Shown in pieces: positions 1 to 64,000 of a stretch of DNA of 64,000 bases (the stretch's first letter is position 1; each line of letters begins with the position of its first letter). Under the pieces are notes generated by a model. The model had not been told where the DNA came from and ran no database searches. It was given only the letters and a program-made list of their open reading frames with translations. The stretch spans positions 1 to 64,000 of the forward strand of contig NZ_JAEULZ010000038.1 of NCBI RefSeq assembly GCF_016793485.1. Direction: 5' to 3'. The DNA comes from Mesorhizobium sp. GTDB taxonomy: Bacteria; Pseudomonadota; Alphaproteobacteria; Rhizobiales; Rhizobiaceae. The translations under genes and the position numbers were made by a program.

Positions 1-155
1 AGTCTCCGTTTGCGCATACTTGCGGGGTCGGCGAATGCTAGCGCTGTATATACGCACGTATGGACAATTTGGCAAACGGTGAAATTCGCACGGTCATCAT
101 TCAGGGCACTTCTCTTTAAACGTCGTCGCTCTCCGTGTGGTATAGGACGGCTCCC

Positions 156-2072
156 ATGCGCTTCGACAACGCCTTCCTCGACGAGATCCGCGACCGCGTA
201 CCGATTTCCTCGGTGATCGGCCCGCGCGTGGCCTGGGACCGCAAGAAATCCAACCCGGGCAAGGGTGACTGGTGGGCCTGCTGCCCCTTCCACGGCGAGA
301 AATCGCCGAGCTTCCACTGCGAGGACCGCAAGGGGCGCTACCACTGTTTCGGCTGCGGGGTTTCCGGCGACCATTTCCGCTTTCTCACAGAGCATGACGG
401 GATGAGCTTTCCCGAGGCGGTGGAGCGTGTGGCGGAGATGGCCGGCGTGGCGATGCCCGCGCGCGACGAGCGCGCCGAAGCGCGCGAGAAGCAGCGAGCA
501 TCGCTGACCGACGTGATGGAGATGGCCACCGTCTTCTTCCAGGAGCAGCTGCAGGCGGCGGTGGGCGCAAAGGCGAGGGCCTATCTGCGCGAGCGGGGCC
601 TGGCGTCGGCGACGCAGCAGACCTTCCGGCTGGGCTATGCGCCGGACAGCCGCAGCGCGTTGAAGGAATTTCTGGCCGGCAAGGGGGTGGAGAAGGCGCA
701 GATGGAGGCCTGCGGCCTGACCGTCTTCGAGGATGTGCCGGTATCCTTCGACCGCTTTCGCGACCGCATCATGTTCCCGATCCCGGATTCGCGCGGCAAG
801 ATCATCGCCTTCGGGGGGCGGGCGCTGTCGCCCGACGTGCCGGCGAAGTACCTCAACTCGCCGGAGACGGAACTCTTCCACAAAGGCAACGTGCTCTACA
901 ATTTCGCCCGCGCCCGCAAGGCGATCGCCAAGGGCGGCACGGTGATCGCCGTCGAAGGGTATATGGACGCGATCGCGCTGGCGCAGGCGGGCTTCGACAA
1001 TGCGGTCGCCCCGCTCGGCACGGCGCTGACCGAGAACCAGCTCGAGCTTCTGTGGCGGATGACGCCGGAGCCGGTGCTGTGCTTCGACGGCGACGGGGCC
1101 GGCCTGCGCGCTGCTTTCCGCGCAGCGGACCTCGCGCTGCCGTCGGTCGGGCCGGGCCGCACCGTTCGCTTCGTGCTGTTGCCGGAAGGCAAGGATCCTG
1201 ACGACCTCGTGCGCTCGGAGGGCGCCGACGCCTTTCGGCAGGCGCTGGCGCAGGCCAGGCCGCTGGACGAACTCTTGTGGATGCGCGAGACGGCGGCCGG
1301 CAGCTTCGAGACGCCCGAAAGGCGCGCCGAACTGGAGAAGACCCTGCGCGAACTGATCGCGCGTATCCGCGACGAAAGCGTCCGCTTCCATTACCAGCAG
1401 GCGATGCGCGAACGCTTGCAGGCTTTTTTCGGGCGTGGTTCGCAGGCAGCAACGGGCCGGCGCGGCGAGGACCGCAACCGCTTCGGCGAGCGGGGGCGCG
1501 GCGCGGTGGCCGCCGGGCGTCTGGCGGTGTCGGAAAGCCTCGCACGCTCGGCGCTGGTCAAGCGAGCCGGCGGTCCGATGCCATTGCGCGAAGCGACGCT
1601 GATCGTGGCGCTCGCCAACCACCCGCTGCTGATCGAGGAGAATTTCGACCAGGTCGAGACGCTGGAACTCACGCATGGCGAATGCCGGCAGATGCTGGCC
1701 GTGCTGATCGATGCGCTGGCGCTCGGACGGGAGGAGAGGGGCCGCGCAGCGCTGGACGAGGCCGGACTCGGCGAAGCCTGGGTACGCGCCTTCGCGCTGG
1801 TGCGGGGGACGGAGCAGTGGCCGTTCATGCCCGACGCCGCGCTGGACGATGCGCGCGGAGCCTTCCAGCAGGCGCTCCACTTGCACCGCAGCGCGCGCAC
1901 GCTACATAAGGAGCTGAAGGCGGCGGAGGCTGCGGCTGCGGCCGAAATGACGGACGAAAGCTTCCGTCACCTGGTCGAGGTGCAGACGCAGCTTCTGGAA
2001 CTGCAGCAGACCGAGGCGCTGATCGAAGGCTTCGGCGTTGCGTCGGGCAAGGGTGGCCGCGGGAGCAATTGA
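156..2072 (+). CDS. dnaG: DNA primase DnaG
   Basis: Makes the RNA primers for replication, acting with the DnaB helicase also encoded in this window. The protein has 638 residues. The N-terminal CHC2 zinc ribbon is complete (CCPFHG with C43 and H46, then HCFGCG with C64 and C67). The Toprim core follows, with VIAVEGYMDA near residue 265 and CFDGDGAG near 310, and a helical C-terminal region fits the helicase-binding domain. The ATG at 156 is chosen over the in-frame GTG at 135 because it begins the conserved MRFDNAFLDEIRDR segment and has GGACGG just upstream. No gene is seen in bases 1-155. Order dnaG-rpoD is usual for Rhizobiales. Confidence 0.97.
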   Translation: MRFDNAFLDEIRDRVPISSVIGPRVAWDRKKSNPGKGDWWACCPFHGEKSPSFHCEDRKGRYHCFGCGVSGDHFRFLTEHDGMSFPEAVERVAEMAGVAMPARDERAEAREKQRASLTDVMEMATVFFQEQLQAAVGAKARAYLRERGLASATQQTFRLGYAPDSRSALKEFLAGKGVEKAQMEACGLTVFEDVPVSFDRFRDRIMFPIPDSRGKIIAFGGRALSPDVPAKYLNSPETELFHKGNVLYNFARARKAIAKGGTVIAVEGYMDAIALAQAGFDNAVAPLGTALTENQLELLWRMTPEPVLCFDGDGAGLRAAFRAADLALPSVGPGRTVRFVLLPEGKDPDDLVRSEGADAFRQALAQARPLDELLWMRETAAGSFETPERRAELEKTLRELIARIRDESVRFHYQQAMRERLQAFFGRGSQAATGRRGEDRNRFGERGRGAVAAGRLAVSESLARSALVKRAGGPMPLREATLIVALANHPLLIEENFDQVETLELTHGECRQMLAVLIDALALGREERGRAALDEAGLGEAWVRAFALVRGTEQWPFMPDAALDDARGAFQQALHLHRSARTLHKELKAAEAAAAAEMTDESFRHLVEVQTQLLELQQTEALIEGFGVASGKGGRGSN

Positions 2073-2093
2073 TTCGCCTTTTTTGGGCGAATC
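2071..2093 (+). other. hairpin at the 3' end of dnaG
   Basis: A perfect 8-bp inverted repeat (GATTCGCC / GGCGAATC) with a T-rich loop overlaps the dnaG stop codon. No U-tract follows the stem, so it is not a convincing intrinsic terminator. It may protect or attenuate the dnaG transcript. The rest of the 276-nt dnaG-rpoD gap shows no gene and presumably holds the rpoD promoter. Confidence 0.4.
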
Positions 2094-2348
2094 ATGCCAA
2101 ACGCCGCTTGACCTTCCGTCTCAATGACGGAATCAGGACGATTCGAGAGGTTCGCGCGCGGCAGCGTCCGCACCCCGAAAACCAGGATGACGGTGTCTTG
2201 CCGGACTGGACGATCGCTGCGTCCGCCGCAGATAACAGGGTTAATCGAGACTTAAGGCAATACGGCTAGATGCTGGGCCGGCTCAACGCCGGCCTCTCGT
2301 GCACAGGAAGCGGGCTTGGCGCTTCCGGCCGCGTGGAGAAGGCAAAGA

Positions 2349-4367
<2,019 letters not shown>

Positions 4368-4386
4368 GTTTGAGTTGAGAAAAGAT

Positions 4387-4418
4387 CAAAAAGCCCGGCC
4401 ATCGCGCCGGGCTTTTTG
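4387..4418 (+). terminator. intrinsic terminator of rpoD
   Basis: Perfect 13-bp stem CAAAAAGCCCGGC / GCCGGGCTTTTTG with a 6-nt loop, 20 nt after the rpoD stop. The T5 run lies inside the 3' arm. The near-symmetry would let it also work on the other strand, but no minus-strand gene ends here. Confidence 0.93.
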
Positions 4419-4479
4419 CTTTAGGGGCATACGAATGGCCTGCCGTGTATCTGTGCGGCGTTTGTGATAAGCTCTGCCG

Positions 4480-5091
4480 ATGAACGAGCATATTTTCAAA
4501 GCTCATACGCATTTGCCCGGCACGACCATGGCCGCCGAGGGCATGCCGCGTCGCGCCTGGACCGTGGCCGAGATCGAGGCGATGGTCGAGGCCGGCATTA
4601 TTGACGGGGACGAGCGGTTCGAACTGATCGGTGGGGAGGTCGTGCCGATGTCGCCCAAGGGCGCACGCCATGAACTGGTGAAAATAGAGCTGAACCGTAA
4701 TCTTCAGCAGACTTTGGCGTTGGATCTCAGCATCGCCCCTGAAACGACCCTTCGGCTTGACGAGAAAAGCTTCGTCGAACCAGATTTCTGCGTTTTCCCG
4801 CGCTCGATTGCTCCCGGCGACATGCGCGGCTACGACGTTCTGCTGGCCATCGAGATCGCCGATACGAGCCTTCGCTACGACCTCGGGCGCAAGATCGGCA
4901 CCTACGCAGCCTACGGCATTGCTGAAGTGTGGGTCATCAATGCGCTGACGCTGGTAACACGGGTGCACAGGCAACTCGGCCCAGAGGGCTATCGCGACAT
5001 CGCGGAATTCGGCCCCGACGCGACGCTGACGGCAGTGCGCGTCCCGTCGGTTTCGATCTGCCTGTCGGCACTAGGGCTACGCCCGGTTTGA
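4480..5091 (+). CDS. Uma2-family (DUF820) putative restriction-endonuclease-fold protein
   Basis: A 203-residue protein of the Uma2 family, which has a PD-(D/E)xK nuclease fold; the biological role of this family is not settled. Family signatures seen are the N-terminal DGDERFELIGGEVVPMSP block, EPDFCVFPRS (acidic catalytic position), LLAIEIADTSLRYD and the K..YAAYGIAEVWVI block. No good Shine-Dalgarno precedes the ATG at 4480, and Met at 4528 or 4543 are possible alternatives. Its stop overlaps the start of a truncated DUF393 remnant, so it may have landed in or beside that gene. A stand-alone Uma2 gene between rpoD and a hydrolase suggests an acquired gene (inference). Confidence 0.85.
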   Translation: MNEHIFKAHTHLPGTTMAAEGMPRRAWTVAEIEAMVEAGIIDGDERFELIGGEVVPMSPKGARHELVKIELNRNLQQTLALDLSIAPETTLRLDEKSFVEPDFCVFPRSIAPGDMRGYDVLLAIEIADTSLRYDLGRKIGTYAAYGIAEVWVINALTLVTRVHRQLGPEGYRDIAEFGPDATLTAVRVPSVSICLSALGLRPV

Positions 5092-5273
5092 TGGGTTCGG
5101 CGGTGCTGACCGTCGGGGCCGATGTCGCCATTGCCGTGTGGCGAGCGACGCCGGGCGAGGGATGGCTGGCGACGCTTTTCGGAAATCCGGTTGCGCTGCC
5201 GCTGACGCGCTTCGTCTACGATCGCTTCGCCAACCTGCTTTACGTCTGGAACCGGCGCAAAGGTGGGTGGTAG
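5091..5273 (+). pseudogene. C-terminal remnant of a DCC-family (DUF393) thiol-disulfide oxidoreductase-like gene
   Basis: Sixty codons overlapping the Uma2 stop (TGATG). The translation contains GADVAIAVWRATPGEGWLA, then a hydrophobic segment and YDRFANLLYVWNRRK, which resembles the C-terminal half of DUF393 proteins (D-x-hydrophobic-xxIWRATPGxxWLA...Y..FA..R). The N-terminal half with the catalytic DxxCxxC motif is absent: the upstream sequence in this frame is a shadow of the Uma2 gene. I read it as a decayed 3' fragment rather than a functional small gene. It could still be translated through the overlapping ATG. Confidence 0.6.
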
Positions 5274-5280
5274 CGGAGCC

Positions 5281-6237
5281 TCAGAATTCCACGGTCGCCA
5301 CCACCGCGCGGTGATCGGACGGCCATGGCGTGACGACGATATCGGCTTCGGGCTGCTTTTCGCCGACGATCGAGGCGCTGGTCACCTTCAGCCCCGGCGC
5401 CTTGCCGAAGACGAAGTCTATTCGGTCGTGGTGATCCTCCGGATCGGAGGGCTCGCTTGTCGGCGTCCATGTGAAGGCGGGCTTGGCGACAGGGTCGGGA
5501 TTGGCGGCGCGGTAGAGGTCCACGAAACCGGCCTTTTCGAGCTTGCTGGTTGCCGGCCACGCGACGGCCACCGGCTGCTGGCCAGCCTTTACGGCGGCTT
5601 CAGTCCAGTCGAGATTTGAGGGTTCGTTGAAGTCGCCGGCAATGAAGATGGCCGCTGCGTCGGTCAGGCCGCCGGCCGCGGCGATAAGCGAATCCATGGC
5701 CGCGCCGCGTGTCTTCTCGGCCCATTCGATGGCTTCGGCCTCGGTCTTGATGAACGGAGCGTCGCCATATTCGATGCCAAGCAACTGGTAGGGCTGGTAG
5801 GGTGAATCGTCGAGATGGGCGGCCAGCATGTAGACGGTCTTGCCGTTCACATCGATCGACACGCCGAGTTCGTCCTTGAGCGTGCCGGTGATCGGATAGC
5901 GCGAGATCACGGCATTGGCCCACAGGGTCGGCCCTTCGCCCTTCTGGTCGTACACGTTGAAGCCCAGCGCGGCGGCGATGGCTGGCGCGGCGGAATCACC
6001 CGTGGCCGGGCAGGAATCGGCGGTGCAGGGGTCGCTCTCCAGGCGCGTCTCCATCAGGGCGATGATGTCGGCGTTGGCGGCCTTGATAGCGGCGACTGTT
6101 TCGTCGACCGGCTTGCCCTCGTTCGCGCCGCCGCCCCAGATGTTGAAGACCATGACATTGAGCTTGGTTTCCTGCGCATTTGCCGTCAGCGAAGAGGCCA
6201 GCAGGAGCGCCGGCAGAACTGCAAATCGTCTGATCAT
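5281..6237 (-). CDS. secreted endonuclease/exonuclease/phosphatase-family hydrolase
   Basis: A 318-residue Mg-dependent hydrolase of the EEP (DNase I-like) fold, exported through an N-terminal signal peptide (MIRRFAVLPALLLASSLTANA, cut before QE). Fold motifs present are LNVMVFNIWGG, the metal-binding glutamate in IIALMET, FIAGDFNEPSNLDW, HHDRIDFVF and the terminal SDHRAVVATVEF. The substrate cannot be told from sequence; nucleic acid, phosphoester or sphingomyelin-type lipids are all possible. Start 6237 has GGGGGACAG upstream; a longer reading frame from 6294 would bury the signal peptide. It runs convergent to the DUF393 remnant. Confidence 0.85.
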   Translation of the reverse strand: MIRRFAVLPALLLASSLTANAQETKLNVMVFNIWGGGANEGKPVDETVAAIKAANADIIALMETRLESDPCTADSCPATGDSAAPAIAAALGFNVYDQKGEGPTLWANAVISRYPITGTLKDELGVSIDVNGKTVYMLAAHLDDSPYQPYQLLGIEYGDAPFIKTEAEAIEWAEKTRGAAMDSLIAAAGGLTDAAAIFIAGDFNEPSNLDWTEAAVKAGQQPVAVAWPATSKLEKAGFVDLYRAANPDPVAKPAFTWTPTSEPSDPEDHHDRIDFVFGKAPGLKVTSASIVGEKQPEADIVVTPWPSDHRAVVATVEF

Positions 6238-6506
6238 GGCTCTGTCCCCCATCTCCACCCAGTCCACCTCACCACTATTGCGATCGCGCATCAAGATGAT
6301 GACAGCGTTGCGAGCATGGCTTCGGTCGACAGACAGGGCGCCGCATGCCCTGTTGCCCTAAGGTAACAGTGTGGCGCAGATGTTGCGTTCGCATCGATCA
6401 ATCCGCGCATGATCTCTGTCTTCGATCGCCGATTCCCATAAGCTGCAACTGTTTTCAGCTATCAGCTTGTGTTTGCTAGTTTATTGGTTGCAGCGCATTG
6501 AGGGGA

Positions 6507-8420
6507 ATGCAGGTGCTGTTGGGGGTTTTCGCGCGGACGATTGGCTTCGTCGCGCCGCTGGTGATCGTTGCGCCAGCCATGGGGCAGGAACTTGCGCCGG
6601 CGACGGATTGGTCGGGCATCTATGTCGGTGCGGTCGCCACAGGCGCTATGGTAAGCTCGAGCGGTTTGGCCGAATATGAGTACGGTCTGGCGGGAGCCGA
6701 GGCGTCAGGGGCTCTGGGCGGCACAATAGGCTACAATTTCCAGCAGGGAAACTTCGTCTATGGCGTAGAAGCCGACTGGAGCAGCGGCCTTTCCGTCGAG
6801 GCGGAAACCTACAATTCTGAATATCTTCGAGGCGAAGCAGACTGGAAGTGGCTGGCGACGTTGCGCGCGCGCGCCGGTATAGCCACCGGCAACGCGCTGT
6901 TTTACGGAACTGCCGGCCTTGTGTTTGCCGACGCCGAGCTTTCCGGGTGTTACGACGATAACTGCGCGCCCTTTTACTACACATATCGCCATGACGGTAC
7001 CTTGACCGGGCTGGCTGCCGGCTTTGGCATGGAATATGCGCTTGGCAGCCAATGGTCGATGAAGGCGGATTATCTGTTCGTTGGATTTCCGTCCAAACAC
7101 GCCGAAGGCGATCTGGCGTATTACGGCGCGGATCTTTCCACCTCCGCGCACATGCTGCGGCTCGGTCTCAACTACCGCATCGGTGGAACGGGTGTGGCGT
7201 CCGCGCCGGAAGCGGTTCCCGCGGAATCGCATGACTGGTCAGGATTTTATGTCGGCGCGGTCGGTAGTTTCGGTCTCGTGGAAGGCGCGGGCGGCGGCGT
7301 TTCGTCGGGCGTGACCGGCTGGGATAGTGCTGCCGCTGCGGGCGGTACCCTTGGCTACAATCTGCAGTCCGGCGCGTTCGTCTACGGCGTCGAAACCGAC
7401 TTGAGTGGCGGCGACATCAATGGAGTGTCTGACTTTTACACGACGGTATACTACCGCAACACAGTCGACTGGAACTGGTATTCGACCATTCGGGCCCGCG
7501 CGGGCGTCGCGACGGGCAACGCGCTGTTCTACGGCACCGCAGGCGTTGCGATCGCAGATGTCGATCAGCGCATGTGTACCTATGACGACTGCAGTTCATC
7601 GTTTGGCCGCTCTGTCAGCGGTACGCGCGTTGGATATGCGGCCGGCGTTGGCGTTGAATATGCGTTCGCGCCTCGTGTCTCGCTGAAGGCCGAGTATCTC
7701 TATCTCGGCTTTCCGTCGAAATACGTGTCAGACGTTACTAGCAGCCAGGCAGAGTTCGGCACATCGGCGCACTTTATTCGTACAGGCCTGAATGTGGCGC
7801 TGGGCGGTGGTCAGCGGACCGAGGCGGCCGACCTCCATGATTGGTCCGGCCTCTATGTCGGCGCTTTCGGGACGGGCTCTCTCAACGCCTTCGACGGGCA
7901 GGGCAGCTACATGTCGACGCCCGCTGTGGATGCGGGCTGGGCGGCCGGCGGGACGCTCGGCTTCAACGTGCAGAACGGCAACTTCGTCTATGGCGTCGAA
8001 GCGGACCTGCAGGGAGGCGATCTCGCCGTATCCGCCGACTGGTATTATGCCGGAGCAAATAGTTCGGACCTGGACTGGAACTGGCTTGGCACCGTGCGCG
8101 CACGCGCCGGCATCGCAACAGGCAATGCGCTGTTCTACGGTACGGCTGGCGCTGCCATCGCGGACAAGGATTTCCGATATTGCTACGAGGTCACCTGCGG
8201 GCCGGGAAGTTACAACATTCTATCAAGTGGGGTGGATTGGGGTTATGCGGTCGGCCTGGGCGTTGAATATGCGCTGAACGACAAGCTGTCGTTGAAGGCC
8301 GAGTACCAGCATGTCGGATTTGAATCCGAGCAATCCAACGACAATTTCAATTACTACTATAACAACCTCACCATGTCGGCCGATCTGTTCAAGGTCGGCC
8401 TGAACTGGAAGTTGTATTGA
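6507..8420 (+). CDS. triple tandem Omp25-like outer-membrane beta-barrel protein
   Basis: A 637-residue secreted protein: signal peptide (to about AMG-QE, residue 26), then three successive copies of an Omp25/porin-family 8-stranded barrel of about 200 residues. The repeats begin at DWSGIYVGA (nt 6606), DWSGFYVGA (7233) and DWSGLYVGA (7839). Each repeat carries FVYGVE, ARAGIATGNALFYGTAG (or close), a cysteine pair 4-5 residues apart (CYDDNC, CTYDDC, CYEVTC), GVEYA, and ends in a GLN-type strand. Single-barrel relatives are about 220 residues, such as the one at 59924-60601. Start is uncertain: GAGGGG lies only 1 nt before the ATG at 6507, so GTG at 6513 (spacing 7) or TTG at 6498 are possible. 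Confidence 0.85.
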   Translation: MQVLLGVFARTIGFVAPLVIVAPAMGQELAPATDWSGIYVGAVATGAMVSSSGLAEYEYGLAGAEASGALGGTIGYNFQQGNFVYGVEADWSSGLSVEAETYNSEYLRGEADWKWLATLRARAGIATGNALFYGTAGLVFADAELSGCYDDNCAPFYYTYRHDGTLTGLAAGFGMEYALGSQWSMKADYLFVGFPSKHAEGDLAYYGADLSTSAHMLRLGLNYRIGGTGVASAPEAVPAESHDWSGFYVGAVGSFGLVEGAGGGVSSGVTGWDSAAAAGGTLGYNLQSGAFVYGVETDLSGGDINGVSDFYTTVYYRNTVDWNWYSTIRARAGVATGNALFYGTAGVAIADVDQRMCTYDDCSSSFGRSVSGTRVGYAAGVGVEYAFAPRVSLKAEYLYLGFPSKYVSDVTSSQAEFGTSAHFIRTGLNVALGGGQRTEAADLHDWSGLYVGAFGTGSLNAFDGQGSYMSTPAVDAGWAAGGTLGFNVQNGNFVYGVEADLQGGDLAVSADWYYAGANSSDLDWNWLGTVRARAGIATGNALFYGTAGAAIADKDFRYCYEVTCGPGSYNILSSGVDWGYAVGLGVEYALNDKLSLKAEYQHVGFESEQSNDNFNYYYNNLTMSADLFKVGLNWKLY

Positions 8421-8510
8421 GGTCAGGCGTGGCGGGGATTGTAATTCTCCGCCGCCTTGACGCCCCGCTGCTTGAAGGCTTGATGGACCCTTCGGCAGGA
8501 GGGGACGTCA

Positions 8511-8933
8511 ATGTCCATGCAGCGCACCATCACGATTTCGACCCGAGGGCAGGGGCTTTGCGAGATTACCTCCCAAGCAGCGACGTTCGTGCGCGAGGCC
8601 GACATGGATATCGCGCTGCTGACGCTGTTCGTGCGGCATACGTCCTGCTCGCTGCTCATCCAGGAGAACGCCGACCCTGACGTGCGGCGCGACCTTGACC
8701 AGTTCTTCCGCCGCCTCGTGCCGCCGGCCGACGATGCGTCCATGCGCTATCTCGTCCACCGCGACGAGGGTGCAGACGACATGCCGGCGCACATCAAGGC
8801 GGCGCTGACGGCGACGTCGCTCTCCATTCCCGTGACGGCAGGCAGGCTGGCGCTCGGCACATGGCAGGGCATCTATCTCTTCGAGCATCGCGACGCGCCG
8901 CACCGCCGCGAGGTCGTATTGCATCTGGCCTGA
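8511..8933 (+). CDS. yjbQ: YjbQ/UPF0047-family protein
   Basis: A 140-residue member of the YjbQ (UPF0047) family, a small cytosolic protein reported to have weak thiamine-phosphate synthase activity. Recognised by LLTLFVRHTSCSLLIQENADPDVRRDL, with the conserved H and N, followed by H-x-D-E-G-x-D-D-MPAHIKAAL, and the C-terminal GTWQGIYLFEHR. The ATG at 8511 has AGGAGG seven bases upstream. The gene stands alone, 90 nt after the barrel gene. Its real cellular role is unclear. Confidence 0.9.
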   Translation: MSMQRTITISTRGQGLCEITSQAATFVREADMDIALLTLFVRHTSCSLLIQENADPDVRRDLDQFFRRLVPPADDASMRYLVHRDEGADDMPAHIKAALTATSLSIPVTAGRLALGTWQGIYLFEHRDAPHRREVVLHLA

Positions 8934-9016
8934 CAGGCCGGATTTTGGCTGCAAGGGTCGACGCGCGCCGCAGGACGCACTACGTATCGAACCTGACAAG
9001 CAGGGACGGGTGCGCG

Positions 9017-9310
9017 ATGTCTTTCCTCAAGCGACTTTTCGGCGGCGGCGGTTCGAGCGAGGCAGCGGAGCCTAAATCGGCCAAGCAGATCGAGCACAAG
9101 GGCTTCACGATTGTCGCCACGCCGTACAAGAATGACGGCCAGTACCAGACCTGCGGCATTGTCTCGAAGGAGATCGACGGCGTCGTCAAGGAACACAAGT
9201 TCGTGCGCGCAGACCGCTTTGCCGGGTTCGACGACGCGGTCGACGTGTCGATCCGCAAGGGCCAGCAAATCGTCGACGAACAGGGCGAACGCGTCTTCAA
9301 CCAGGGATGA
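9017..9310 (+). CDS. HlyU-family protein
   Basis: A 97-residue protein that matches the HlyU family (named after a Vibrio haemolysin activator; widespread in rhizobia with unknown role). Visible features are the N-terminal MSFLKRLFGGGG amphipathic start, IEHKGFTIVATPYKNDGQYQTCG, and F-V-R-A-D-R-F followed by DVSIRKGQQIVDEQG. No DNA-binding helix-turn-helix is evident, so a regulator role should not be assumed. AGGGACGGG lies upstream of the ATG. Confidence 0.85.
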   Translation: MSFLKRLFGGGGSSEAAEPKSAKQIEHKGFTIVATPYKNDGQYQTCGIVSKEIDGVVKEHKFVRADRFAGFDDAVDVSIRKGQQIVDEQGERVFNQG

Positions 9311-9379
9311 ATCGGAATCTGCGCGGCCCCGGCCAACCTGCTGGCGCGCAAGAAAAATTCGGCCACGGCCGAGGTTTCG

Positions 9380-9982
9380 TCACTTCGCAGACTGGGACAG
9401 CCCATCGATAACCGCGTGGAGTGCGGTAAGGTAGTCGTCTGTCGGTGAACCGGCCTCGATCGCGAGGGCTGCCCTGTCGAAGGCGGCTCCCAGCAGTTCG
9501 GCCAGCGGCTCGACAGGCAGCCGCCTGATCAACCCGGCATCCATCATCGCGGCTAGGCCTTCACGCAGCGTGCGGTTGCCGTGCCGCAGATCCATCTCAT
9601 CGAGCGCTGCGCGCCCGAGGACCGCTGGCCCGTCGAGCAGCAGCAGGCGCGTGCGGCCAGGCACCCGCATGGCGGTGAAATAGGCGTCCGACCCCGCGAG
9701 AAGGGCGATACCGGGATTTTCGTCGAAGCGCTCGGCGGCGCGCTCGATTTCCGCCGCGACCGCCTTCGCCTCCATCTCCACCACCGCCCGGAACAGCGCC
9801 TGCTTGTCGGCGAAGTGGTGGTAGAGCGCGCCGCGCGTGACGCCTGCCGCGGCGACGATCTCTGGCGTGCCGGTCTCGGCGTAGGATTTTTCGGTGAACA
9901 GCTTTCGCGCGGCGGCGATGAGATCGCCTCGCGTCGCCTCTGTGCGATCCCTGTTGGAACGACGTGTCTTTGGCTCTTGCAT
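9380..9982 (-). CDS. TetR-family transcriptional repressor
   Basis: A 200-residue TetR/AcrR regulator. The N-terminal HTH is clear (GDLIAAARKLFTEKSYAETGTPEIVAAAGVTRGALYHHFADKQALF spans residues 19-64), followed by a variable ligand-binding domain. It is divergent from the VOC gene at 10052. The intergenic region holds two related 20-bp sites (9982-10001 and 10011-10030), one of them overlapping this start codon, so autorepression and control of the VOC gene are likely. The inducing ligand is unknown. Confidence 0.93.
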   Translation of the reverse strand: MQEPKTRRSNRDRTEATRGDLIAAARKLFTEKSYAETGTPEIVAAAGVTRGALYHHFADKQALFRAVVEMEAKAVAAEIERAAERFDENPGIALLAGSDAYFTAMRVPGRTRLLLLDGPAVLGRAALDEMDLRHGNRTLREGLAAMMDAGLIRRLPVEPLAELLGAAFDRAALAIEAGSPTDDYLTALHAVIDGLSQSAK

Positions 9983-10030
9983 ACATACAGCCTGTATGTT
10001 AATTAAAAGATACGTGCAGATTGTATGTTA
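9982..10030. promoter_or_regulatory. paired TetR operators between tetR and the VOC gene
   Basis: Site 1 (9982-10001) is TACATACAGCCTGTATGTTA and holds the 17-bp palindrome ACATACAG-C-CTGTATGT at 9983-9999. Site 2 (10011-10030) is TACGTGCAGATTGTATGTTA, identical at 16 of 20 positions. The sites are 29 bp apart, close to three helical turns, so two repressor dimers could sit on one DNA face. Site 1 covers the tetR start, and site 2 ends 21 nt before the VOC start. Confidence 0.8.
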
Positions 10031-10051
10031 ATTACGAAAGGAAGGAAAGCC

Positions 10052-10477
10052 ATGAAAACGACCAGCTACTACCCGGTCCTGATGGTTGACGACGTCGCGC
10101 CGGCCGCTGCCTTCTATGTCGAGCACTTTGGCTTCAGGCCGCTCTTCGAGAGCGACTGGTATGTTCATCTGCAATCGACCGAGGACGAAACGGTCAATCT
10201 CGCCATTCTTCAGGGCGACCACGAAACGATACCGCCGGAGGGCAGGGGCCGCGCCGCAGGCGTGCTTATCAATTTCGAGGTCGAGGATCCGGACGCGCTC
10301 TACGAGAAGGTTCAGGCGGCCGGCCTGCCGATCCTGCGCACCTTGCGTGACGAACCGTTCGGCCAGCGCCATTTCATCACGCGAGACCCGAACGGCGTGC
10401 TGATCGACGTCATCAAGCCGATCCCGCCGAGCGACGAATTTCTGGCCCAGTTCGCGCCGGAAGCGGTTGGCAAATGA
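10052..10477 (+). CDS. VOC-family (glyoxalase/bleomycin-resistance-like) protein
   Basis: A 141-residue single-domain vicinal-oxygen-chelate protein. It has paired beta-alpha-beta-beta-beta modules: [29 protein letters not shown], then [24 protein letters not shown], ending in [12 protein letters not shown], the usual metal-binding Glu position being Asp here. Such proteins bind or modify small molecules such as antibiotics or aromatic electrophiles. The ATG at 10052 has AAGGAAGG upstream. It is divergent from and probably controlled by the TetR gene through the paired operators. Its stop abuts that of the SRPBCC gene (TGATCA). Confidence 0.88.
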
Positions 10478-11017
10478 TCATTGCGGCGAGGCGGGCTTCT
10501 CGGCCACCGCCTTCAGCTTCTCCAAGCCCTGTTCGTACTCCGGGCCTATACGCCCCTCGTAAAGGAGGCCGAACCAGCGGGCGGGAACGCCGATGAGATC
10601 GGTGGCGAAGGTCCAGGTGACGCTGGTTCCGGCGGTGGTTGGCACCAGCACGAAGCCGGACAGCCACCGCTCCCGTCCGGCAATGGTGCGAAAGCCGACT
10701 TCGCCAGGCGGAGCGTAGGCCACGATCGTCGTTGCGCCGGTCCCCACCTCCGGGTTGTCGGATTGCCAGGCCAGCTTTTGCCCGAGCCCACTTTCCGTGC
10801 CCTCGAAGGCGTAGCTGATCGTTCCTTCCATGTCCGCTTTCGGCCAGAACTCGTTGAAGCGGCGCAGGTCGCCGACGATCGCAAAGACCTGTTCTGGCGG
10901 CGCCGCGATCTCGATCGAGCGCGAAACCTTCGCTTGCGAGGGCAGCAGGAAGGAGCCGCCGACGAGGACGATGGCGAAGGCCGAAATCCAGTAAAGTACT
11001 CGCTTCAATGTCAGCAT
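10478..11017 (-). CDS. SRPBCC (START/Bet v1-like) domain protein with N-terminal membrane anchor
   Basis: A 179-residue protein. A single hydrophobic segment near the N-terminus (ILYWISAFAIVLVGGSFLL-like, residues 8-25) anchors or exports an SRPBCC fold: KVSRSIEIAAPPEQVFAIVGDLRRFNEFWP is the family hallmark, and the fold closes with the long C-terminal helix. SRPBCC proteins bind hydrophobic ligands in a deep pocket; no ligand can be assigned. Start 11017 has AGGGGGAG at good spacing. It converges directly on the VOC gene, with stop codons touching. Confidence 0.85.
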   Translation of the reverse strand: MLTLKRVLYWISAFAIVLVGGSFLLPSQAKVSRSIEIAAPPEQVFAIVGDLRRFNEFWPKADMEGTISYAFEGTESGLGQKLAWQSDNPEVGTGATTIVAYAPPGEVGFRTIAGRERWLSGFVLVPTTAGTSVTWTFATDLIGVPARWFGLLYEGRIGPEYEQGLEKLKAVAEKPASPQ

Positions 11018-11119
11018 GCCCGGCTCCCCCTGCCTCGCTGACCGCAACTCTGGCCACGCTCAATTCACGCTGCCAGCACTTCGACTATGCGCGCCTGCCC
11101 TTGTGTCAGGCTGACCGGA

Positions 11120-11731
11120 CTACATCTTGTCGATCACCGACTGTACGCCCTCGGTCGGCGCACCGTCGCTGGATGCCGCGACCATGATGGCAGGCACGAT
11201 CGCTTCCGCGTCATCGATGACCAGCGGCTGCACGAGATGACCGGTGTGGATGAAACCGGCGTCGCGCATGTGGTCCAGGAGCGCGACCATCGGGTCCCAG
11301 AAGCCGCCGATATTGGCGAACACAATCGGCTTGCGGTGGTGGCCAAGCTGCGCCCAGGTCATGATCTCGATGATTTCCTCCACCGTGCCGATGCCGCCCG
11401 GCAGCGCCACAAAGGCGTCGGATTTCTCGAACATAGCGTGTTTCCGCTGGTGCATGTTGTCGGTGACAACAGTCTCGTCGAGGCGTTGCAGCGCGGCCTG
11501 GGTGGCTTCCCGGTTCATCAGGAAGCGCGGGATGATGCCGGTGACCTTGCCGCCTGCGCGAAGCGCACCGTCGGCGACCGCGCCCATGATGCCCTTGCCG
11601 CCGCCGCCATAGACCAGTTGGAGCCCGGCCTGGGCGATGGAGCGGCCAAGGGTATGGCCGGCCTTCATGTAGATGTCGTCGTTGCCGGGCGAGGAGCCGC
11701 AATACACGCAGACGGATCGAATCGTGTTCAT
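11120..11731 (-). CDS. LOG-family protein (TIGR00730), nucleoside 5'-monophosphate phosphoribohydrolase
   Basis: A 203-residue Rossmann-like LOG-family protein. Family members release cytokinin-type bases, or ribose 5-phosphate from AMP-like nucleotides. The signatures are complete: VCVYCGSS, LVYGGGGKGIMGAVADGAL and the catalytic ALPGGIGTVEEIIEIMTWAQLG. In rhizobia the gene is common, and a cytokinin role has not been shown generally. The start at 11731 matches family N-termini (MNTIRSVCVYCGSS), though no clear Shine-Dalgarno precedes it. It is divergent from the LysM gene. Confidence 0.92.
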   Translation of the reverse strand: MNTIRSVCVYCGSSPGNDDIYMKAGHTLGRSIAQAGLQLVYGGGGKGIMGAVADGALRAGGKVTGIIPRFLMNREATQAALQRLDETVVTDNMHQRKHAMFEKSDAFVALPGGIGTVEEIIEIMTWAQLGHHRKPIVFANIGGFWDPMVALLDHMRDAGFIHTGHLVQPLVIDDAEAIVPAIMVAASSDGAPTEGVQSVIDKM

Positions 11732-11839
11732 GCGGTCGATTGGCCGATTTTGGTGAGTTGAGGTCAAGCCCCGGCAGCGTGTTTCTTGTCGCTCCGTGCG
11801 AAACAGGCTAGGACTTTTGGGGATCAAGGGCAGGGTAGA

Positions 11840-14086
11840 ATGGCTGTTACGACGAAGAAATCATTGCTGTTTCTGGCTGGTGGCGTTGCCGCCGCTGCCA
11901 TCGTCGCCTATGCGGCGGGCGCATTCGATCCGCTTTTGAACCGCCAGCCGCAGACAGCTTCGGCGCCTCCGCAGCAGGAGGAGCCGGGAGAAGCAGCTCA
12001 GCCGGCCGACCAGAAGGACGCGCGCCTGCCCGGTGCGGAAGAGCCGGCCGCGACCCCGGAAGCACCCGCCACGGAGCCCGCCGCGCCACAGGCCGATACG
12101 CCGGCAGAAGCCCAGTCGGGTGTCATCGCGCCGGGCTTCGACGTCGTGCGGCTGGAAAGCAACGGCTCCATCGTCATCGCCGGCAAGGCCGCCGCCAACG
12201 CCAAAGTCGACCTGCTGGTCGGCTCCAACGTGATCGGCAGCGCGACCGCTGGCCCGGAGGGTGATTTCGCCGTCGTGCTGGACGAGCCGCTGAAACCCGG
12301 CGACTACCAGATCGTGCTGCGCTCCACCACGCCGGACAATGTGGTCGCGATGTCGGTCGAGACAGCCGTGGTTTCGGTTCCCGAGTCACCTGACGGCCAG
12401 GTTCTGGCGCTGGTCGAGGAACCCGGCAAGCCGTCGCAAATGATCACCCTGCCAAAGCCGCAGCAGCCAGCCGCCGAGGCGAAGCTCCCGGAAACGCCCG
12501 CCGAAGCGCCCGCCGTCGCCGCGCCTGAGACGGTTGCGCCCCCGGCCGAGCAGCAGGCGGCACTGCCTACCGAACCCGCTCCCGCTCCCGCAGCGCCCAC
12601 ACCGGCGCCCGCCGGTCCGACGGTGCGGGTCGAGGCGGTCGAGATCGACGGACGCAAGATATTCGTCGCGGGTGTCGCCGATCCCGGCCGCACCGTGCGC
12701 GGCTACGCCAACGAGATACTGCTCGGCGACGCCAAGGCTTCGCCTGACGGCCGCTTCCTGATCGAGGCCGATCGCGATCTGGCCGTCGGCGACTACATCA
12801 TCCGCATCGATGCGCTGGAGCCCGATGGCGTGAAGGTCGCGGCGCGCGCCGCCGTGCCGTTCGAGCGCGAACCGGGCGAGACCATCGCCGCCGTCGCGCC
12901 GCCCGCGCCTGAACCGGCCCCGCCGCAGCAGGCCGCCGAACAACCCGCCGCTGCGCCGGCAACCGAGCAGCCGGCAGCCGCTGCCCAGCCTGCCGAAACC
13001 CCAGCGGGCGAGCAGCCGGCATCTTCGTCACCCGCTGCGGAGACGCCTGCGGCGAGCGCCGAAGCGCCGCCGGTCGCGGGGTCCGAGCCCGCCGCCGCAC
13101 CGCAGACGGCCGAGGCTCCTGCCAGCCAGACGCCATCCACGGAAACGCCATCGACCGAGGCTCCCGCGACAACGACCGAGGCCCAGCCTCCGACCGCCGC
13201 GCCGGCCGAGCAGGCTTCGGGTGAGGCGCCTGCCGCCGCTGAAGCGCCGGCGACCGAGCGGCCTGCTGCCCAGCAGCCGGCGACCCCGCCGCCGACCGAA
13301 CCTGCCCCGGCGGTTGCCGAAACACCCGCGCCGCCACTGGCCGAGCCTGCCGAGCCGCAGGCGACAGCGGAGGCTCCAGCCAGCCAGGCGCCTTCGACGG
13401 ACGCGCCTTCGACGGAGGGTCCCGCGACAGCGGCAGAGGCACAGCCTCCGGCCGCCGCATCGACGGAACAGCCCGCGGCTCCGGCTGTCTCCGCTCAGCC
13501 TTCAGCACCGGCTGTTTCCGCTCAGCCTTCAGCACCGGCGGTGACGGCCGCGCCAGCCGAACAGCCGGCTCCAGCCGCCGAAGCCTCCACGCCTCCGGCT
13601 GTCGCCGAGGCTCCCGCGCCAAACGAAGCTCCGGCCGAACAACCGACCGCGCAGCCCGAAGCGCCTCCGGCCGCCGCTCCGGCACCCGACGCCGCTGCGG
13701 CAACGCCGCCTGCGGCCGAACCCGGTTCGGACATCGCCGCCGCGCCGCAGCCGGCCTTGCCGTCGCCACCCACCGCCGATGGGGTGACGGAAGTGCTCGC
13801 GCCAAAGCTGCAATCGGCCGACAGCGCCGTCATCATCCGGCGCGGCGATACGCTGTGGCGCATCTCGCGGCGCGTCTACGGGCGCGGCATCCGCTATTCG
13901 ACCATCTATCTCGCCAACGAAAAGCAGATCGAGGACCCCGACCGCATCTGGCCGGGGCAGGTCTTCAAGGTTCCCGAGAAGTCCGACGATGGCAAGGCCG
14001 ACGCCGACTACACCACGCTCGGCGACCGCCTGACGACGATGCCCGAGGAAGGCGAGGGAGCGGCGGGGGCGGAAGGGCAGCAGTGA
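11840..14086 (+). CDS. Pro/Ala-rich envelope protein with C-terminal LysM domain
   Basis: A 748-residue protein. An N-terminal membrane anchor (LLFLAGGVAAAAIVAYAAG) is followed by two Ig-like modules (GSIVIAGKAAANAKVDLLV..., and EIDGRKIFVAGVADPGRTVRG...), a long low-complexity segment rich in Pro, Ala, Glu and Thr (about residues 350-665), and a C-terminal LysM domain (VIIRRGDTLWRISRRVYGRG...IWPGQVFKVPE) that should bind peptidoglycan. The Pro/Ala region looks like a flexible spacer crossing the periplasm. AGGGCAGGG precedes the ATG. Similar LysM proteins are common in Rhizobiales, and the length of the spacer varies. Its enzymatic activity, if any, is unknown. Confidence 0.88.
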   Translation: MAVTTKKSLLFLAGGVAAAAIVAYAAGAFDPLLNRQPQTASAPPQQEEPGEAAQPADQKDARLPGAEEPAATPEAPATEPAAPQADTPAEAQSGVIAPGFDVVRLESNGSIVIAGKAAANAKVDLLVGSNVIGSATAGPEGDFAVVLDEPLKPGDYQIVLRSTTPDNVVAMSVETAVVSVPESPDGQVLALVEEPGKPSQMITLPKPQQPAAEAKLPETPAEAPAVAAPETVAPPAEQQAALPTEPAPAPAAPTPAPAGPTVRVEAVEIDGRKIFVAGVADPGRTVRGYANEILLGDAKASPDGRFLIEADRDLAVGDYIIRIDALEPDGVKVAARAAVPFEREPGETIAAVAPPAPEPAPPQQAAEQPAAAPATEQPAAAAQPAETPAGEQPASSSPAAETPAASAEAPPVAGSEPAAAPQTAEAPASQTPSTETPSTEAPATTTEAQPPTAAPAEQASGEAPAAAEAPATERPAAQQPATPPPTEPAPAVAETPAPPLAEPAEPQATAEAPASQAPSTDAPSTEGPATAAEAQPPAAASTEQPAAPAVSAQPSAPAVSAQPSAPAVTAAPAEQPAPAAEASTPPAVAEAPAPNEAPAEQPTAQPEAPPAAAPAPDAAAATPPAAEPGSDIAAAPQPALPSPPTADGVTEVLAPKLQSADSAVIIRRGDTLWRISRRVYGRGIRYSTIYLANEKQIEDPDRIWPGQVFKVPEKSDDGKADADYTTLGDRLTTMPEEGEGAAGAEGQQ
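13481..13534 (+). repeat. 27-bp tandem duplication in the LysM gene
   Basis: Two copies of a 27-nt unit (13481-13507 and 13508-13534), differing at one base, encode PAVSAQPSA twice, and a third partial unit (SAPAV) follows. This points to recent slippage expansion of the Pro/Ala spacer. Confidence 0.85.
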
Positions 14087-14092
14087 ATGTTG

Positions 14093-14803
14093 TCAGGCCC
14101 GAACAAAATTTACTGTGGAAATTGTCCCGTAGCCGCGTGGGCTTTCATTCGGATACCGTAGTGTTTCAGTTCTACCCTCGTTGAGGGCCGGATCAATCTT
14201 TGAGCCGTCCATCCACGGAAGTGCCGTTTTCAAGCGCCCCTTGGTAACCTTCTCGTCCGTGATCTCCAGCATGACCCGCCTTAGCCAGAAGCCGGCGCCA
14301 AAGGTGGCAGCGAGATTATTCGGATCGACGCGCTGCACGGTCGTCGGGTCGTTGACGTCGGTGAAGGTGACGAGCAGCGGCAACCGGTCGTGCGGCACAT
14401 GGCGAACACCGCGCAGCGTCTCAAGCTCGGTGGCCTGCCGCTCCCGGTCGTTGTCGCCGGCCGGAAAGAAGGTGTAGTAGGGAATCTGTTCGGCGCCCTC
14501 GTCCAGCAGCGCGAACAGGTACCTGCCGGGCGCGATCTCGACAAAGGACGCTTCGCCTGCCGCGACACGACCACTCATCCCTCCGGCTCCCATGCCGGGC
14601 GCCCATTTCGGTGAACTGCCGACCTTGATTGTGACGACGCTGCCGCCTGTCACCACGCCCTGCGGCGTTTCCACCTCGAGGATCAGGCGCTGGTTCCACT
14701 GCCAGTTCTTGAATCCGAGAAAGTCGCATCCCGAAAGCGTCAGGCACCCACCCAGCATCCCGCCAAGCACCACCCGTCGGCCGATCGACCGCGCCTGCTG
14801 CAT
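14093..14803 (-). CDS. putative lipoprotein of unknown function
   Basis: A 236-residue protein with a lipoprotein signal: two arginines, a hydrophobic run, and the lipobox LSGC at residues 23-26. The mature part begins CDFLGFKNWQWNQRLILEVETPQG and is predicted to be beta-rich. I do not recognise a characterised family; the pattern resembles conserved rhizobial lipoproteins of unknown role. The ATG at 14803 is preferred for its GGCGGG and for signal length; ATG at 14824 is possible. It converges on the LysM gene (6 nt between stops). Confidence 0.75.
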   Translation of the reverse strand: MQQARSIGRRVVLGGMLGGCLTLSGCDFLGFKNWQWNQRLILEVETPQGVVTGGSVVTIKVGSSPKWAPGMGAGGMSGRVAAGEASFVEIAPGRYLFALLDEGAEQIPYYTFFPAGDNDRERQATELETLRGVRHVPHDRLPLLVTFTDVNDPTTVQRVDPNNLAATFGAGFWLRRVMLEITDEKVTKGRLKTALPWMDGSKIDPALNEGRTETLRYPNESPRGYGTISTVNFVRA

Positions 14804-15276
14804 GTTTCCCGCCAGCGTTTCCATGTCCCACCATGGCGCGAAATGGTCGCGCGTGGGTTGATCTTCGCATGGCAGGGTAAATCCTGCGTTGCCGTCGTTG
14901 TTGAACGTGGCGGCTGCATAAGACGCCAAGCGCCCTTCATTTCCGTCATTCCGGGGCCGCGCAGCGGAACCCGGAATCCAGATCGCCGACCTCATTCCTT
15001 GTGACGCAGAAGCCTAACCGAACAAGGTCGCGCATTTCGGCTCCACTGTCGTCACTCTGGATTCCGGGTTCCGCTGCGCGGCCCCGGAATGACGACAGAG
15101 AGGTCGCAAATCCCCCAAGCGGCGGCGGGCGGGCCGCACCGCTTGCCGGAGTAAAAGCCTTCCCGTACGGCATGCGATTTTGGCTGTCGGTGCGGGAACG
15201 CCTTGCCCGTCCCCGCGTTCATGGATGCCGGTTTGTCGGCGCCCCGAAAAAAGCATTGAAAACAAATAGGAAATCC
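14804..15276. other. intergenic region between lipoprotein and DUF982 genes
   Basis: About 470 bases without a supported gene, between divergent genes. It contains the 38-bp inverted repeat described separately. The open frame that runs through the right arm into the DUF982 gene encodes the IPGSAARPRND-type translation that is typical of this repeat, so it is not taken as coding. The flanks presumably hold both promoters, but no clear -35/-10 pair stands out. Confidence 0.6.
14944..15094. repeat. 38-bp perfect inverted repeat element
   Basis: Left arm 14944-14981 and right arm 15057-15094 are exact reverse complements (arms begin CGTCATTCCGGGGCCGCGCA), separated by 75 nt. The spacer has an inner pair CCTTGT (14997-15002) / ACAAGG (15022-15027). 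Together it could fold into one long stem. It has the look of the dispersed palindromic intergenic elements of rhizobial chromosomes. No transposase gene is linked. Confidence 0.9.
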
Positions 15277-15570
15277 ATGCTCGACACCGCCTTCGCTTCC
15301 CCGGTCGTGGTCATTGTCGGAATGGGTTTTCCGCTTGAAATCCGCAGCGTCATCGGCGCGCTGCGTTATCTGGACGAGCAGCCGGCGATGCTGCGCGACG
15401 AGGCGTTTCACGCGACCTATGGCGCGTGCCGCGATGCGCTGGACGGGACGGCTTCCGTCGCCGAGGCACGGGACGTGCTCTGCGCGCTGGCGCGCCGCCG
15501 TGGGATGCTGGTCGAGGATGGCTGGACACAGCCGGCGATGGTCGCGGAACCCGCTTCGCTGGCCGCGTGA
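15277..15570 (+). CDS. DUF982 domain protein
   Basis: A 97-residue protein of the DUF982 family, small proteins almost confined to Rhizobiales and of unknown function. The family pattern is PVVVIVGMGFPLEIRSVIGA followed by alternating helices with DALDGTASVAEARDVLCALAR. AGGA lies 5 nt before the ATG at 15277, and the upstream extension of the frame is repeat DNA. It precedes the arsR gene by 72 nt on the same strand and may be cotranscribed with it. Confidence 0.8.
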   Translation: MLDTAFASPVVVIVGMGFPLEIRSVIGALRYLDEQPAMLRDEAFHATYGACRDALDGTASVAEARDVLCALARRRGMLVEDGWTQPAMVAEPASLAA

Positions 15571-15617
15571 TCTGCCGCACGACAGCAAAATTTTCCCGTA
15601 AAGCTTGTCAGGACGAA

Positions 15618-15648
15618 ATTCATCGTTTATCGCCGATGAACGATGAAT
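15618..15648. promoter_or_regulatory. probable ArsR autoregulatory operator
   Basis: Inverted repeat ATTCATCGT (15618-15626) / ACGATGAAT (15640-15648) with a 13-nt spacer covers the arsR start codon. A nested pair TTCATCG (15619-15625) / CGATGAA (15634-15640) lies within it. Position and symmetry fit an ArsR/SmtB dimer site that would block the gene's own translation start region. Confidence 0.6.
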
Positions 15649-15960
15649 ACTGTTCTTCCCGAGATTCCCGATGGCCATGGCGGCCCCGGCTGCATGGTGG
15701 CCGGGTTTGCCGCGCTGTCGCATCCGGCGCGGATAAAAATCCTGCGTCATCTCGCGGCGCATGAGTGCTGCTTTTGTGGCGATGTGGTGGAAAAGCTCGA
15801 CCTCGCGCAATCGACCGTGTCGCAGCACCTGAAGGTGCTGGTCGACGCCGGGCTCGTCATCTTCGAGCCTGACCGCCGCCGCTCTCGCTACCGCGTCGAT
15901 CGCGAGGCACTCGCCGCCTTCTCGCAATCCGTCGACAAGCTCGTCAAATCCTGCTGCTAG
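15643..15960 (+). CDS. ArsR/SmtB-family metal- or thiol-responsive repressor
   Basis: A 105-residue winged-helix regulator. The HTH core is CGDVVEKLDLAQSTVSQHLKVLVDAGLV, followed by the wing FEPDRRRSRYRVD. Potential sensor thiols are numerous: C17, the ECCFCG cluster in the position of the ArsR ELCVCD motif, and a C-terminal CC pair. The sensed ligand could be As(III), Sb(III), another soft metal, or a redox signal. No ars genes adjoin; the next gene is an Atm1-type exporter. Operator-like repeats overlap the start. Confidence 0.88.
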   Translation: MNTVLPEIPDGHGGPGCMVAGFAALSHPARIKILRHLAAHECCFCGDVVEKLDLAQSTVSQHLKVLVDAGLVIFEPDRRRSRYRVDREALAAFSQSVDKLVKSCC

Positions 15961-15971
15961 GCAGCACGAAA

Positions 15972-16018
15972 TGCATGTCTCCCGAAAGTGGTTACCGGTT
16001 TCGGGACAAAGACCTGCG
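15972..16018. repeat. dispersed rhizobial palindrome, copy 1
   Basis: Core CCCGAAAGTGG (15981-15991) plus CCGGTTTCGGG (15995-16005) forms an imperfect palindrome with flanking TGTCT/AGAC pairs. It matches copy 2 at 24820-24866 in its core, including the asymmetric GTGG...CCGGTTT centre. It lies between arsR and the ABC exporter. Confidence 0.75.
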
Positions 16019-16042
16019 TGAAACAACAGAAGGTAAGCCGCC

Positions 16043-17992
16043 TTGGCCACCCAGCAACCCGTCTCAGGCGATTCCGGCTCGACGCTTGGCGCGCTGAAAA
16101 GCCTCTGGCCCTATATGTGGCCGGCCGACCGGCCCGACCTGAAGATGCGGCTCGTCTGGGCGACGCTTCTGCTGTTCGTAGCCAAGGGCGTGCTGGTGCT
16201 GGTGCCCTATTTCTTCAAATGGGCGACCGACGCGCTGGCGGGGCAGGGTGCCGACAAGCCGCCGCTGCCGGAGTTCCTGCTCGCTCCGATAGCGCTTGTC
16301 GTCGCCTACAACGTCATGCGGCTGGTGCAACTCGGCTTCAACCAGTTGCGCGACGCGCTGTTTGCGAGCGTCGGCCAGCATGCGGTACGCCAGCTTGCCT
16401 ATCGCACCTTCGTCCACATGCACGAGCTGTCGCTGCGCTTCCACCTGGAGCGGCGGACCGGCGGCCTGTCGCGCATCATCGAGCGCGGCACCAAGGGCAT
16501 CGAGACGATTGTCCGCTACACCATGCTGGCGATGGCGCCGACCGTGCTGGAGTTCGCGCTGACGGCGGGCATCTTCGCCTTCGCCTATGGCTGGAGCTAC
16601 GTGACGGTCATCGTGGTCACGGTCTGGCTCTACATCTGGTTCACGGTGAAGATCAGCGACTGGCGCATCAACATTCGCCGCGAGATGAACGACAGCGATA
16701 CCGAGGCGAACACCAAGGCGATCGACTCGCTGCTGAACTACGAGACGGTGAAATATTTCTCGAACGAGAAGATGGAGGCCGAGCGCTTCGACCGCTCCAT
16801 GGCGCGCTACGAAAAGGCGGCCACCATGACATGGACATCGATCGGGTGGCTGAACTTCGGGCAGGGCGTCATCTTCGGCCTCGGCATGGCCGTCATCATG
16901 GTGCTGTCCGCGCGGGAAGTTATGGCGGGGACCCACACGGTCGGCGACTTCGTCTTCGTCAACGCGCTTTTGATGCAGCTCTCCCTGCCGCTGAATTTCA
17001 TCGGCATGATCTACCGCGAAATCCGCCAGGGCCTGACCGACCTCGAGAAGATGTTCGACCTGCTGTCGGTGAAGCGCGAAGTGGTCGACGGACCCGATGC
17101 GAAGCCGCTCGAAGTCACGGCGGGCCGCGTCGAATTCAGCGACGTGCATTTCGCCTATGACCCGCAGCGGCAGATTCTCAAGGGCGTGTCCTTCGAGGTG
17201 CCGGCGGGAAAGACAGTCGCCATCGTCGGACCGTCCGGCGCAGGCAAGTCGACCGTCTCGCGGCTGCTCTTCCGCTTCTACGACGCACAGTCCGGCCAGA
17301 TAATGATCGACGGGCAGGATATCGAGGCGGTGACGCAGCAAAGCCTGCGCGCGGCGATCGGCATGGTGCCGCAGGACACCGTGCTGTTCAACGACACGAT
17401 CGAATACAACATCCGCTACGGCCGCATGGACGCTTCCGAAGAAGAAGTCAGGCGCGCCGCCGACCTCGCGCAGATCGGCGCGTTCATCGAGCGACTGCCG
17501 GAGGGTTACGACACCATGGTGGGCGAACGGGGGCTAAAGCTTTCGGGCGGCGAAAAGCAGCGCGTGGCGATCGCGCGAACGATCCTGAAAGCGCCGCCGA
17601 TCCTCATCCTCGACGAGGCGACGAGCGCGCTCGATTCGCACACCGAGCAGGAAATCCAGGCCGCGCTGGACCTCGTCAGCCGCGACCGCACGACCATCGT
17701 CATCGCGCATAGGCTGTCGACGGTCGTCAAGGCCGACGAGATCATCGTGCTGAAGGACGGCCGCATCGTCGAGCGCGGCCGCCATGCAGACCTGCTCGCC
17801 GAGCGGGGCCTCTACGCCTCGATGTGGGACCGCCAGCGCGAAGCCACCGAAGCAGAGGAGCGCCTGCGCATCGCCCGCGAGCGAGACGACGAAGGCGTCA
17901 TCGTGCGCCGCAGGACTGCGGAAGTGGTTCGCAAGCCTGGCGCCGGGCCAGCGCATGACGACGAGGAACTTGCGGACGACATCGACCTGTAG
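16043..17992 (+). CDS. Atm1-type ABC exporter (fused permease and ATPase)
   Basis: A 649-residue half-transporter that works as a homodimer in the inner membrane. The N-terminal half carries six transmembrane helices of the ABC_membrane type. The C-terminal ATPase has Walker [10 protein letters not shown], the Q-loop region MVPQDTVLFNDTIEYNI, signature LSGGEKQR, Walker B ILILDEATSALD and H-loop IVIAHRLSTV. N-terminal KSLWPYMWPADRPDLKMRL and NYETVKYFSNE identify the Atm1/HMT1 group, which exports glutathione-linked metals or persulfide species. It must start at TTG 16043: an in-frame stop lies 9 nt upstream, and AGAAGG is at good spacing. Confidence 0.93.
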   Translation: MATQQPVSGDSGSTLGALKSLWPYMWPADRPDLKMRLVWATLLLFVAKGVLVLVPYFFKWATDALAGQGADKPPLPEFLLAPIALVVAYNVMRLVQLGFNQLRDALFASVGQHAVRQLAYRTFVHMHELSLRFHLERRTGGLSRIIERGTKGIETIVRYTMLAMAPTVLEFALTAGIFAFAYGWSYVTVIVVTVWLYIWFTVKISDWRINIRREMNDSDTEANTKAIDSLLNYETVKYFSNEKMEAERFDRSMARYEKAATMTWTSIGWLNFGQGVIFGLGMAVIMVLSAREVMAGTHTVGDFVFVNALLMQLSLPLNFIGMIYREIRQGLTDLEKMFDLLSVKREVVDGPDAKPLEVTAGRVEFSDVHFAYDPQRQILKGVSFEVPAGKTVAIVGPSGAGKSTVSRLLFRFYDAQSGQIMIDGQDIEAVTQQSLRAAIGMVPQDTVLFNDTIEYNIRYGRMDASEEEVRRAADLAQIGAFIERLPEGYDTMVGERGLKLSGGEKQRVAIARTILKAPPILILDEATSALDSHTEQEIQAALDLVSRDRTTIVIAHRLSTVVKADEIIVLKDGRIVERGRHADLLAERGLYASMWDRQREATEAEERLRIARERDDEGVIVRRRTAEVVRKPGAGPAHDDEELADDIDL

Positions 17993-18030
17993 CAGTTTTC
18001 GCCGACCGAGGCGCAAGCGGGAGGCAGCAC

Positions 18031-18405
18031 ATGCAATATGCAATCCTGGCCTATCATGCGGGCGGCGTGGTCGAATCCTGGACGCCGGAGGAAGACGCGG
18101 CGCTGATGACGGACCTTCTCGCGGTCCATGACGGGCTGATCGAAGCCGGGCGGATGGGGCCTGCGGCGCGACTGTCGGGGACGGAAGGCGCTGTTACCCT
18201 GAGGGGGCCGGGAGCAGGCGTCGTCACCGACGGTCCGTTCGCCGAAACCAAGGAACACCTGCTCGGCTTTTACGTCGTCGATTGCCAGACGCAGGACGAG
18301 GCGATCGCCATCGCGCGTGACTTGCTGCGCGCAAATCCTTCGGCCGTTTATGAAATCCGGCCCGTGAAGCTCTATATTCCCGGTGTGGACCTGCCGCGCG
18401 GATAG
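18031..18405 (+). CDS. YciI/YCII-domain protein
   Basis: A 124-residue protein of the YCII-related (DGPF) family: MQYAILAYHAGG, VVTDGPFAETKEHLLGFYVVDC with the hallmark DGPFAE, then a helix and EIRPV. Such dimeric ferredoxin-like-fold proteins are often paired with ECF sigma factors; none is seen here. Function unknown. GGGAGG lies just upstream of the ATG. Confidence 0.9.
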   Translation: MQYAILAYHAGGVVESWTPEEDAALMTDLLAVHDGLIEAGRMGPAARLSGTEGAVTLRGPGAGVVTDGPFAETKEHLLGFYVVDCQTQDEAIAIARDLLRANPSAVYEIRPVKLYIPGVDLPRG

Positions 18406-18511
18406 GTGTGCGGACTGCAGCACGACTCCTACGTAAACCAATGTTGCGTTGCGGTGGGGGACCGTTTCCGCTAATCAGGCCGCCACCGAAACGGAGCCGT
18501 GCCCCCACGAG

Positions 18512-19210
18512 ATGAGTCTCGTCGACACCGTCAAAAATGCCTTCGTGCCCATCCACAGGGAGGGGTACCCGTTCATCGGCGCTTTCGCGATCGTCACGCT
18601 GCTGCTCGGCCTGTTCTCGACCAACCTGTTCTGGATCGGCCTGATCCTGACGGCATGGTGCGCATACTTCTTCCGCGATCCGGTGCGCGTGACCCCGACC
18701 GACGACAGGCTGGTGATCAGCCCGGCCGATGGCGTGGTGTCAGCCGTCGGGCCAGCGTTGCCGCCACGCGAGCTTGGGCTTGGAACCGCCGAGATGACGC
18801 GCGTTTCCGTTTTCATGGACGTTTTCTCCTGCCACGTGAACCGCGCGCCCGTGCGCGGCAAGATTTCCCGCATCGAATACCGGCCTGGAAAGTTCCTCAA
18901 CGCCGAACTCGACAAGGCGAGCCAGGAAAACGAGCGCAACGGCATCGTGATCGAAAGCCCGAACGGAACGATCGCGGCGGTGCAGGTTGCCGGGCTCCTG
19001 GCGCGCCGCATCGTCTGCTGGGCGGAGGCCGGCGGCAACATCGCTGTCGGCGAGCGCTTCGGACTGATCCGCTTCGGATCCCGCGTCGACGTTTTCCTGC
19101 CGAAAGAGGCGACGCCGCGCGTTTCGGTCGGCCAGACCTCGGTCGCCGGCGAGACTGTCATCGCCGAGTTCGGCGGCGCGGCGGCGACCCCGCTCGTGCG
19201 GATCGACTAG
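18512..19210 (+). CDS. psd: phosphatidylserine decarboxylase proenzyme (short type)
   Basis: Decarboxylates phosphatidylserine to phosphatidylethanolamine on the inner membrane. The 232-residue protein fits the short Psd class. A hydrophobic N-terminal segment is followed by [36 protein letters not shown], and the self-cleavage region [18 protein letters not shown], where the Gly-Ser bond yields the pyruvoyl-carrying alpha chain. ATG 18512 is chosen because it starts the conserved [21 protein letters not shown]; the Shine-Dalgarno is weak. It lies 10 nt before pssA, which makes its substrate, so they form one operon. Confidence 0.96.
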
Positions 19211-19220
19211 GGCAGGGCCG

Positions 19221-20057
19221 TTGAACAAGTTCCCACCCCACGGCAGGGGCGGCCCCCGCATCCGGGAAATCCCGCTGCGCATGGTGCTGCCCAACCTGGT
19301 TACCGTGCTCGCCATTTGCGCCGGCCTATCCGGCATTCGCTTTGCGTTTGAAGGGCGCTTCGAAACGGCCGTGGTGATGGTGCTGTTCGCCGCCTTCCTC
19401 GACGGTATCGACGGGCGACTGGCGCGCATGATGAAGGCGACGTCGAAGTTCGGCGCGCAGATGGATTCGTTGGCCGACATCGTCAATTTCGGCGTCGCGC
19501 CCGCACTGGTGCTCTACGCCTTCCTACTGGACCATGCGGGCTCCTTCGGCTGGATCGCGGCGCTGCTCTTCGCCGTCGGATGCGGCCTGCGGCTGGCGCG
19601 CTTCAACGTGCTCGACGAGGATGTCGAGCGGCCCGCCTGGCAGGGCGAATATTTCGTTGGCGTGCCCGCGCCGGCCGGCGCCGTGCTGGTCATGCTGCCG
19701 GTCTATCTGGCTTTCATCGGCATCTACGAGGGCGGGCGGGGTGCGGCCTTCATCGCCAGCGGCTTCACCGTGCTGGCCGCTTTCCTGATGGTCAGCCGCA
19801 TCCCGGTCTATTCGGGCAAGAAGCTGAAGATCCGGCGCGACCTGGCGCTGCCCCTGATCCTGGCGGTCGCGCTCTTCATCCTGCTGCTGTTCAGCTATCC
19901 TTGGCACACGCTGTCGGTGGGCGTCGTCGGTTACCTGATCTTCCTGCCGTTCTCGGTGCTCGCCTATGCGAAGCGCTCCGCGATCGAGGAAATGAAACTG
20001 GCCGAGGCTGCTGCCACGCCTACATCACAGCCTGACGAACCCGGGCAGGAACTTTAG
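19221..20057 (+). CDS. pssA: CDP-diacylglycerol-serine O-phosphatidyltransferase
   Basis: Makes phosphatidylserine from CDP-diacylglycerol and serine. The protein has 278 residues and about eight membrane helices. The CDP-alcohol phosphotransferase signature is complete: DGIDGRLARMMKATSKFGAQ, then MDSLAD. The frame opens with TTG at 19221, with GGCAGGG upstream; the residues after it (RIREIPLRMVLPNLVTVLAICAG by family memory, here residues 13-35) are conserved, so the internal ATG at 19281 would cut conserved sequence. Operon with psd. Confidence 0.95.
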   Translation: MNKFPPHGRGGPRIREIPLRMVLPNLVTVLAICAGLSGIRFAFEGRFETAVVMVLFAAFLDGIDGRLARMMKATSKFGAQMDSLADIVNFGVAPALVLYAFLLDHAGSFGWIAALLFAVGCGLRLARFNVLDEDVERPAWQGEYFVGVPAPAGAVLVMLPVYLAFIGIYEGGRGAAFIASGFTVLAAFLMVSRIPVYSGKKLKIRRDLALPLILAVALFILLLFSYPWHTLSVGVVGYLIFLPFSVLAYAKRSAIEEMKLAEAAATPTSQPDEPGQEL

Positions 20058-20059
20058 AG

Positions 20060-22291
20060 CTAAGCCGCCAGCCCCAGCCCCAGGCTTTCCATCGCTACAC
20101 GGCGGGTGGACACATAGTCGGTCTTGCCGGAACCGAGCAGCGGGATTTCCGGCACGCGTACGATATCGGCCGGCACCATGATCTCTGCCGCTCCGGCTTC
20201 CTTACCGCAGCGGCGCAAACCTTCGGCATCGAGGTCGTCGGCGGTGGTGACGAGCACGATGCGTTCGCCGCGCTTCTTGTCGGGCACGGAAACGGCCGCG
20301 TGGTTGTCCTCCGGCCAGAGCGCCTTCACCATCAACTCAACGGCGCCGAGCGAAATCATCTCGCCGGCAATCTTGGCGAAACGTTTTGCGCGCCCTTTGA
20401 TCGCGACGAACCCCTCGCGGTCGATCGCGACGATGTCGCCGGTATCGAGCCACTCGTCCGTAAACGGCTGCAGTTCGCCGGGCCTGTCGGCCAGCATGTA
20501 GCCCATCATGCGGTTTGGCCCCGAAACCAGCAGCCGCCCGCCTTCAGAAATGCCTTCGACGGGTTCCTGCCGCATGCGCATACCGGGCAGCAGACGGCCG
20601 ACGCTGCCGTCGCGGCCGTGGGTCGCACTGCTGACGGCGATGACGGGAGCGGACTCGGTCATGCCATAGCCTTCGACGATTTCCGCGCCGAAGCGTTCGC
20701 GCCACGTCCGGCGTGTTTCCGGCTTCACGGCTTCCGCGCCGGCGACCACGAAGCGCAGGCTGGAAAAGTCGCCGTCCTTGGCGGTCTTGGCATAGGCGGC
20801 AAGGAACGTGTCGGTGCCGAACATGATCGTCGGCTGCCATTTCCTGGCGATTTCGGGGATGATCTTATAGTGCAGCGGCGAGGGATACAGGAACAGCGGC
20901 ACGCCGCTGATCAGCGGCAATATCGCGCCTCCGGTCAGCCCGAACGAATGGAAGACAGGCAGCACGTTGAGCAGCCTGTCTGTCGGCGAAAACGCGATGC
21001 GCGCCTCGACCTGCGCGACATTGGACAGCAGGCCGTGCGCCGACAGGACGACCGCCTTCGGCGTCCCTTCGGAGCCGGATGTGAACAGTATGACGGCGGG
21101 CTTGTCCGCGTTTTGGCGGGCGAGAGGGAAACGCCAGAGCAGGGCGGCCGCCAGCTTTTCCGGCATGCCGACGCTTTCGCGCAAATCCTCCAGCCAGACG
21201 ATCTTGGCGCCGGCCTTTTCGGTTGCCGCCACGAGGTCGGCAAGCCCGGCCTTCTCGATGAAGGCGCGCGACGAGACAACAGTGCGGATCGCCGCGGTCT
21301 TGATGGCAGACTCCGTGGTTGCCGGGCCGGCGGTGTAGTTCATCAGGGCGGCGACGCGACCGGCGGACAAAAGTCCCAGCAGTGAAAGCATCAGCCCGTT
21401 GGCGTTGGGCAGGAGAACGCCGACTGCTTCGCCAGGTTTCGTCGAACCTGCGAAGCGGCGACCGAGCACACGCGCGCCGATCAGCAGCTTGCGATAGCTC
21501 AGCGCACCGGTGACAACGTCTTCCACGATAGGCTTCGATGGACCGAAGCGGACTGCAGCGTCGCGCACGGCGGCAAACAGGCTGCGGTTGGTGTCTGCGC
21601 CGGCGAGCCGCGCCTCGGCCAGCCGGTCGAACAGGGCGTTGGAGGTAGTCGTGACGGATACGCCGCCAGCGCGCTCGACCAGTTCCGTGATTGTCATGGG
21701 TGGCAGCGCGGCAATGGACAGCTTCGGCAGGAAACGGCGTGGCGCCCGCGCTCTCGGTGTCAGCGAGGAATGGACGTAGCGTCCGTTGGCGATGAAGACC
21801 GGCACGATCTTCGCGTCCGCCTGCACCGCGATCCGCGCGATGGCGCGCACCAGACGGAAGGACTTCGTGTCGGGCTCGACCTCGTCCGGCAGGTAGACCG
21901 CGAGCCGTCCCTTGCCCTTGAGCACACGCACCAGCCGGCGGCTGACGAAGACATGCTGCGCGTTGAAGGTGATGGTGCGGGCAAGCTCGCGCCACGGCTC
22001 CAGCCAGATCGATTTCGCCGAATCCTCGTCGAGGATATGCAACGTCTGCTCCGGCAGCAGCGACAGCATCACTGCGGGGTCGAGTTTGGACTGGTGCGAG
22101 ATAGCATAGATCACCGGCGCGTCGGCCTTCGCGGCAGCGGCCATGCGCGTATCGGAGATGCGATAGAGGAGCTTAAGTGGCGCGTACAGAAATGCCTGCC
22201 TTACTCCGATGCCGAGCCGGTAAGCCAGCACCCATGCCGCCAGGATCCACAGCGCCAGCAAGCCGAGCAGGATGGCTCCGGACAGGATCAT
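20060..22291 (-). CDS. PlsC acyltransferase-AMP-ligase fusion (Aas-like acyl-ACP synthetase)
   Basis: A 743-residue fusion. An N-terminal membrane segment is followed by a 1-acylglycerol-phosphate acyltransferase-like domain with the H-x4-D motif (SHQSKLDP), then an AMP-binding ligase domain with ILFTSGSEGTPKAVVLS, EGYGMTESAPV and WLDTGDIVAIDREGF. This is the layout of E. coli Aas, which reloads acyl chains on lysophosphatidylethanolamine. The usual acyltransferase PEGT block is replaced by LPDEVEPD, so that domain may have altered activity. It converges on psd-pssA (2 nt between stops), fitting a PE-remodelling role. GGGAGGAAGC precedes the start. Confidence 0.88.
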   Translation of the reverse strand: MILSGAILLGLLALWILAAWVLAYRLGIGVRQAFLYAPLKLLYRISDTRMAAAAKADAPVIYAISHQSKLDPAVMLSLLPEQTLHILDEDSAKSIWLEPWRELARTITFNAQHVFVSRRLVRVLKGKGRLAVYLPDEVEPDTKSFRLVRAIARIAVQADAKIVPVFIANGRYVHSSLTPRARAPRRFLPKLSIAALPPMTITELVERAGGVSVTTTSNALFDRLAEARLAGADTNRSLFAAVRDAAVRFGPSKPIVEDVVTGALSYRKLLIGARVLGRRFAGSTKPGEAVGVLLPNANGLMLSLLGLLSAGRVAALMNYTAGPATTESAIKTAAIRTVVSSRAFIEKAGLADLVAATEKAGAKIVWLEDLRESVGMPEKLAAALLWRFPLARQNADKPAVILFTSGSEGTPKAVVLSAHGLLSNVAQVEARIAFSPTDRLLNVLPVFHSFGLTGGAILPLISGVPLFLYPSPLHYKIIPEIARKWQPTIMFGTDTFLAAYAKTAKDGDFSSLRFVVAGAEAVKPETRRTWRERFGAEIVEGYGMTESAPVIAVSSATHGRDGSVGRLLPGMRMRQEPVEGISEGGRLLVSGPNRMMGYMLADRPGELQPFTDEWLDTGDIVAIDREGFVAIKGRAKRFAKIAGEMISLGAVELMVKALWPEDNHAAVSVPDKKRGERIVLVTTADDLDAEGLRRCGKEAGAAEIMVPADIVRVPEIPLLGSGKTDYVSTRRVAMESLGLGLAA

Positions 22292-22450
22292 GCTTCCTCC
22301 CTATCCCCGCTGCGGCTTTTCACTGCCGCCTTGACGAAAGGGTAGCGGAAAGGGTGGCCAGGTCAATTGCCGCATCGACCCTTGCGGACAATGCCACCCG
22401 CCGCTACACGGCCTCAGGCGAACGGTGAAGAAACAAAACTGGAGATTTCG

Positions 22451-22969
22451 ATGGATTCCGCGGCTTTGAAGGCGATGCAGGCTCCCTTGAAGGAAGCCTA
22501 TCGGGGCGACGCCGGCAGCGCGCTGATCACCTTGCGCGCAAAGGGCTCGGTGGATGACCAGAAGATCGCCTGCAAGGTCGAGACCGGCCGCGCCATCGCC
22601 GAGGCCGGGCTGCATCCGGCAACCGGCGGCAGCGGTATGGAACTCTGCTCCGGCGACATGCTGTTGGAGGCGCTGGTCGCCTGCGCTGGTGTTACATTGA
22701 AGGCAGTCGCGACCGCGCTCGACTTCAAGCTTGCGGGCGCGACGGTTGAGGCGGAGGGCGACCTCGACTTCCGCGGGACGCTCGGCGTTTCGAAGGAAGC
22801 GCCGGTCGGCTTCCGCGCAATCCGGCTTCGCTTCGACATGCAGACGGACGAGCCGCAGGATCGTATCGATTCGCTGATCAAGCTGACGGAACGCTACTGC
22901 GTGGTGTTCCAGACGCTGAACACCAAGCCGGAGCTGTCTGTGGCGACGAATGTCGCCGCTGCGGGCTAA
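22451..22969 (+). CDS. OsmC-family peroxiredoxin-like protein
   Basis: A 172-residue OsmC/Ohr-superfamily protein. The two catalytic cysteines appear in GMELCSGDMLLEALVACAG and in LTERYCVVFQTL. Family members reduce organic hydroperoxides using dithiols. It resembles the general OsmC group more than Ohr. GGAG lies 7 nt upstream of the ATG at 22451; the longer frame from 22367 lacks conserved sequence. It is divergent from the PlsC-ligase gene. Confidence 0.87.
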   Translation: MDSAALKAMQAPLKEAYRGDAGSALITLRAKGSVDDQKIACKVETGRAIAEAGLHPATGGSGMELCSGDMLLEALVACAGVTLKAVATALDFKLAGATVEAEGDLDFRGTLGVSKEAPVGFRAIRLRFDMQTDEPQDRIDSLIKLTERYCVVFQTLNTKPELSVATNVAAAG

Positions 22970-22980
22970 AATAGCCGGCC

Positions 22981-23241
22981 TCAACCCGCCGAGCCGTCGT
23001 CGGTCCCGGAGTTGTCGTCCCCGGAGTTATCGTCCCCTGAGTTGTCGTCTCCTTCGTCCGAATAGGGCGAAGCGCTGGGCAGGCAGTTGACCGACCAGCC
23101 GGCGGGGGCGGGCTCCTTCTGGTACTCGGTGATCGCCGCCTTGCATTCGTCGCGCGTGTCGAAGAAGTCGGGCATTGTGGTGAGCCCGCCTTGCGGGCCG
23201 GCAACGACCAGATACCAGACAATGGCCAGGTTAGGCGTCAT
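22981..23241 (-). CDS. small protein with a DDNSG repeat tail
   Basis: An 86-residue protein I do not recognise. The N-terminal part (WYLVVAGPQGG..., with CKAAITEYQKEP and NCLPS) has a possible short membrane or secretion segment and two cysteines. The C-terminus is acidic and made of GDDNSG repeats. AGGGGA is well placed before the ATG at 23241, which supports translation. The stop is 11 nt from the stop of the convergent OsmC gene. Confidence 0.6.
   Translation of the reverse strand: MTPNLAIVWYLVVAGPQGGLTTMPDFFDTRDECKAAITEYQKEPAPAGWSVNCLPSASPYSDEGDDNSGDDNSGDDNSGTDDGSAG
23006..23050 (-). repeat. three 15-bp tandem repeats coding for DDNSG
   Basis: Units at 23006-23020, 23021-23035 and 23036-23050 differ by only one to three bases and lie in frame in the small acidic protein. 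The short period suggests slippage-driven length change. Confidence 0.85.
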
Positions 23242-23297
23242 CGCGGTTCCCCTCTCTCTAAAAACGGATCGCCATCATATCATGCCCGTGCCGTCGT

Positions 23298-23333
23298 AAA
23301 AGACGGGCAGAGCGCTTGCTGTCGCTGCCCGTC
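23298..23333 (-). terminator. intrinsic terminator downstream of the lectin-like pseudogene
   Basis: Stem GACGGGCAG (23302-23310) / CTGCCCGTC (23325-23333), followed on the minus strand by TTTT. It lies just after the stop at 23347, so it ends the minus-strand transcript. Confidence 0.8.
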
Positions 23334-23346
23334 CGGCGTTGGACAT

Positions 23347-23975
23347 TCAGTTCGTCGCGAAGCAGTAGAGGAAACCGGCGCCACCTGTGCCCTTCAGCGC
23401 ATCCTGGCTGCAGCCGCCGCGCGAGGGATGCGCCGCATTCCACGAGGTGGCAGTGGGCAGCGTATCCGGCCCCTTGCGGTCGTTATGACCGACCATTGCA
23501 GCGCCCTCAGCACCATCCAGCGTCCAGTCGCCGCAGGTCTGGTCGACCGCCTTGGTGCCGTCCGCCTGCGTGCCGGTCAGGATGCGTGCTCGTTGGGCGT
23601 GTCGCCGCGTCCCGGAACCACTGTCCCCTTCTCGGTCAGGGCGGTTTCCTTGGTAATGTTGTTGGCGTCGCTGTGCAGCGAGGCTACGTCGTCGGCGATC
23701 TTGACGCCCTTGGCGTTGTACCACGGGCCGGCGCCGATGCGGTCCTTTGCGTCGACAGTGCTGGTGGAGAGGTATGCGCCCCAAGTCTTGCCGGTCACGC
23801 CGGCGGCCTCCGCGAGCGAGGCGCAATGCGCGTCCGCACCTTCCAGCCCGCCGAGGTTCGCGCCTTTGCCGAGGCCGACGCTGGTGATGAAGAAACTCAT
23901 TGAATTGTCCTGCGCGCTGGCGGCGCCGAGCCCCAGGACAAGTGCCGCCGCAGAGAGAACGAGTGCCTTCTTCAT
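23347..23975 (-). pseudogene. frameshifted secreted lectin-like protein gene
   Basis: The reading frame starts at 23975 with AAGGAGG upstream and a good signal peptide (MKKALVLSAAALVLGLGAASA), continues SMSFFITSVGLGKGANLGGLEGADAHC, and then ends early after RGDTPNEHAS (stop at 23577). The next frame continues the same protein from ILTGTQADGTKA through GGCSQDALKGTGGAGFLYCFATN to 23347. The expected bridge is NEHDILTG: loss of one base at about 23584-23585 explains the break. Intact length would be 209 residues. The family matches rhizobial lectin-like secreted proteins. It is a pseudogene, a phase-variable gene or a sequencing error. Confidence 0.8.
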
Positions 23976-24111
23976 GGATTCCTCCTTGTCTGTGTGCGCG
24001 AAAAGCTAGGGCCGCGCGCGCCTGTCGGCCATTCACGACTTCGTGTCGGCCGCACCGCCGTTGAAAAGCCAGATAGGGCAGGGCACAAGATCGGCCAAGG
24101 GAGGAACGGCC

Positions 24112-24819
24112 ATGACCGCGCGTCTGACCACGATCGGCTTCGATGCCGACGACACGCTCTGGCAGAACGAACAGTTCTACCAGATGACGCAGGCGCGCTT
24201 CCTCGAGATGCTGAGGGAGCACACGGACGGCGAGCAACTGCCCGACCGGCTGCTCGCCGTCATGATGCGCAACATCAAGACATACGGCTTTGGCATCAAG
24301 AGCTTTACGCTCTCCATGGTCGAGACGGCGATCGAGGTGACAGACGGCAGGGCGCCGGCGTCGGTCATCGCCGAAATCCTTGCCGCAGGCCGCGAGATGG
24401 CCGCGCATCCGGTCGACGTGCTGCCGCATGCGCGCGAAACGCTGGAGGCGCTGGCCGGACGATACAGGCTGGTGCTGATCACCAAGGGCGACCTGTTCGA
24501 CCAGGAGCGCAAGATCGCTGAATCCGGGCTGGGCAAGCTCTTCCAGGCCATCGAGATCGTCAGCGACAAGAACCGCGCCACCTACGAGCGCGCATTCAGC
24601 CGCCATGGCGACGGACCGGCCAGCAGCATGATGATCGGCAATTCATTGAAGTCCGACGTGCTGCCGGCGCTGGCGGCCGGAAGCTGGGGCGTCTATGTCC
24701 CGCACGACCTGACCTGGGCTTACGAGCACGCCGAGGCTCCGGCCAGCGAGGCGCGTTTCCGCGAAGTGCCCGACCTCGCGAAGATCGTGCCTTTGATCGA
24801 CGAGATCGAGGGTCGCTAG
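24112..24819 (+). CDS. HAD-superfamily hydrolase
   Basis: A 235-residue haloacid-dehalogenase-like phosphatase. Motif I is GFDADDTLW, motif II LVLITKGD, motif III the lysine in SDKNRATY, and motif IV MMIGNSLKSDVLPALAAG. The helical cap between motifs I and II puts it in the subclass I group. The substrate is unknown. GGGAGGAAC precedes the ATG at 24112, and the longer frame from 24043 has no conserved sequence. It converges on the SDR gene with a palindromic repeat between. Confidence 0.9.
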   Translation: MTARLTTIGFDADDTLWQNEQFYQMTQARFLEMLREHTDGEQLPDRLLAVMMRNIKTYGFGIKSFTLSMVETAIEVTDGRAPASVIAEILAAGREMAAHPVDVLPHARETLEALAGRYRLVLITKGDLFDQERKIAESGLGKLFQAIEIVSDKNRATYERAFSRHGDGPASSMMIGNSLKSDVLPALAAGSWGVYVPHDLTWAYEHAEAPASEARFREVPDLAKIVPLIDEIEGR

Positions 24820-24866
24820 AGCACGATCCCGAAAAGTGGTGGCCGGTTTTCGGGCAAGATCGTGCT
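24820..24866. repeat. dispersed rhizobial palindrome, copy 2
   Basis: A 47-bp near-perfect palindrome: outer arms AGCACGAT / ATCGTGCT and inner arms CCCGAAAA / TTTTCGGG around GTGGTGGCCGG. It sits between convergent genes, where such elements usually lie. Its core is shared with copy 1 at 15972-16018. Confidence 0.88.
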
Positions 24867-24878
24867 GAAAACGACCCG

Positions 24879-25640
24879 CTATTCCGGCAGTCGATAGCTC
24901 AGGAAGCGCTGGGTCTTTGCCTGATAAATCTTGCCGGTTTCGGTGAGCTTTGGATCGACCAGCGGCAGGATATGCGCCGCCGTCTCCGAAGGATGCGGTA
25001 CGCTCTCGGGGTTTTCGCCGGGCATGGCCTGCGCGCGCATGGCCGTACGTGTGCGGCCGGGATCGAAGGCGTTGACGCGCAGCGGCATGTTTACGGTTTC
25101 CTCGGCCCACGAGCGCATCAGCGCTTCCGCTGCGGCCTTGGAGGCCGCGTAGGGCGCCCAGAAGGCGCGAGGCGCGTTGGCGAGGCTGGACGTGACCACT
25201 ACGGCGCGCCCGGCGTCGGACGCGCGGAGCAACGGATCAACAGAGCGGATCAGCCGCCATGTGGCGGTGACGTTGACATTCATCACCTTCTCGAAGGTCT
25301 TTGCCTCGACATGGCCGATCGGGGAGATGACGCCCAGCACAGCCGCATTGACGACGAGGATGTCGAGCTTGCCCCAACGGTCATTGATGGCGCCCCCCAG
25401 TCGGTCGAGGCCGGCCATATCGGTGATGTCGAGCGGAACGAGCGTCGCTTCGCCCTTTCCGCTCTTGCGACGCTCCGCCTTGATCTCGTCGTCCAGTTCC
25501 TCCAGGCCGCCCACGGTGCGCGCCACCGCCACGATATGCGCGCCCGCCGCAGCGAGCCGCCTAGCGGTGAAGTAGCCGATACCGCGCGATGCGCCCGTGA
25601 CGAGGGCGACGCGGCCGGTGAGGTCTGGGGTGGAGGTCAT
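24879..25640 (-). CDS. short-chain dehydrogenase/reductase
   Basis: A 253-residue classical SDR. NAD(P) binding is marked by VTGASRGIG near residue 15, LVVNAAVLG replaces the usual NNAG, the catalytic serine lies in VVVTSSLANAP and the YAASK motif follows. The substrate is not predictable. The start at 25640 gives a normal N-terminus; the longer frame to 25814 runs into the promoter of the divergent DoxX gene. A similar SDR often follows purF in rhizobia, though here the DoxX gene lies between. Confidence 0.88.
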   Translation of the reverse strand: MTSTPDLTGRVALVTGASRGIGYFTARRLAAAGAHIVAVARTVGGLEELDDEIKAERRKSGKGEATLVPLDITDMAGLDRLGGAINDRWGKLDILVVNAAVLGVISPIGHVEAKTFEKVMNVNVTATWRLIRSVDPLLRASDAGRAVVVTSSLANAPRAFWAPYAASKAAAEALMRSWAEETVNMPLRVNAFDPGRTRTAMRAQAMPGENPESVPHPSETAAHILPLVDPKLTETGKIYQAKTQRFLSYRLPE

Positions 25641-25795
25641 CTGTTCATCCAGTTCGGAACCCGAAAATCGCCCCCAGATAGGACGAATCCGCCCTCGGCG
25701 AAACCCCGTTGGGAAATCCCGTTTCCGAACATGTCGGAACGCCTGCGCGACGAACGTCCTTGAGCAACCGACATGCCATCCAACGGGAGAGATCG

Positions 25796-26203
25796 ATGGG
25801 CAAGACTGCGGCAATCCTTGTGGCGAGACTGATATTTGCCGGCCTTTTCACGATGGCGGCGGCTTTCAAGTTCATGGGAATGCAGGACACGGCCGGCTAT
25901 ATCGCGTCCGCGGGTTTTCCGTTTCCGCTCTTCCTGGCCTGGATTGCGGCCTTTTTCGAAGTCGCACTGGCGCTGGCCTTCCTGACAGGCGCGTTCTTCT
26001 CGGAAGCGGCGCTGCTGGCCGGCATGTACGTGATTTTCCTGGCCTTCGCCTTTCACGGACCGTCGCACTGGGAAGGTAACCAGTCGGAGTTCGGCTTCTT
26101 CGTCGACCACTTTACCTTTCTCGCGGGCCTGCTTTATGCGGCAGTCCACGGTCCCGGCAGCATGCTTGCCGTCCGCCAAGGCATTATCTGGCAAAGAGGC
26201 TGA
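25796..26203 (+). CDS. DoxX-family membrane protein
   Basis: A 135-residue inner-membrane protein with four predicted helices. DoxX features are VARLIFAGLFTMAAAFKFMG, then FPLFLAWIAAFFEVALALAF, ending FTFLAGLLYAAVHGPG. The family is linked to respiratory or thiosulfate-related redox complexes, but most members are uncharacterised. CGGGAGAG lies upstream of the ATG at 25796. It is divergent from the SDR and convergent with purF. Confidence 0.88.
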   Translation: MGKTAAILVARLIFAGLFTMAAAFKFMGMQDTAGYIASAGFPFPLFLAWIAAFFEVALALAFLTGAFFSEAALLAGMYVIFLAFAFHGPSHWEGNQSEFGFFVDHFTFLAGLLYAAVHGPGSMLAVRQGIIWQRG

Positions 26204-26215
26204 CGGCCTCCAGGA

Positions 26216-26278
26216 TCAGCCGGCGGCAAGCATCGAGAGCGTGCGGACATCGTCCGCTGCCTCGTGGTCGAGGATAGT
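26216..26278 (-). other. apparent degenerate duplicate of the purF 3' end
   Basis: Reading the minus strand in the purF frame past the purF stop, 12 codons are followed by ILDHEAADDVRTLSMLAAG and a stop. This resembles the true purF end, LVDHDGMSNVHTLSLLASNG. The bases also align at about two thirds of positions. It may be a decayed tandem duplication of the last 20 codons, or chance. The rest of 26204-26311 shows no gene. Confidence 0.4.
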
Positions 26279-26311
26279 TGCTTGCGTCAGGCGGGGCGGC
26301 CGCCTTTTTGG

Positions 26312-27790
26312 TCAGCCGTTGCTGGCCAGCAGCGACAGCGTATGAACATTGCTCATGCCGTCATGGTCGACCAGCCGGGTCGGATAATCGCCGGTGAAAT
26401 AATGGTCTGTGAAGGCAGGAGCCTTCGGGTCACGCGGGCTGCCACCGACGGCCTTGTAAAGCCCGTCGATGGACAGGAAGGCCAGAGAATCGGCGCCAAT
26501 ATAGCGGCACATGGATTCGACGCTGTCGTGCTGGTTGGCGAGCAGCTTCTCGGCGTCTGGCGTGTCGATGCCGTAAAAATCCGGATAGTAGATCATCGGG
26601 CTGGCCACGCGGATATGGACTTCCTTCGCACCGGCGTCGCGGATCATCTGAACGATCTTGACGGAGGTAGTGCCGCGCACGATGGAATCATCCACCAGTA
26701 CGACCCGCTTGCCCGCGATCATGGCGCGATTGGCGGAATGCTTGAGCTTGACGCCGAGCGCACGGATATGCTGCGTCGGTTCGATGAAGGTGCGGCCCAC
26801 ATAGTGGTTGCGGATGATGCCGTATTCGAAGGGAATGCCGCTTGCCTGCGCAAAACCGAGCGCGGCCGGCGTGCCGCCGTCCGGTACGGGCGCCACCACA
26901 TCGGCTTCCAGTCCGGCTTCCTTCGCCAGTTCGATGCCCATGTTCTTGCGCGCGACATAGACACTCCGGCCACCGACCACTGAATCGGGGCGGGCGAAAT
27001 AGACATATTCGAACAGGCAGAGCCGCTCGGGCTGCGGATTTTCCGACTTGATGGATTCGATGGTGATGGAGCCGTCCTTCTGGATTTCGCAAATCACCAC
27101 TTCGCCGTTCTCGACATCGCGCACATAGGTCGCGCCGATAATATCGAGAGCGCAGGTCTCGGAACAGAAGATCGGTTTGCCGTCCAGTTCGCCCATAACA
27201 AGCGGACGGATGCCGATTGGATCACGGGCCGCGATCAGCTTGGTGCGGGTAAGCGCCAGCATCGCGTAGCCGCCCTCGACCTGCCGGATAGCATCGACAA
27301 ACCGTGCGCTGGACGATTTATGCGCAGAGCGGGCAATCAGATGCAGAACGACCTCCGTGTCGGAGGTCGCCTGGAAGATTGCGCCGGAGGCGATAAGCTG
27401 CTTGCGCAGCGTGAGGCCGTTAGTGAAATTGCCATTATGCGCAATGGCGATGCCGCCGACTTCCAGTTCCGCGAAAAGCGGCTGCACATTGCGCAGGATC
27501 GTCTCACCTGTCGTGGAATAGCGCACATGGCCCATCGCGCGGTCGCCTGGGAGACGATTGAGCGTGGCAGCGTCGGTGAAGTAGTCGCCGACCAGCCCCA
27601 TATGGCGCTCCGAATGGAAGCGTTGATCATGGTAGGAAACGATGCCGGCGGCTTCCTGTCCGCGATGCTGGAGGGCATGGAGGCCGAGCGCCGTTAGCGC
27701 GGCGGCGTCCCGATGTCCGAGAATGCCGAATACTCCGCATTCTTCGTGAAGATGGTCATCAGCCTCGTCAAGCAAGGAATCGTCTGCCAT
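26312..27790 (-). CDS. purF: amidophosphoribosyltransferase PurF
   Basis: First committed step of purine synthesis: PRPP plus glutamine to phosphoribosylamine. The protein has 492 residues. A short propeptide is removed to expose the catalytic Cys (EEC-GVFGILGHRDAA, C18). The glutaminase domain includes GHVRYSTTG and NGNFTN, and the phosphoribosyltransferase domain has the PRPP loop VVLVDDSIVRGTT. The region where the B. subtilis enzyme has Fe-S cysteines reads FTDHYFTGDYPTR here, so no cluster is expected. Neighbouring cvpA-purF order is typical of many proteobacteria. Confidence 0.97.
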   Translation of the reverse strand: MADDSLLDEADDHLHEECGVFGILGHRDAAALTALGLHALQHRGQEAAGIVSYHDQRFHSERHMGLVGDYFTDAATLNRLPGDRAMGHVRYSTTGETILRNVQPLFAELEVGGIAIAHNGNFTNGLTLRKQLIASGAIFQATSDTEVVLHLIARSAHKSSSARFVDAIRQVEGGYAMLALTRTKLIAARDPIGIRPLVMGELDGKPIFCSETCALDIIGATYVRDVENGEVVICEIQKDGSITIESIKSENPQPERLCLFEYVYFARPDSVVGGRSVYVARKNMGIELAKEAGLEADVVAPVPDGGTPAALGFAQASGIPFEYGIIRNHYVGRTFIEPTQHIRALGVKLKHSANRAMIAGKRVVLVDDSIVRGTTSVKIVQMIRDAGAKEVHIRVASPMIYYPDFYGIDTPDAEKLLANQHDSVESMCRYIGADSLAFLSIDGLYKAVGGSPRDPKAPAFTDHYFTGDYPTRLVDHDGMSNVHTLSLLASNG

Positions 27791-27893
27791 CGGGTGCTCT
27801 CACGTCAGAAAAACCGACATATAGGGCAGCGCAGCATTTTGCGCTACCTCAATACATTGACAGTCTTATCACCCGATTACCGCAGGCTGTGGA

Positions 27894-28565
27894 TTACTCC
27901 GCGGGCGGAGCAGAATCGTCCAGCGGTTCGCCGGGGATCTGTTCTGACTGGCCTTCCTCGGGATCGGCCACGATCGGGCCTTCGCCGCCCGCACCGGGGG
28001 TGGTGCTTTGCTGTGCCGGCGCGGCTGGGGTTTCGGGAACCGGCGCTGGCTCGTCGCCGGTTGTCAGCTTCTTGAGGATCGAGTTCTCGGGATCGTCGGG
28101 CAGGAAGCCTTCTATGGTCGCGCCGATTCGCTCCAGCATAGGCAGCGACTTCGCCTCTGTAATCCAGGCGGGCTTGTTGGCCCCGGCCAGCCAGTTGAAG
28201 AACAGCAGGCCGACGGCGACGACGAGGATGCCGCGCGCCGCGCCGTAGAGGAAGCCGAGCGTCCGGTCGAGCGCGCCAACGCGCGAGTCGATGATCCAGT
28301 CGGCGATCTTCATCGTAATGATGGTCACGATGATAAGCGCGACGACAAAGACGATGCCGGCGGATGCGACCATCGCGATCTGCTCGTTGTCGATGTATGG
28401 CTCCACATAGGGAAGCAGCACCGGAAAGAAGAAGTAGGCGGCCGCGGCCGCTGCGATCCACGAGGCGATCGACAGAATTTCGCGAGACAGGCCACGCACC
28501 ATGGCCAGCATCGCCGAGACGAGCGTAAACCCGATGACTATTCCGTCAAGCAGCGTTATCGGCAT
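27894..28565 (-). CDS. cvpA: CvpA-family membrane protein
   Basis: A 223-residue inner-membrane protein. Four hydrophobic segments (starting TLLDGIVIGFTLVSAMLAMVRG, residues 4-25) match the colicin V production protein family, then comes a Pro/Glu-rich cytosolic or periplasmic tail (GDEPAPVPETPAAPAQQ). The conserved G-x-RE segment is RGLSREILS. CvpA is placed next to purF in many genomes and is linked to envelope homeostasis. The start at 28565 matches the family; it lies 31 nt after radA. Confidence 0.9.
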   Translation of the reverse strand: MPITLLDGIVIGFTLVSAMLAMVRGLSREILSIASWIAAAAAAYFFFPVLLPYVEPYIDNEQIAMVASAGIVFVVALIIVTIITMKIADWIIDSRVGALDRTLGFLYGAARGILVVAVGLLFFNWLAGANKPAWITEAKSLPMLERIGATIEGFLPDDPENSILKKLTTGDEPAPVPETPAAPAQQSTTPGAGGEGPIVADPEEGQSEQIPGEPLDDSAPPAE

Positions 28566-28596
28566 GGTGCGGTCCCAACTCCTTGAATCACTGGCA

Positions 28597-30015
28597 TCAC
28601 CCGACGTCATCGTCGCGGTCACGCCCAGAGTCCCCTCTTGAAGACCCCGCAATACGAATCACGAGGTCGGTCAATGTCGCCGGCTGGAAAGATCGTCCAG
28701 CCATCGACCCCGACGGTTCCTCGCTCCCGTGCGGCAGAACCGCTTGCCCGAACCCCAACTTTTCGGCCTCCTTCAACCGTTGCTGCGCATGCGCAACCGG
28801 CCTGATGGCTCCCGAAAGGCTAACCTCGCCGAAATAGACGCAATCAGCGGGCAGGGCAAGACCGGTGAGCGACGACACCAGCGCCGCAGCGACTGCCAGA
28901 TCGGCAGCCGGTTCGGAGATGCGATAGCCGCCGGCGACGTTGAGATAGACGTCGTGCTGACCGAAGCGGACGCCGCAATGCGCTTCCAGCACCGCCAGCA
29001 CCATGGCAAGGCGCGGCTGGTCCCAGCCGACGACGGCGCGGCGCGGCGTGCCGAGCGAGGAAGGGGCGACCAGCGCCTGGATCTCGACCAGCACGGGGCG
29101 CGTGCCCTCCATGCCGGCGAAGACGGCGGCGCCGGGCGCCTTGGCATGACGCTCGCCGAGGAACAGTTCGGAGGGGTTGGAGACTTCGCGCAGGCCCTTG
29201 TCCGACATCTCGAACACGCCGATCTCGTCGGTCGGCCCGAAACGGTTTTTCACGGCGCGCAGGATGCGGAAATGGTGGCCGCCTTCGCCCTCGAAATAAA
29301 GCACGGCGTCAACCATGTGCTCGACGACGCGCGGGCCGGCGATCTGGCCTTCCTTGGTGACGTGGCCAACCAGAACGACGGCCGAGCCCGTTGATTTGGC
29401 ATAGCGAATGACGGACTGGGCGGCCGCGCGTACCTGGGTGACCGTGCCCGGCGCCGAGTCGGCAAGGTCCGTCCACAACGTCTGGATGGAATCGAGGATG
29501 ACGAGGTCGGGACGCCGACCCTCGGAAAGGGTCGCGAGGATGTCCTCGACGTTGGTTTCGGCGGCCAGTTCCACCGGTGTGTCTGCGACACCAAGCCGCT
29601 GCGCGCGCAGGCGCACCTGCGCCACGGCTTCCTCGCCGGAGACGTAGACGATGCGATTGCCTTTTGCGGCAAGGGCCGCGGCCGCCTGCATGAGAAGGGT
29701 AGACTTGCCGATGCCGGGATCGCCGCCGACCAGCACGGCCGAGCCGCGCACGAAGCCCCCGCCGGTCGCGCGGTCGAGTTCCGCGATGCCTGACGGGATA
29801 CGCGGCGCATCCTCGATCTCGCCGGCCAGCGACGTCAGCGCGACGATCCGGCCCTTGCGTGGACTGCGCAGTGCCTGCGGCCCGCCAGCGATGCCGCCGG
29901 CGTTGTTCTCCTCGACGATCGTGTTCCACTCGCCGCAGGCCTCGCATTTGCCCGACCAGCGCGAACTGACGTTGCCGCATGACTGGCAGATGAACTGGGT
30001 ACGGGATTTAGCCAT
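28597..30015 (-). CDS. radA: DNA repair protein RadA
   Basis: A 472-residue RecA-like ATPase that promotes branch migration in recombination repair. The N-terminal zinc finger has ICQSCGNVSSRWSGKCEACG. Walker A is GGDPGIGKST, the KNRFG motif specific for RadA is VKNRFGPTDEIG, and a Lon-like C-terminal domain follows (VSLSGAIRPVAHAQQRLKEAEKLGF spans the conserved end). Its ATG overlaps the stop of the upstream toxin gene (TGATG), so the two are translationally coupled. Confidence 0.97.
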   Translation of the reverse strand: MAKSRTQFICQSCGNVSSRWSGKCEACGEWNTIVEENNAGGIAGGPQALRSPRKGRIVALTSLAGEIEDAPRIPSGIAELDRATGGGFVRGSAVLVGGDPGIGKSTLLMQAAAALAAKGNRIVYVSGEEAVAQVRLRAQRLGVADTPVELAAETNVEDILATLSEGRRPDLVILDSIQTLWTDLADSAPGTVTQVRAAAQSVIRYAKSTGSAVVLVGHVTKEGQIAGPRVVEHMVDAVLYFEGEGGHHFRILRAVKNRFGPTDEIGVFEMSDKGLREVSNPSELFLGERHAKAPGAAVFAGMEGTRPVLVEIQALVAPSSLGTPRRAVVGWDQPRLAMVLAVLEAHCGVRFGQHDVYLNVAGGYRISEPAADLAVAAALVSSLTGLALPADCVYFGEVSLSGAIRPVAHAQQRLKEAEKLGFGQAVLPHGSEEPSGSMAGRSFQPATLTDLVIRIAGSSRGDSGRDRDDDVG

Positions 30016-30455
30016 CAGTCTGTCCTGGGGACTACGCGTGCACGCCGCTGCTCGTATTCGTGCAGGAAGGCGGCGCGAACTTTGCGAAAAAGATCTGCGG
30101 GAAGCTCGCCATATGCGACAGAGGTGGCCCCACCGACTGTTGCCGGTCGCAAATCAGGGCCGGGCCAACTGAACTGGTTTGCCTCCGAGACGACTATCCA
30201 CGAACGCTGGTGATCAAGTCCAAGACGTTGCTTGGTTGCGTGGGGAACTTCGACTGCCCGATCACCCGGCGCCGGAGGGCTATGAGTTAGAGGCAGAACG
30301 ACAACAGATGTTTCACTGTCCGCTGCAATGACAGCAAGAACGATAGCGCATGGTCTATCCTTGCGGCCTTCTTCTCGACCGCGATCATGCTCATCGGCCC
30401 AAAGATAGCTGTATCTGACAACAAGACCTGGAATGGGTTTAGGAAGCGTCGCCAA
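30015..30455 (-). CDS. PemK/MazF-like toxin, type II toxin-antitoxin system
   Basis: A 146-residue protein that fits the PemK-like growth-inhibitor group: GLVVRYSYLWADEHDRGREE, KDRPCAIVLAV, VVVLPLTHSPP, RSWIVVSEANQFSWPGPD and a C-terminal helix LRKVRAAF-like segment. MazF/PemK toxins are ribosome-independent mRNA endonucleases. The frame can only open with TTG at 30455 (no ATG or GTG), just after the antitoxin stop, which suggests coupled and low-level translation. Its own stop overlaps the radA start. Confidence 0.75.
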   Translation of the reverse strand: MATLPKPIPGLVVRYSYLWADEHDRGREEGRKDRPCAIVLAVIAADSETSVVVLPLTHSPPAPGDRAVEVPHATKQRLGLDHQRSWIVVSEANQFSWPGPDLRPATVGGATSVAYGELPADLFRKVRAAFLHEYEQRRARVVPRTD

Positions 30456-30457
30456 GC

Positions 30458-30715
30458 TCAGCCGTCAAGTTCGTGGTTGAACGCTTCCGATTCCAGAGAC
30501 GGTTCGGCCTTCTCGATCGCCTCGATCATCTCGTCGGTAAAATCCTCCAGCCGTAGAACCTGCCGATCCCGCCGCTTCAGGCGGTTGTATTCCTCCGTCG
30601 AGATCATCACCGTGCGCTCGCGGCCGTTGCGTGTCACCGCAACTGGCTGCGTGAGCGCGAGATCCTGATACCGACCGATGTTGCGCTGAAACTCCGCTGA
30701 ACTGACCTTGATCAT
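30458..30715 (-). CDS. Phd/YefM-family antitoxin
   Basis: An 85-residue antitoxin. The N-terminal DNA-binding fold MIKVSSAEFQRNIGRYQDLA and PVAVTRNGRERTVMIS are typical of Phd/YefM proteins, with an acidic C-terminus that would wrap the toxin. It lies directly before the PemK-like toxin on the same strand and has a palindromic operator upstream. ATG 30715 is preferred over GTG 30724. It should repress its own operon, more tightly with toxin bound. Confidence 0.88.
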   Translation of the reverse strand: MIKVSSAEFQRNIGRYQDLALTQPVAVTRNGRERTVMISTEEYNRLKRRDRQVLRLEDFTDEMIEAIEKAEPSLESEAFNHELDG

Positions 30716-30731
30716 GTCAGACACCTTTCAT

Positions 30732-30767
30732 GCATCTTATGCATTATCCGTATAATACATAAGATGC
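30732..30767 (-). promoter_or_regulatory. toxin-antitoxin operator palindrome with overlapping -10-like sequences
   Basis: Perfect outer arms GCATCTTATG (30732-30741) / CATAAGATGC (30758-30767), with inner ATTAT / ATAAT pairs. The AT-rich centre contains TATAAT-like hexamers on both strands. It ends 16 nt before the antitoxin start, as expected for Phd/YefM autoregulation. Confidence 0.8.
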
Positions 30768-30813
30768 GGGTTTCTAGCAATGAAGGCCGCTTCCGACCGA
30801 GCGCGTCAAATTC

Positions 30814-30853
30814 AAAAAGGCGGAGGCAGCACGTGAGCATGGCTGCCTCCGCC
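30814..30853 (-). terminator. intrinsic terminator of dnaB
   Basis: Perfect 12-bp stem GGCGGAGGCAGC (30819-30830) / GCTGCCTCCGCC (30842-30853) with an 11-nt loop and T5 after it on the minus strand. It lies about 60 nt after the dnaB stop, and separates dnaB from the toxin-antitoxin promoter. Confidence 0.9.
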
Positions 30854-30912
30854 CGGACCCGCATAGCGGGTCGACCCTGCCTGACGAGGGGAGGGTTTTG
30901 GGCATCGCCGAC

Positions 30913-32403
30913 CTATTCAAACCGTTCGGGTAGATGGTCACCTTCGGCGAGGTCGGAGAATCTGGTGTATTCGCCCTGGAAGGCGAGGCCGACGGTCCCC
31001 GTGGGTCCGTGGCGCTGCTTGGCGATGATGACTTCGGCCTTGCCCCGCGCCTCGTTCATCTGGTCCTCCCATTGGACATATTCGGGAGTGCCGGGCTTCG
31101 GCTCCTTGTTCTTGAGGTAGTACTCCTCGCGATAGACGAAGAGCACCACGTCGGCGTCCTGCTCAATCGACCCGGATTCTCTGAGGTCGGACAGCTGAGG
31201 GCGCTTGTCGTCGCGGCTTTCGACCTGACGCGAGAGCTGCGACAGCGCGATGATCGGCACGCCGAGTTCCTTGCCCAGCGCCTTGAGGCCGGTGGTGATC
31301 TCAGTGATTTCCTGCACGCGGTTCTGAGAGGCGCGCGCACTCGATCCCTGCATGAGCTGGATATAGTCGATCACCAGGACGTCGAGCCCGCGCTGGCGTT
31401 TCAGCCGCCTCGCGCGGGCAGCGAGCTGCGCGATCGAGATACCGCCGGTCTGGTCGATGTAGAGGGGAACCCTCTGCATCATCTGGGCGCAGGCGGCGAG
31501 TTTCTCGAAGTCCGTCTCTGTGATCTCGCCACGCCGGATCTTGGAGGAGGGAATTTCCGTCTGCTCCGAGATGATACGTGTGGCGAGCTGCTCGGACGAC
31601 ATTTCGAGCGAGAAGAAGCCGATGACGCCGCCATTCTTGGCCTTGAGGGAACCGTCGGCCTGCTGGCCCGGCTCGTAGGCATGGGCGATGTTGAAGGCGA
31701 TGTTGGTGGCGAGCGACGTCTTGCCCATGCCGGGACGGCCGGCAAGCACGATCAGGTCGGAGGGTTGCAACCCGCCCATGCGACGATCGAGGTCGCGCAG
31801 GCCTGTGGCGACGCCGGAAAGGTGCCCGTCGCGCATGAAGGCGGCGTTGGCCATGTCGACGGCGGTCTTCACAGCGTCGGTGAAGCTCTCGAAGCCGCCG
31901 TCGTAGCGGCCGGTTTCAGCCAGCTCGAACAGCCGCCGCTCGGCGTCCTCGATCTGGTCGGACGGGCTCATGTCGACAGGCGCGTCATAGGCGATGTTGA
32001 CCATATCCTCGCCGACCGTGATCAGTGCACGACGGGTGGCGAGATCGTAGATGGCGCGGCCATAGTCGGCTGCGTTGATGACGGTGACGGCTTCGGCCGC
32101 GAGGCGGGCGAGATAGAAGGCGACCGTCATGTCGCCGACCTTCTCGTCTGCCGGCAGGAAGGTCTTGATCGTCACCGGATCGGCCTTCTTGCCCATGCGG
32201 ATCAGTTCGGCCGAAACCTCAAAAATCTTGCGGTGCAGCGGCTCGTAGAAATGCGAGGATTTCAGGAAATCGGAGACGCGATAGAACGCGTCATTGTTGA
32301 CGAGCACAGCTCCAAGCAGCGCCTGCTCCGCCTCGATGTTGTTGGGCGCCTCGCGGTAGAGCGGGGTTTCCGCCACGGGGAATTTTCGCGCTGCCTCTGC
32401 CAT
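30913..32403 (-). CDS. dnaB: replicative DNA helicase DnaB
   Basis: Hexameric helicase that unwinds DNA at the fork and recruits primase. The protein has 496 residues. An N-terminal helical collar domain (NIEAEQALLGAVLVNN, HFYEPLHRKIFEV) leads to the RecA-like domain with Walker A LAGRPGMGKTS, Walker B LDVLVIDYIQLM, SQLSRQVESRDDKRPQLSDL and the RESGSIEQDADVV segment. The domain is continuous, so no intein is present. A good promoter candidate lies at 32550-32578. Confidence 0.98.
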   Translation of the reverse strand: MAEAARKFPVAETPLYREAPNNIEAEQALLGAVLVNNDAFYRVSDFLKSSHFYEPLHRKIFEVSAELIRMGKKADPVTIKTFLPADEKVGDMTVAFYLARLAAEAVTVINAADYGRAIYDLATRRALITVGEDMVNIAYDAPVDMSPSDQIEDAERRLFELAETGRYDGGFESFTDAVKTAVDMANAAFMRDGHLSGVATGLRDLDRRMGGLQPSDLIVLAGRPGMGKTSLATNIAFNIAHAYEPGQQADGSLKAKNGGVIGFFSLEMSSEQLATRIISEQTEIPSSKIRRGEITETDFEKLAACAQMMQRVPLYIDQTGGISIAQLAARARRLKRQRGLDVLVIDYIQLMQGSSARASQNRVQEITEITTGLKALGKELGVPIIALSQLSRQVESRDDKRPQLSDLRESGSIEQDADVVLFVYREEYYLKNKEPKPGTPEYVQWEDQMNEARGKAEVIIAKQRHGPTGTVGLAFQGEYTRFSDLAEGDHLPERFE

Positions 32404-32549
32404 CTATTCCTGTCCCTGAGCCGATCCCTGCCTAATGAGAGTCGCCGGAGGAAACAGCATCGTCTTCGGCTGGGTCACCGCTGTTCACAGCAGTCCACAG
32501 GCCGGGCTGTCACGCCAACGAATCCGGGTTGACTCGAATCGAGCGCCAG

Positions 32550-32578
32550 AGTGTAGCCGTGCTCAAGGAACAAAACAA
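32550..32578 (-). promoter_or_regulatory. candidate sigma-70 promoter for dnaB
   Basis: On the minus strand, TTGTTT (32578-32573) and TACACT (32555-32550) are 17 bp apart, about 147 nt before the dnaB ATG. The rest of the 32404-32676 gap shows no gene. Confidence 0.4.
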
Positions 32579-32676
32579 GAACTTTAAGAGCGCACCAAAG
32601 CCTGCCCCGAGGCGGCTTGCATCAAACTAGGCAGCCCGTTTGGCTGCTCGGGCGGTGCTCAGGCTCGGACGAGCGC

Positions 32677-32871
32677 TCAGGCTCCGGCGTTGCGCCTGGC
32701 CACCTTGGACATCAGAATTCCAATGCCAATGGCGAGGATCACGACCCCCGCGATCATGTACAGCATCGCGTCTGACCTGTAGCCCGATGCGGCGACCAGG
32801 AACCCCAGGATAATGCAGAGCACGCCCACAAGCTTGCCGATCAGAAACCGCTTGCCATCTTCCAGTGCCAC
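32677..32871 (-). CDS. small two-helix membrane protein
   Basis: A 64-residue protein with two hydrophobic segments (GVLCIILGFLVAASG and MIAGVVILAIGIGILM) and a basic C-terminus. No family is recognised with certainty. The start is decided by the ribosome binding site: AGGAGG lies 5 nt before GTG 32871 (start ALEDGKRF), while the in-frame ATG at 32895 has none. It may be a conserved rhizobial orphan. Confidence 0.65.
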   Translation of the reverse strand: MALEDGKRFLIGKLVGVLCIILGFLVAASGYRSDAMLYMIAGVVILAIGIGILMSKVARRNAGA

Positions 32872-33008
32872 ATCACCCTCCTGCGTACTGAACATGTAAA
32901 ATCTGGTTCGGACTATGCGTGGCCAGACCGCCGGGTGTCCAGAAGGCATTTGCATGCCCAGCGTTGCTAGCTGTGGACCATTGGCCGGACCGACGGCCGT
33001 TTCGGGCT

Positions 33009-33983
33009 TCAGGGTTGTGTCGGCAGTGTGTCACCCCAATCGACGCGCCGCGCGCGGCGGAAAGCTTCGCCTTCGCGCTTGGTTACCAGCCGCTCTGTGA
33101 CATCGCCGTCTGCAAGGCAGAGCTTCAATTCGATGCGTCCCTTGCTGTGCTGCGGCGGCGCGATGACACGGGCGGCCGAAGTCGGGACGGGCTGCTGCGA
33201 TGCCGCCAGATAGATGAACTTTTCATCCTCCCACGGCACTTCGGCGTTCTTTGTCAGCCGGTGCAGGCGCGAGCGCGCAACCCGTCGCGAGAAATGGCAC
33301 CAGTCGGGGGGATTGAGGGGGCAGGGCGCTTCATGGGGGCACGGCGCCAACACATGCGCACCGGCCTCGATCAACCGGCTGCGGACGGCGAGGATGCGCT
33401 GCCAGCCGGCCGGCGTGCCCGGTTCGATCACCAGAAGCGTGTGCCCGGTCAGCGCCCACAGGCGATCGACCAGCGCGGGCACCGCGTCCGGCGCGAGTTC
33501 GTCGAGCACGTAGGAGAGCGTCACGAGGTCAGCCGGCTTTGCAACATGCAGTGACTTCGTAGCGTCGCCCGCCAGCCAATGCGCCGACGGAAGTGCCGCA
33601 TCCACTGCAAGCGCCATTCCCGTCTTGCGGGCGGCATCGCTCGCCTCGATGATCGTCGCCCCCTCAAGGCTGTCCCAGCAATCGCTGGCGGCCCAGAGAA
33701 CCGAGCCGGGGCCGGCACCCACGTCGATCAGGGTCTTCGGGGAAAAATCCGGAGCAGCCTCGGCGACGTAGCCCATGCTGGCGCGGATGGCGGCGTAAGT
33801 GGCGGGGAGCCGCGCCGCAAGATAGGCCTTCATCGCCGTTTCGCTGTCGAGATGAAGCCTGCCGTCACGCGTTTCGGCGCGATAGCGGCGCGACAACAGG
33901 TCGGCGGCGGTGCGCAACTGGTCTAGCGGCGTGCCTTCGAGATAGCGGTCGACCGCCTGCCGGAGCGCTACGGGGAGTTCCAT
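33009..33983 (-). CDS. Rsm22-family methyltransferase-like protein with Fe-S cysteine motif
   Basis: A 324-residue member of the Rsm22 family (bacterial relatives of mitochondrial Rsm22/METTL17, which take part in small-subunit ribosome assembly). A SAM-binding motif is seen in TLIDVGAGPGSVLWAA, with SYVLDELAPDAV and LLVIEPGTPAGW beyond it. The motif CPHEAPCPLNPPDWCHF supplies cysteines of the kind that hold a [4Fe-4S] cluster in METTL17. Start 33983 matches the family and lies 1 nt after the ynfA stop, so the two are cotranscribed. rRNA methylation activity is unproven. Confidence 0.87.
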   Translation of the reverse strand: MELPVALRQAVDRYLEGTPLDQLRTAADLLSRRYRAETRDGRLHLDSETAMKAYLAARLPATYAAIRASMGYVAEAAPDFSPKTLIDVGAGPGSVLWAASDCWDSLEGATIIEASDAARKTGMALAVDAALPSAHWLAGDATKSLHVAKPADLVTLSYVLDELAPDAVPALVDRLWALTGHTLLVIEPGTPAGWQRILAVRSRLIEAGAHVLAPCPHEAPCPLNPPDWCHFSRRVARSRLHRLTKNAEVPWEDEKFIYLAASQQPVPTSAARVIAPPQHSKGRIELKLCLADGDVTERLVTKREGEAFRRARRVDWGDTLPTQP

Positions 33984-33984
33984 T

Positions 33985-34308
33985 TCAGGCCGCGCGCGGC
34001 GCGAACAGGATGACCGACGCGCCGACAAGGCAGATAGCGACGCCGGCAGCATCCCAGCGATCCGGCCGCACACCCTCCGCCAGCCACAGCCAGGCTAGCG
34101 ACGCCGTGATGTAGATGCCGCCGTAGGCCGCGTAGGCACGGCCCGCCGCGTCACTTTCGGCCAGCGTCAGCAGCCATGCGAAGGCTACCAGCGAGACAAC
34201 GCCGGGGATCAGCCACAGCGCTGACTTGTCCAGCCGCCACCAGGCCCAGAAGGCGAAGCAGCCGGCGATCTCGGCCAGCGCCGCCGCGATGAAGATTGGA
34301 ATGGTCAT
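33985..34308 (-). CDS. YnfA-family small membrane protein
   Basis: A 107-residue inner-membrane protein with four helices: [20 protein letters not shown], the second after [32 protein letters not shown], and [15 protein letters not shown]. This matches YnfA (UPF0060), an SMR-like family, with reported multidrug efflux in some bacteria. Upstream of and coupled to the Rsm22 gene. Confidence 0.93.
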
Positions 34309-34396
34309 GCAATTTCCCGCTCAACCGAACCCGGGCTTTTCGGGTCCAGTGTGAGGCAAGGCGCCGATTCTGACAAACGACGAGACTTTAGGCACT

Positions 34397-35731
34397 TCAG
34401 GCCTTTTTCGCGGTTGTCTTGCGCTTGGGCGCAGCCTTCTTCGGTACAGGCTTCGTGGTCACTGCCTCCGAAGCCTGCCGCTGTCCGCAGTCGTGCAGCG
34501 CCAGTTCCTTTTCAGTTTCCTGGATATAGTCGCGCGTCACCGGCAGCGTGTCGTTCTTCCGGGTCAACTGGATCTGGAAGATCACAAGGTCCTGCCAGCG
34601 GAACGCGGCTTCCGAACCGGCCAGGTAGAAATCCCACATGCGGCAGAAGCGCTCGTCGTAGATCGCTTTGGCCTTGTCACGATTGGCGAGGAAGCGGGCG
34701 CGCCAGTGCTTCAGGGTCTCGGCATAGTGCAGCCTGAGAATCTCGATATCGTTGACCACCAGCCCCGATTTCTCGATCGCCGGCATCACCTCCGACAGGG
34801 CAGGGATGTATCCGCCGGGGAAGATATACTTGCGGATGAAGGCGTTGGTCGCATAGGGCGGACCGCTGCGACCGATCGTATGCAGGACCATGACGCCATC
34901 CGGCTTGAGCAGTTGTGCGCACTTGTCGAAGAAGGTGCGGTAGTGGTTCAGGCCGACATGCTCGAACATCCCAACCGACACGATGCGGTCGAAGCGCTCA
35001 GAGATGTTGCGGTAGTCCTTGATCTCGAAATGGACGTGGTTTTCGAGGCCCTCGGTCTGCGCGCGCTCGGTAGCAACGCCGTGCTGTTCGGTCGACAGCG
35101 TGACGCCCAGCACATCGACCTCGAAGTTTTTCGCCAGGTAAAGGCCCAGCCCACCCCAGCCGGAGCCGATGTCGAGCACATTCTGACCCTGCTTCAGCCT
35201 CAGCTTGGCGGCAAGGTGGCGCTTCTTGGCGAGTTGCGCTTCCTCGAGCGTCACGTCGGGGCTCTCGAAATAGGCGCAGGAATACTGCATGTCCTTGTCG
35301 AGGAAGAGCTTGTAGAGGTCGCCCGACAGGTCGTAGTGGCGCTGGACGTTCTTCTTCGAGCGCGTCGTCGTGTTGACCTGCTGCAACCGGCGGAAGGCGT
35401 GGCGAAAACCCTCGATAGCCTTGGAAAAAGCCGCGTCGATGCCGCTCGGGCTCATGTTCTGGAAGCCGACTCGCAGAAGGTCGAGCGCATCGCCTTCAAT
35501 GATATCGATTTCCTCGTTCATGTAGGATTCGGGCACTGCCAGCATCGGGTCGATGGCCATGGCGCGGGCCGCGCGTCCGGTCTTGATGTGGACGTGAACA
35601 GGGTCGCCTGTACCGTCGCCGAATGTATGCTTCTGCCCGTCTGGACCGGTAATGCTGAGGTTGCCGGTCTTTACGAGGCCTGAGATGACGCGCTGCAACA
35701 ACTTATTCACGGCAAGAAGTCCCATTCCCAT
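34397..35731 (-). CDS. cfa: cyclopropane-fatty-acyl-phospholipid synthase family methyltransferase
   Basis: Adds a methylene bridge to unsaturated acyl chains of membrane phospholipids, using SAM. The 444-residue protein has the Cfa layout: an N-terminal lipid-binding domain, then NVQRHYDLSGDLYKLFLDKD, the SAM motif VLDIGSGWGGLGLYLA, GVTLSTEQ, and the C-terminal FIRKYIFPGGYIPALSE. The C-terminus has an extra Lys/Ala-rich tail (KPVPKKAAPKRKTTAKK). Start is one of two ATG codons six nt apart (35731 or 35725), neither with a clear Shine-Dalgarno. Confidence 0.92.
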   Translation of the reverse strand: MGMGLLAVNKLLQRVISGLVKTGNLSITGPDGQKHTFGDGTGDPVHVHIKTGRAARAMAIDPMLAVPESYMNEEIDIIEGDALDLLRVGFQNMSPSGIDAAFSKAIEGFRHAFRRLQQVNTTTRSKKNVQRHYDLSGDLYKLFLDKDMQYSCAYFESPDVTLEEAQLAKKRHLAAKLRLKQGQNVLDIGSGWGGLGLYLAKNFEVDVLGVTLSTEQHGVATERAQTEGLENHVHFEIKDYRNISERFDRIVSVGMFEHVGLNHYRTFFDKCAQLLKPDGVMVLHTIGRSGPPYATNAFIRKYIFPGGYIPALSEVMPAIEKSGLVVNDIEILRLHYAETLKHWRARFLANRDKAKAIYDERFCRMWDFYLAGSEAAFRWQDLVIFQIQLTRKNDTLPVTRDYIQETEKELALHDCGQRQASEAVTTKPVPKKAAPKRKTTAKKA

Positions 35732-35840
35732 CACGAACGGTTGACCAGTGTGCCTAATTTGTCGCGGTTTGAAAAGTTCTTCGTGGCACAAAATGTGCTT
35801 CAGGGATCGGGCCAACTGACAAGGCCGCCGTCGAACATGC

Positions 35841-35871
35841 AAAGAAAAAGCCCGGGCGAACCCGGGCTTTT
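35841..35871 (-). terminator. intrinsic terminator of the rpsF-rpsR-rplI operon
   Basis: Perfect 11-bp stem AAAAGCCCGGG / CCCGGGCTTTT with a 4-nt loop (35846-35871), followed on the minus strand by a T-rich tract. It lies 28 nt after the rplI stop. Confidence 0.93.
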
Positions 35872-35898
35872 GCATTCCTTGCGTTACGGTGAAGCCGA

Positions 35899-36480
35899 TC
35901 AGGCCTCTTCGCCGGCGTCTTCGTCCGAGTTCGGGTCGAAGAAGGCGTCGGGACGGGCGTTTTCGTTGATGTCGTCGCCATAGATGGCTTCGGCCGTCGT
36001 CAACGTCTCGCCCTTGGCCTGGCGTTCCGCCTCGTCGGCCGAGCGGGCGATGTTCAGGGTGACCGTGACCTCGACTTCCGGATGAAGCGCGATCGCCACG
36101 TTGGTCAGGCCGATGGTCTTGATCGGGTGGTTGAGTTCGATCTGGTTGCGCGAAACGCTGAAGCCTTCGGCCGTCAGCAGGTCGGCGATGTCGCGGGTCG
36201 ACACCGAGCCGTAGAGCTGGCCGGTTTCGCCAGCGGAGCGGACGATGACGAAGCTCTTGCCGTCGAGCTTCTCGGCGACCGTGCTGGCCTCCGACTTGCG
36301 CTCGAGGTTGCGGGCTTCGAGCTGGGCGCGCTGGCCCTCGAACTTCTTCTTGTTGGCTTCGTTGGCGCGCAGCGCCTTGCCCTTCGGCAGCAGGAAGTTG
36401 CGGGCGAAGCCGTCCTTGACGTTGACGGTCTCGCCCATCTGGCCGAGGCGGGAAATGCGTTCGAGAAGAATGACTTCCAT
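35899..36480 (-). CDS. rplI: 50S ribosomal protein L9
   Basis: A 193-residue L9. The N-terminal rRNA-binding lobe has [32 protein letters not shown] (residues 1-32, the family signature), followed by the long connecting helix, the C-terminal lobe and an acidic Asp/Glu-rich tail about 45 residues longer than in E. coli, which is common in Alphaproteobacteria. It is the last gene of the operon. The 206-nt gap to rpsR shows no gene; some relatives carry a membrane-protein gene there. Confidence 0.98.
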
Positions 36481-36686
36481 GGTTTTGTCCTTTCGATGCC
36501 CAAAGGGCTTGAATCAAAAGACGAGGTCAGGAAGCAAAGATGCGCCGTGCGCCTGTTTCGCTGTCCTGCCTGTCAGGCAGTTAGGGCCTGGCGTTCTGCC
36601 GAAACCCAACCCGGGATTTGCATAGCTCCCCCCGCGCCCGTCGCGGAAGGGGCCGACGCGGACAAAAGCCCGCGCCGGAATTGGTC

Positions 36687-36935
36687 TTACTTCACCACGT
36701 AGGGCAGGAGCGCCAGGAAGCGCGCGCGCTTGATCGCCTTGGCGAGTTCGCGCTGCTTCTTCTGGCTGACCGCCGTGATACGCGACGGAACGATCTTGCC
36801 GCGCTCGGAGATGTAGCGCTGCAGGAGACGCACGTCCTTGTAGTCGATCTTCGGGGCGTTGGCGCCGGAGAAGGGGCAGGTCTTGCGGCGGCGGTGGAAC
36901 GGACGCCGGGTCGGGATCTGGTTGATGTCGACCAT
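36687..36935 (-). CDS. rpsR: 30S ribosomal protein S18
   Basis: An 82-residue S18 with the usual [15 protein letters not shown] start, [19 protein letters not shown] and the basic [12 protein letters not shown] end. It binds the 30S platform with S6. The start codon overlaps the rpsF stop (TAATG), so S6 and S18 are translationally coupled. Confidence 0.98.
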
Positions 36936-37432
36936 TATTCTGCAGCTCCTTCAGAGTTGTCGCGAGGCGGACGCGGGCCACGGTCACCACGGTCGCGGTC
37001 ACCGAACGAACGCGGGCCACGGTCGCCACGATCACCACGGTCGCGATCGCCGAACGAACGCGGGCCACGGTCGCCGAAGCCGCCGCGGTCACCACGCTCG
37101 GAGCGCTCTTCGCGCTTCTGCAGCATGGCCGACTGGCCTTCCTCGTGCTTCTCCACCTTGATGCTGATGAAGCGCAGGACGTCCTCGGAGAGGCCCTGCT
37201 GACGCTCGATTTCCTTCAGTGCTGCCGGCGGGCAGGTCAGGTCCATCAGCGTGTAGTAAGCCTTCCGGTTCTTGTTGACGCGGTAGGTGAGGGACTTCAG
37301 TCCCCAGTTCTCGACCCGGCCAACGCTGCCGCCATGCTCGGTGACGATACCCTTGTACTGCTCGACAAGTGCATCGACCTGCTGCTGCGACAGATCCTGC
37401 CGGGCAAGGAACACATGCTCGTATAGTGCCAT
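36935..37432 (-). CDS. rpsF: 30S ribosomal protein S6
   Basis: A 165-residue S6. The ferredoxin-like core is typical ([40 protein letters not shown]). After about residue 108 it has a long Arg/Gly/Asp-rich tail in which [17 protein letters not shown] occurs twice. Such tails are seen in rhizobial S6 proteins, and could touch rRNA or S18. It is the first gene of the rpsF-rpsR-rplI operon. Confidence 0.97.
36965..37075 (-). repeat. tandem coding repeat in the rpsF tail
   Basis: Two imperfect copies of about 50 bp code for [17 protein letters not shown]. They look like direct repeats at DNA level, but are explained by the RGD-rich C-terminal tail of S6. Confidence 0.8.
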
Positions 37433-37734
37433 TGTTCTCTAGCCTTTCGTTTTACGTCCCTGTCGGTTCCCGCGGCTAAGCCTCTGCGACTTGTCCAACC
37501 CGTCTAGACGGGAGAGAAAGGCGCATCTTCGAGACGGTCGAGAGCGGAGACACGGGAGGCCGAAGCGCTTCTGGCTTCATGAGGGGCAAGCCCCAACCCT
37601 CCGTTCAGCCCCCAGCAGGACCGGCAGATTGCGGCGGTCCATACAGGGGTAGGGCGGAAATGGCAAGCCCGGCCGGGCTGACCGGAGATCATGGCGCGGA
37701 TGCCGGCTTGCGCCGAAGGCTGAAATTACTGCCG
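37433..37734. other. gap between rpsF and the RiPP-like gene
   Basis: About 300 nt without a supported gene. It holds the upstream region of rpsF and a perfect 14-bp palindrome CCCGTCTAGACGGG at 37499-37512, about 67 nt before the rpsF start. No tRNA or other structured RNA gene is recognised. Confidence 0.5.
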
Positions 37735-37766
37735 AAAAAGAGAGGCCCGCAAATGCGGGCCTCTCT
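37735..37766 (-). terminator. intrinsic terminator of the RiPP-like peptide gene
   Basis: Perfect 12-bp stem AGAGAGGCCCGC (37739-37750) / GCGGGCCTCTCT (37755-37766) with a 4-nt loop, followed by TTTTT on the minus strand. It lies 30 nt after the stop of the 30-codon gene, showing that this tiny gene has its own transcript end. Confidence 0.92.
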
Positions 37767-37796
37767 GTATCTTCAAGAATATGGCCGATATCAGCT

Positions 37797-37889
37797 TTAG
37801 TTAATAAGCGTGTTCGGAGCAGCAGCAGTCACCGCCACCAGAAGGCCCTTCGAGGCCAGGGTCGGCTTTTCGTATTTGCGTTTCAACAT
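37797..37889 (-). CDS. putative RiPP precursor peptide with lasso-type leader motif
   Basis: A 30-residue peptide. After the start MLKR it reads KYEKPTLASKGLLVAVTA and ends in a short tail AAPNTLIN. The spacing Y-x2-P-x-L-x3-G-x5-T is the leader pattern bound by the B1/RRE protein in lasso peptide systems, with T at the -2 position of the expected cleavage. GGAGGGGG lies 7 nt before the ATG, and a terminator lies just downstream. The putative core lacks the Asp/Glu at position 7-9 needed for a lasso ring, so it is an orphan or different RiPP. No B1, B2 or C gene is in this window. An alternative frame over the same bases ends in GGGDCCCSEHAY. Confidence 0.6.
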   Translation of the reverse strand: MLKRKYEKPTLASKGLLVAVTAAAPNTLIN

Positions 37890-37985
37890 TGGATTCCCCC
37901 TCCACGGTAAGGTCAGCAAGGCTTGCATCCCCGTAGCAATCCATACTCAACTGCAGGATGCGTTTCAACAGGGCTGTTGAGCCGC

Positions 37986-38534
37986 TCACCGAAGTCTGCG
38001 ACGAAGCATGGCGGCGGCGGCGCAAACGACCTTCTCGACCAGCCGGCCTGCTTTGCCGAATTCCCTGCCGGCAATCCTCTTGTCCATGCGGGTGGCCGAG
38101 GATCCGTCCTCGTAGTGGACCGTCTTGACGCTGACAAACCGATAACCGGCGCTTTCGTAAAACAGCTTGGCCTCCGGGCTGTCCATCCTGACGTCGACGC
38201 GCATCAACCGGCGTCCGACGCGAACGGCTTCGCTTTCGGCTGCCCCCAGCAGTAGCCGGCCCAGCCCTTGGCGCTTCATCTCTGGCGTGATGGCCAGCGA
38301 ATGAAGATAGGCAGAGGGTTTACCGTCGTTGATATGAAACAGGCAGTAGCCGCAGACGTCGCCCCGGATTTCCGCAACCAGCGCTCTCAAGCCGCTGCGT
38401 TGAACGACAGACCGCCACAAATCGATTCCCAGCAGATCAGAACGGAACGACAGGGATTCGATGCGGCAAATCGCGTTTACGTCACCGGCCTCGGCCGGTC
38501 GAACGGTTGTTGAAACGCCGGGGATCTCAGTCAG
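37986..38534 (-). CDS. GNAT-family N-acetyltransferase without a canonical start codon
   Basis: The acetyltransferase fold is complete: TVRPAEAGDVNAICRIESLSF (first 20 or so residues), LRALVAEIRGDVCGYCLFH, the acetyl-CoA motif ITPEMKRQGLGRLLLGAA and SPEAKLFYESAGYRF, as in RimI-like enzymes. The first ATG/GTG/TTG in frame is TTG 38420, which would delete the first strand and helix. Going upstream, no usual start codon exists; CTG at 38534 (followed by TEIPGVSTTVRP) sits where a family Met would be. So the start is non-canonical or mutated. It lies 96 nt upstream of the RiPP-like gene on the same strand and might act on that peptide (inference). Confidence 0.7.
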   Translation of the reverse strand: MTEIPGVSTTVRPAEAGDVNAICRIESLSFRSDLLGIDLWRSVVQRSGLRALVAEIRGDVCGYCLFHINDGKPSAYLHSLAITPEMKRQGLGRLLLGAAESEAVRVGRRLMRVDVRMDSPEAKLFYESAGYRFVSVKTVHYEDGSSATRMDKRIAGREFGKAGRLVEKVVCAAAAMLRRRLR

Positions 38535-38677
38535 TTTTAATACCAGGTGCAGCGGGCCAAGAAGATTTGCGTCGACCGGCCAGACGGCCGACAGCGCATG
38601 GACGTGAAGGCCAGCCTAACGGTCGGCCGAAGCCAGATCAATGAATCCGATAGGCGGCAACCTGCTTCGGAACTCGC

Positions 38678-40612
38678 CTACACCCCCGCCGGCTTCGGCT
38701 GGTTCGGGAAGAAGCGCGGAGTCGTGCGCTGCTTGCCGAACAGTGCATCGTATTGCAGCAGACGGAAGTCGTTGATCAGCGGATCGACCAGTTTTTCCCG
38801 CGACCAGTCCTGCTTCTCACCGGTCGGCGAGATCAGCACGTGCCGATCGATGACATCGTATTCCGCGTCCACCCTGCCCAGGAAGCCTGTGTAATAGGGG
38901 TGCTCTATGCCGGCGGCCTTGAGCACCTTCAGCGGGATCAGCGACGGGCTGATCGAACCGATGTCTTTGGTCGCGCCATTCCGGTTCGACCAGACGACCA
39001 GCGGAGTCTCGCGGTGCTGTGCGAGCTTTGCGGCCTCCTCGCGCCGTGCCGGAACGGGTCCGGCCATGAAGCCGGTCTCTGTATAGGCCTGGTTGAGGGG
39101 CGGCAGGTGGTCGCCGAAAAATACGACGACGGTATGCCGTTCGCGCTTCTGCGCCCAATCGATCAGCCGCTGGAAGCTGCGATCGGCGTCCGCGATGCTC
39201 TCCGCATAGGTCTGGATCGACTTGCCGGTCCAGTAGCTGGCGACCGATTCGACCTTTACGCTCGGGTCGGCATAGCGGTTAGGCTCATAGGGGCCATGAC
39301 CCTGCAAGCTGACAGCGAAGGTAAAGAAGGGTCGTTCGGCCGCATCGGCGCGCCGGATGATCTCGTCGGTAAGCGAATCGTCTGAAACAAGCGGCCCCCG
39401 CGATCGCATCGGCGGCAGTTTCTCGATCGACAGGAAGCGATCGAAGCCGAAAGCGCCGTAGACGTTCTCGCGGTTCCAGAACCATCCCTCGAAGGGATGC
39501 ATGGCGGTCGTTTCATAGCCTTCGGCGCGGAAGAAGCTGGCGAGCGAGGGCACCGCCCCGCGCACATATTGCTGGTACGGGATGCTGCCATAGGGCAGGA
39601 AAGCGTTGGAAAAGCCCGTCAGAGCCTCGAACTCGACATTGGCGGTCATGCCGCCGAATTCCGGCGAGAAGACGGAGCCGGAACGCACGGCGCGCACGTT
39701 CTTCAACGGGTCAGGGGTTATTGTGGTCTGCGGAAGTTGCGTCGGATCCCATAGGGATTCGCTCATGACCACGATGATGTCCGGCTTCTCCTCTGGCATC
39801 GACACGCCCGTCGAGCCGGGCTCAATAGCGTCGAGCACCTCGTCGCTGTAGGCAGGCGGCGCAAGCACCTTGGCCATCGGCACGTTGAGCGCGAAAGCGA
39901 TGGCGAAGCCGTTGGAGGCGTAGTTCTCCTTCTGGTCCCACATGATGGGGATGATCTGCAGGCGGTCGCGTGTCCAGGAGAAGGTCGCGAAATCCATGAT
40001 CGACACGAAGAAGGCCAGCGCCGGCAGCACGACGGCGAGCCTTGCGGCGCGCATCCGCCAGCGGATCGGCGGACGCACGCGACGCCAGTAGCGCCAGGCT
40101 GCAACGAGCAGGAAGATCGACAGGACGCCGACCGCCAGGATCGCGATTGCCGTTCCCGGTCGATCGCGGATCAGCAGCGGCGCCAACTCCATGATCTGCC
40201 GGGAATAGAGAAAGTCGGTGGGATAGAGCGGGTCGCCGAGATAGGAAATCTTCTGGTTGCCGATGGCTGCCAGAAGCAGGGCGATCGGAGCTATGAACAG
40301 CAACCCGATGTGTCGGCGGCCGAACAACGCGTCGAAACCGACAAGCAAGAGTGCGAAAAGCACCACCGTGGTCCAGCCTGGCCTGAATGGCTGGCTGAAG
40401 AAATCGACGGTCTGCCGCCATGAGCCCCGCGCGATCAGCTCGATCAGGAAAACAAGCATCGCTGACAAAAGGACTGTGACCAGCAGCGATCCGGCGCACT
40501 CAAACGCCCGGCGCAAGCGCCAGCCCTTCCTGGGCCGGAGGGTTGCCCCCGACTCTTCGATCCAATTCTGATTTGCCAACTTAGGGTTCCTCGGTAGGCG
40601 ATAGAACGTCAT
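38678..40612 (-). CDS. LTA-synthase/sulfatase-like membrane phosphotransferase
   Basis: A 644-residue protein. The N-terminal half has about five membrane helices, and the periplasmic half is an alkaline-phosphatase/sulfatase-fold domain: DIIVVMSESLWDPTQL (metal and nucleophile region), SPEFGGMTANVEFEALTGF with the likely catalytic Thr, SLQGHGPY and VVVFFGDHLPPL. Relatives transfer phosphoglycerol or phosphoethanolamine to teichoic acids, glucans or lipids. In a Gram-negative rhizobium, decoration of periplasmic cyclic glucan or lipids is a likely role (inference). Confidence 0.88.
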   Translation of the reverse strand: MTFYRLPRNPKLANQNWIEESGATLRPRKGWRLRRAFECAGSLLVTVLLSAMLVFLIELIARGSWRQTVDFFSQPFRPGWTTVVLFALLLVGFDALFGRRHIGLLFIAPIALLLAAIGNQKISYLGDPLYPTDFLYSRQIMELAPLLIRDRPGTAIAILAVGVLSIFLLVAAWRYWRRVRPPIRWRMRAARLAVVLPALAFFVSIMDFATFSWTRDRLQIIPIMWDQKENYASNGFAIAFALNVPMAKVLAPPAYSDEVLDAIEPGSTGVSMPEEKPDIIVVMSESLWDPTQLPQTTITPDPLKNVRAVRSGSVFSPEFGGMTANVEFEALTGFSNAFLPYGSIPYQQYVRGAVPSLASFFRAEGYETTAMHPFEGWFWNRENVYGAFGFDRFLSIEKLPPMRSRGPLVSDDSLTDEIIRRADAAERPFFTFAVSLQGHGPYEPNRYADPSVKVESVASYWTGKSIQTYAESIADADRSFQRLIDWAQKRERHTVVVFFGDHLPPLNQAYTETGFMAGPVPARREEAAKLAQHRETPLVVWSNRNGATKDIGSISPSLIPLKVLKAAGIEHPYYTGFLGRVDAEYDVIDRHVLISPTGEKQDWSREKLVDPLINDFRLLQYDALFGKQRTTPRFFPNQPKPAGV

Positions 40613-40681
40613 TCCACTGTCATGGTTCCGTCACAAAAAGCCAGCCCCTGTGGCCGCAATTGGGTAGCCGGCATCACTTTT

Positions 40682-40697
40682 TTTCGCATATGCGAAA
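40682..40697. promoter_or_regulatory. 16-bp perfect palindrome upstream of fabD
   Basis: TTTCGCAT/ATGCGAAA lies in the 177-bp divergent gap between the LTA-synthase-like gene and fabD, 92 nt before the fabD ATG and 70 nt before the other start. It has the form of a dimeric repressor site. The cognate regulator is not known. Confidence 0.6.
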
Positions 40698-40789
40698 TGT
40701 GTAGGGCTCTGAATCGGATCGCCGTCGCCCTTGACTTGGATAAGCTGCTCGTTTCACAGGCAGGCTTTGCAACCGAACGGACGCGCACC

Positions 40790-41731
40790 ATGGCCATCGC
40801 ATTCACCTTTCCGGGGCAGGGCAGCCAGGCCGTCGGCATGGGCAGGGAACTCGCGGAAGCATTTCCGGAAGCCCGGCGCGTGTTCGACGAGGTCGACGAA
40901 GCGCTTGGCGAAAAGCTCTCGGCCTTAATCTGGGACGGGCCGGAGGAGACCCTAACTCTGACCGCCAACGCACAGCCGGCGCTGATGGCGGTCTCGATGG
41001 CAGCACTTCGCGCGCTCGAATCGCGGGGCCTCGTCCTCAAGGACAGGGTCGCCTTTGTGGCGGGCCACTCGCTTGGCGAATATTCGGCTCTAGCCGCGGC
41101 GGGCACCTTCTCCATCGGCGACACGGCGCGCCTGCTGCGCATCAGGGGCAACGCCATGCAGGCGGCTGTCCCGGCGGGCGTCGGCGCGATGGCTGCGATC
41201 ATAGGACTGGAGGAACCGGACGTGGCGGCCGCATGCGCCGAGGCTGCGCAGGATTCCGTGTGCCAGATCGCCAATGATAATGGCGGCGGGCAGTTGGTGA
41301 TTTCCGGCGAGAAGGCCGCGGTCGAACGGGCCGCGAAGCTTTGCACCGAAAAGGGCGCCAAACGGGCATTGATGCTCCAGGTTTCCGCCCCCTTCCATTC
41401 CGCCTTGATGAGGCCGGCGGCCGACGCCATGCGCGAGGCGCTGGCGAAGGTCGGCAAGCATGCGCCTGCCGTGCCGGTCGTCGCCAACGTCGTCGTCCAG
41501 CCGTTGACTGACGCGGACGAGATCGCAAGGCGGCTGGTGGAGCAGGTCACCGGCCGCGTACGCTGGCGCGAGACGGTCGCATGGTTCGGTGCGAACGGCG
41601 TGACGACGCTTTATGAGGTCGGGTCCGGAAAAGTGCTTTCGGGTCTGGCGCGACGCATCAATCGTGACATAGCCGTCGCCAATGTCGGCACGCCGGCGGA
41701 CGTGGAAGCGGCTTTGGCTGCGCTGAATTGA
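40790..41731 (+). CDS. fabD: malonyl-CoA:ACP transacylase FabD
   Basis: Loads malonyl groups on acyl carrier protein for type II fatty acid synthesis. The protein has 313 residues. The opening FTFPGQGSQAVGMGREL, active-site GHSLGEY (Ser94), QIANDNGGGQLVISG and SAPFHSALM (with the conserved His) are complete. Start at 40790 gives the normal N-terminus; the Shine-Dalgarno is weak. First gene of fabD-fabG-acpP-fabF. Confidence 0.97.
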   Translation: MAIAFTFPGQGSQAVGMGRELAEAFPEARRVFDEVDEALGEKLSALIWDGPEETLTLTANAQPALMAVSMAALRALESRGLVLKDRVAFVAGHSLGEYSALAAAGTFSIGDTARLLRIRGNAMQAAVPAGVGAMAAIIGLEEPDVAAACAEAAQDSVCQIANDNGGGQLVISGEKAAVERAAKLCTEKGAKRALMLQVSAPFHSALMRPAADAMREALAKVGKHAPAVPVVANVVVQPLTDADEIARRLVEQVTGRVRWRETVAWFGANGVTTLYEVGSGKVLSGLARRINRDIAVANVGTPADVEAALAALN

Positions 41732-41786
41732 AGCGATAGACCTCTCCCTTACCAAGGGAGTGCTCTCTGAAGGATTGGAGCGAAAC

Positions 41787-42524
41787 ATGTTCGAATTGAC
41801 CGGCCGCAAGGCACTTGTGACGGGCGCTTCCGGCGGTATCGGCGAGGCGATCGCCGAAGCGCTGCACGCGCAGGGGGCCATCGTCGGACTGCATGGCACG
41901 AAGGTCGAGAAACTGGAGGCGCTGGCTGCCAAGCTTGGCGACCGCGTAAAACTTTTCCCCGCCAATCTGTCGAATCGCGACGAGGTCAAGGCGCTTGGCC
42001 AGAAGGCCGAGGCCGAACTGGAAGGCGTGGACATCCTCGTCAACAACGCCGGCATCACCAAGGACGGCCTGTTCGTCCGCATGTCCGACGCCGACTGGGA
42101 TGCGGTGCTCGACATCAATCTGGGCGCCGTGTTCAGGCTGACGCGCGAACTGACCCACCCAATGATGCGCCGCCGCTTTGGCCGCATCATCAATATAACC
42201 TCGGTCGTGGGCGTCACCGGCAATCCCGGTCAGGCCAACTACTGCGCTTCCAAGGCCGGCATGATCGGCTTTTCGAAGTCGCTGGCGCAGGAGATCGCTA
42301 CCCGCTCGATCACGGTCAATTGTGTGGCTCCGGGCTTTATCGAATCGGCCATGACCGACAAGCTGAACGACAAGCAGAAGGAAGCGATCATGGCCGCGAT
42401 CCCCTCGAAGCGCATGGGGACCGGGCCGGAGGTGGCGTCGGCCGTGGCTTACCTTGCTTCCAATGAGGCGGCCTATGTCACCGGGCAGACAATCCACGTC
42501 AACGGCGGCATGGCGATGATCTGA
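41787..42524 (+). CDS. fabG: 3-oxoacyl-ACP reductase FabG
   Basis: NADPH-dependent reductase of the fatty acid cycle. A 245-residue SDR with LVTGASGGIGEAIA, ILVNNAGITKDGL, the catalytic Ser in INITSVVG and Y152-x3-K156 (NYCASKAG), then ending YVTGQTIHVNGGMAMI. GGAG lies 7 nt before the ATG at 41787. In line after fabD (55 nt). Confidence 0.97.
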   Translation: MFELTGRKALVTGASGGIGEAIAEALHAQGAIVGLHGTKVEKLEALAAKLGDRVKLFPANLSNRDEVKALGQKAEAELEGVDILVNNAGITKDGLFVRMSDADWDAVLDINLGAVFRLTRELTHPMMRRRFGRIINITSVVGVTGNPGQANYCASKAGMIGFSKSLAQEIATRSITVNCVAPGFIESAMTDKLNDKQKEAIMAAIPSKRMGTGPEVASAVAYLASNEAAYVTGQTIHVNGGMAMI

Positions 42525-42724
42525 AAGCTGCCGTAACGGCTGCCTCACAGATTATTTCAGGTCTTGGACAAGGGGGCTTTTTCGTGTAATGCGGCCTCCG
42601 ATCCGGCGCTTTGACAGGAACCCCGCCACGTGCGGGCCGTTTCGGAGCGCTATCTTTAAAGCTTGATTGGCGCCATTCCGGCAGCTAACGAAGACAGACA
42701 TTAGTTAAGGCGAGGATGCCCCAA
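42525..42724. other. fabG-acpP intergenic region
   Basis: Two hundred bases with no gene seen. Its length suggests a separate promoter for acpP, which is normally expressed at very high level. A TTGACA hexamer near 42612 is a possible -35 element, but no matching -10 was found. Confidence 0.35.
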
Positions 42725-42961
42725 ATGAGTGACACCGCAGAGCGCGTGAAGAAGATCGTTGTAGAGCACCTGGGCGTCGACGCCGACAAGGTCACCGAAC
42801 AGGCGAGCTTCATCGACGACCTCGGCGCAGACAGCCTCGACACGGTCGAACTCGTCATGGCCTTCGAAGAAGAATTCGGGGTCGAGATTCCTGACGACGC
42901 CGCCGAGACGATCCTGACTGTCGGCGACGCCGTCAAGTTCATCGACAAAGCGTCGGCCTGA
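42725..42961 (+). CDS. acpP: acyl carrier protein
   Basis: A 78-residue ACP, the carrier of growing acyl chains. The phosphopantetheine site is [20 protein letters not shown], with Ser37. The protein is strongly acidic, as expected. AGGCGAGG lies upstream, and the ATG at 42725 gives the conserved [12 protein letters not shown] start. Confidence 0.98.
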
Positions 42962-43001
42962 CGCTTCTCTCGCAGTTCCGGCAGTTCTGAGAACGCCAAA
43001 G

Positions 43002-44264
43002 ATGCGACGCGTCGTCATCACAGGCCTGGGTCTCGTCTCGCCCTTCGGGGCAGGCGTGGAGCATAGCTGGAAGGAGCTGCTCTCGGGCCGCTCTGCCTGC
43101 ACACGTATCACCAAGTTCGACATTTCGGACTACGCCGCGAAGATCGCCCATTCGGTCCCGCGCGGCGACGGCTCCAACGGCACGTTCAATCCCGAGAGCG
43201 TGATGGAGCCCAAGGAACTGCGCAAGACCACGGACTTTATCGTCTATGGTATCGCCGCGGCCGACGAAGCCCTGAAGGATTCGGGCTGGGAGCCCAAGAC
43301 CGAGGCCGACCGCTGCGCGACCGGCGTCCTCATGGGCTCGGGCATCGGCGGACTGGAAGGCATTGCCGAGAACGCCATCATCCTGAAGGAACGCGGCCCG
43401 CGCCGCATCAGCCCCTTCTTCGTTCCGGCAAACATCATCAACCTGATTTCGGGCCAGATCTCGATCCGCCATGGGCTTAAGGGTCCGAACCACGCCGTCG
43501 TGACGGCCTGCTCGACCGGCGCGCACGCCATCGGCGACGCATCGCGCCTGATCATGTTCGGCGATGCCGACGTCATGGTCGCTGGCGGTTCGGAAGCGCC
43601 GATCACGCCGCTCGGCGTTGCAGGCTTCGCCGCCTGCCGCGCACTGTCTACCGATTACAACGACACGCCGGAAAAGGCCTCGCGGCCCTATGACCGCGAC
43701 CGCGACGGCTTTGTACTCGGCGAAGGCGCCGGCGCGGTCGTGCTTGAGGAACTGGAACACGCCAAGGCGCGCGGCGCTCGGATCTACGCCGAGATCGTGG
43801 GCTATGGGCTGACCGGCGATGCCTATCACATCACCGCGCCCTCCGAAGACGGCGACGGCGCGTTCCGCTGCATGACCGCGGCGCTCAACCGGGCCAGGCT
43901 TGCACCCGCCGACATCGACTACATCAACGCCCATGGCACCTCGACCATGGCCGACACGATCGAACTCGGCGCTGTCGAGCGCCTCGTCGGCAACGCCGCC
44001 TCGAAGGTGTCGATGTCGTCGACCAAGTCTTCGACGGGTCACCTCCTCGGCGGCGCCGGCGCCATCGAGGCTGTGTTTTCGCTTCTGGCGATCCGCGACA
44101 ATGTCGCGCCGCCGACCATCAATCTGGACAATCCCGAGCGCGAAACGGCAATCGACCTTGTGCCCAACAGGCCGCGCCAGCGGCAGATCGACGTCGCGCT
44201 CTCGAATTCCTTCGGCTTTGGCGGCACCAACGCCTCGGTCGTGTTCCAGCGTTACAACGGCTAA
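43002..44264 (+). CDS. fabF: beta-ketoacyl-ACP synthase II FabF
   Basis: Condenses malonyl-ACP with acyl-ACP. A 420-residue thiolase-fold enzyme with the catalytic triad Cys170 (VVTACSTGAHAIG), His311 (INAHGTSTMAD) and His347 (SSTGHLLGGAGA), and ending NSFGFGGTNASVVF. The C-H-H set marks an elongating synthase. A short hairpin with T5 follows, so it may end the fab transcript in part. Confidence 0.97.
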   Translation: MRRVVITGLGLVSPFGAGVEHSWKELLSGRSACTRITKFDISDYAAKIAHSVPRGDGSNGTFNPESVMEPKELRKTTDFIVYGIAAADEALKDSGWEPKTEADRCATGVLMGSGIGGLEGIAENAIILKERGPRRISPFFVPANIINLISGQISIRHGLKGPNHAVVTACSTGAHAIGDASRLIMFGDADVMVAGGSEAPITPLGVAGFAACRALSTDYNDTPEKASRPYDRDRDGFVLGEGAGAVVLEELEHAKARGARIYAEIVGYGLTGDAYHITAPSEDGDGAFRCMTAALNRARLAPADIDYINAHGTSTMADTIELGAVERLVGNAASKVSMSSTKSSTGHLLGGAGAIEAVFSLLAIRDNVAPPTINLDNPERETAIDLVPNRPRQRQIDVALSNSFGFGGTNASVVFQRYNG

Positions 44265-44266
44265 AG

Positions 44267-44288
44267 TCGCAGCGTCGCTGCGATTTTT
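44267..44288 (+). terminator. short intrinsic terminator after fabF
   Basis: Stem TCGCAG (44267-44272) / CTGCGA (44278-44283), 5-nt loop, then TTTTT. It lies 2 nt after the fabF stop. With a 6-bp stem it may be leaky and allow mltG readthrough. Confidence 0.7.
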
Positions 44289-44358
44289 GCCATATTCGCG
44301 CTTAGGCTCCGGACTGCTCTCGGGGGAGAGTCGATCCTAGAAACACGGTTGAGGCGGC

Positions 44359-45546
<1,188 letters not shown>

Positions 45547-45656
45547 TCCGGCACGCGGCAAGCCTGACAGGAGCGGGCTTGACCGTAGTCCCCTATGGAT
45601 GCCATTGCGCTTGGGTCTCAAGCGCCCCGTGATGGAGCGGGCAGGGGGAGTCGATA

Positions 45657-46547
45657 TTGGCCTTGCAGAGCATGACCGGTTTCGCGCGCTCAGTCGCGGA
45701 TCACAAGGGCGTATCAATCGCTTGGGAGGTCAAGTCCGTCAACGGCAAGAGCGTCGAGCTGCGACTGCGGCTGCCCGTCGGCTTCGAGCGACTCGAGCAG
45801 GCCGTGCGTCAGGCCATCCAGAAGCGTTTCTCGCGGGGCAATTTCCAGGCGACGCTGACTGTCGGACGCTCCGCCGCGACGCAGGCGCAGCCCGTGGTCA
45901 ACGAAGCCTTCCTCAGGGATATTGCAGGTCTTGCCCAGCGGCTTCAGGAACAGTTCGGCGTCAGCGCAGCCAGTGCCGACGGTCTGCTCTCGCTGCGCGG
46001 CGTGCTCGACCTGCCTGAACAGGTTGAAAGCGAGGAGGAGCGCGGGGCGCTCGACGCCACTCTTCTCTCCGCCTTCGAGGACGCCATCGCCGGCCTCGAG
46101 ACCGCCCGCATCACGGAAGGCGATGCGTTGAAGAGCCTGTTGCTTGGCCATGTCGAGACCATCGAGGCGCTGACGCTAAGGGCTGAGGCCGATCCGTCGC
46201 GCGAGCCGGGGATGATCCGCCAGAGGCTTGCCGAGCAGGTGCGCCTGCTGATGGACACGTCGGCCAATCTCGACGAGAGCCGGCTGCATATGGAAGCCGC
46301 CTTCCTTGCCACAAAGGCTGATATTCGCGAGGAGATCGACCGGCTGAAGACCCATGTCGGGTCGGCGCGGTCGCTGCTTAATTCTGGCGGGGCCGTGGGC
46401 CGCAAACTCGATTTCCTAGCGCAGGAATTCAACCGCGAATCGAATACGCTCTGCTCGAAGTCGAACGCCGCATCGGTGACAGCCATCGGGCTGGAATTGA
46501 AGGCGGTGGTCGACCAGTTTCGCGAGCAGGTCCAGAATCTGGAGTAG
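45657..46547 (+). CDS. YicC-family endoribonuclease
   Basis: A 296-residue YicC protein, a family with RNase activity shown in E. coli. The N-terminal MTGFARS and WEVKSVNGKSVELRLRLP, and the C-terminal GRKLDFLAQEFNRESNTLCSKS plus VDQFREQVQNLE are family signatures. It starts with TTG at 45657, with GGGGGAG 8 nt upstream; the family start MALQSMTGFAR supports it. It lies 3 nt before gmk, so cotranscribed. Confidence 0.93.
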   Translation: MALQSMTGFARSVADHKGVSIAWEVKSVNGKSVELRLRLPVGFERLEQAVRQAIQKRFSRGNFQATLTVGRSAATQAQPVVNEAFLRDIAGLAQRLQEQFGVSAASADGLLSLRGVLDLPEQVESEEERGALDATLLSAFEDAIAGLETARITEGDALKSLLLGHVETIEALTLRAEADPSREPGMIRQRLAEQVRLLMDTSANLDESRLHMEAAFLATKADIREEIDRLKTHVGSARSLLNSGGAVGRKLDFLAQEFNRESNTLCSKSNAASVTAIGLELKAVVDQFREQVQNLE

Positions 46548-46550
46548 GGC

Positions 46551-47216
46551 ATGGTTGCCAGCGACGTCGGGTCGGCCATTCGCAGAAGAGGCCTGATGCT
46601 GGTCCTGTCGTCGCCATCGGGTGCCGGCAAGTCGACCATCGCGCGCCTTCTTCTTGATCCAAAGAGCAGCGAGGGCACTGGTTTCGAACTCTCCATCAGC
46701 TATACGACGCGGGAACGCCGCAGCAGCGAAATCGACGGGGTGCACTACCATTTCGTATCGCCCCGCGAATTCGAAAGGCTGCGCGACGATGATGCTTTCC
46801 TCGAATGGGCGGAAGTGCACGGCAATTTCTATGCGACCCCGCGCGAGCCCGCCGAAGCTGCGATGGCCGCCGGGCGCGACATGCTTTTCGACATCGACTG
46901 GCAGGGCGCAGACCAATTGCGAGACAAGGTGCCCGCAGATATCGTCTCCGTGTTCATCCTGCCTCCGTCCATGGCGGAGCTTCGGGATCGTTTGTTGCGC
47001 CGGGCAGAGGACCAGTCGCAAGTCATCGAGCAACGCTTGAAGAACGCGCGCGAGGAAATCGCGCATTGGCGCAAGTACGACTACATAATCGTCAACGACG
47101 ATCTGCAGCGCGCGTTTGGCGAAGTCCGATCGATCGTGACCAGTGAGCGGCTGCGCCGTGATCGCAGGCCTGGCCTGTTCGACTTCGTATCGGGACTGCT
47201 GGACGAGAAGATCTGA
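46551..47216 (+). CDS. gmk: guanylate kinase
   Basis: Phosphorylates GMP and dGMP with ATP. A 221-residue kinase: P-loop [14 protein letters not shown]-binding [21 protein letters not shown] (split around residue 53), [12 protein letters not shown], and LLFDID-like [13 protein letters not shown]. Last gene of the yicC operon, convergent with rsmA. Confidence 0.96.
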
Positions 47217-47277
47217 TCGGCTTCGGATTTTTCTGCCCGAGATCGGCTATCACTGGTGCAGGCGAGCCCACGCCTCC

Positions 47278-48132
47278 TCAGATCAAGTTCGCCAGCCGGA
47301 CGAATTCCTCGACATCAAGCGTCTCGGCGCGCCGCGTGGCGTCGATGCCGGCGGCTGCAAGCAGGCTTTCGCCGCCGAGGCTCTTTAGGCTCTGCCTCAA
47401 CATCTTGCGGCGTTGCCCGAATGCGGCCTCCGTTACGCGGCCGAGCGTTTTCACATTGGCGGGCAGGGGGCTTTGTCGTGGTGTCAGGTGCACGACCGAC
47501 GACGTCACCTTGGGCGGCGGCGTGAAGGCCTGCGGGGGCACGTCGAACGCGATCCTGGCGTCCGTGCGCCAGCCCGCCAGGACGCCGAGCCGGCCATAGC
47601 TGTCGGTGCCTGGCTTTGCGACGATCCGTTCCGCCACCTCACGCTGGAACATCAGGGTCATGGAGAGATAGAAGGGCGGCCACTGCGTCGTCGTCAGCCA
47701 GCGGACCAGCAGTTCGGTGCCGATGTTGTAGGGCAGGTTGGCGACGATCCGGACCGGCTGGCCCGTCCCCGCCAGTGCTGCAAAATCGGCCTGCAGCGCG
47801 TCGCCGGCAACGACTGCCAGCCGTCCGGGATAATGGTCGGAGACTTCGGCAAGCGCGGCGAGGCACCGCTCGTCGCGTTCCACCGCCACGACGCGTTGCG
47901 CGCCGTTCATCAGCAGTGCCCGCGTCAGGCCGCCGGGTCCTGGCCCGACCTCGATCACTGTCGTTTGCGAGAGATCGCCAGCCGCACGTGCGATCTTGCC
48001 CGTCAGGTTGAGGTCGAGCAGGAAGTTCTGTCCGAGCGATTTCTTTGCCTGAAGCCCATGCCGCTCGATGACGTCGCGCAGCGGCGGCAGGCCGTCGATG
48101 CTCGTGGCGCGGCCTTCCCCTGTAACAGCCAT
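47278..48132 (-). CDS. rsmA: 16S rRNA (adenine1518/1519-N6)-dimethyltransferase RsmA (KsgA)
   Basis: Dimethylates two adenines in helix 45 of 16S rRNA late in 30S assembly. The 284-residue protein has [11 protein letters not shown], the SAM motif [29 protein letters not shown] (catalytic NLPY) and [11 protein letters not shown]. It begins 5 nt after the surA stop, so it is in the lpt-surA transcript. The pdxA gene that usually lies between surA and rsmA is absent. Confidence 0.97.
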
Positions 48133-48137
48133 GAACG

Positions 48138-49079
48138 TCAGCGTTTGACGATCTTAGCTCTCTCGCGCAGCTGCTCGAGATATTTCGTGCTCAGGTCTTC
48201 GCCACCGGCTTCAGCATTTCCTTCCGCCTGGAAGGTGAGCTGCGCAACACGATCGTCGGAGACTTCACGCGAGGAGCAGACGCCTAGGAACTCGACCCCG
48301 ACATTCGTCTCGCGTACGCTGGTCGCCCCACCGACACGGGTGTTCTTGATCTCTTCGGCCCAGTCCGGCGGCAGTTCGGGCGCCAGCTTGCGGCCAAGAT
48401 CCCTGACGGTGACGTCGACCAGCCCCTTGGCGAACTCACGCGTGCTGTTGCATCCGGCGAATCGCGCGCGCATCGCTTCAGCCTCGCGCTTGCGTTGCGC
48501 AATCTTGCCGCGTTCGCTCGCCGGCACGACGAAGATCACCTGCTGCAGCATGTATTCGGTTGCGGTTGGCTTGGCGCCGCCCTTTTCGAGCATACGCCTT
48601 ACCGCATCCTGCTCGGTCATCTTCTTGCCGCCGACGCTGCGACCGCTGCGGCTGAGCACCTGGCTCCAGCCCATCTGACTGCGGATGAACTCCTTGAAGT
48701 GCGCCTTGGTCACGCCAGCCTGATTCATGATCCCATCGAGCTGCGCGAGGGTCATCTTGTTTGACTTGGCGAAATTGGCGTAGGCGGCATTCACCTGGTC
48801 GTCGGAGATGTTGATGCCGAGCCGTCGCATCTCCGCGACCCGCAACGTCTGGTCGATCATCTGCTGCTCGGCCTCGGCGTTGACGTTTCCACCGCGCCTT
48901 TGCAGCTTCAGGAACGCCGCGCGGCGCTGGATGTCATAGGTCGTGATCGGGATCTTGTTGACGATGACCTTGATCTCGCTGGCCGCAGCCGGAGCGGCAA
49001 GCATCGCAATACCCGCCGGCGCGGCGGCCATCGCCAGCGCGACGCCCAACGGCGCAAGGTATTTTCTTATCGAAAACAT
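48138..49079 (-). CDS. SurA-like periplasmic chaperone
   Basis: A 313-residue secreted protein with signal peptide (through APAAASEI, about residue 34). The SurA N-terminal domain is recognised from [24 protein letters not shown] and the helices that follow ([18 protein letters not shown]). The C-terminal half has a weak parvulin-like segment, with no clear isomerase motif. SurA helps outer-membrane proteins such as LptD to fold, which fits its place after lptD. Confidence 0.88.
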
Positions 49080-49207
49080 GAGGTTGTATTCCCGTCCTCT
49101 GTTTTGATCGGGTTTGAAGGCTGCATGCCTTCCCTATACGGCAAAACAATGTCGCCCGGTAAGGGGACAACCATACACGTTGCCGCGATTGCGGTTGGGA
49201 TCATGGA

Positions 49208-51655
49208 CTAAAGGTCGGAGAACGAGTCCGATGCCGTGCCGAACGCGCCCAGCGTGCGGAAGGAGACGTTGAAGCCGATCGTCGTGCTGGTTTCCCGGCT
49301 TTCGACGTCGCGGTTCTGAGAATAGGTCATCAGATAGGTGAAGCAGTCGTCGTCATAGGCAAAGCCAACGGCACTCTTTGCCATGATGCTGTTCTCGAAA
49401 TCGTAAGTGCCCGATCCGAACACGCGCCAGGAGTCTGCCATGCGGGTGGATGCGCCAAACGACATTTCGCGGCGATCTTCGTCGAAACCATAAAGCTCCT
49501 GCGCCTGGATGAACGCATATTTCGCACCGACGAAAACCCTGTCGGTCGAGTAGGCTGCTTTCAACTCACCACGGCGAAGCTCAAGCGTCTGCTCGTCCAG
49601 ACGGGCACTGGCCGAACCCGAAAAACCGTTCGGCGAGCCGAAGCCAAGCAAGCCGACGAAATCGGATGTGTCAGTCTCCAGGCCGGAATAGGCGCCGACA
49701 TTGACAAGATCCGGATCGGCGAAGGAGTTCTCGCCGCCGAGGTGATAGGACTGCCCCACGATGCCGTTTGCGGTCCAGCCATTGCCGAGCATTCCGGAAT
49801 AGCGGAAGCCGACATTGGCGCGTGTGCCGCCCTCGATGCGGTCGTAGCCTGCGAACTTGTCTCTCTCGAACAGCGAGGTGGCGTCGAACACGAAGCTCTG
49901 CGCGTCTTCGTTGGGTATGCCGAGCGTCTTGCCATAAGGCTCGTCGTTGCGGGCAAAGACCTGCGCCATCGGCTCGATAACATGGCTCGAACTGTCCGAG
50001 GCGAACAGGAGAGGGAAGCGCAGTTCCAGTCCTGCTGTCGCGAGCAAGCGGTTATAGGCATCGCGGATGTCGGTCATGAAGCTTCCACCCGGATGGCTTG
50101 CCGCCATGTTCTGGATGGCTGCAACCGATTCCGAGGAATAGTCGACGCCGGTCGTATCGGCCTGGAAGGCCAGAAGCGGCGTCATGACGAGCCCACCGTC
50201 CGAAATGAACGAGCGTTTCCATTCGCCTTCCGCCGTCAGACGGGCGGAGGAGTTCTTGATGCCGTTTACGGTCTCGACCGCGGCGCCTGGATCACCCAAT
50301 GGCGGGGACCCTTCGAACAAGGTGTAGTCCAGCTTCTCGCGCAGGATGACCCGCGAATTGACGTCGAAGCTCAACTCGCCGCCGAAAACTGGCTGGTCCA
50401 GCGTCTTGGAATAATCGAAACTGGGCAGGACCCAGGGCTGCTCCTTGTCGCGAGCGGCAAAGTTCTCGGTGCCGTCGGGATTGGTGTCCAGGGTCCGTTC
50501 CTGGACGTCGAAGTGCATGGCGCGCAGGTCGAAATAGTTGCGATCGTCGAGTCCCGTCAGGAACACTTCGGAGCGCTGGATGAAATTCGAATAGTTGTCG
50601 ATGGCATAGGTGCGCGAGAAATTCTTGTCCGTCTGGGCAAGGATGTTCCAGCCGAAGTCCCAACGCGAATTGATTGCGAAGAGACCCTTCGTCCCCATCA
50701 TGGCGCGGAACTCGTTCGGATCGCCGGGCGGTCCCGAATCGACCGTGTTGTAGTCGAAGTCCTCGGGCTTGGCCTGGTTGATCGCAGCGAAGCTGACGCT
50801 GTACTCGCCGTTGTTGAAGCGCTGACGCCACTCGGCCTCGCCGAGGAAGCCCTGCTCGGTGTAGCCTGTCGCGGTCACAGTCAGGTCGTAGGTAGGCGAC
50901 AAGGCGAAATAGTAGGGCACCGAGACGCCCATGCCGAGGTCGCTTTTGAAGGTGACTCCCGGGATGAGGAAGCCGGATTTGCGCTTCACCGTCGGGTCGG
51001 CGATCTCGAAAGACGCCAGCTTGCCAAGCGGAAGGCCGAAGAACTCGAAGGTCGAATCCTCGAAGCGAACCGTCTTGGTCTTGCTGTTCCAGATGATTTT
51101 CTTGGCCTTGATGCGCCAGGTCGGGGCCTTGTCCGGCTTTTCCACGCAGGGCTCGCAGGCCGTGTAGACGCCGTTGTTCAGCGTGGTCAGGAACCCGCCC
51201 CGCCGTTCGCCGCTTTCTGCCGCGAAATAGATCTTGTCGGCGGTCTCGACGCGCAGCGCATTGACAAATCCGTCGCCGAAATCGTCGGTTACGTCGATCG
51301 CGTCTGCAAAGACCTTGGTGCCGTCGGGATTGATGACCTCGACGCTGCCGGTCGCCATCAGGCGGCGCGTGCGCCGGTCGTAGCTCACTTGATTCGCGAC
51401 GAGCTTGTTGCCGCCGTAGTCGATCCTGACGCCGCCGGAGGCGGTGACGGTCTCGTCGTTGTTGTCGTAGGTCAGCGTATCCGCCTCAAGCAGCATCTCG
51501 CTGCCTTCGGGGACCGTCGACGCCATGTCTTCAAGGGATTGCGAGAAGGCCGATTCGGGAAGTACCGCGACGGAGACGAGGCAAGACAGAGCGGTCGCGC
51601 CCAGCAGGCGCGCCATTCTGGCCGATTTGCGGTCTGAATTTGCCGCAACCCCCAA
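49208..51655 (-). CDS. lptD: LPS-assembly protein LptD
   Basis: Outer-membrane barrel that inserts LPS in the outer leaflet. The 815-residue protein has a signal peptide, an OstA/LptA-like N-terminal domain (LLEADTLTYDNNDETVTASGG), a CEPC pair in the position of a barrel-plug disulfide partner, a long beta-barrel, and a late Cys in YDDDCFTY. The start is TTG 51655, directly after the lptG stop: AAGGAGG within the end of lptG is 8 nt upstream, while ATG 51616 has no Shine-Dalgarno. Operon lptF-lptG-lptD-surA-rsmA. Confidence 0.95.
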   Translation of the reverse strand: MGVAANSDRKSARMARLLGATALSCLVSVAVLPESAFSQSLEDMASTVPEGSEMLLEADTLTYDNNDETVTASGGVRIDYGGNKLVANQVSYDRRTRRLMATGSVEVINPDGTKVFADAIDVTDDFGDGFVNALRVETADKIYFAAESGERRGGFLTTLNNGVYTACEPCVEKPDKAPTWRIKAKKIIWNSKTKTVRFEDSTFEFFGLPLGKLASFEIADPTVKRKSGFLIPGVTFKSDLGMGVSVPYYFALSPTYDLTVTATGYTEQGFLGEAEWRQRFNNGEYSVSFAAINQAKPEDFDYNTVDSGPPGDPNEFRAMMGTKGLFAINSRWDFGWNILAQTDKNFSRTYAIDNYSNFIQRSEVFLTGLDDRNYFDLRAMHFDVQERTLDTNPDGTENFAARDKEQPWVLPSFDYSKTLDQPVFGGELSFDVNSRVILREKLDYTLFEGSPPLGDPGAAVETVNGIKNSSARLTAEGEWKRSFISDGGLVMTPLLAFQADTTGVDYSSESVAAIQNMAASHPGGSFMTDIRDAYNRLLATAGLELRFPLLFASDSSSHVIEPMAQVFARNDEPYGKTLGIPNEDAQSFVFDATSLFERDKFAGYDRIEGGTRANVGFRYSGMLGNGWTANGIVGQSYHLGGENSFADPDLVNVGAYSGLETDTSDFVGLLGFGSPNGFSGSASARLDEQTLELRRGELKAAYSTDRVFVGAKYAFIQAQELYGFDEDRREMSFGASTRMADSWRVFGSGTYDFENSIMAKSAVGFAYDDDCFTYLMTYSQNRDVESRETSTTIGFNVSFRTLGAFGTASDSFSDL

Positions 51656-52741
51656 CTAACCGTCCTCCTTGTACAGCAGGAATGTTACCCCGAAAAACAT
51701 CGCCACGACAACTGGAATCCAGGCCACGACGAAAGGCGGCACCAGTCCCGCATTGCCGAACGCTTTAACAAGAACCGAAACGACATAAAGCAGAAAGCCG
51801 GCGAGGACGCCACCCAGAATCATCGTCGCGGACTGTCCCATTCGCTGAAATCGCATCGACGTGGTTGCGGCGATGAGAGTCATGGCCACCAGAAGGAACG
51901 GCAGTGCCATAAGCGTATGGAATTGTGTGGCAAAAGCGCTCGCTTTCAGGCCGAACGACTGGGCCACCTCGATCTTCGACGGAAGCTCGTAGAATGGGAT
52001 CGTTTCGGGCCGGGCCAGCCTTTCCTGGACGAATTCGGGCCGCAGGTTGGTGGCCACCCGGTCGGTATCCACGGGCGGCAGTTGTTCGCCGGCGCGGATG
52101 CTGCGCACGTCCTGCAATTCCCAGTATCCGTCGCGCAGGAAGGCCCGCGCCGCGTCGCGTCGTTCATAAATGTTGCCGTCGCTGTCGAGCGAGAACATGG
52201 TCACGTCGGCCAGTTCCAGCCCCTGGTTGAGCACGGTGCGGGCGCCGATGATCGTGTCGGTATTGCCGGTTTTCTGCCGCAGCCAGGGAGCAGCGTCGCC
52301 GGATGTAGCGCCTGCACGGCCTTGGCGGAAATTGTTTTCCAGGGTTTCCGAGCGCGAAACGGCGTGTGCGGCAAGCGGATTGAGCACGCCCACAGTAAAA
52401 AGCCCGAACAGCAGCGCGCCGATGCAGCACGGCAGCAGGAACTGCCATGCCGAGATACCAGCCGCCCGGGCGATCACAAGCTCGGACTTGCGATTGAGGG
52501 AGACGAGCGTCGTAATCGCAGCCACCAGCGCCACGAATGGCACCGCCTGCTGCATGATGATCGGCACGCGCAGCGCCGACACCGCGAACGCCAGCCGGAT
52601 GCTGTAGCCCGGCAGCCCGACCGTCCGACTCGAGAATTCGGTGAAGTCGATCAGCATGATCAGCGCGTAAATGCCGACGAAATACCACGCCGCGATCGTC
52701 AGGTAGCGGCCGAGAAAATAGCGGTTGAGCGTCCAGCCCAT
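51656..52741 (-). CDS. lptG: LPS export ABC transporter permease LptG
   Basis: Inner-membrane permease that, with LptF and the LptB ATPase, extracts LPS toward the periplasmic bridge. A 361-residue YjgP/YjgQ protein with six helices and a periplasmic beta-jellyroll. Signature parts: MGWTLNRYFLGRYLTIAAWYF (first 20 or so residues), FSSRTVGLPGY, SLNRKSELVIARAAGIS (coupling helix). Start codon overlaps the lptF stop by one base. Confidence 0.95.
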   Translation of the reverse strand: MGWTLNRYFLGRYLTIAAWYFVGIYALIMLIDFTEFSSRTVGLPGYSIRLAFAVSALRVPIIMQQAVPFVALVAAITTLVSLNRKSELVIARAAGISAWQFLLPCCIGALLFGLFTVGVLNPLAAHAVSRSETLENNFRQGRAGATSGDAAPWLRQKTGNTDTIIGARTVLNQGLELADVTMFSLDSDGNIYERRDAARAFLRDGYWELQDVRSIRAGEQLPPVDTDRVATNLRPEFVQERLARPETIPFYELPSKIEVAQSFGLKASAFATQFHTLMALPFLLVAMTLIAATTSMRFQRMGQSATMILGGVLAGFLLYVVSVLVKAFGNAGLVPPFVVAWIPVVVAMFFGVTFLLYKEDG

Positions 52742-53937
52742 CAGGCGGAGCCCCCCGAAGCGGGGTCGGGCCGGCTCGTGCGCATCATCATCATGCGGTC
52801 GCCGATCACCCGGAGCAGGGACATGAGGCGGTCCGCCCAGACGACGGGCAGTTCCATCGGCCTGTTGGTGAGGATGAACCAGATCGGGATCGCGGAAAAG
52901 ACCAGCGGCACGGCATAGACCAGCGGCCAGACGGCGGGAGCAGCCTGCACCTGGTTTGCGGCGACGTAGCCCAGCCAGCGCACGACGAGCGCGATAATGA
53001 CCGTGGTTGCCAGCGGATTGAGGCGGCTGTCGCGGTGCGAGCGCGCATTGCCAATCACAGCCAGCGCGATCAGGCCGAACACGGCGGGATAGGTCCAGTC
53101 CGTGAAGCGGCGGTGCAATTCGGCGCGAATCGACTGTGGGTTTTTCTTATAGAAAGGATCGTCCGGGTCTGGATCGAGCAGGTAGCCGATCGTGCGGTCC
53201 TTCGGATGCAGCGTCGGCGCCTTCGAGGAAGCCGTGAAGGCGGACAGGTCGAATGCATAGGAAGAAAAGCGGATGATGGAAATCTCGTTTCCATCCATCT
53301 TTCGCTGGATCTCGCCCTCGTCCATGACCAGCACCGTGCCGGCATCGCCTTCGCTCACCTGGCCGTATTTGGCGTAGTAGATGAGGTCCGCGCCTTCGGT
53401 GCGCGAATCGGCGACGAAGATGCCCGAAAGCCGCCCGTCTGGCAGCCGTTCGCTGATCTGGATGTAGAGCCCTTCCTCGATCTTGCGGAACGTGCCCTCC
53501 TGGATGACCAGCGACAGGAAGTCGGCGCGCGCCGCCGCCACAAGTTCGCGGCCTCTCTGGCGAGCGTAGGGCTCGGCGCCGTTGTCGATGGCGAAACTGG
53601 CGATCGAGGCGACGATCGCAAGGGTCATGACCGGGCGGATGACGGTCGAACGCCCGGCGCCGGCAGCGCTCATGACCACCAGCTCCGAATCGTTGTTCAT
53701 CACCGTCAGCGTCTGCGCAATGGCGATGACCGTTGCGAACGGGATGACCACCGGCAGCACCGACGGTAGAATCAGCGCGGCGATCTCGAAGAAAGCCAGC
53801 GCCGACTGGCCGCTGTCGGTGACCAGGTTGATGCGGGTCAGCACCTGCGTCGTCCATACGATCGCGACGGTCCACAGGAGCGAGGCGAGGAACAGCGTCA
53901 GCGTGCGCCGCAGGATATAGCGTTCGAAGACCTTCAT
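52741..53937 (-). CDS. lptF: LPS export ABC transporter permease LptF
   Basis: Partner permease of LptG. A 398-residue YjgP/YjgQ protein: KVFERYILRRTLTLFLASLL, LTVMNNDSELVVMSAAGAG (coupling helix), a periplasmic beta domain (QEGTFRKIEEGLYIQISER), and three C-terminal helices. First gene of the lptFGD-surA-rsmA run; its promoter should lie in the divergent gap before pepA. Confidence 0.95.
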   Translation of the reverse strand: MKVFERYILRRTLTLFLASLLWTVAIVWTTQVLTRINLVTDSGQSALAFFEIAALILPSVLPVVIPFATVIAIAQTLTVMNNDSELVVMSAAGAGRSTVIRPVMTLAIVASIASFAIDNGAEPYARQRGRELVAAARADFLSLVIQEGTFRKIEEGLYIQISERLPDGRLSGIFVADSRTEGADLIYYAKYGQVSEGDAGTVLVMDEGEIQRKMDGNEISIIRFSSYAFDLSAFTASSKAPTLHPKDRTIGYLLDPDPDDPFYKKNPQSIRAELHRRFTDWTYPAVFGLIALAVIGNARSHRDSRLNPLATTVIIALVVRWLGYVAANQVQAAPAVWPLVYAVPLVFSAIPIWFILTNRPMELPVVWADRLMSLLRVIGDRMMMMRTSRPDPASGGSA

Positions 53938-54276
53938 GAAATGCTAGGGTGTCCTCGGGCAGGAATCGGGCGACGGAATGGCCCGCCTCCTCCGGAGCGG
54001 GAAAACTGGACCAAACTATCCGCCCGCAGCGCTGCGCACAACCGGCGCACATGTCGCGGCGGGAGCACCCTGCCTTCGCGACACTGCACCGTAACGGCTA
54101 ACGAACCACCAAGAGGCACGGTTAATGGACCGTTGACGCGGTGATGTGCCCGGCGACGCTTGCAAAACCCGCCAAAACCACGGAAATGTCCGGCTCGTGC
54201 GATTTTCCGTGGAAATCGGCGCGAACCGTTTTCATGGGGCTGCGATAAGGCCCGAACCCGAATCCGCAGGACGATC
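53938..54276. other. divergent gap between lptF and pepA
   Basis: About 340 nt between divergent genes. It must contain both promoters. A TTAACC-rich stretch near 54090-54135 is more AT-rich than its surroundings, but no convincing -35/-10 pair is seen. A 67-codon open frame at 53941-54144 has no Shine-Dalgarno and no recognisable protein, so it is not called. Confidence 0.5.
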
Positions 54277-55818
54277 ATGGCGACCAGACCCACAATCAGC
54301 TTTGCCCGATACTCTGACCCGAAGAAGGGTACCGTCGTGCTGCTGGCTGCCGACGAAGGCAAGCTTAGCAAGGCGGCCGCCGCCTATGACACCGCGAACA
54401 CATTCGGGCGGGTCTTCAAGATTGCCGATTTCTCGGGCAAGTCCGGCTCTTCGGCTGATATCGTCGCGCCACAGGGAACCTCGCTCGACCGGCTTCTCGT
54501 GGTCGGCGTCGGCAAGCCGGGCGCGCTCAAGGAATATGACTGGCTGAAGCTTGGCGGCTCTATCGGTGGCCAAATCCGCAAGGCAGCCGACGTCACCGTC
54601 GTGCTGGACCTGCCCGAAACAGCGATCGGTGCTGCCGAGGCAGCCGCTGTCGCGTCCGGCATTCTCCTGCGCGCCTACGCTTTCGACAAGTACAAGACGA
54701 AGAAGGATGACGCCGACGACAAGGCTGCGCCGGCAAAGGCAGCGGCAACAAAGGCGCCAGCGACCAAGTCCACCGAGCGCAAGGCATCGAAATTCGTAAT
54801 CCAGTGCGCCGATCCGGCTGCCGCGAAGAGGGCTTTCGCCGCCGCCGAAGCGGTCGCGGACGGCGTCATGCTGGCCCGCGACCTCGTCAACGAGCCTGCC
54901 AACAAGCTCGGTCCGGTCGAATTCGCGGCTGTCGCGAAGGATTTGACGACGCTCGGCGTCACCGTCGAGGTGCTTACCGAGAAGGAGATGACGAAGCTCG
55001 GCATGGGCGCGCTGCTGGGCGTTGCGCAGGGCTCTCCGCGTGGCGCGCGCCTTGCGGTCATGCAGTGGAACGGCGGCAAAACCAAGGACAAGCCGGTCGC
55101 CTTCATCGGCAAGGGCGTCACCTTCGACACCGGCGGCAACTCGATGAAGCCCGCTGCCGGCATGGAAGACATGAAGGGCGACATGGGCGGCGCGGCCGCC
55201 GTCACCGGCCTCATGCACGCGCTCGCGGCCCGCAAGGCCAAGGCGAACGTCGTCGGCATCATCGGCCTCGTCGAGAACGCGGTCGACGGCAATGCGCAGC
55301 GGCCGGGCGACATCGTCACGTCGATGTCGGGCCAGACCATCGAGATCCTGAACACCGACGCAGAGGGGCGGCTCGTGCTGGCCGACGCGCTTTGGTACTG
55401 CAACCAGCGCTTCGAGCCGAAATTCATGGTCAACCTCGCCACTCTGACAGGCGCGATCATGGTGGCGCTGGGCCAGACCCACGCCGGCCTCTTCTCCAAC
55501 AACGACGAGCTGGCCGAGCGCCTGACCGACGCCGGGCTCGCCACGCAGGAAAAGCTGTGGCGCATGCCAATGGGGCCGGACTACGACAAGCTGATCGATT
55601 CCAAGAACGCCGACATGAAGAATATCGGCGGCCGCTACGGCGGTTCGATCACCGCCGCGCAGTTCCTGCAGCGCTTCGTCAAGGACACGCCCTGGGCCCA
55701 TCTCGACATCGCCGGCACCGCCATGGGCTCCCTGTCAAGCGAGATCAGCCAGTCCTGGGCCTCCGGCTTCGGCGTCCGCCTGCTGGATCGTCTGGTAAAG
55801 GATCATTATGAGGGGTGA
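54277..55818 (+). CDS. pepA: leucyl aminopeptidase PepA (M17)
   Basis: Hexameric cytosolic zinc/manganese aminopeptidase; E. coli PepA also binds DNA. The 513-residue protein has the catalytic-domain motifs [28 protein letters not shown] and the M17 signature [14 protein letters not shown]. Between the N-terminal and catalytic domains is a Lys/Ala-rich insertion ([20 protein letters not shown]). AGGA is close before the ATG at 54277. Confidence 0.96.
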
Positions 55819-55984
55819 GGGGGCGGACTGTACTCCCAAAAGGATGAATCAGCCCCTTTGAATAATCTGACAGGGCATTGAATCATCTCATTAATATGGT
55901 CCTAATCCTGCTTGATCGGAAATGAGGATTGGCGGAAACCAGACGCGCCTTCCTCTCATGCGCGAACAGGCCTAGATATCTCTC

Positions 55985-56434
55985 ATGGCCGAAGTTCTCT
56001 TCTACCATCTGACCGAATCGACGCTCGAGGATGCGCTGCCGGGGCTGCTGGAGCGCAGCACGGCGCGCGGCTGGCGCGCGGTGGTGCAATCCGGCAGCGA
56101 GGAGCGGCGGGATGCGCTCGACCAGCATCTGTGGGCGTTTCGCGACGAGTCCTTCCTTGCGCACGGCACCGACCGGGAGCCGCATGCGGCCGAGCAACCG
56201 GTGCTGCTGACAGTCACCGACGCCAACCCGAACGGCGCGGCGATCCGCTTTCTTGTCGATGGCGCGTCGCCGCCTGATCTTTCGACCTATGAGCGCGCCG
56301 TCTTCCTGTTCGACGGACACGACGCCGGGCAGGTCGAGGCGGCGCGCGAGCATTGGAAGACGATGAAGGCCGGCGGTCACGCGGTCACCTACTGGCAACA
56401 GACGCCCGACCGCCGCTGGGAACGCAAGGCCTGA
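55985..56434 (+). CDS. holC: DNA polymerase III chi subunit HolC
   Basis: Clamp-loader accessory protein that binds SSB. A 149-residue HolC: EVLFYHLTESTLEDALPGLL, LDQHLWAFRDESFLAHGT and ERAVFLFDGHD. pepA-holC order is kept from E. coli to rhizobia. In the 166-nt gap before it, an AT-rich segment (55876-55915) may hold its promoter. Confidence 0.93.
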   Translation: MAEVLFYHLTESTLEDALPGLLERSTARGWRAVVQSGSEERRDALDQHLWAFRDESFLAHGTDREPHAAEQPVLLTVTDANPNGAAIRFLVDGASPPDLSTYERAVFLFDGHDAGQVEAAREHWKTMKAGGHAVTYWQQTPDRRWERKA

Positions 56435-56470
56435 ACCGCTTGGCAAGCTGCCGGGAAACTGGACCACACG

Positions 56471-57100
56471 ATGCGCACATTCTTCCTCCTTGTCCTGATC
56501 GCGGGCGTGGCTGCCGGTTTCGGCTATCCCTGGGCGGTCACCAATTTTTCCGGCCGGGAGCTTGGGACATGGCCGGTCTACGAGCGCGGCAGCGGCTTCA
56601 AGCCTGTCACCACCCGGCTGACACAGGCCGATGCGCCGGTGCGCGTGTTGGTCGACCTGACCTCGCTCGGCCCTGTTGAATTCGCGCCGCGCAGCACGGT
56701 TCTCACCGTCACCGCCTCGGCCGGCGGCCGCACGGTGCTGGCCGACACGCTGACCTTCGCCGAAGCCAAGCCCCAGGAGAGAAGCCCGCAACTGCGCGAC
56801 CGGATCTATCGGGACGAGGGCGGCGTCATCACCGATATCGACGACGGCGACTACACCTTCGGCGTTGGACCTGGCGACACGGAGAGCATCCAGATGCGCT
56901 CCGTCGATCTCATCCTGCGCGCCGGCGCGATTTCCATCGACCGGCGCGTGCCGCCGATCGGCTACGCCGCGGCTGCGATCGGCTTCATCGGCCTTGTGCT
57001 TTCGATGCGGCGGCGCAGGCGCGACCGCGCCGCCAGCACCGAAACATTGCCGCCTCGCTGGGGAAGGGGTAGCGACGGGCCAGACGGCGGCGCGCGATGA
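56471..57100 (+). CDS. conserved membrane protein of unknown function
   Basis: A 209-residue protein. It has an N-terminal signal-anchor (FFLLVLIAGVAAGFGYPWAV), a periplasmic beta-rich domain (TVLTVTASAGGRTVLADTLTF), and a second helix near the C-terminus (GYAAAAIGFIGLVLSM) followed by an Arg-rich tail. No family is recognised with confidence. Its stop overlaps the rlmJ start (ATGA), so the two are coupled. Confidence 0.75.
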   Translation: MRTFFLLVLIAGVAAGFGYPWAVTNFSGRELGTWPVYERGSGFKPVTTRLTQADAPVRVLVDLTSLGPVEFAPRSTVLTVTASAGGRTVLADTLTFAEAKPQERSPQLRDRIYRDEGGVITDIDDGDYTFGVGPGDTESIQMRSVDLILRAGAISIDRRVPPIGYAAAAIGFIGLVLSMRRRRRDRAASTETLPPRWGRGSDGPDGGAR

Positions 57101-57957
57101 ATTATCGCCACGCCTATCACGCGGGCAATTTCGCCGATGTCGTCAAGCATGTCGCCCTGTCGCGGCTGGTCGAGTATCTGAAACTCAAGGAGAAGGCGTT
57201 CCGGGTCATCGACACCCACGCTGGCATCGGCCTCTACGACCTGTCCTCCGAGGAAGCCCAGAAGACAGGCGAATGGCATGGCGGCATCGGCCGGCTTCTG
57301 AGTGCCGATCTTTCGGATGAAGCGCGCCAGTTCCTCGCGCCCTATCTCGAGGCGGTCATGGCAGCCAATCCGGCGGGCGCGATCGAGAGCTATCCCGGGT
57401 CGCCGCTGATCGTGCGTCACCTGCTGCGTCCGCAGGACAGGCTTTCGGCCATCGAACTCCACCCTCAGGATTTTCACCGGCTGCGCGAGCTGTTCGCCGG
57501 CGATTTCCAGGTGCGGACGATGGAACTCGATGGCTGGCTGGCGCTCGGCGCGCACCTGCCGCCCAAGGAGAAGCGTGGCCTCGTGCTTGTGGACCCGCCG
57601 TTCGAGCAGGCCGGCGAGTTCGACCGGCTGCTCGACGGGCTCGACCGCGCGCACCGCCGCTGGCCGGGCGGCATCTATGCGCTGTGGTATCCGGTTAAAA
57701 ACCGCGCCGCCGTCGCCGAATTCCGCGAAACTCTGAGGCAGGCGGGTATTCCCAAGATCCTCGACGTGGTTTTCGAGATTCGCGCCGCTTCGGCGGAAGG
57801 CCTTTTCGACGGAACCGGGCTGGTCATCGTCAACCCGCCCTTCGTCTTCGAGGCCGAAATGCGCGTCATCCTGCCTGAACTGATGAAGGCGCTTGGTGAG
57901 GATGCCACGGCAGGGTGGTCGCTGGAATGGCTGGCTGGCGAAGATGTCCCCGCTTGA
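57097..57957 (+). CDS. rlmJ: 23S rRNA (adenine2030-N6)-methyltransferase RlmJ
   Basis: Methylates A2030 of 23S rRNA in E. coli. The 286-residue protein has the RlmJ start MNYRHAYHAGNFADVVKHV, the TH-x-GIGLYDL motif, ESYPGSPLIVRHLLRPQD, and the catalytic DPPF (LVLVDPPFEQ). The first bases overlap the upstream gene. Confidence 0.95.
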   Translation: MNYRHAYHAGNFADVVKHVALSRLVEYLKLKEKAFRVIDTHAGIGLYDLSSEEAQKTGEWHGGIGRLLSADLSDEARQFLAPYLEAVMAANPAGAIESYPGSPLIVRHLLRPQDRLSAIELHPQDFHRLRELFAGDFQVRTMELDGWLALGAHLPPKEKRGLVLVDPPFEQAGEFDRLLDGLDRAHRRWPGGIYALWYPVKNRAAVAEFRETLRQAGIPKILDVVFEIRAASAEGLFDGTGLVIVNPPFVFEAEMRVILPELMKALGEDATAGWSLEWLAGEDVPA

Positions 57958-58018
57958 CCGGAGCGCGGCCGGAAACGATTATGCGTCGGCGGATGCCTGC
58001 CGCCCGGAGAGATGTTCC

Positions 58019-58456
58019 ATGTCACGCCTGACCCGTCCGATCCTTGCAGCGTTGCTGGCCGTATCAGCTTCGATTGGAGCCGTGCCGTCCGTCCAGGCGG
58101 CGGACCTCGGCAGTTACTCCGGAGATTCGGGCGTGTGCGGAAAGTCGTGGGTGCTGAACCGCATCACCAGCCGCTTCGCCTATCAGGTGCGGCATGTGCC
58201 CAACCTTCCACAGGTGGCGATCACCGATTTCCAAAACATCGAGGAGCGCCGCTACCTGCCCGCGCAGGAGGATCGTCCGATCGGCCGCACTTATTGCGGT
58301 GCGCAGGTGGTTCTTTCGGACGCGAGCAGCCGCGATATCTGGTACCTGATCGAGGAAGGGCAGGGCTTCGCTTCGATAGGGGACAATGTCGAGTTCTGCG
58401 TGTCGGGCTTCGACCGCTGGTCTGTATACGACGGGCGCTGCCGCGTCCTGCGCTGA
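58019..58456 (+). CDS. secreted cysteine-containing protein of unknown function
   Basis: A 145-residue exported protein with a clear signal peptide (LAALLAVSASIGAVPSVQAA). The mature part has four cysteines (GVCGKSW, TYCGAQ, VEFCVSGF, DGRCRVL), probably two disulfides. No catalytic motif seen. It resembles conserved rhizobial periplasmic proteins. GGAGAG lies 7 nt before the ATG at 58019. Confidence 0.8.
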   Translation: MSRLTRPILAALLAVSASIGAVPSVQAADLGSYSGDSGVCGKSWVLNRITSRFAYQVRHVPNLPQVAITDFQNIEERRYLPAQEDRPIGRTYCGAQVVLSDASSRDIWYLIEEGQGFASIGDNVEFCVSGFDRWSVYDGRCRVLR

Positions 58457-58466
58457 TCGTCGTGGC

Positions 58467-59195
58467 ATGATGCGGCGCGGGCTGCTTGCTGCGATTGCCG
58501 CGGCTCTTGTGGCCGCGTGCAGCCAGGAAAGCGAACAGCCTGCCGCCGATGCGAAGCCGAATACGTCGATCGTCCAGACGATCCCGTCCGGCAAGCTGGC
58601 GTCCCCGTCGGTGCCCATCGGGTCAGGCTTCGATTTTTATGTCCTGTCGCTGTCCTGGTCGCCCAGCTACTGCGAAGCCGAGGGCGGCGACGCCAACCGG
58701 CAGCAATGCGACAGCGGCCGGCCGTATGCCTTCGTGGTGCACGGCCTCTGGCCACAGTTCCAGCGCGGTTTTCCGGAAAACTGTCAGACGGCCGAACGGG
58801 ACGTCGCCAACACCACACTTCGTACGCTCTACGACCTCATTCCGTCAGCCGGCCTCATCCGCTACCAGTGGCGCAAACATGGCGCCTGCTCGGGGCTGGA
58901 CCAGGAGGACTATTTCGCTGTCCTGCGCGCCGCCCGCGAAACCGTCGCCATTCCGGCGCGCTTTCGCTATCTCGACGGTTACTTGACGCTTGCACCGGGC
59001 GAGGCGGAACGAGCTTTCCTGACGGCGAATCCCTCGCTCCCGAAGGATGCCGTCGCCGTCACCTGCGACCGGCGCTATCTGCGCGAAGTCCGCGTCTGCT
59101 TGACCAAGGACCTGAAATTCCGTTCCTGTCCAGAGGTTGATAGGCGCGACTGCAAGCTGCCGAAGGTCGTGATGCCGCCGGTCAGGGGCGGATAG
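58467..59195 (+). CDS. RNase T2-family ribonuclease, probable lipoprotein
   Basis: A 242-residue T2 ribonuclease. Both active-site blocks are intact: CAS I FVVHGLWPQ and CAS II RYQWRKHGACSG. Cysteines that pair in this family are present. The N-terminus MMRRGLLAAIAAALVAAC looks like a lipoprotein signal, with Cys18 as the lipid site, rather than the plain secretion signal of most T2 enzymes. It would degrade RNA in the periplasm. 10 nt after the upstream secreted-protein gene, so possibly cotranscribed. Confidence 0.92.
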   Translation: MMRRGLLAAIAAALVAACSQESEQPAADAKPNTSIVQTIPSGKLASPSVPIGSGFDFYVLSLSWSPSYCEAEGGDANRQQCDSGRPYAFVVHGLWPQFQRGFPENCQTAERDVANTTLRTLYDLIPSAGLIRYQWRKHGACSGLDQEDYFAVLRAARETVAIPARFRYLDGYLTLAPGEAERAFLTANPSLPKDAVAVTCDRRYLREVRVCLTKDLKFRSCPEVDRRDCKLPKVVMPPVRGG

Positions 59196-59251
59196 TCAGG
59201 CGAATTTGCCCATCCAGCCCAGCGATTGCATCCACTTCAGAGGAACTCCCG

Positions 59252-59848
59252 ATGCCGAAAGTTCTTGTCTCGTCCGCTTCGCCCTATAGCTGCAAGGTCC
59301 GCATGGCCGCCGCCCGTGCCGGCATCACGCTGGAAGCCGTGGCGACCGAGACATCAAACCCGAGCGAAGACTTCCTCAAGGCCAATCCGTTGGGCAAAAT
59401 ACCCGTCCTCCTGACCGACGACGGCGAGACGATCTTCGACAGCCGCGCCATCACGCAGTATTTGAACCGCCAATGCGGGAACAAGCTTTTCCCGAGAAAT
59501 CCGGTCAAGCGCACCGAGGCCGAGAGACTGGAGGCGCTGGCGGACGGCATCTGCGATGCCGCGTTGGCGCATGTCTACGAGCGCCGGGGACGGCCGCAGG
59601 AAATCGTCCACCAGCCTTGGCTCGACAAACAGTGGGGCAAGGTGCTCCGGGCGCTCGACGCGCTGAACGCCAACCCGCCGAAGCTTGGCAGCAAAATACA
59701 CGCAGGGCACATCGCGCTGCGCGCCGCGCTCGGCTATCTGGAGCTTCGTTTCGCCGGTCTGTGGGAAAAGGGCAGGGCGCGCCTCACACGATGGATGGCG
59801 CGCTTCGACGAAAAATTTCCCGAGCTGAAAGAACTGCTTCCGCGCTGA
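59252..59848 (+). CDS. glutathione S-transferase family protein
   Basis: A 198-residue GST. The thioredoxin-like half has LVSSASPYSCKVRMAAA (the Ser/Cys contact for glutathione), NPLGKIPVLLTDDG and IFDSRAITQYL; an all-helical C-terminal half follows. Substrate unknown. AGAGGAAC precedes the ATG. Confidence 0.93.
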   Translation: MPKVLVSSASPYSCKVRMAAARAGITLEAVATETSNPSEDFLKANPLGKIPVLLTDDGETIFDSRAITQYLNRQCGNKLFPRNPVKRTEAERLEALADGICDAALAHVYERRGRPQEIVHQPWLDKQWGKVLRALDALNANPPKLGSKIHAGHIALRAALGYLELRFAGLWEKGRARLTRWMARFDEKFPELKELLPR

Positions 59849-59873
59849 GCGCCGCCTCGAAAAAACGTGGCCA

Positions 59874-59902
59874 AAACAAAACCGGGCGCCGAAACGCCCG
59901 GT
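59874..59902 (-). terminator. intrinsic terminator of the Omp25-like gene
   Basis: Stem ACCGGGCG (59881-59888) / CGCCCGGT (59895-59902), followed on the minus strand by TTTGTTTT. It lies 22 nt after the stop of the barrel gene. Confidence 0.85.
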
Positions 59903-59923
59903 CCTGTCGAAATGCCGTCGGTA

Positions 59924-60601
59924 TCAGAACTTCATGCCGAGGCCGACGGTGATGCGGTGATCCTTCGCGTCGACTTCGGTCGGCAGCGAGAGGTTGTATG
60001 TGTCGTTGCCAAAATCGGTGTAGCGGTATTCGACGCGACCGAAGACGTTTTCCGTCACCATGACGTCCGCGCCGGCGCCAGCCGTCCAGCCGATCATCGT
60101 GTTCTTGTCGCTGAATCCGGCCGGGTCCGAAACCTCGAGGCTCTTCGCCGCGCCACCGGCGGTGGCGTACAGCAGGACGTTCGGCGACACGACATAGCCG
60201 AAGCGTGCGCGAAGCGAACCTTCCACGCCGGCATCCGAATACGCGCCTGCGTTGGAGCCGTCAGCCCAGTTGTAGCCGACATCGCCTTCCACACCGGCGA
60301 CAATATTGCCGGCCTGCCAGTTGTAGCCGGCGAAGCCGTTGACCAGGAAGCCGTCCGTTCCGACTGTGTTGCTCGGAATAACGCCATCGTTCAACTCTGT
60401 ATCACCCGAAAAGGCATAACCGAGCGACACACCGGCATACGCGCCAGACCAGGTGTTGAGCGGGGGCTCAACCATCGGTGCGGCCGGAGCTTCCGGAACG
60501 TCCATGACGGCGTCTGCGGCATAGGCGGGGATCGTGCCGATCAGGGCTACCAGCCCAAGGGCGGCAACGGCCGGACGGGCGAATTTGCGATTGTTCTTCA
60601 T
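59924..60601 (-). CDS. Omp25-like outer-membrane beta-barrel protein
   Basis: A 225-residue outer-membrane protein of the Omp25/Omp31 porin-like family. Signal peptide (AALGLVALIGTIPAYAAD), linker rich in Pro and Ala, then TWSGAYAGVSLGYAFSG, YNWQAGNIVAGVEGDVGYNW, GSLRARFGYVVSPNVLLYATAG, and a C-terminal GLGMKF strand ending in Phe as needed for BAM insertion. GGAG is 6 nt before the ATG at 60601. It shares its repeat pattern with each third of the protein at 6507-8420. Confidence 0.92.
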   Translation of the reverse strand: MKNNRKFARPAVAALGLVALIGTIPAYAADAVMDVPEAPAAPMVEPPLNTWSGAYAGVSLGYAFSGDTELNDGVIPSNTVGTDGFLVNGFAGYNWQAGNIVAGVEGDVGYNWADGSNAGAYSDAGVEGSLRARFGYVVSPNVLLYATAGGAAKSLEVSDPAGFSDKNTMIGWTAGAGADVMVTENVFGRVEYRYTDFGNDTYNLSLPTEVDAKDHRITVGLGMKF

Positions 60602-61001
60602 TCTTAACTCCATGACCACAGGACACGTGGCTTCCAATAGGCATCGGCCCGAGGCGGGAGGAACGGACCGGGTGCCTGACAGTTCCGAACTTGCTTTCGA
60701 AATGTGGCTCCAAGGAAGATGAAATGGGGTCATTGCCCGGCGCGATTGAGGCTGAAGCTGGGCGTTGCTACTTTGCAACAGCATCTGTCAGGAGTGATTG
60801 CCAAGGAGGGCTGTAACCCGCTTGGTGCAAGGCGTTGCGCGCACTATATGTTGCGGGCGAAAGGTGGATGCCCGAGGGTATTCCGCAGCGGCAGAACCGA
60901 GCATCTCGCCACAAAGCCGTCAAAAGAAAGAACGGATTTTAATAAATCGCCTCGGATGTCGGTTCGCGGCGAGCTCCGGATGGAACCGACAGGGATTGAC
61001 G
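60602..61001. other. divergent gap between the Omp25-like gene and the SDR gene
   Basis: Four hundred nt with no supported gene. It should hold both promoters. A GTTGC-TACTTT-GCAAC inverted repeat (60764-60779) and an AT-rich run near 60940-60955 are the visible features; neither can be assigned. Confidence 0.45.
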
Positions 61002-61766
61002 ATGGCCGTGGCGCCGAAGACAGCACTTGTGACGGGCGGGGCGAGGCGGATCGGTCGCGCAATCGTCGAAGACCTTGCCGCGCATGGCTTTGCGGTCGCG
61101 ATCCATTGCGGCAAGTCGCGTGCCGCGGCCGATTCCCTTGCCGACGAACTGACGAAGGCAGGTGCGCGAGCCGCGGTCGTTCAGGCCGACCTTACGGATG
61201 CGGCCTCAGTCAATGAGCTCATCGGCGTGGCGTCGGATGCGCTGGGCGACATCGGGCTCGTGGTCAACAACGCATCGATCTTCGAGGACGATTCGGTCGA
61301 AAGCTTCGATCCTCTCGTCGCGCAACGCCATTTCGCCATTCACGTCGTCGCGCCAGCCCTCCTTGCGCGCCGGTTTGCAGAGGCGCTGCCGGATGGGAAA
61401 GAGGGGTTGGTCGTCAACATCATCGACCAGCGCGTGTGGCGACCGACGCCGCGCTATTTCTCCTATGCGCTTTCCAAGGCGGCGTTGTGGAGCGCGACGC
61501 AAACGATGGCACAGGCGCTTGCGCCGCGCATAAGGGTGAATGCGATCGGGCCGGGCCCCACATTGGCAAATGTCCGGCAGGACCCGCACGACTTCGAGGC
61601 GCAGGTCGACGGGCTGCTGCTACGGCGCGGGCCGGAGCTTTCCGAATTCGGAGCGACGATCCGCTACCTCTGGGAGGCGCGGTCGGTCACCGGCCAGATG
61701 ATCGCCCTCGACGGTGGCCAGCATCTTGCGTGGCAGACGCCTGATGTGACAGGCATGGTGGAATGA
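61002..61766 (+). CDS. SDR-family oxidoreductase (pteridine reductase-like)
   Basis: A 254-residue SDR. Cofactor motif [19 protein letters not shown] with the GGARRIG form typical of pteridine reductase and FolM-like enzymes, [12 protein letters not shown], and the YALSKAALW catalytic Tyr/Lys. It lacks the usual Ser block ([17 protein letters not shown], with Asp in its place), as in FolM-like proteins. AGGGA precedes the ATG at 61002. The stop overlaps the uvrC start (ATGA). Confidence 0.87.
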
Positions 61767-63823
61767 GTCCGAGACCCAGACCTGAATACGGCGACGATGC
61801 CGAGGCAACGGACGACATTGCGGGTTTCATAGCCGGCGATGAGTCTGACGACGAGGACATAGCTGCCGACGAGCCTGTTGAACCGTCTCCCGGCCTGGAC
61901 GCAGCTTTCACGGCGATCGACTGGAGCGCGCATGCCAGCGATGCCGACGGCAAGGTTGGGCCGGAGGTCATCCAGACGCTGGTCAAGCGCCTTCCCAACG
62001 CACCGGGCGTCTATCGAATGATGAATGCCGCCGGCGACGTGCTCTACGTCGGCAAGGCGCGCAGCTTGAAGAAGCGCGTCACCAACTACGCCAACGGCCG
62101 CTTCCACACCAATCGCATTGGCCGCATGGTGCGCGAGACGGCGACGATGGAATTCGTCGTCACCCGCACCGAGATCGAGGCGCTTCTGCTGGAAGCCAAC
62201 CTGATCAAGCGGTTACGGCCGCGTTTCAACGTGCTTTTGCGCGACGACAAGTCGTTTCCGTACATCGTGCTGACGGGCAACCATCCGTCGCCCGGCATCT
62301 TCAAGCACCGCGGCGCGCGCTCGCAAAAGGGCGACTATTTCGGCCCGTTTGCGTCAGCAGGGGCGGTCGGCCGCACCATCAATTCGCTGCAGCGCGCCTT
62401 CCTGCTCAGGACATGCACGGATTCGGTCTTCGAGAGCCGCACGCGGCCCTGCCTGCTCTATCAGATCAAGCGTTGCTCCGGCCCCTGTACTGGCGAGATT
62501 TCGACTGGCGACTACGCCGAACTGGTCGACGAGGCGAAGGACTTCCTGTCCGGCCGCAGCCAGAAGGTGAAGTCGGAAATCTCCGGGCAGATGCAGCAGG
62601 CCGCCGAAGACCTCGATTTCGAGCGCGCGGCGATCTACCGCGACCGGCTTGCGGCGCTGAGCCACGTCCAGAGCCATCAGGGCATCAACCCGCAAGGCGT
62701 GGAGGAAGCCGACGTCTTCGCCATCCACCTGGAAGGCGGACATATCTGCATACAGGTCTTCTTCTTCAGGACCGGGCAGAACTGGGGCAACCGCGCCTAT
62801 TTTCCGAAAGCCGATCCGGCGCTTGAGGCACAGGAGGTTCTTTCGTCATTCCTCGCGCAGTTCTACGACGACAAGCCCTGTCCGCGCACGATCATGCTGT
62901 CGCACAAAGTGGAGGAAGAACAGTTGCTCGAGCAGGCGCTTGCTACACGCGCAGGCCACAAGGTCTCGATAATGGTGCCCCAGCGCGGGGAGAAGAAGGA
63001 CCTGGTGGACCATGCCTTGCAGAACGCGCGCGAGGCGCTTGGGCGAAGGCTGGCAGAAACCTCGACGCAGACGCGGCTGCTCGACGGATTCGCGCAGACC
63101 TTCGGACTGGCTTCCCCGCCGCGCCGCATCGAGGTCTACGACAACTCGCACATCATGGGCACGAATGCCGTCGGCGCCATGATAGTCGCCGGGCCGGAAG
63201 GCTTCGTGAAGAACCAGTACCGCAAGTTCAACATCCGCTCGACCGACATCACGCCCGGTGATGATTTCGGCATGATGCGCGAGGTGATGGAGCGACGATT
63301 CTCCCGCCTGCTCAAGGAGCATGGCGACGAGACGACAGGTCCGGAAGACGAGGAGAGCACCAGCTTTCCGGCCTGGCCGGACGTCATCCTGATCGACGGC
63401 GGGCAGGGGCAGATGACGGCCGTGCGCCAGATGCTCTCCGAATTGGGGGTCGAGGACCGCGTGGTGGCGATCGGCGTTGCCAAGGGAAGGGACCGCGAGG
63501 CCGGCCGCGAGCAGTTTTTCACGAAGGGCAAGGGTGGGTTCACGCTGCCGGTGCGCGACCCCGTTCTCTATTTCGTGCAGCGCCTGCGCGACGAGGCGCA
63601 CCGCTTCGCAATCGGCTCGCATCGTGCGAGGCGCAAGAAGGAGATGACGCGCAATCCGCTGGACGAGATCGCCGGCATCGGGCCGACGCGCAAGCGCGCA
63701 TTGCTGCTCGCCTTCGGCACGGCCAAGGCGGTGCGCAATGCCGCGATCGACGATCTCATGGCCGTGGACGGGATTTCGGAGACCGTCGCACGCATCGTCT
63801 ACAACCATTTCCACGAAAATTGA
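61763..63823 (+). CDS. uvrC: excinuclease ABC subunit C
   Basis: Makes both incisions in nucleotide excision repair after UvrAB loads. The 686-residue protein has an acidic N-terminal extension of about 65 residues, the GIY-YIG nuclease ([20 protein letters not shown]), the Cys-rich [13 protein letters not shown] segment, the UvrB-binding helices, the RNase H-like nuclease ([31 protein letters not shown]), and a C-terminal helix-hairpin-helix pair ([17 protein letters not shown]). Confidence 0.97.
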
Positions 63824-63918
63824 TCGATTTCCGCGCTAAAAGCCTCTGGTCCATCGACTTTGATCGGTTGACCCCCTACATCGCGATCTGATTTCAGTAT
63901 GGCTGGATAGAGCAGAAG

Positions 63919-64000
63919 ATGGCCAGACAAGCGTTCAACCTGCCGAACATGCTGACCTACGGGCGGATACTCGCCGTTCCGCTGGTTGTTCTGTGCTTCT
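63919..64000 (+). CDS. pgsA: CDP-diacylglycerol-glycerol-3-phosphate 3-phosphatidyltransferase PgsA (5' part)
   Basis: The first 27 codons only, cut by the window edge. The start reads FNLPNMLTYGRILAVPLVV, the usual PgsA beginning with its first membrane helix. PgsA makes phosphatidylglycerol phosphate. uvrC-pgsA order is frequent in proteobacteria. The 95-nt gap after uvrC shows no terminator. Confidence 0.88.
   Translation, partial: MARQAFNLPNMLTYGRILAVPLVVLCF

Follow-up and report, generated by a model that had tools for sequence, protein, structure and literature searches.

A probable stand-alone precursor of a cyclase-free, lasso-derived RiPP system in the rpsF flank of a rhizobial genome

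The closest described systems are the LPPs of Bacillota and the phosphorylated lasso peptides. According to the parts of the LPP article consulted (Popov et al. 2026, PMC13381572), the precursor has a YxxP leader that is bound by a discrete RRE, and Ser3 of the core is phosphorylated by an HprK-like kinase, no cyclase being involved; the peptidase is SpI-like, deletion of the NTP transferase led to no visible change, a core carrying S3T was not phosphorylated by LppK, and LPPs are stated to be restricted to Bacillota. In the bsf system of Bradymonas (PMC10368454, also consulted in part), BsfK, helped by B1, phosphorylates Ser3 of a lasso precursor core and B2 removes the leader. B1, B2 and an HprK-like kinase acting on core Ser3 are common to bsf and the paeninodin group, the latter as presented in the same parts of PMC13381572.

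The gene studied here is a 30-codon ORF in a 64,000-nucleotide stretch of rhizobial DNA, the whole of which is called the window. It probably encodes a stand-alone precursor that is served in trans by the enzymes of a lasso-derived RiPP system without a cyclase, and its family is best read as the counterpart, in alphaproteobacteria and with B2 as the processing protease, of the LPPs of Bacillota. As far as the consulted parts allow comparison, the two share a discrete RRE, a YxxP leader, an HprK-like kinase, an NTP transferase and variable cores, and neither has a macrolactam cyclase; core Ser3 is phosphorylated in LPPs, and Ser is enriched at core positions +2 to +5 here; the combination of RRE, HprK-like kinase and NTP transferase without cyclase that characterizes LPPs is found here as well, with the kinase recognized by weak matches below cut-off. 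However, the LPP leader motif YxxPxVLxHQxIxFETxxS is absent, only YxxPx followed by a hydrophobic residue being common to both; the peptidase is a lasso-type B2 rather than SpI-like; the hosts are mainly rhizobia rather than Bacillota; and the cores have a median of 10 residues, against 45 in the one LPP studied. The rhizobial family also differs in its many scattered precursors and in the AMP-ligase/GNAT or formyltransferase-like genes of some loci. In comparison with bsf, whose leader has Y-17, P-14 and L-12 (PMC10368454, same parts), the window leader has these residues at the same positions if it is cut after VTA, yet bsf and the paeninodin group keep their cyclase, and bsf forms a Gly1-Asp8 ring, neither of which is seen in the rhizobial family.

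The initial annotation had raised the possibility of a new RiPP class. This is too strong: for Bacillota, PMC13381572 had presented the cyclase-free logic of RRE, HprK-like kinase and NTP transferase in 2026. In the open-licence PMC literature, which was the scope of the search, no description of this leader family in rhizobia was found; a term look-up in the accessible parts of PMC7470986 and PMC12710340 returned no mention of Mesorhizobium.

The precursor gene and its surroundings

The features of the locus are as follows.

37797-37889, minus strand: precursor ORF of 30 amino acids, MLKRKYEKPTLASKGLLVAVTAAAPNTLIN plus stop, first among the window ORFs with the leave-genus-out leader HMM
37824..37889, minus strand: leader of 22 codons with Y-17, P-14, L-12 and T-2, ending in VTA, as placed by family alignments A1 and A2
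37800..37823, minus strand: predicted core AAPNTLIN, the cut position following the family and lasso B2 practice
37896-37903, minus strand: Shine-Dalgarno sequence GGAGGGGG, with a 6-nt spacer (AATCCA) to the ATG
37735..37766, minus strand: intrinsic terminator, with a hairpin at 37739-37766 (12-bp stem, 4-nt loop) and a T run; -27.1 kcal/mol for the fold of a 44-nt stretch holding the hairpin
37986..38537, minus strand: GNAT acetyltransferase gene, start uncertain (PF00583, 1e-13), directly upstream of the precursor
37668..38690, no strand: stretch with terminator, precursor and GNAT gene, absent from relative G002 (blastn of the window against L031-L033; genus search)

The ORF lies beside a ribosomal-protein operon, in the rpsF flank. 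The thirty-codon gene with its own Shine-Dalgarno sequence and terminator, as first annotated, is borne out: the terminator stem starts 30 nt past the stop and is followed by the T run, while the Shine-Dalgarno sequence is present at six rather than the claimed seven nucleotides from the start codon. A simple terminator scan did not list this hairpin, the likely reason being that the T run after the last pair is just four long.

Across the window's ORFs in all six frames, the annotated leader spacing Y-x2-P-x-L-x3-G-x5-T turns up a single time, against 0.025 occurrences expected from amino-acid composition. A leader HMM trained on 45 leaders, all from named loci of genera other than that of the window, placed this ORF at the top of the 1386 in the window (E 0.0017, 14.5 bits; runner-up E 1.3); these leaders were gathered with profile A2, which includes the window leader, so that their choice, although not their letters, is slightly circular. 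The predicted core has Thr5 as its sole hydroxyl residue, no Ser, and, as had been noted, no Asp or Glu to act as ring acceptor.

That the ORF arose by chance is very unlikely. It is very short, and in a single-sequence search the next matches in its own genome reached only E 0.009 or weaker; yet a chance ORF would hardly combine the low motif expectation, the first rank among window ORFs, at least 17 kin in the same genome, a Shine-Dalgarno sequence and a terminator.

The surrounding 1.02-kb stretch varies among same-genus genomes. G002 has 35 nt between the conserved flanks in its place, G001 holds about 1.25 kb of other content at the site, and in G003, where only the near side was reached, differing sequence adjoins the flank. 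The GNAT gene shares this stretch with the precursor; when searched by tblastn (E<=1e-3) against the collected loci, it matched only two copies of the same place. The nearest other precursor on the contig is 256 kb away.

The leader family and its cores

At least 18 leader-bearing ORFs are present at eight loci of the window's own genome (G000). Besides the window ORF, these comprise one each at 246 kb (fused to a Peptidase_S74 domain), 303 kb and 313 kb of contig C21 and at 294 kb of C9, two near 562 kb of C49, a ten-member array near 631 kb of C49, and one beside the enzyme genes of C13. A protein search brought up the S74 fusion as the second leader; a 21-leader profile then produced seven own-genome matches, and reading those stretches raised the count to at least 18, with up to 12 candidates scored per genome; the C13 precursor, at 7 bits only with the first profile, was counted for its place and its later-profile score. 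Another weak own-genome match (L003) was discarded for an internal stop, and plasmid searches gave no match.

The leader residues, whose conservation had been proposed as a check, are conserved in relatives: Y-x2-P-x-L...VTA is common, followed by short, hypervariable tails. With an exact-letter HMM (34 exact rows), 135 distinct precursors were found in the examined loci, 18 of them in G000; the leader ends in VTA in 68 and has T at -2 in 84. In NCBIfam, the window peptide had no match and three of five kin peptides had matches to lasso_cyano or lasso_leader_L3 below cut-off, and in Pfam seven of eight leaders matched DUF5972 alone, also below cut-off. The initial reading of a lasso-type, RRE-bound leader with Thr at -2 is supported by the leader family together with the RRE and B2 of the enzyme cassette described below.

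Several arrays were seen. The ten-precursor array of C49 (L122:4970-6747) adjoins a gene that looks, by eye, like a tyrosine recombinase (3283-4470), together with sequence similar to the 3' end of a tRNA, although ARAGORN found no whole tRNA in L122; this array is possibly a genomic-island edge. G002 has a ten-precursor array whose members differ in their tails and run opposite to the enzyme genes (L044:11228-13163). In the arrays of G226 (L129:7348-8574) and G283 (L130:6987-7894), most members share a VT-x-I-W-V-P-like core, whereas cores elsewhere are variable.

The 135 precursors, one more having dropped out, yielded 128 short cores with a median of 10 residues. Ser is found at +2 to +5 in 102 of these, against a mean of 62.6 (sd 5.0, maximum 82) in 5000 shuffles, although the cores are mutually related; once similar ones had been taken out, under an earlier HMM version, the count is 63 of 84, against 39.3 (sd 3.9, maximum 54). 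That earlier version was built on 41 leader rows, seven of which deviated from the exact letters, and with a looser splitting pattern it gave 131 precursors (one of 132 lost) and 124 cores, 99 with Ser at +2 to +5; a first count of 78 cores had left out 13 leader matches that did not fit the splitting pattern. All 128 cores contain Ser or Thr, and 117 contain Ser, but this presence is weaker evidence than the placing, since all the cores are rich in these residues. Asp or Glu occurs at core positions 7-9 in 17 of 128.

Of the 11 Ser-less cores, the window core is one. This bears on the alternative that the window gene is a relic, i.e., an extra precursor copy that came into the rpsF flank by duplication, no longer matures and has lost the usual core Ser. 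The absence of the stretch from G002 and the other content at this site in G001 and G003 fit such a history, whereas the intact ORF, the retained leader Y, P, L and T, the strong Shine-Dalgarno sequence, the dedicated terminator and the remaining Thr speak against it. We regard a relic as unlikely but worth keeping in view, given the absence from G002, the Thr5-only core and the one tested LPP kinase, which does not use Thr3; a decoy role of this one copy is conceivable too. Counting likewise against the precursor reading are the Ser-less core, with LppK unable to act on S3T (PMC13381572, in the parts consulted), the absence from G002, the isolation of the gene by 256 kb, enzymes on other contigs and a modest 14.5 bits.

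A further alternative holds that the leader is an RRE-dependent tag of general use, with payloads of many kinds (the Peptidase_S74 domain among them) and with tail chemistry secondary. It draws on leader-S74 fusions in G000 (PF13884, 3.4e-7), G002, G367 (two) and G404, in all five of which S-D-x-R-L-K is kept. Yet leader and S74 occur together in only 4 of 394 genomes, all of which also carry B2, and the median core has 10 residues with a placed Ser, which makes a general tag improbable. Fusions lie at L047:9794-10111 (on C21 of G000), L123:4890-5213, L124:7675-8103 and L125:5567-6534. An S74 match in G433 overlapping part of the leader positions proved, on reading, to have no leader.

The enzyme cassette and the missing cyclase

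As first annotated, the window is free of B1-, B2- and C-type genes, as judged with the families searched; the own-genome matches are all on other contigs. The search of the remaining genome that had been suggested recovered both an RRE protein and a B2-type protease, in line with the proposal of a precursor for a distant maturase. The set is split in G000. Contig C13 holds together the RRE (PF05402, 3.1e-12), the kinase, the nucleotidyltransferase (PF14907, 8.3e-23), an AMP-ligase (AMP-binding, 2.9e-48), a GNAT (PF13302, 4.3e-13) and one precursor, and C46 holds B2 alone (NF033537, 53 bits against a cut-off of 33; Cys and His conserved). The RRE profile matches the lasso B1 structures TfuB1 (2.9e-11) and TbiB1 (1.2e-8), with its invariant Asp aligned to theirs, and this residue would be the equivalent of LppB D70. 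The kinase is placed by weak matches to HPr kinases in the P-loop region that stay under the cut-offs of both Pfam and NCBIfam.

The cassette consists of RRE, B2, HprK-like kinase and nucleotidyltransferase (NTP_transf_5), in some cases with AMP-ligase and GNAT or a formyltransferase-like gene. Among 23 cyclase-free loci from ten genera, the RRE and the kinase are present in all, and the nucleotidyltransferase and an adjoining B2 in 22 each, G000 being the exception in which B2 lies apart from the RRE. Eleven loci have an AMP-ligase and the same eleven a GNAT (from a single clean query); three have a formyltransferase-like gene, one of them Pfam-checked (PF00551, 2.6e-11). A B2 profile scan of named genomes gave 92 relatives, of which 80 were kept: RRE and kinase occur in 80/80, nucleotidyltransferase and B2 in 79/80 each, a formyltransferase-like gene in 12/80, and AMP-ligase plus GNAT in 6/80. 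At 15 bits, a leader ORF lies within up to 9 kb in 38 of these loci and in 42 none was found (39 and 41 with the exact-letter HMM). Precursors also occur inside cassettes, e.g., ten in G002. The hosts are mostly Mesorhizobium, in addition to Hoeflea, Aquibium, Chelativorans, Ahrensia, Notoacmeibacter, Kaistia, Roseovarius, a Rhodospirillaceae bin and a bin titled Phycisphaera.

A possible counterpart of the MsbA-like transporter of LPP clusters is an ABC-ATPase-like cluster seen in seven loci of six genera. A second PqqD locus of G000, C21:134030 (L084), lies among glycosyltransferases and was judged a different cassette; at L084:3764-8219 the PqqD-domain gene has nucleotidyltransferase-like, HprK-like and glycosyltransferase-like neighbours, named by eye. 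AMP-ligase-like matches in genus g121 were set aside: the one scanned was propionyl-CoA-ligase-like, and none of the five was counted.

Leader and B2 occur together. Of 394 genomes of the window's family, 19 have a leader match at E<=1e-3, and every one of these carries a lasso-type B2 (PF13471) over the Pfam cut-off, which is found in 28 of the 394 (hypergeometric 6e-26; by genus, 9/9 within 15/109, 1e-9), a comparison that is slightly circular in that some A1 rows were taken from B2 loci. Together with the named loci, this supports the suggested spread in rhizobia. In the genus of the window, G000, G001 and G002 have PF13471, and G003, the only one of the three relatives with no leader match, has no B2. 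The remaining nine genomes with B2 comprise three with weak leader matches (G213, G273, G326), G292, whose cassette has leader-like ORFs visible only on reading the locus, and five with true lasso loci (G069, G127, G221, G237, G321). Ten genomes match the leader solely at E 0.0012-0.096; given that B2 does not pass the cut-off in six of them and that the lasso-bearing G321 is a seventh, the matches in these seven look like chance. PqqD-domain proteins alone are unspecific, being present in 22 of 61 genomes, with two in G003.

A true lasso precursor with a distant cyclase would account for the leader spacing, the Thr at -2 as in lasso leaders, and the B1- and B2-type genes supplied in trans from C13 and C46. 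However, the asparagine-synthetase-like macrolactam cyclase is missing, and this contradicts the lasso reading. The lasso-cyclase HMM matched none of 24 cyclase-free loci and all six true-lasso control loci (419-1094 bits), five of which had served to build it; one control cyclase was checked (NF033535, 783 bits). Its sole match in the 80 named loci, L213 at 179 bits, was taken as an ordinary asparagine synthetase. The genome of the window, whose assembly scored 100% complete, has a single, partial PF00733 match, a protein that we take to be MnmA/TrmU by its signature. Moreover, the eight-residue tail has no Asp or Glu, and only 17 of the 128 family cores have one at positions 7-9. A lasso product is therefore very unlikely.

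Lasso clusters of the same bacterial family (L178-L181, L183, L184) likewise have RRE, B2 and HprK-like genes, and two leaders there follow the same YxxPxL pattern, but the cyclase is present in all six, unlike in the cassettes of the precursor family. The B2 and RRE trees both split the six lasso loci from 103 others (support 0.989 and 0.999, respectively).

Proposed maturation and its meaning

A stand-alone precursor served in trans hence stays the preferred reading, and maturation could proceed as follows. The discrete PqqD-like RRE of C13 would bind the leader through Y-x2-P-x-L, the neighbouring HprK-like kinase would phosphorylate a Ser or Thr close to where the core begins, and B2, the transglutaminase-like Cys protease of C46, would cut after V-T-A; these three steps have precedents in the systems above. 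The NTP_transf_5 protein may modify the peptide further, and, as a guess from gene content, AMP-ligase and GNAT may acylate the product, with the formyltransferase-like protein in the acylating role in some relatives. The core would stay linear for want of a lasso cyclase. Core phosphorylation is on balance favoured for the family; for the window copy, where Thr5 could stand in for Ser, it is conceivable but not what we would expect, and the expression and processing of this copy are likewise presumed from its signals and kin.

More tentatively, one set of RRE, B2, kinase and nucleotidyltransferase may act on a scattered precursor repertoire, with at least 18 members in this genome, to yield short linear peptides that bear a phosphate close to the N-terminus and an acyl or formyl N-cap replacing lasso closure, while some leaders carry a self-cleaving S74-type payload; this would be a combinatorial system of alphaproteobacteria.

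If the precursor reading is correct, whether a single kinase and protease set serves the scattered repertoire becomes testable, as do the roles of the kinase, nucleotidyltransferase and acyl-transfer genes. Precursors acting in trans would be missed by neighbourhood-based RiPP mining, and the range of cyclase-free relatives of lasso peptides would grow beyond Bacillota to take in rhizobia, many Mesorhizobium species among them, where another protease is used.
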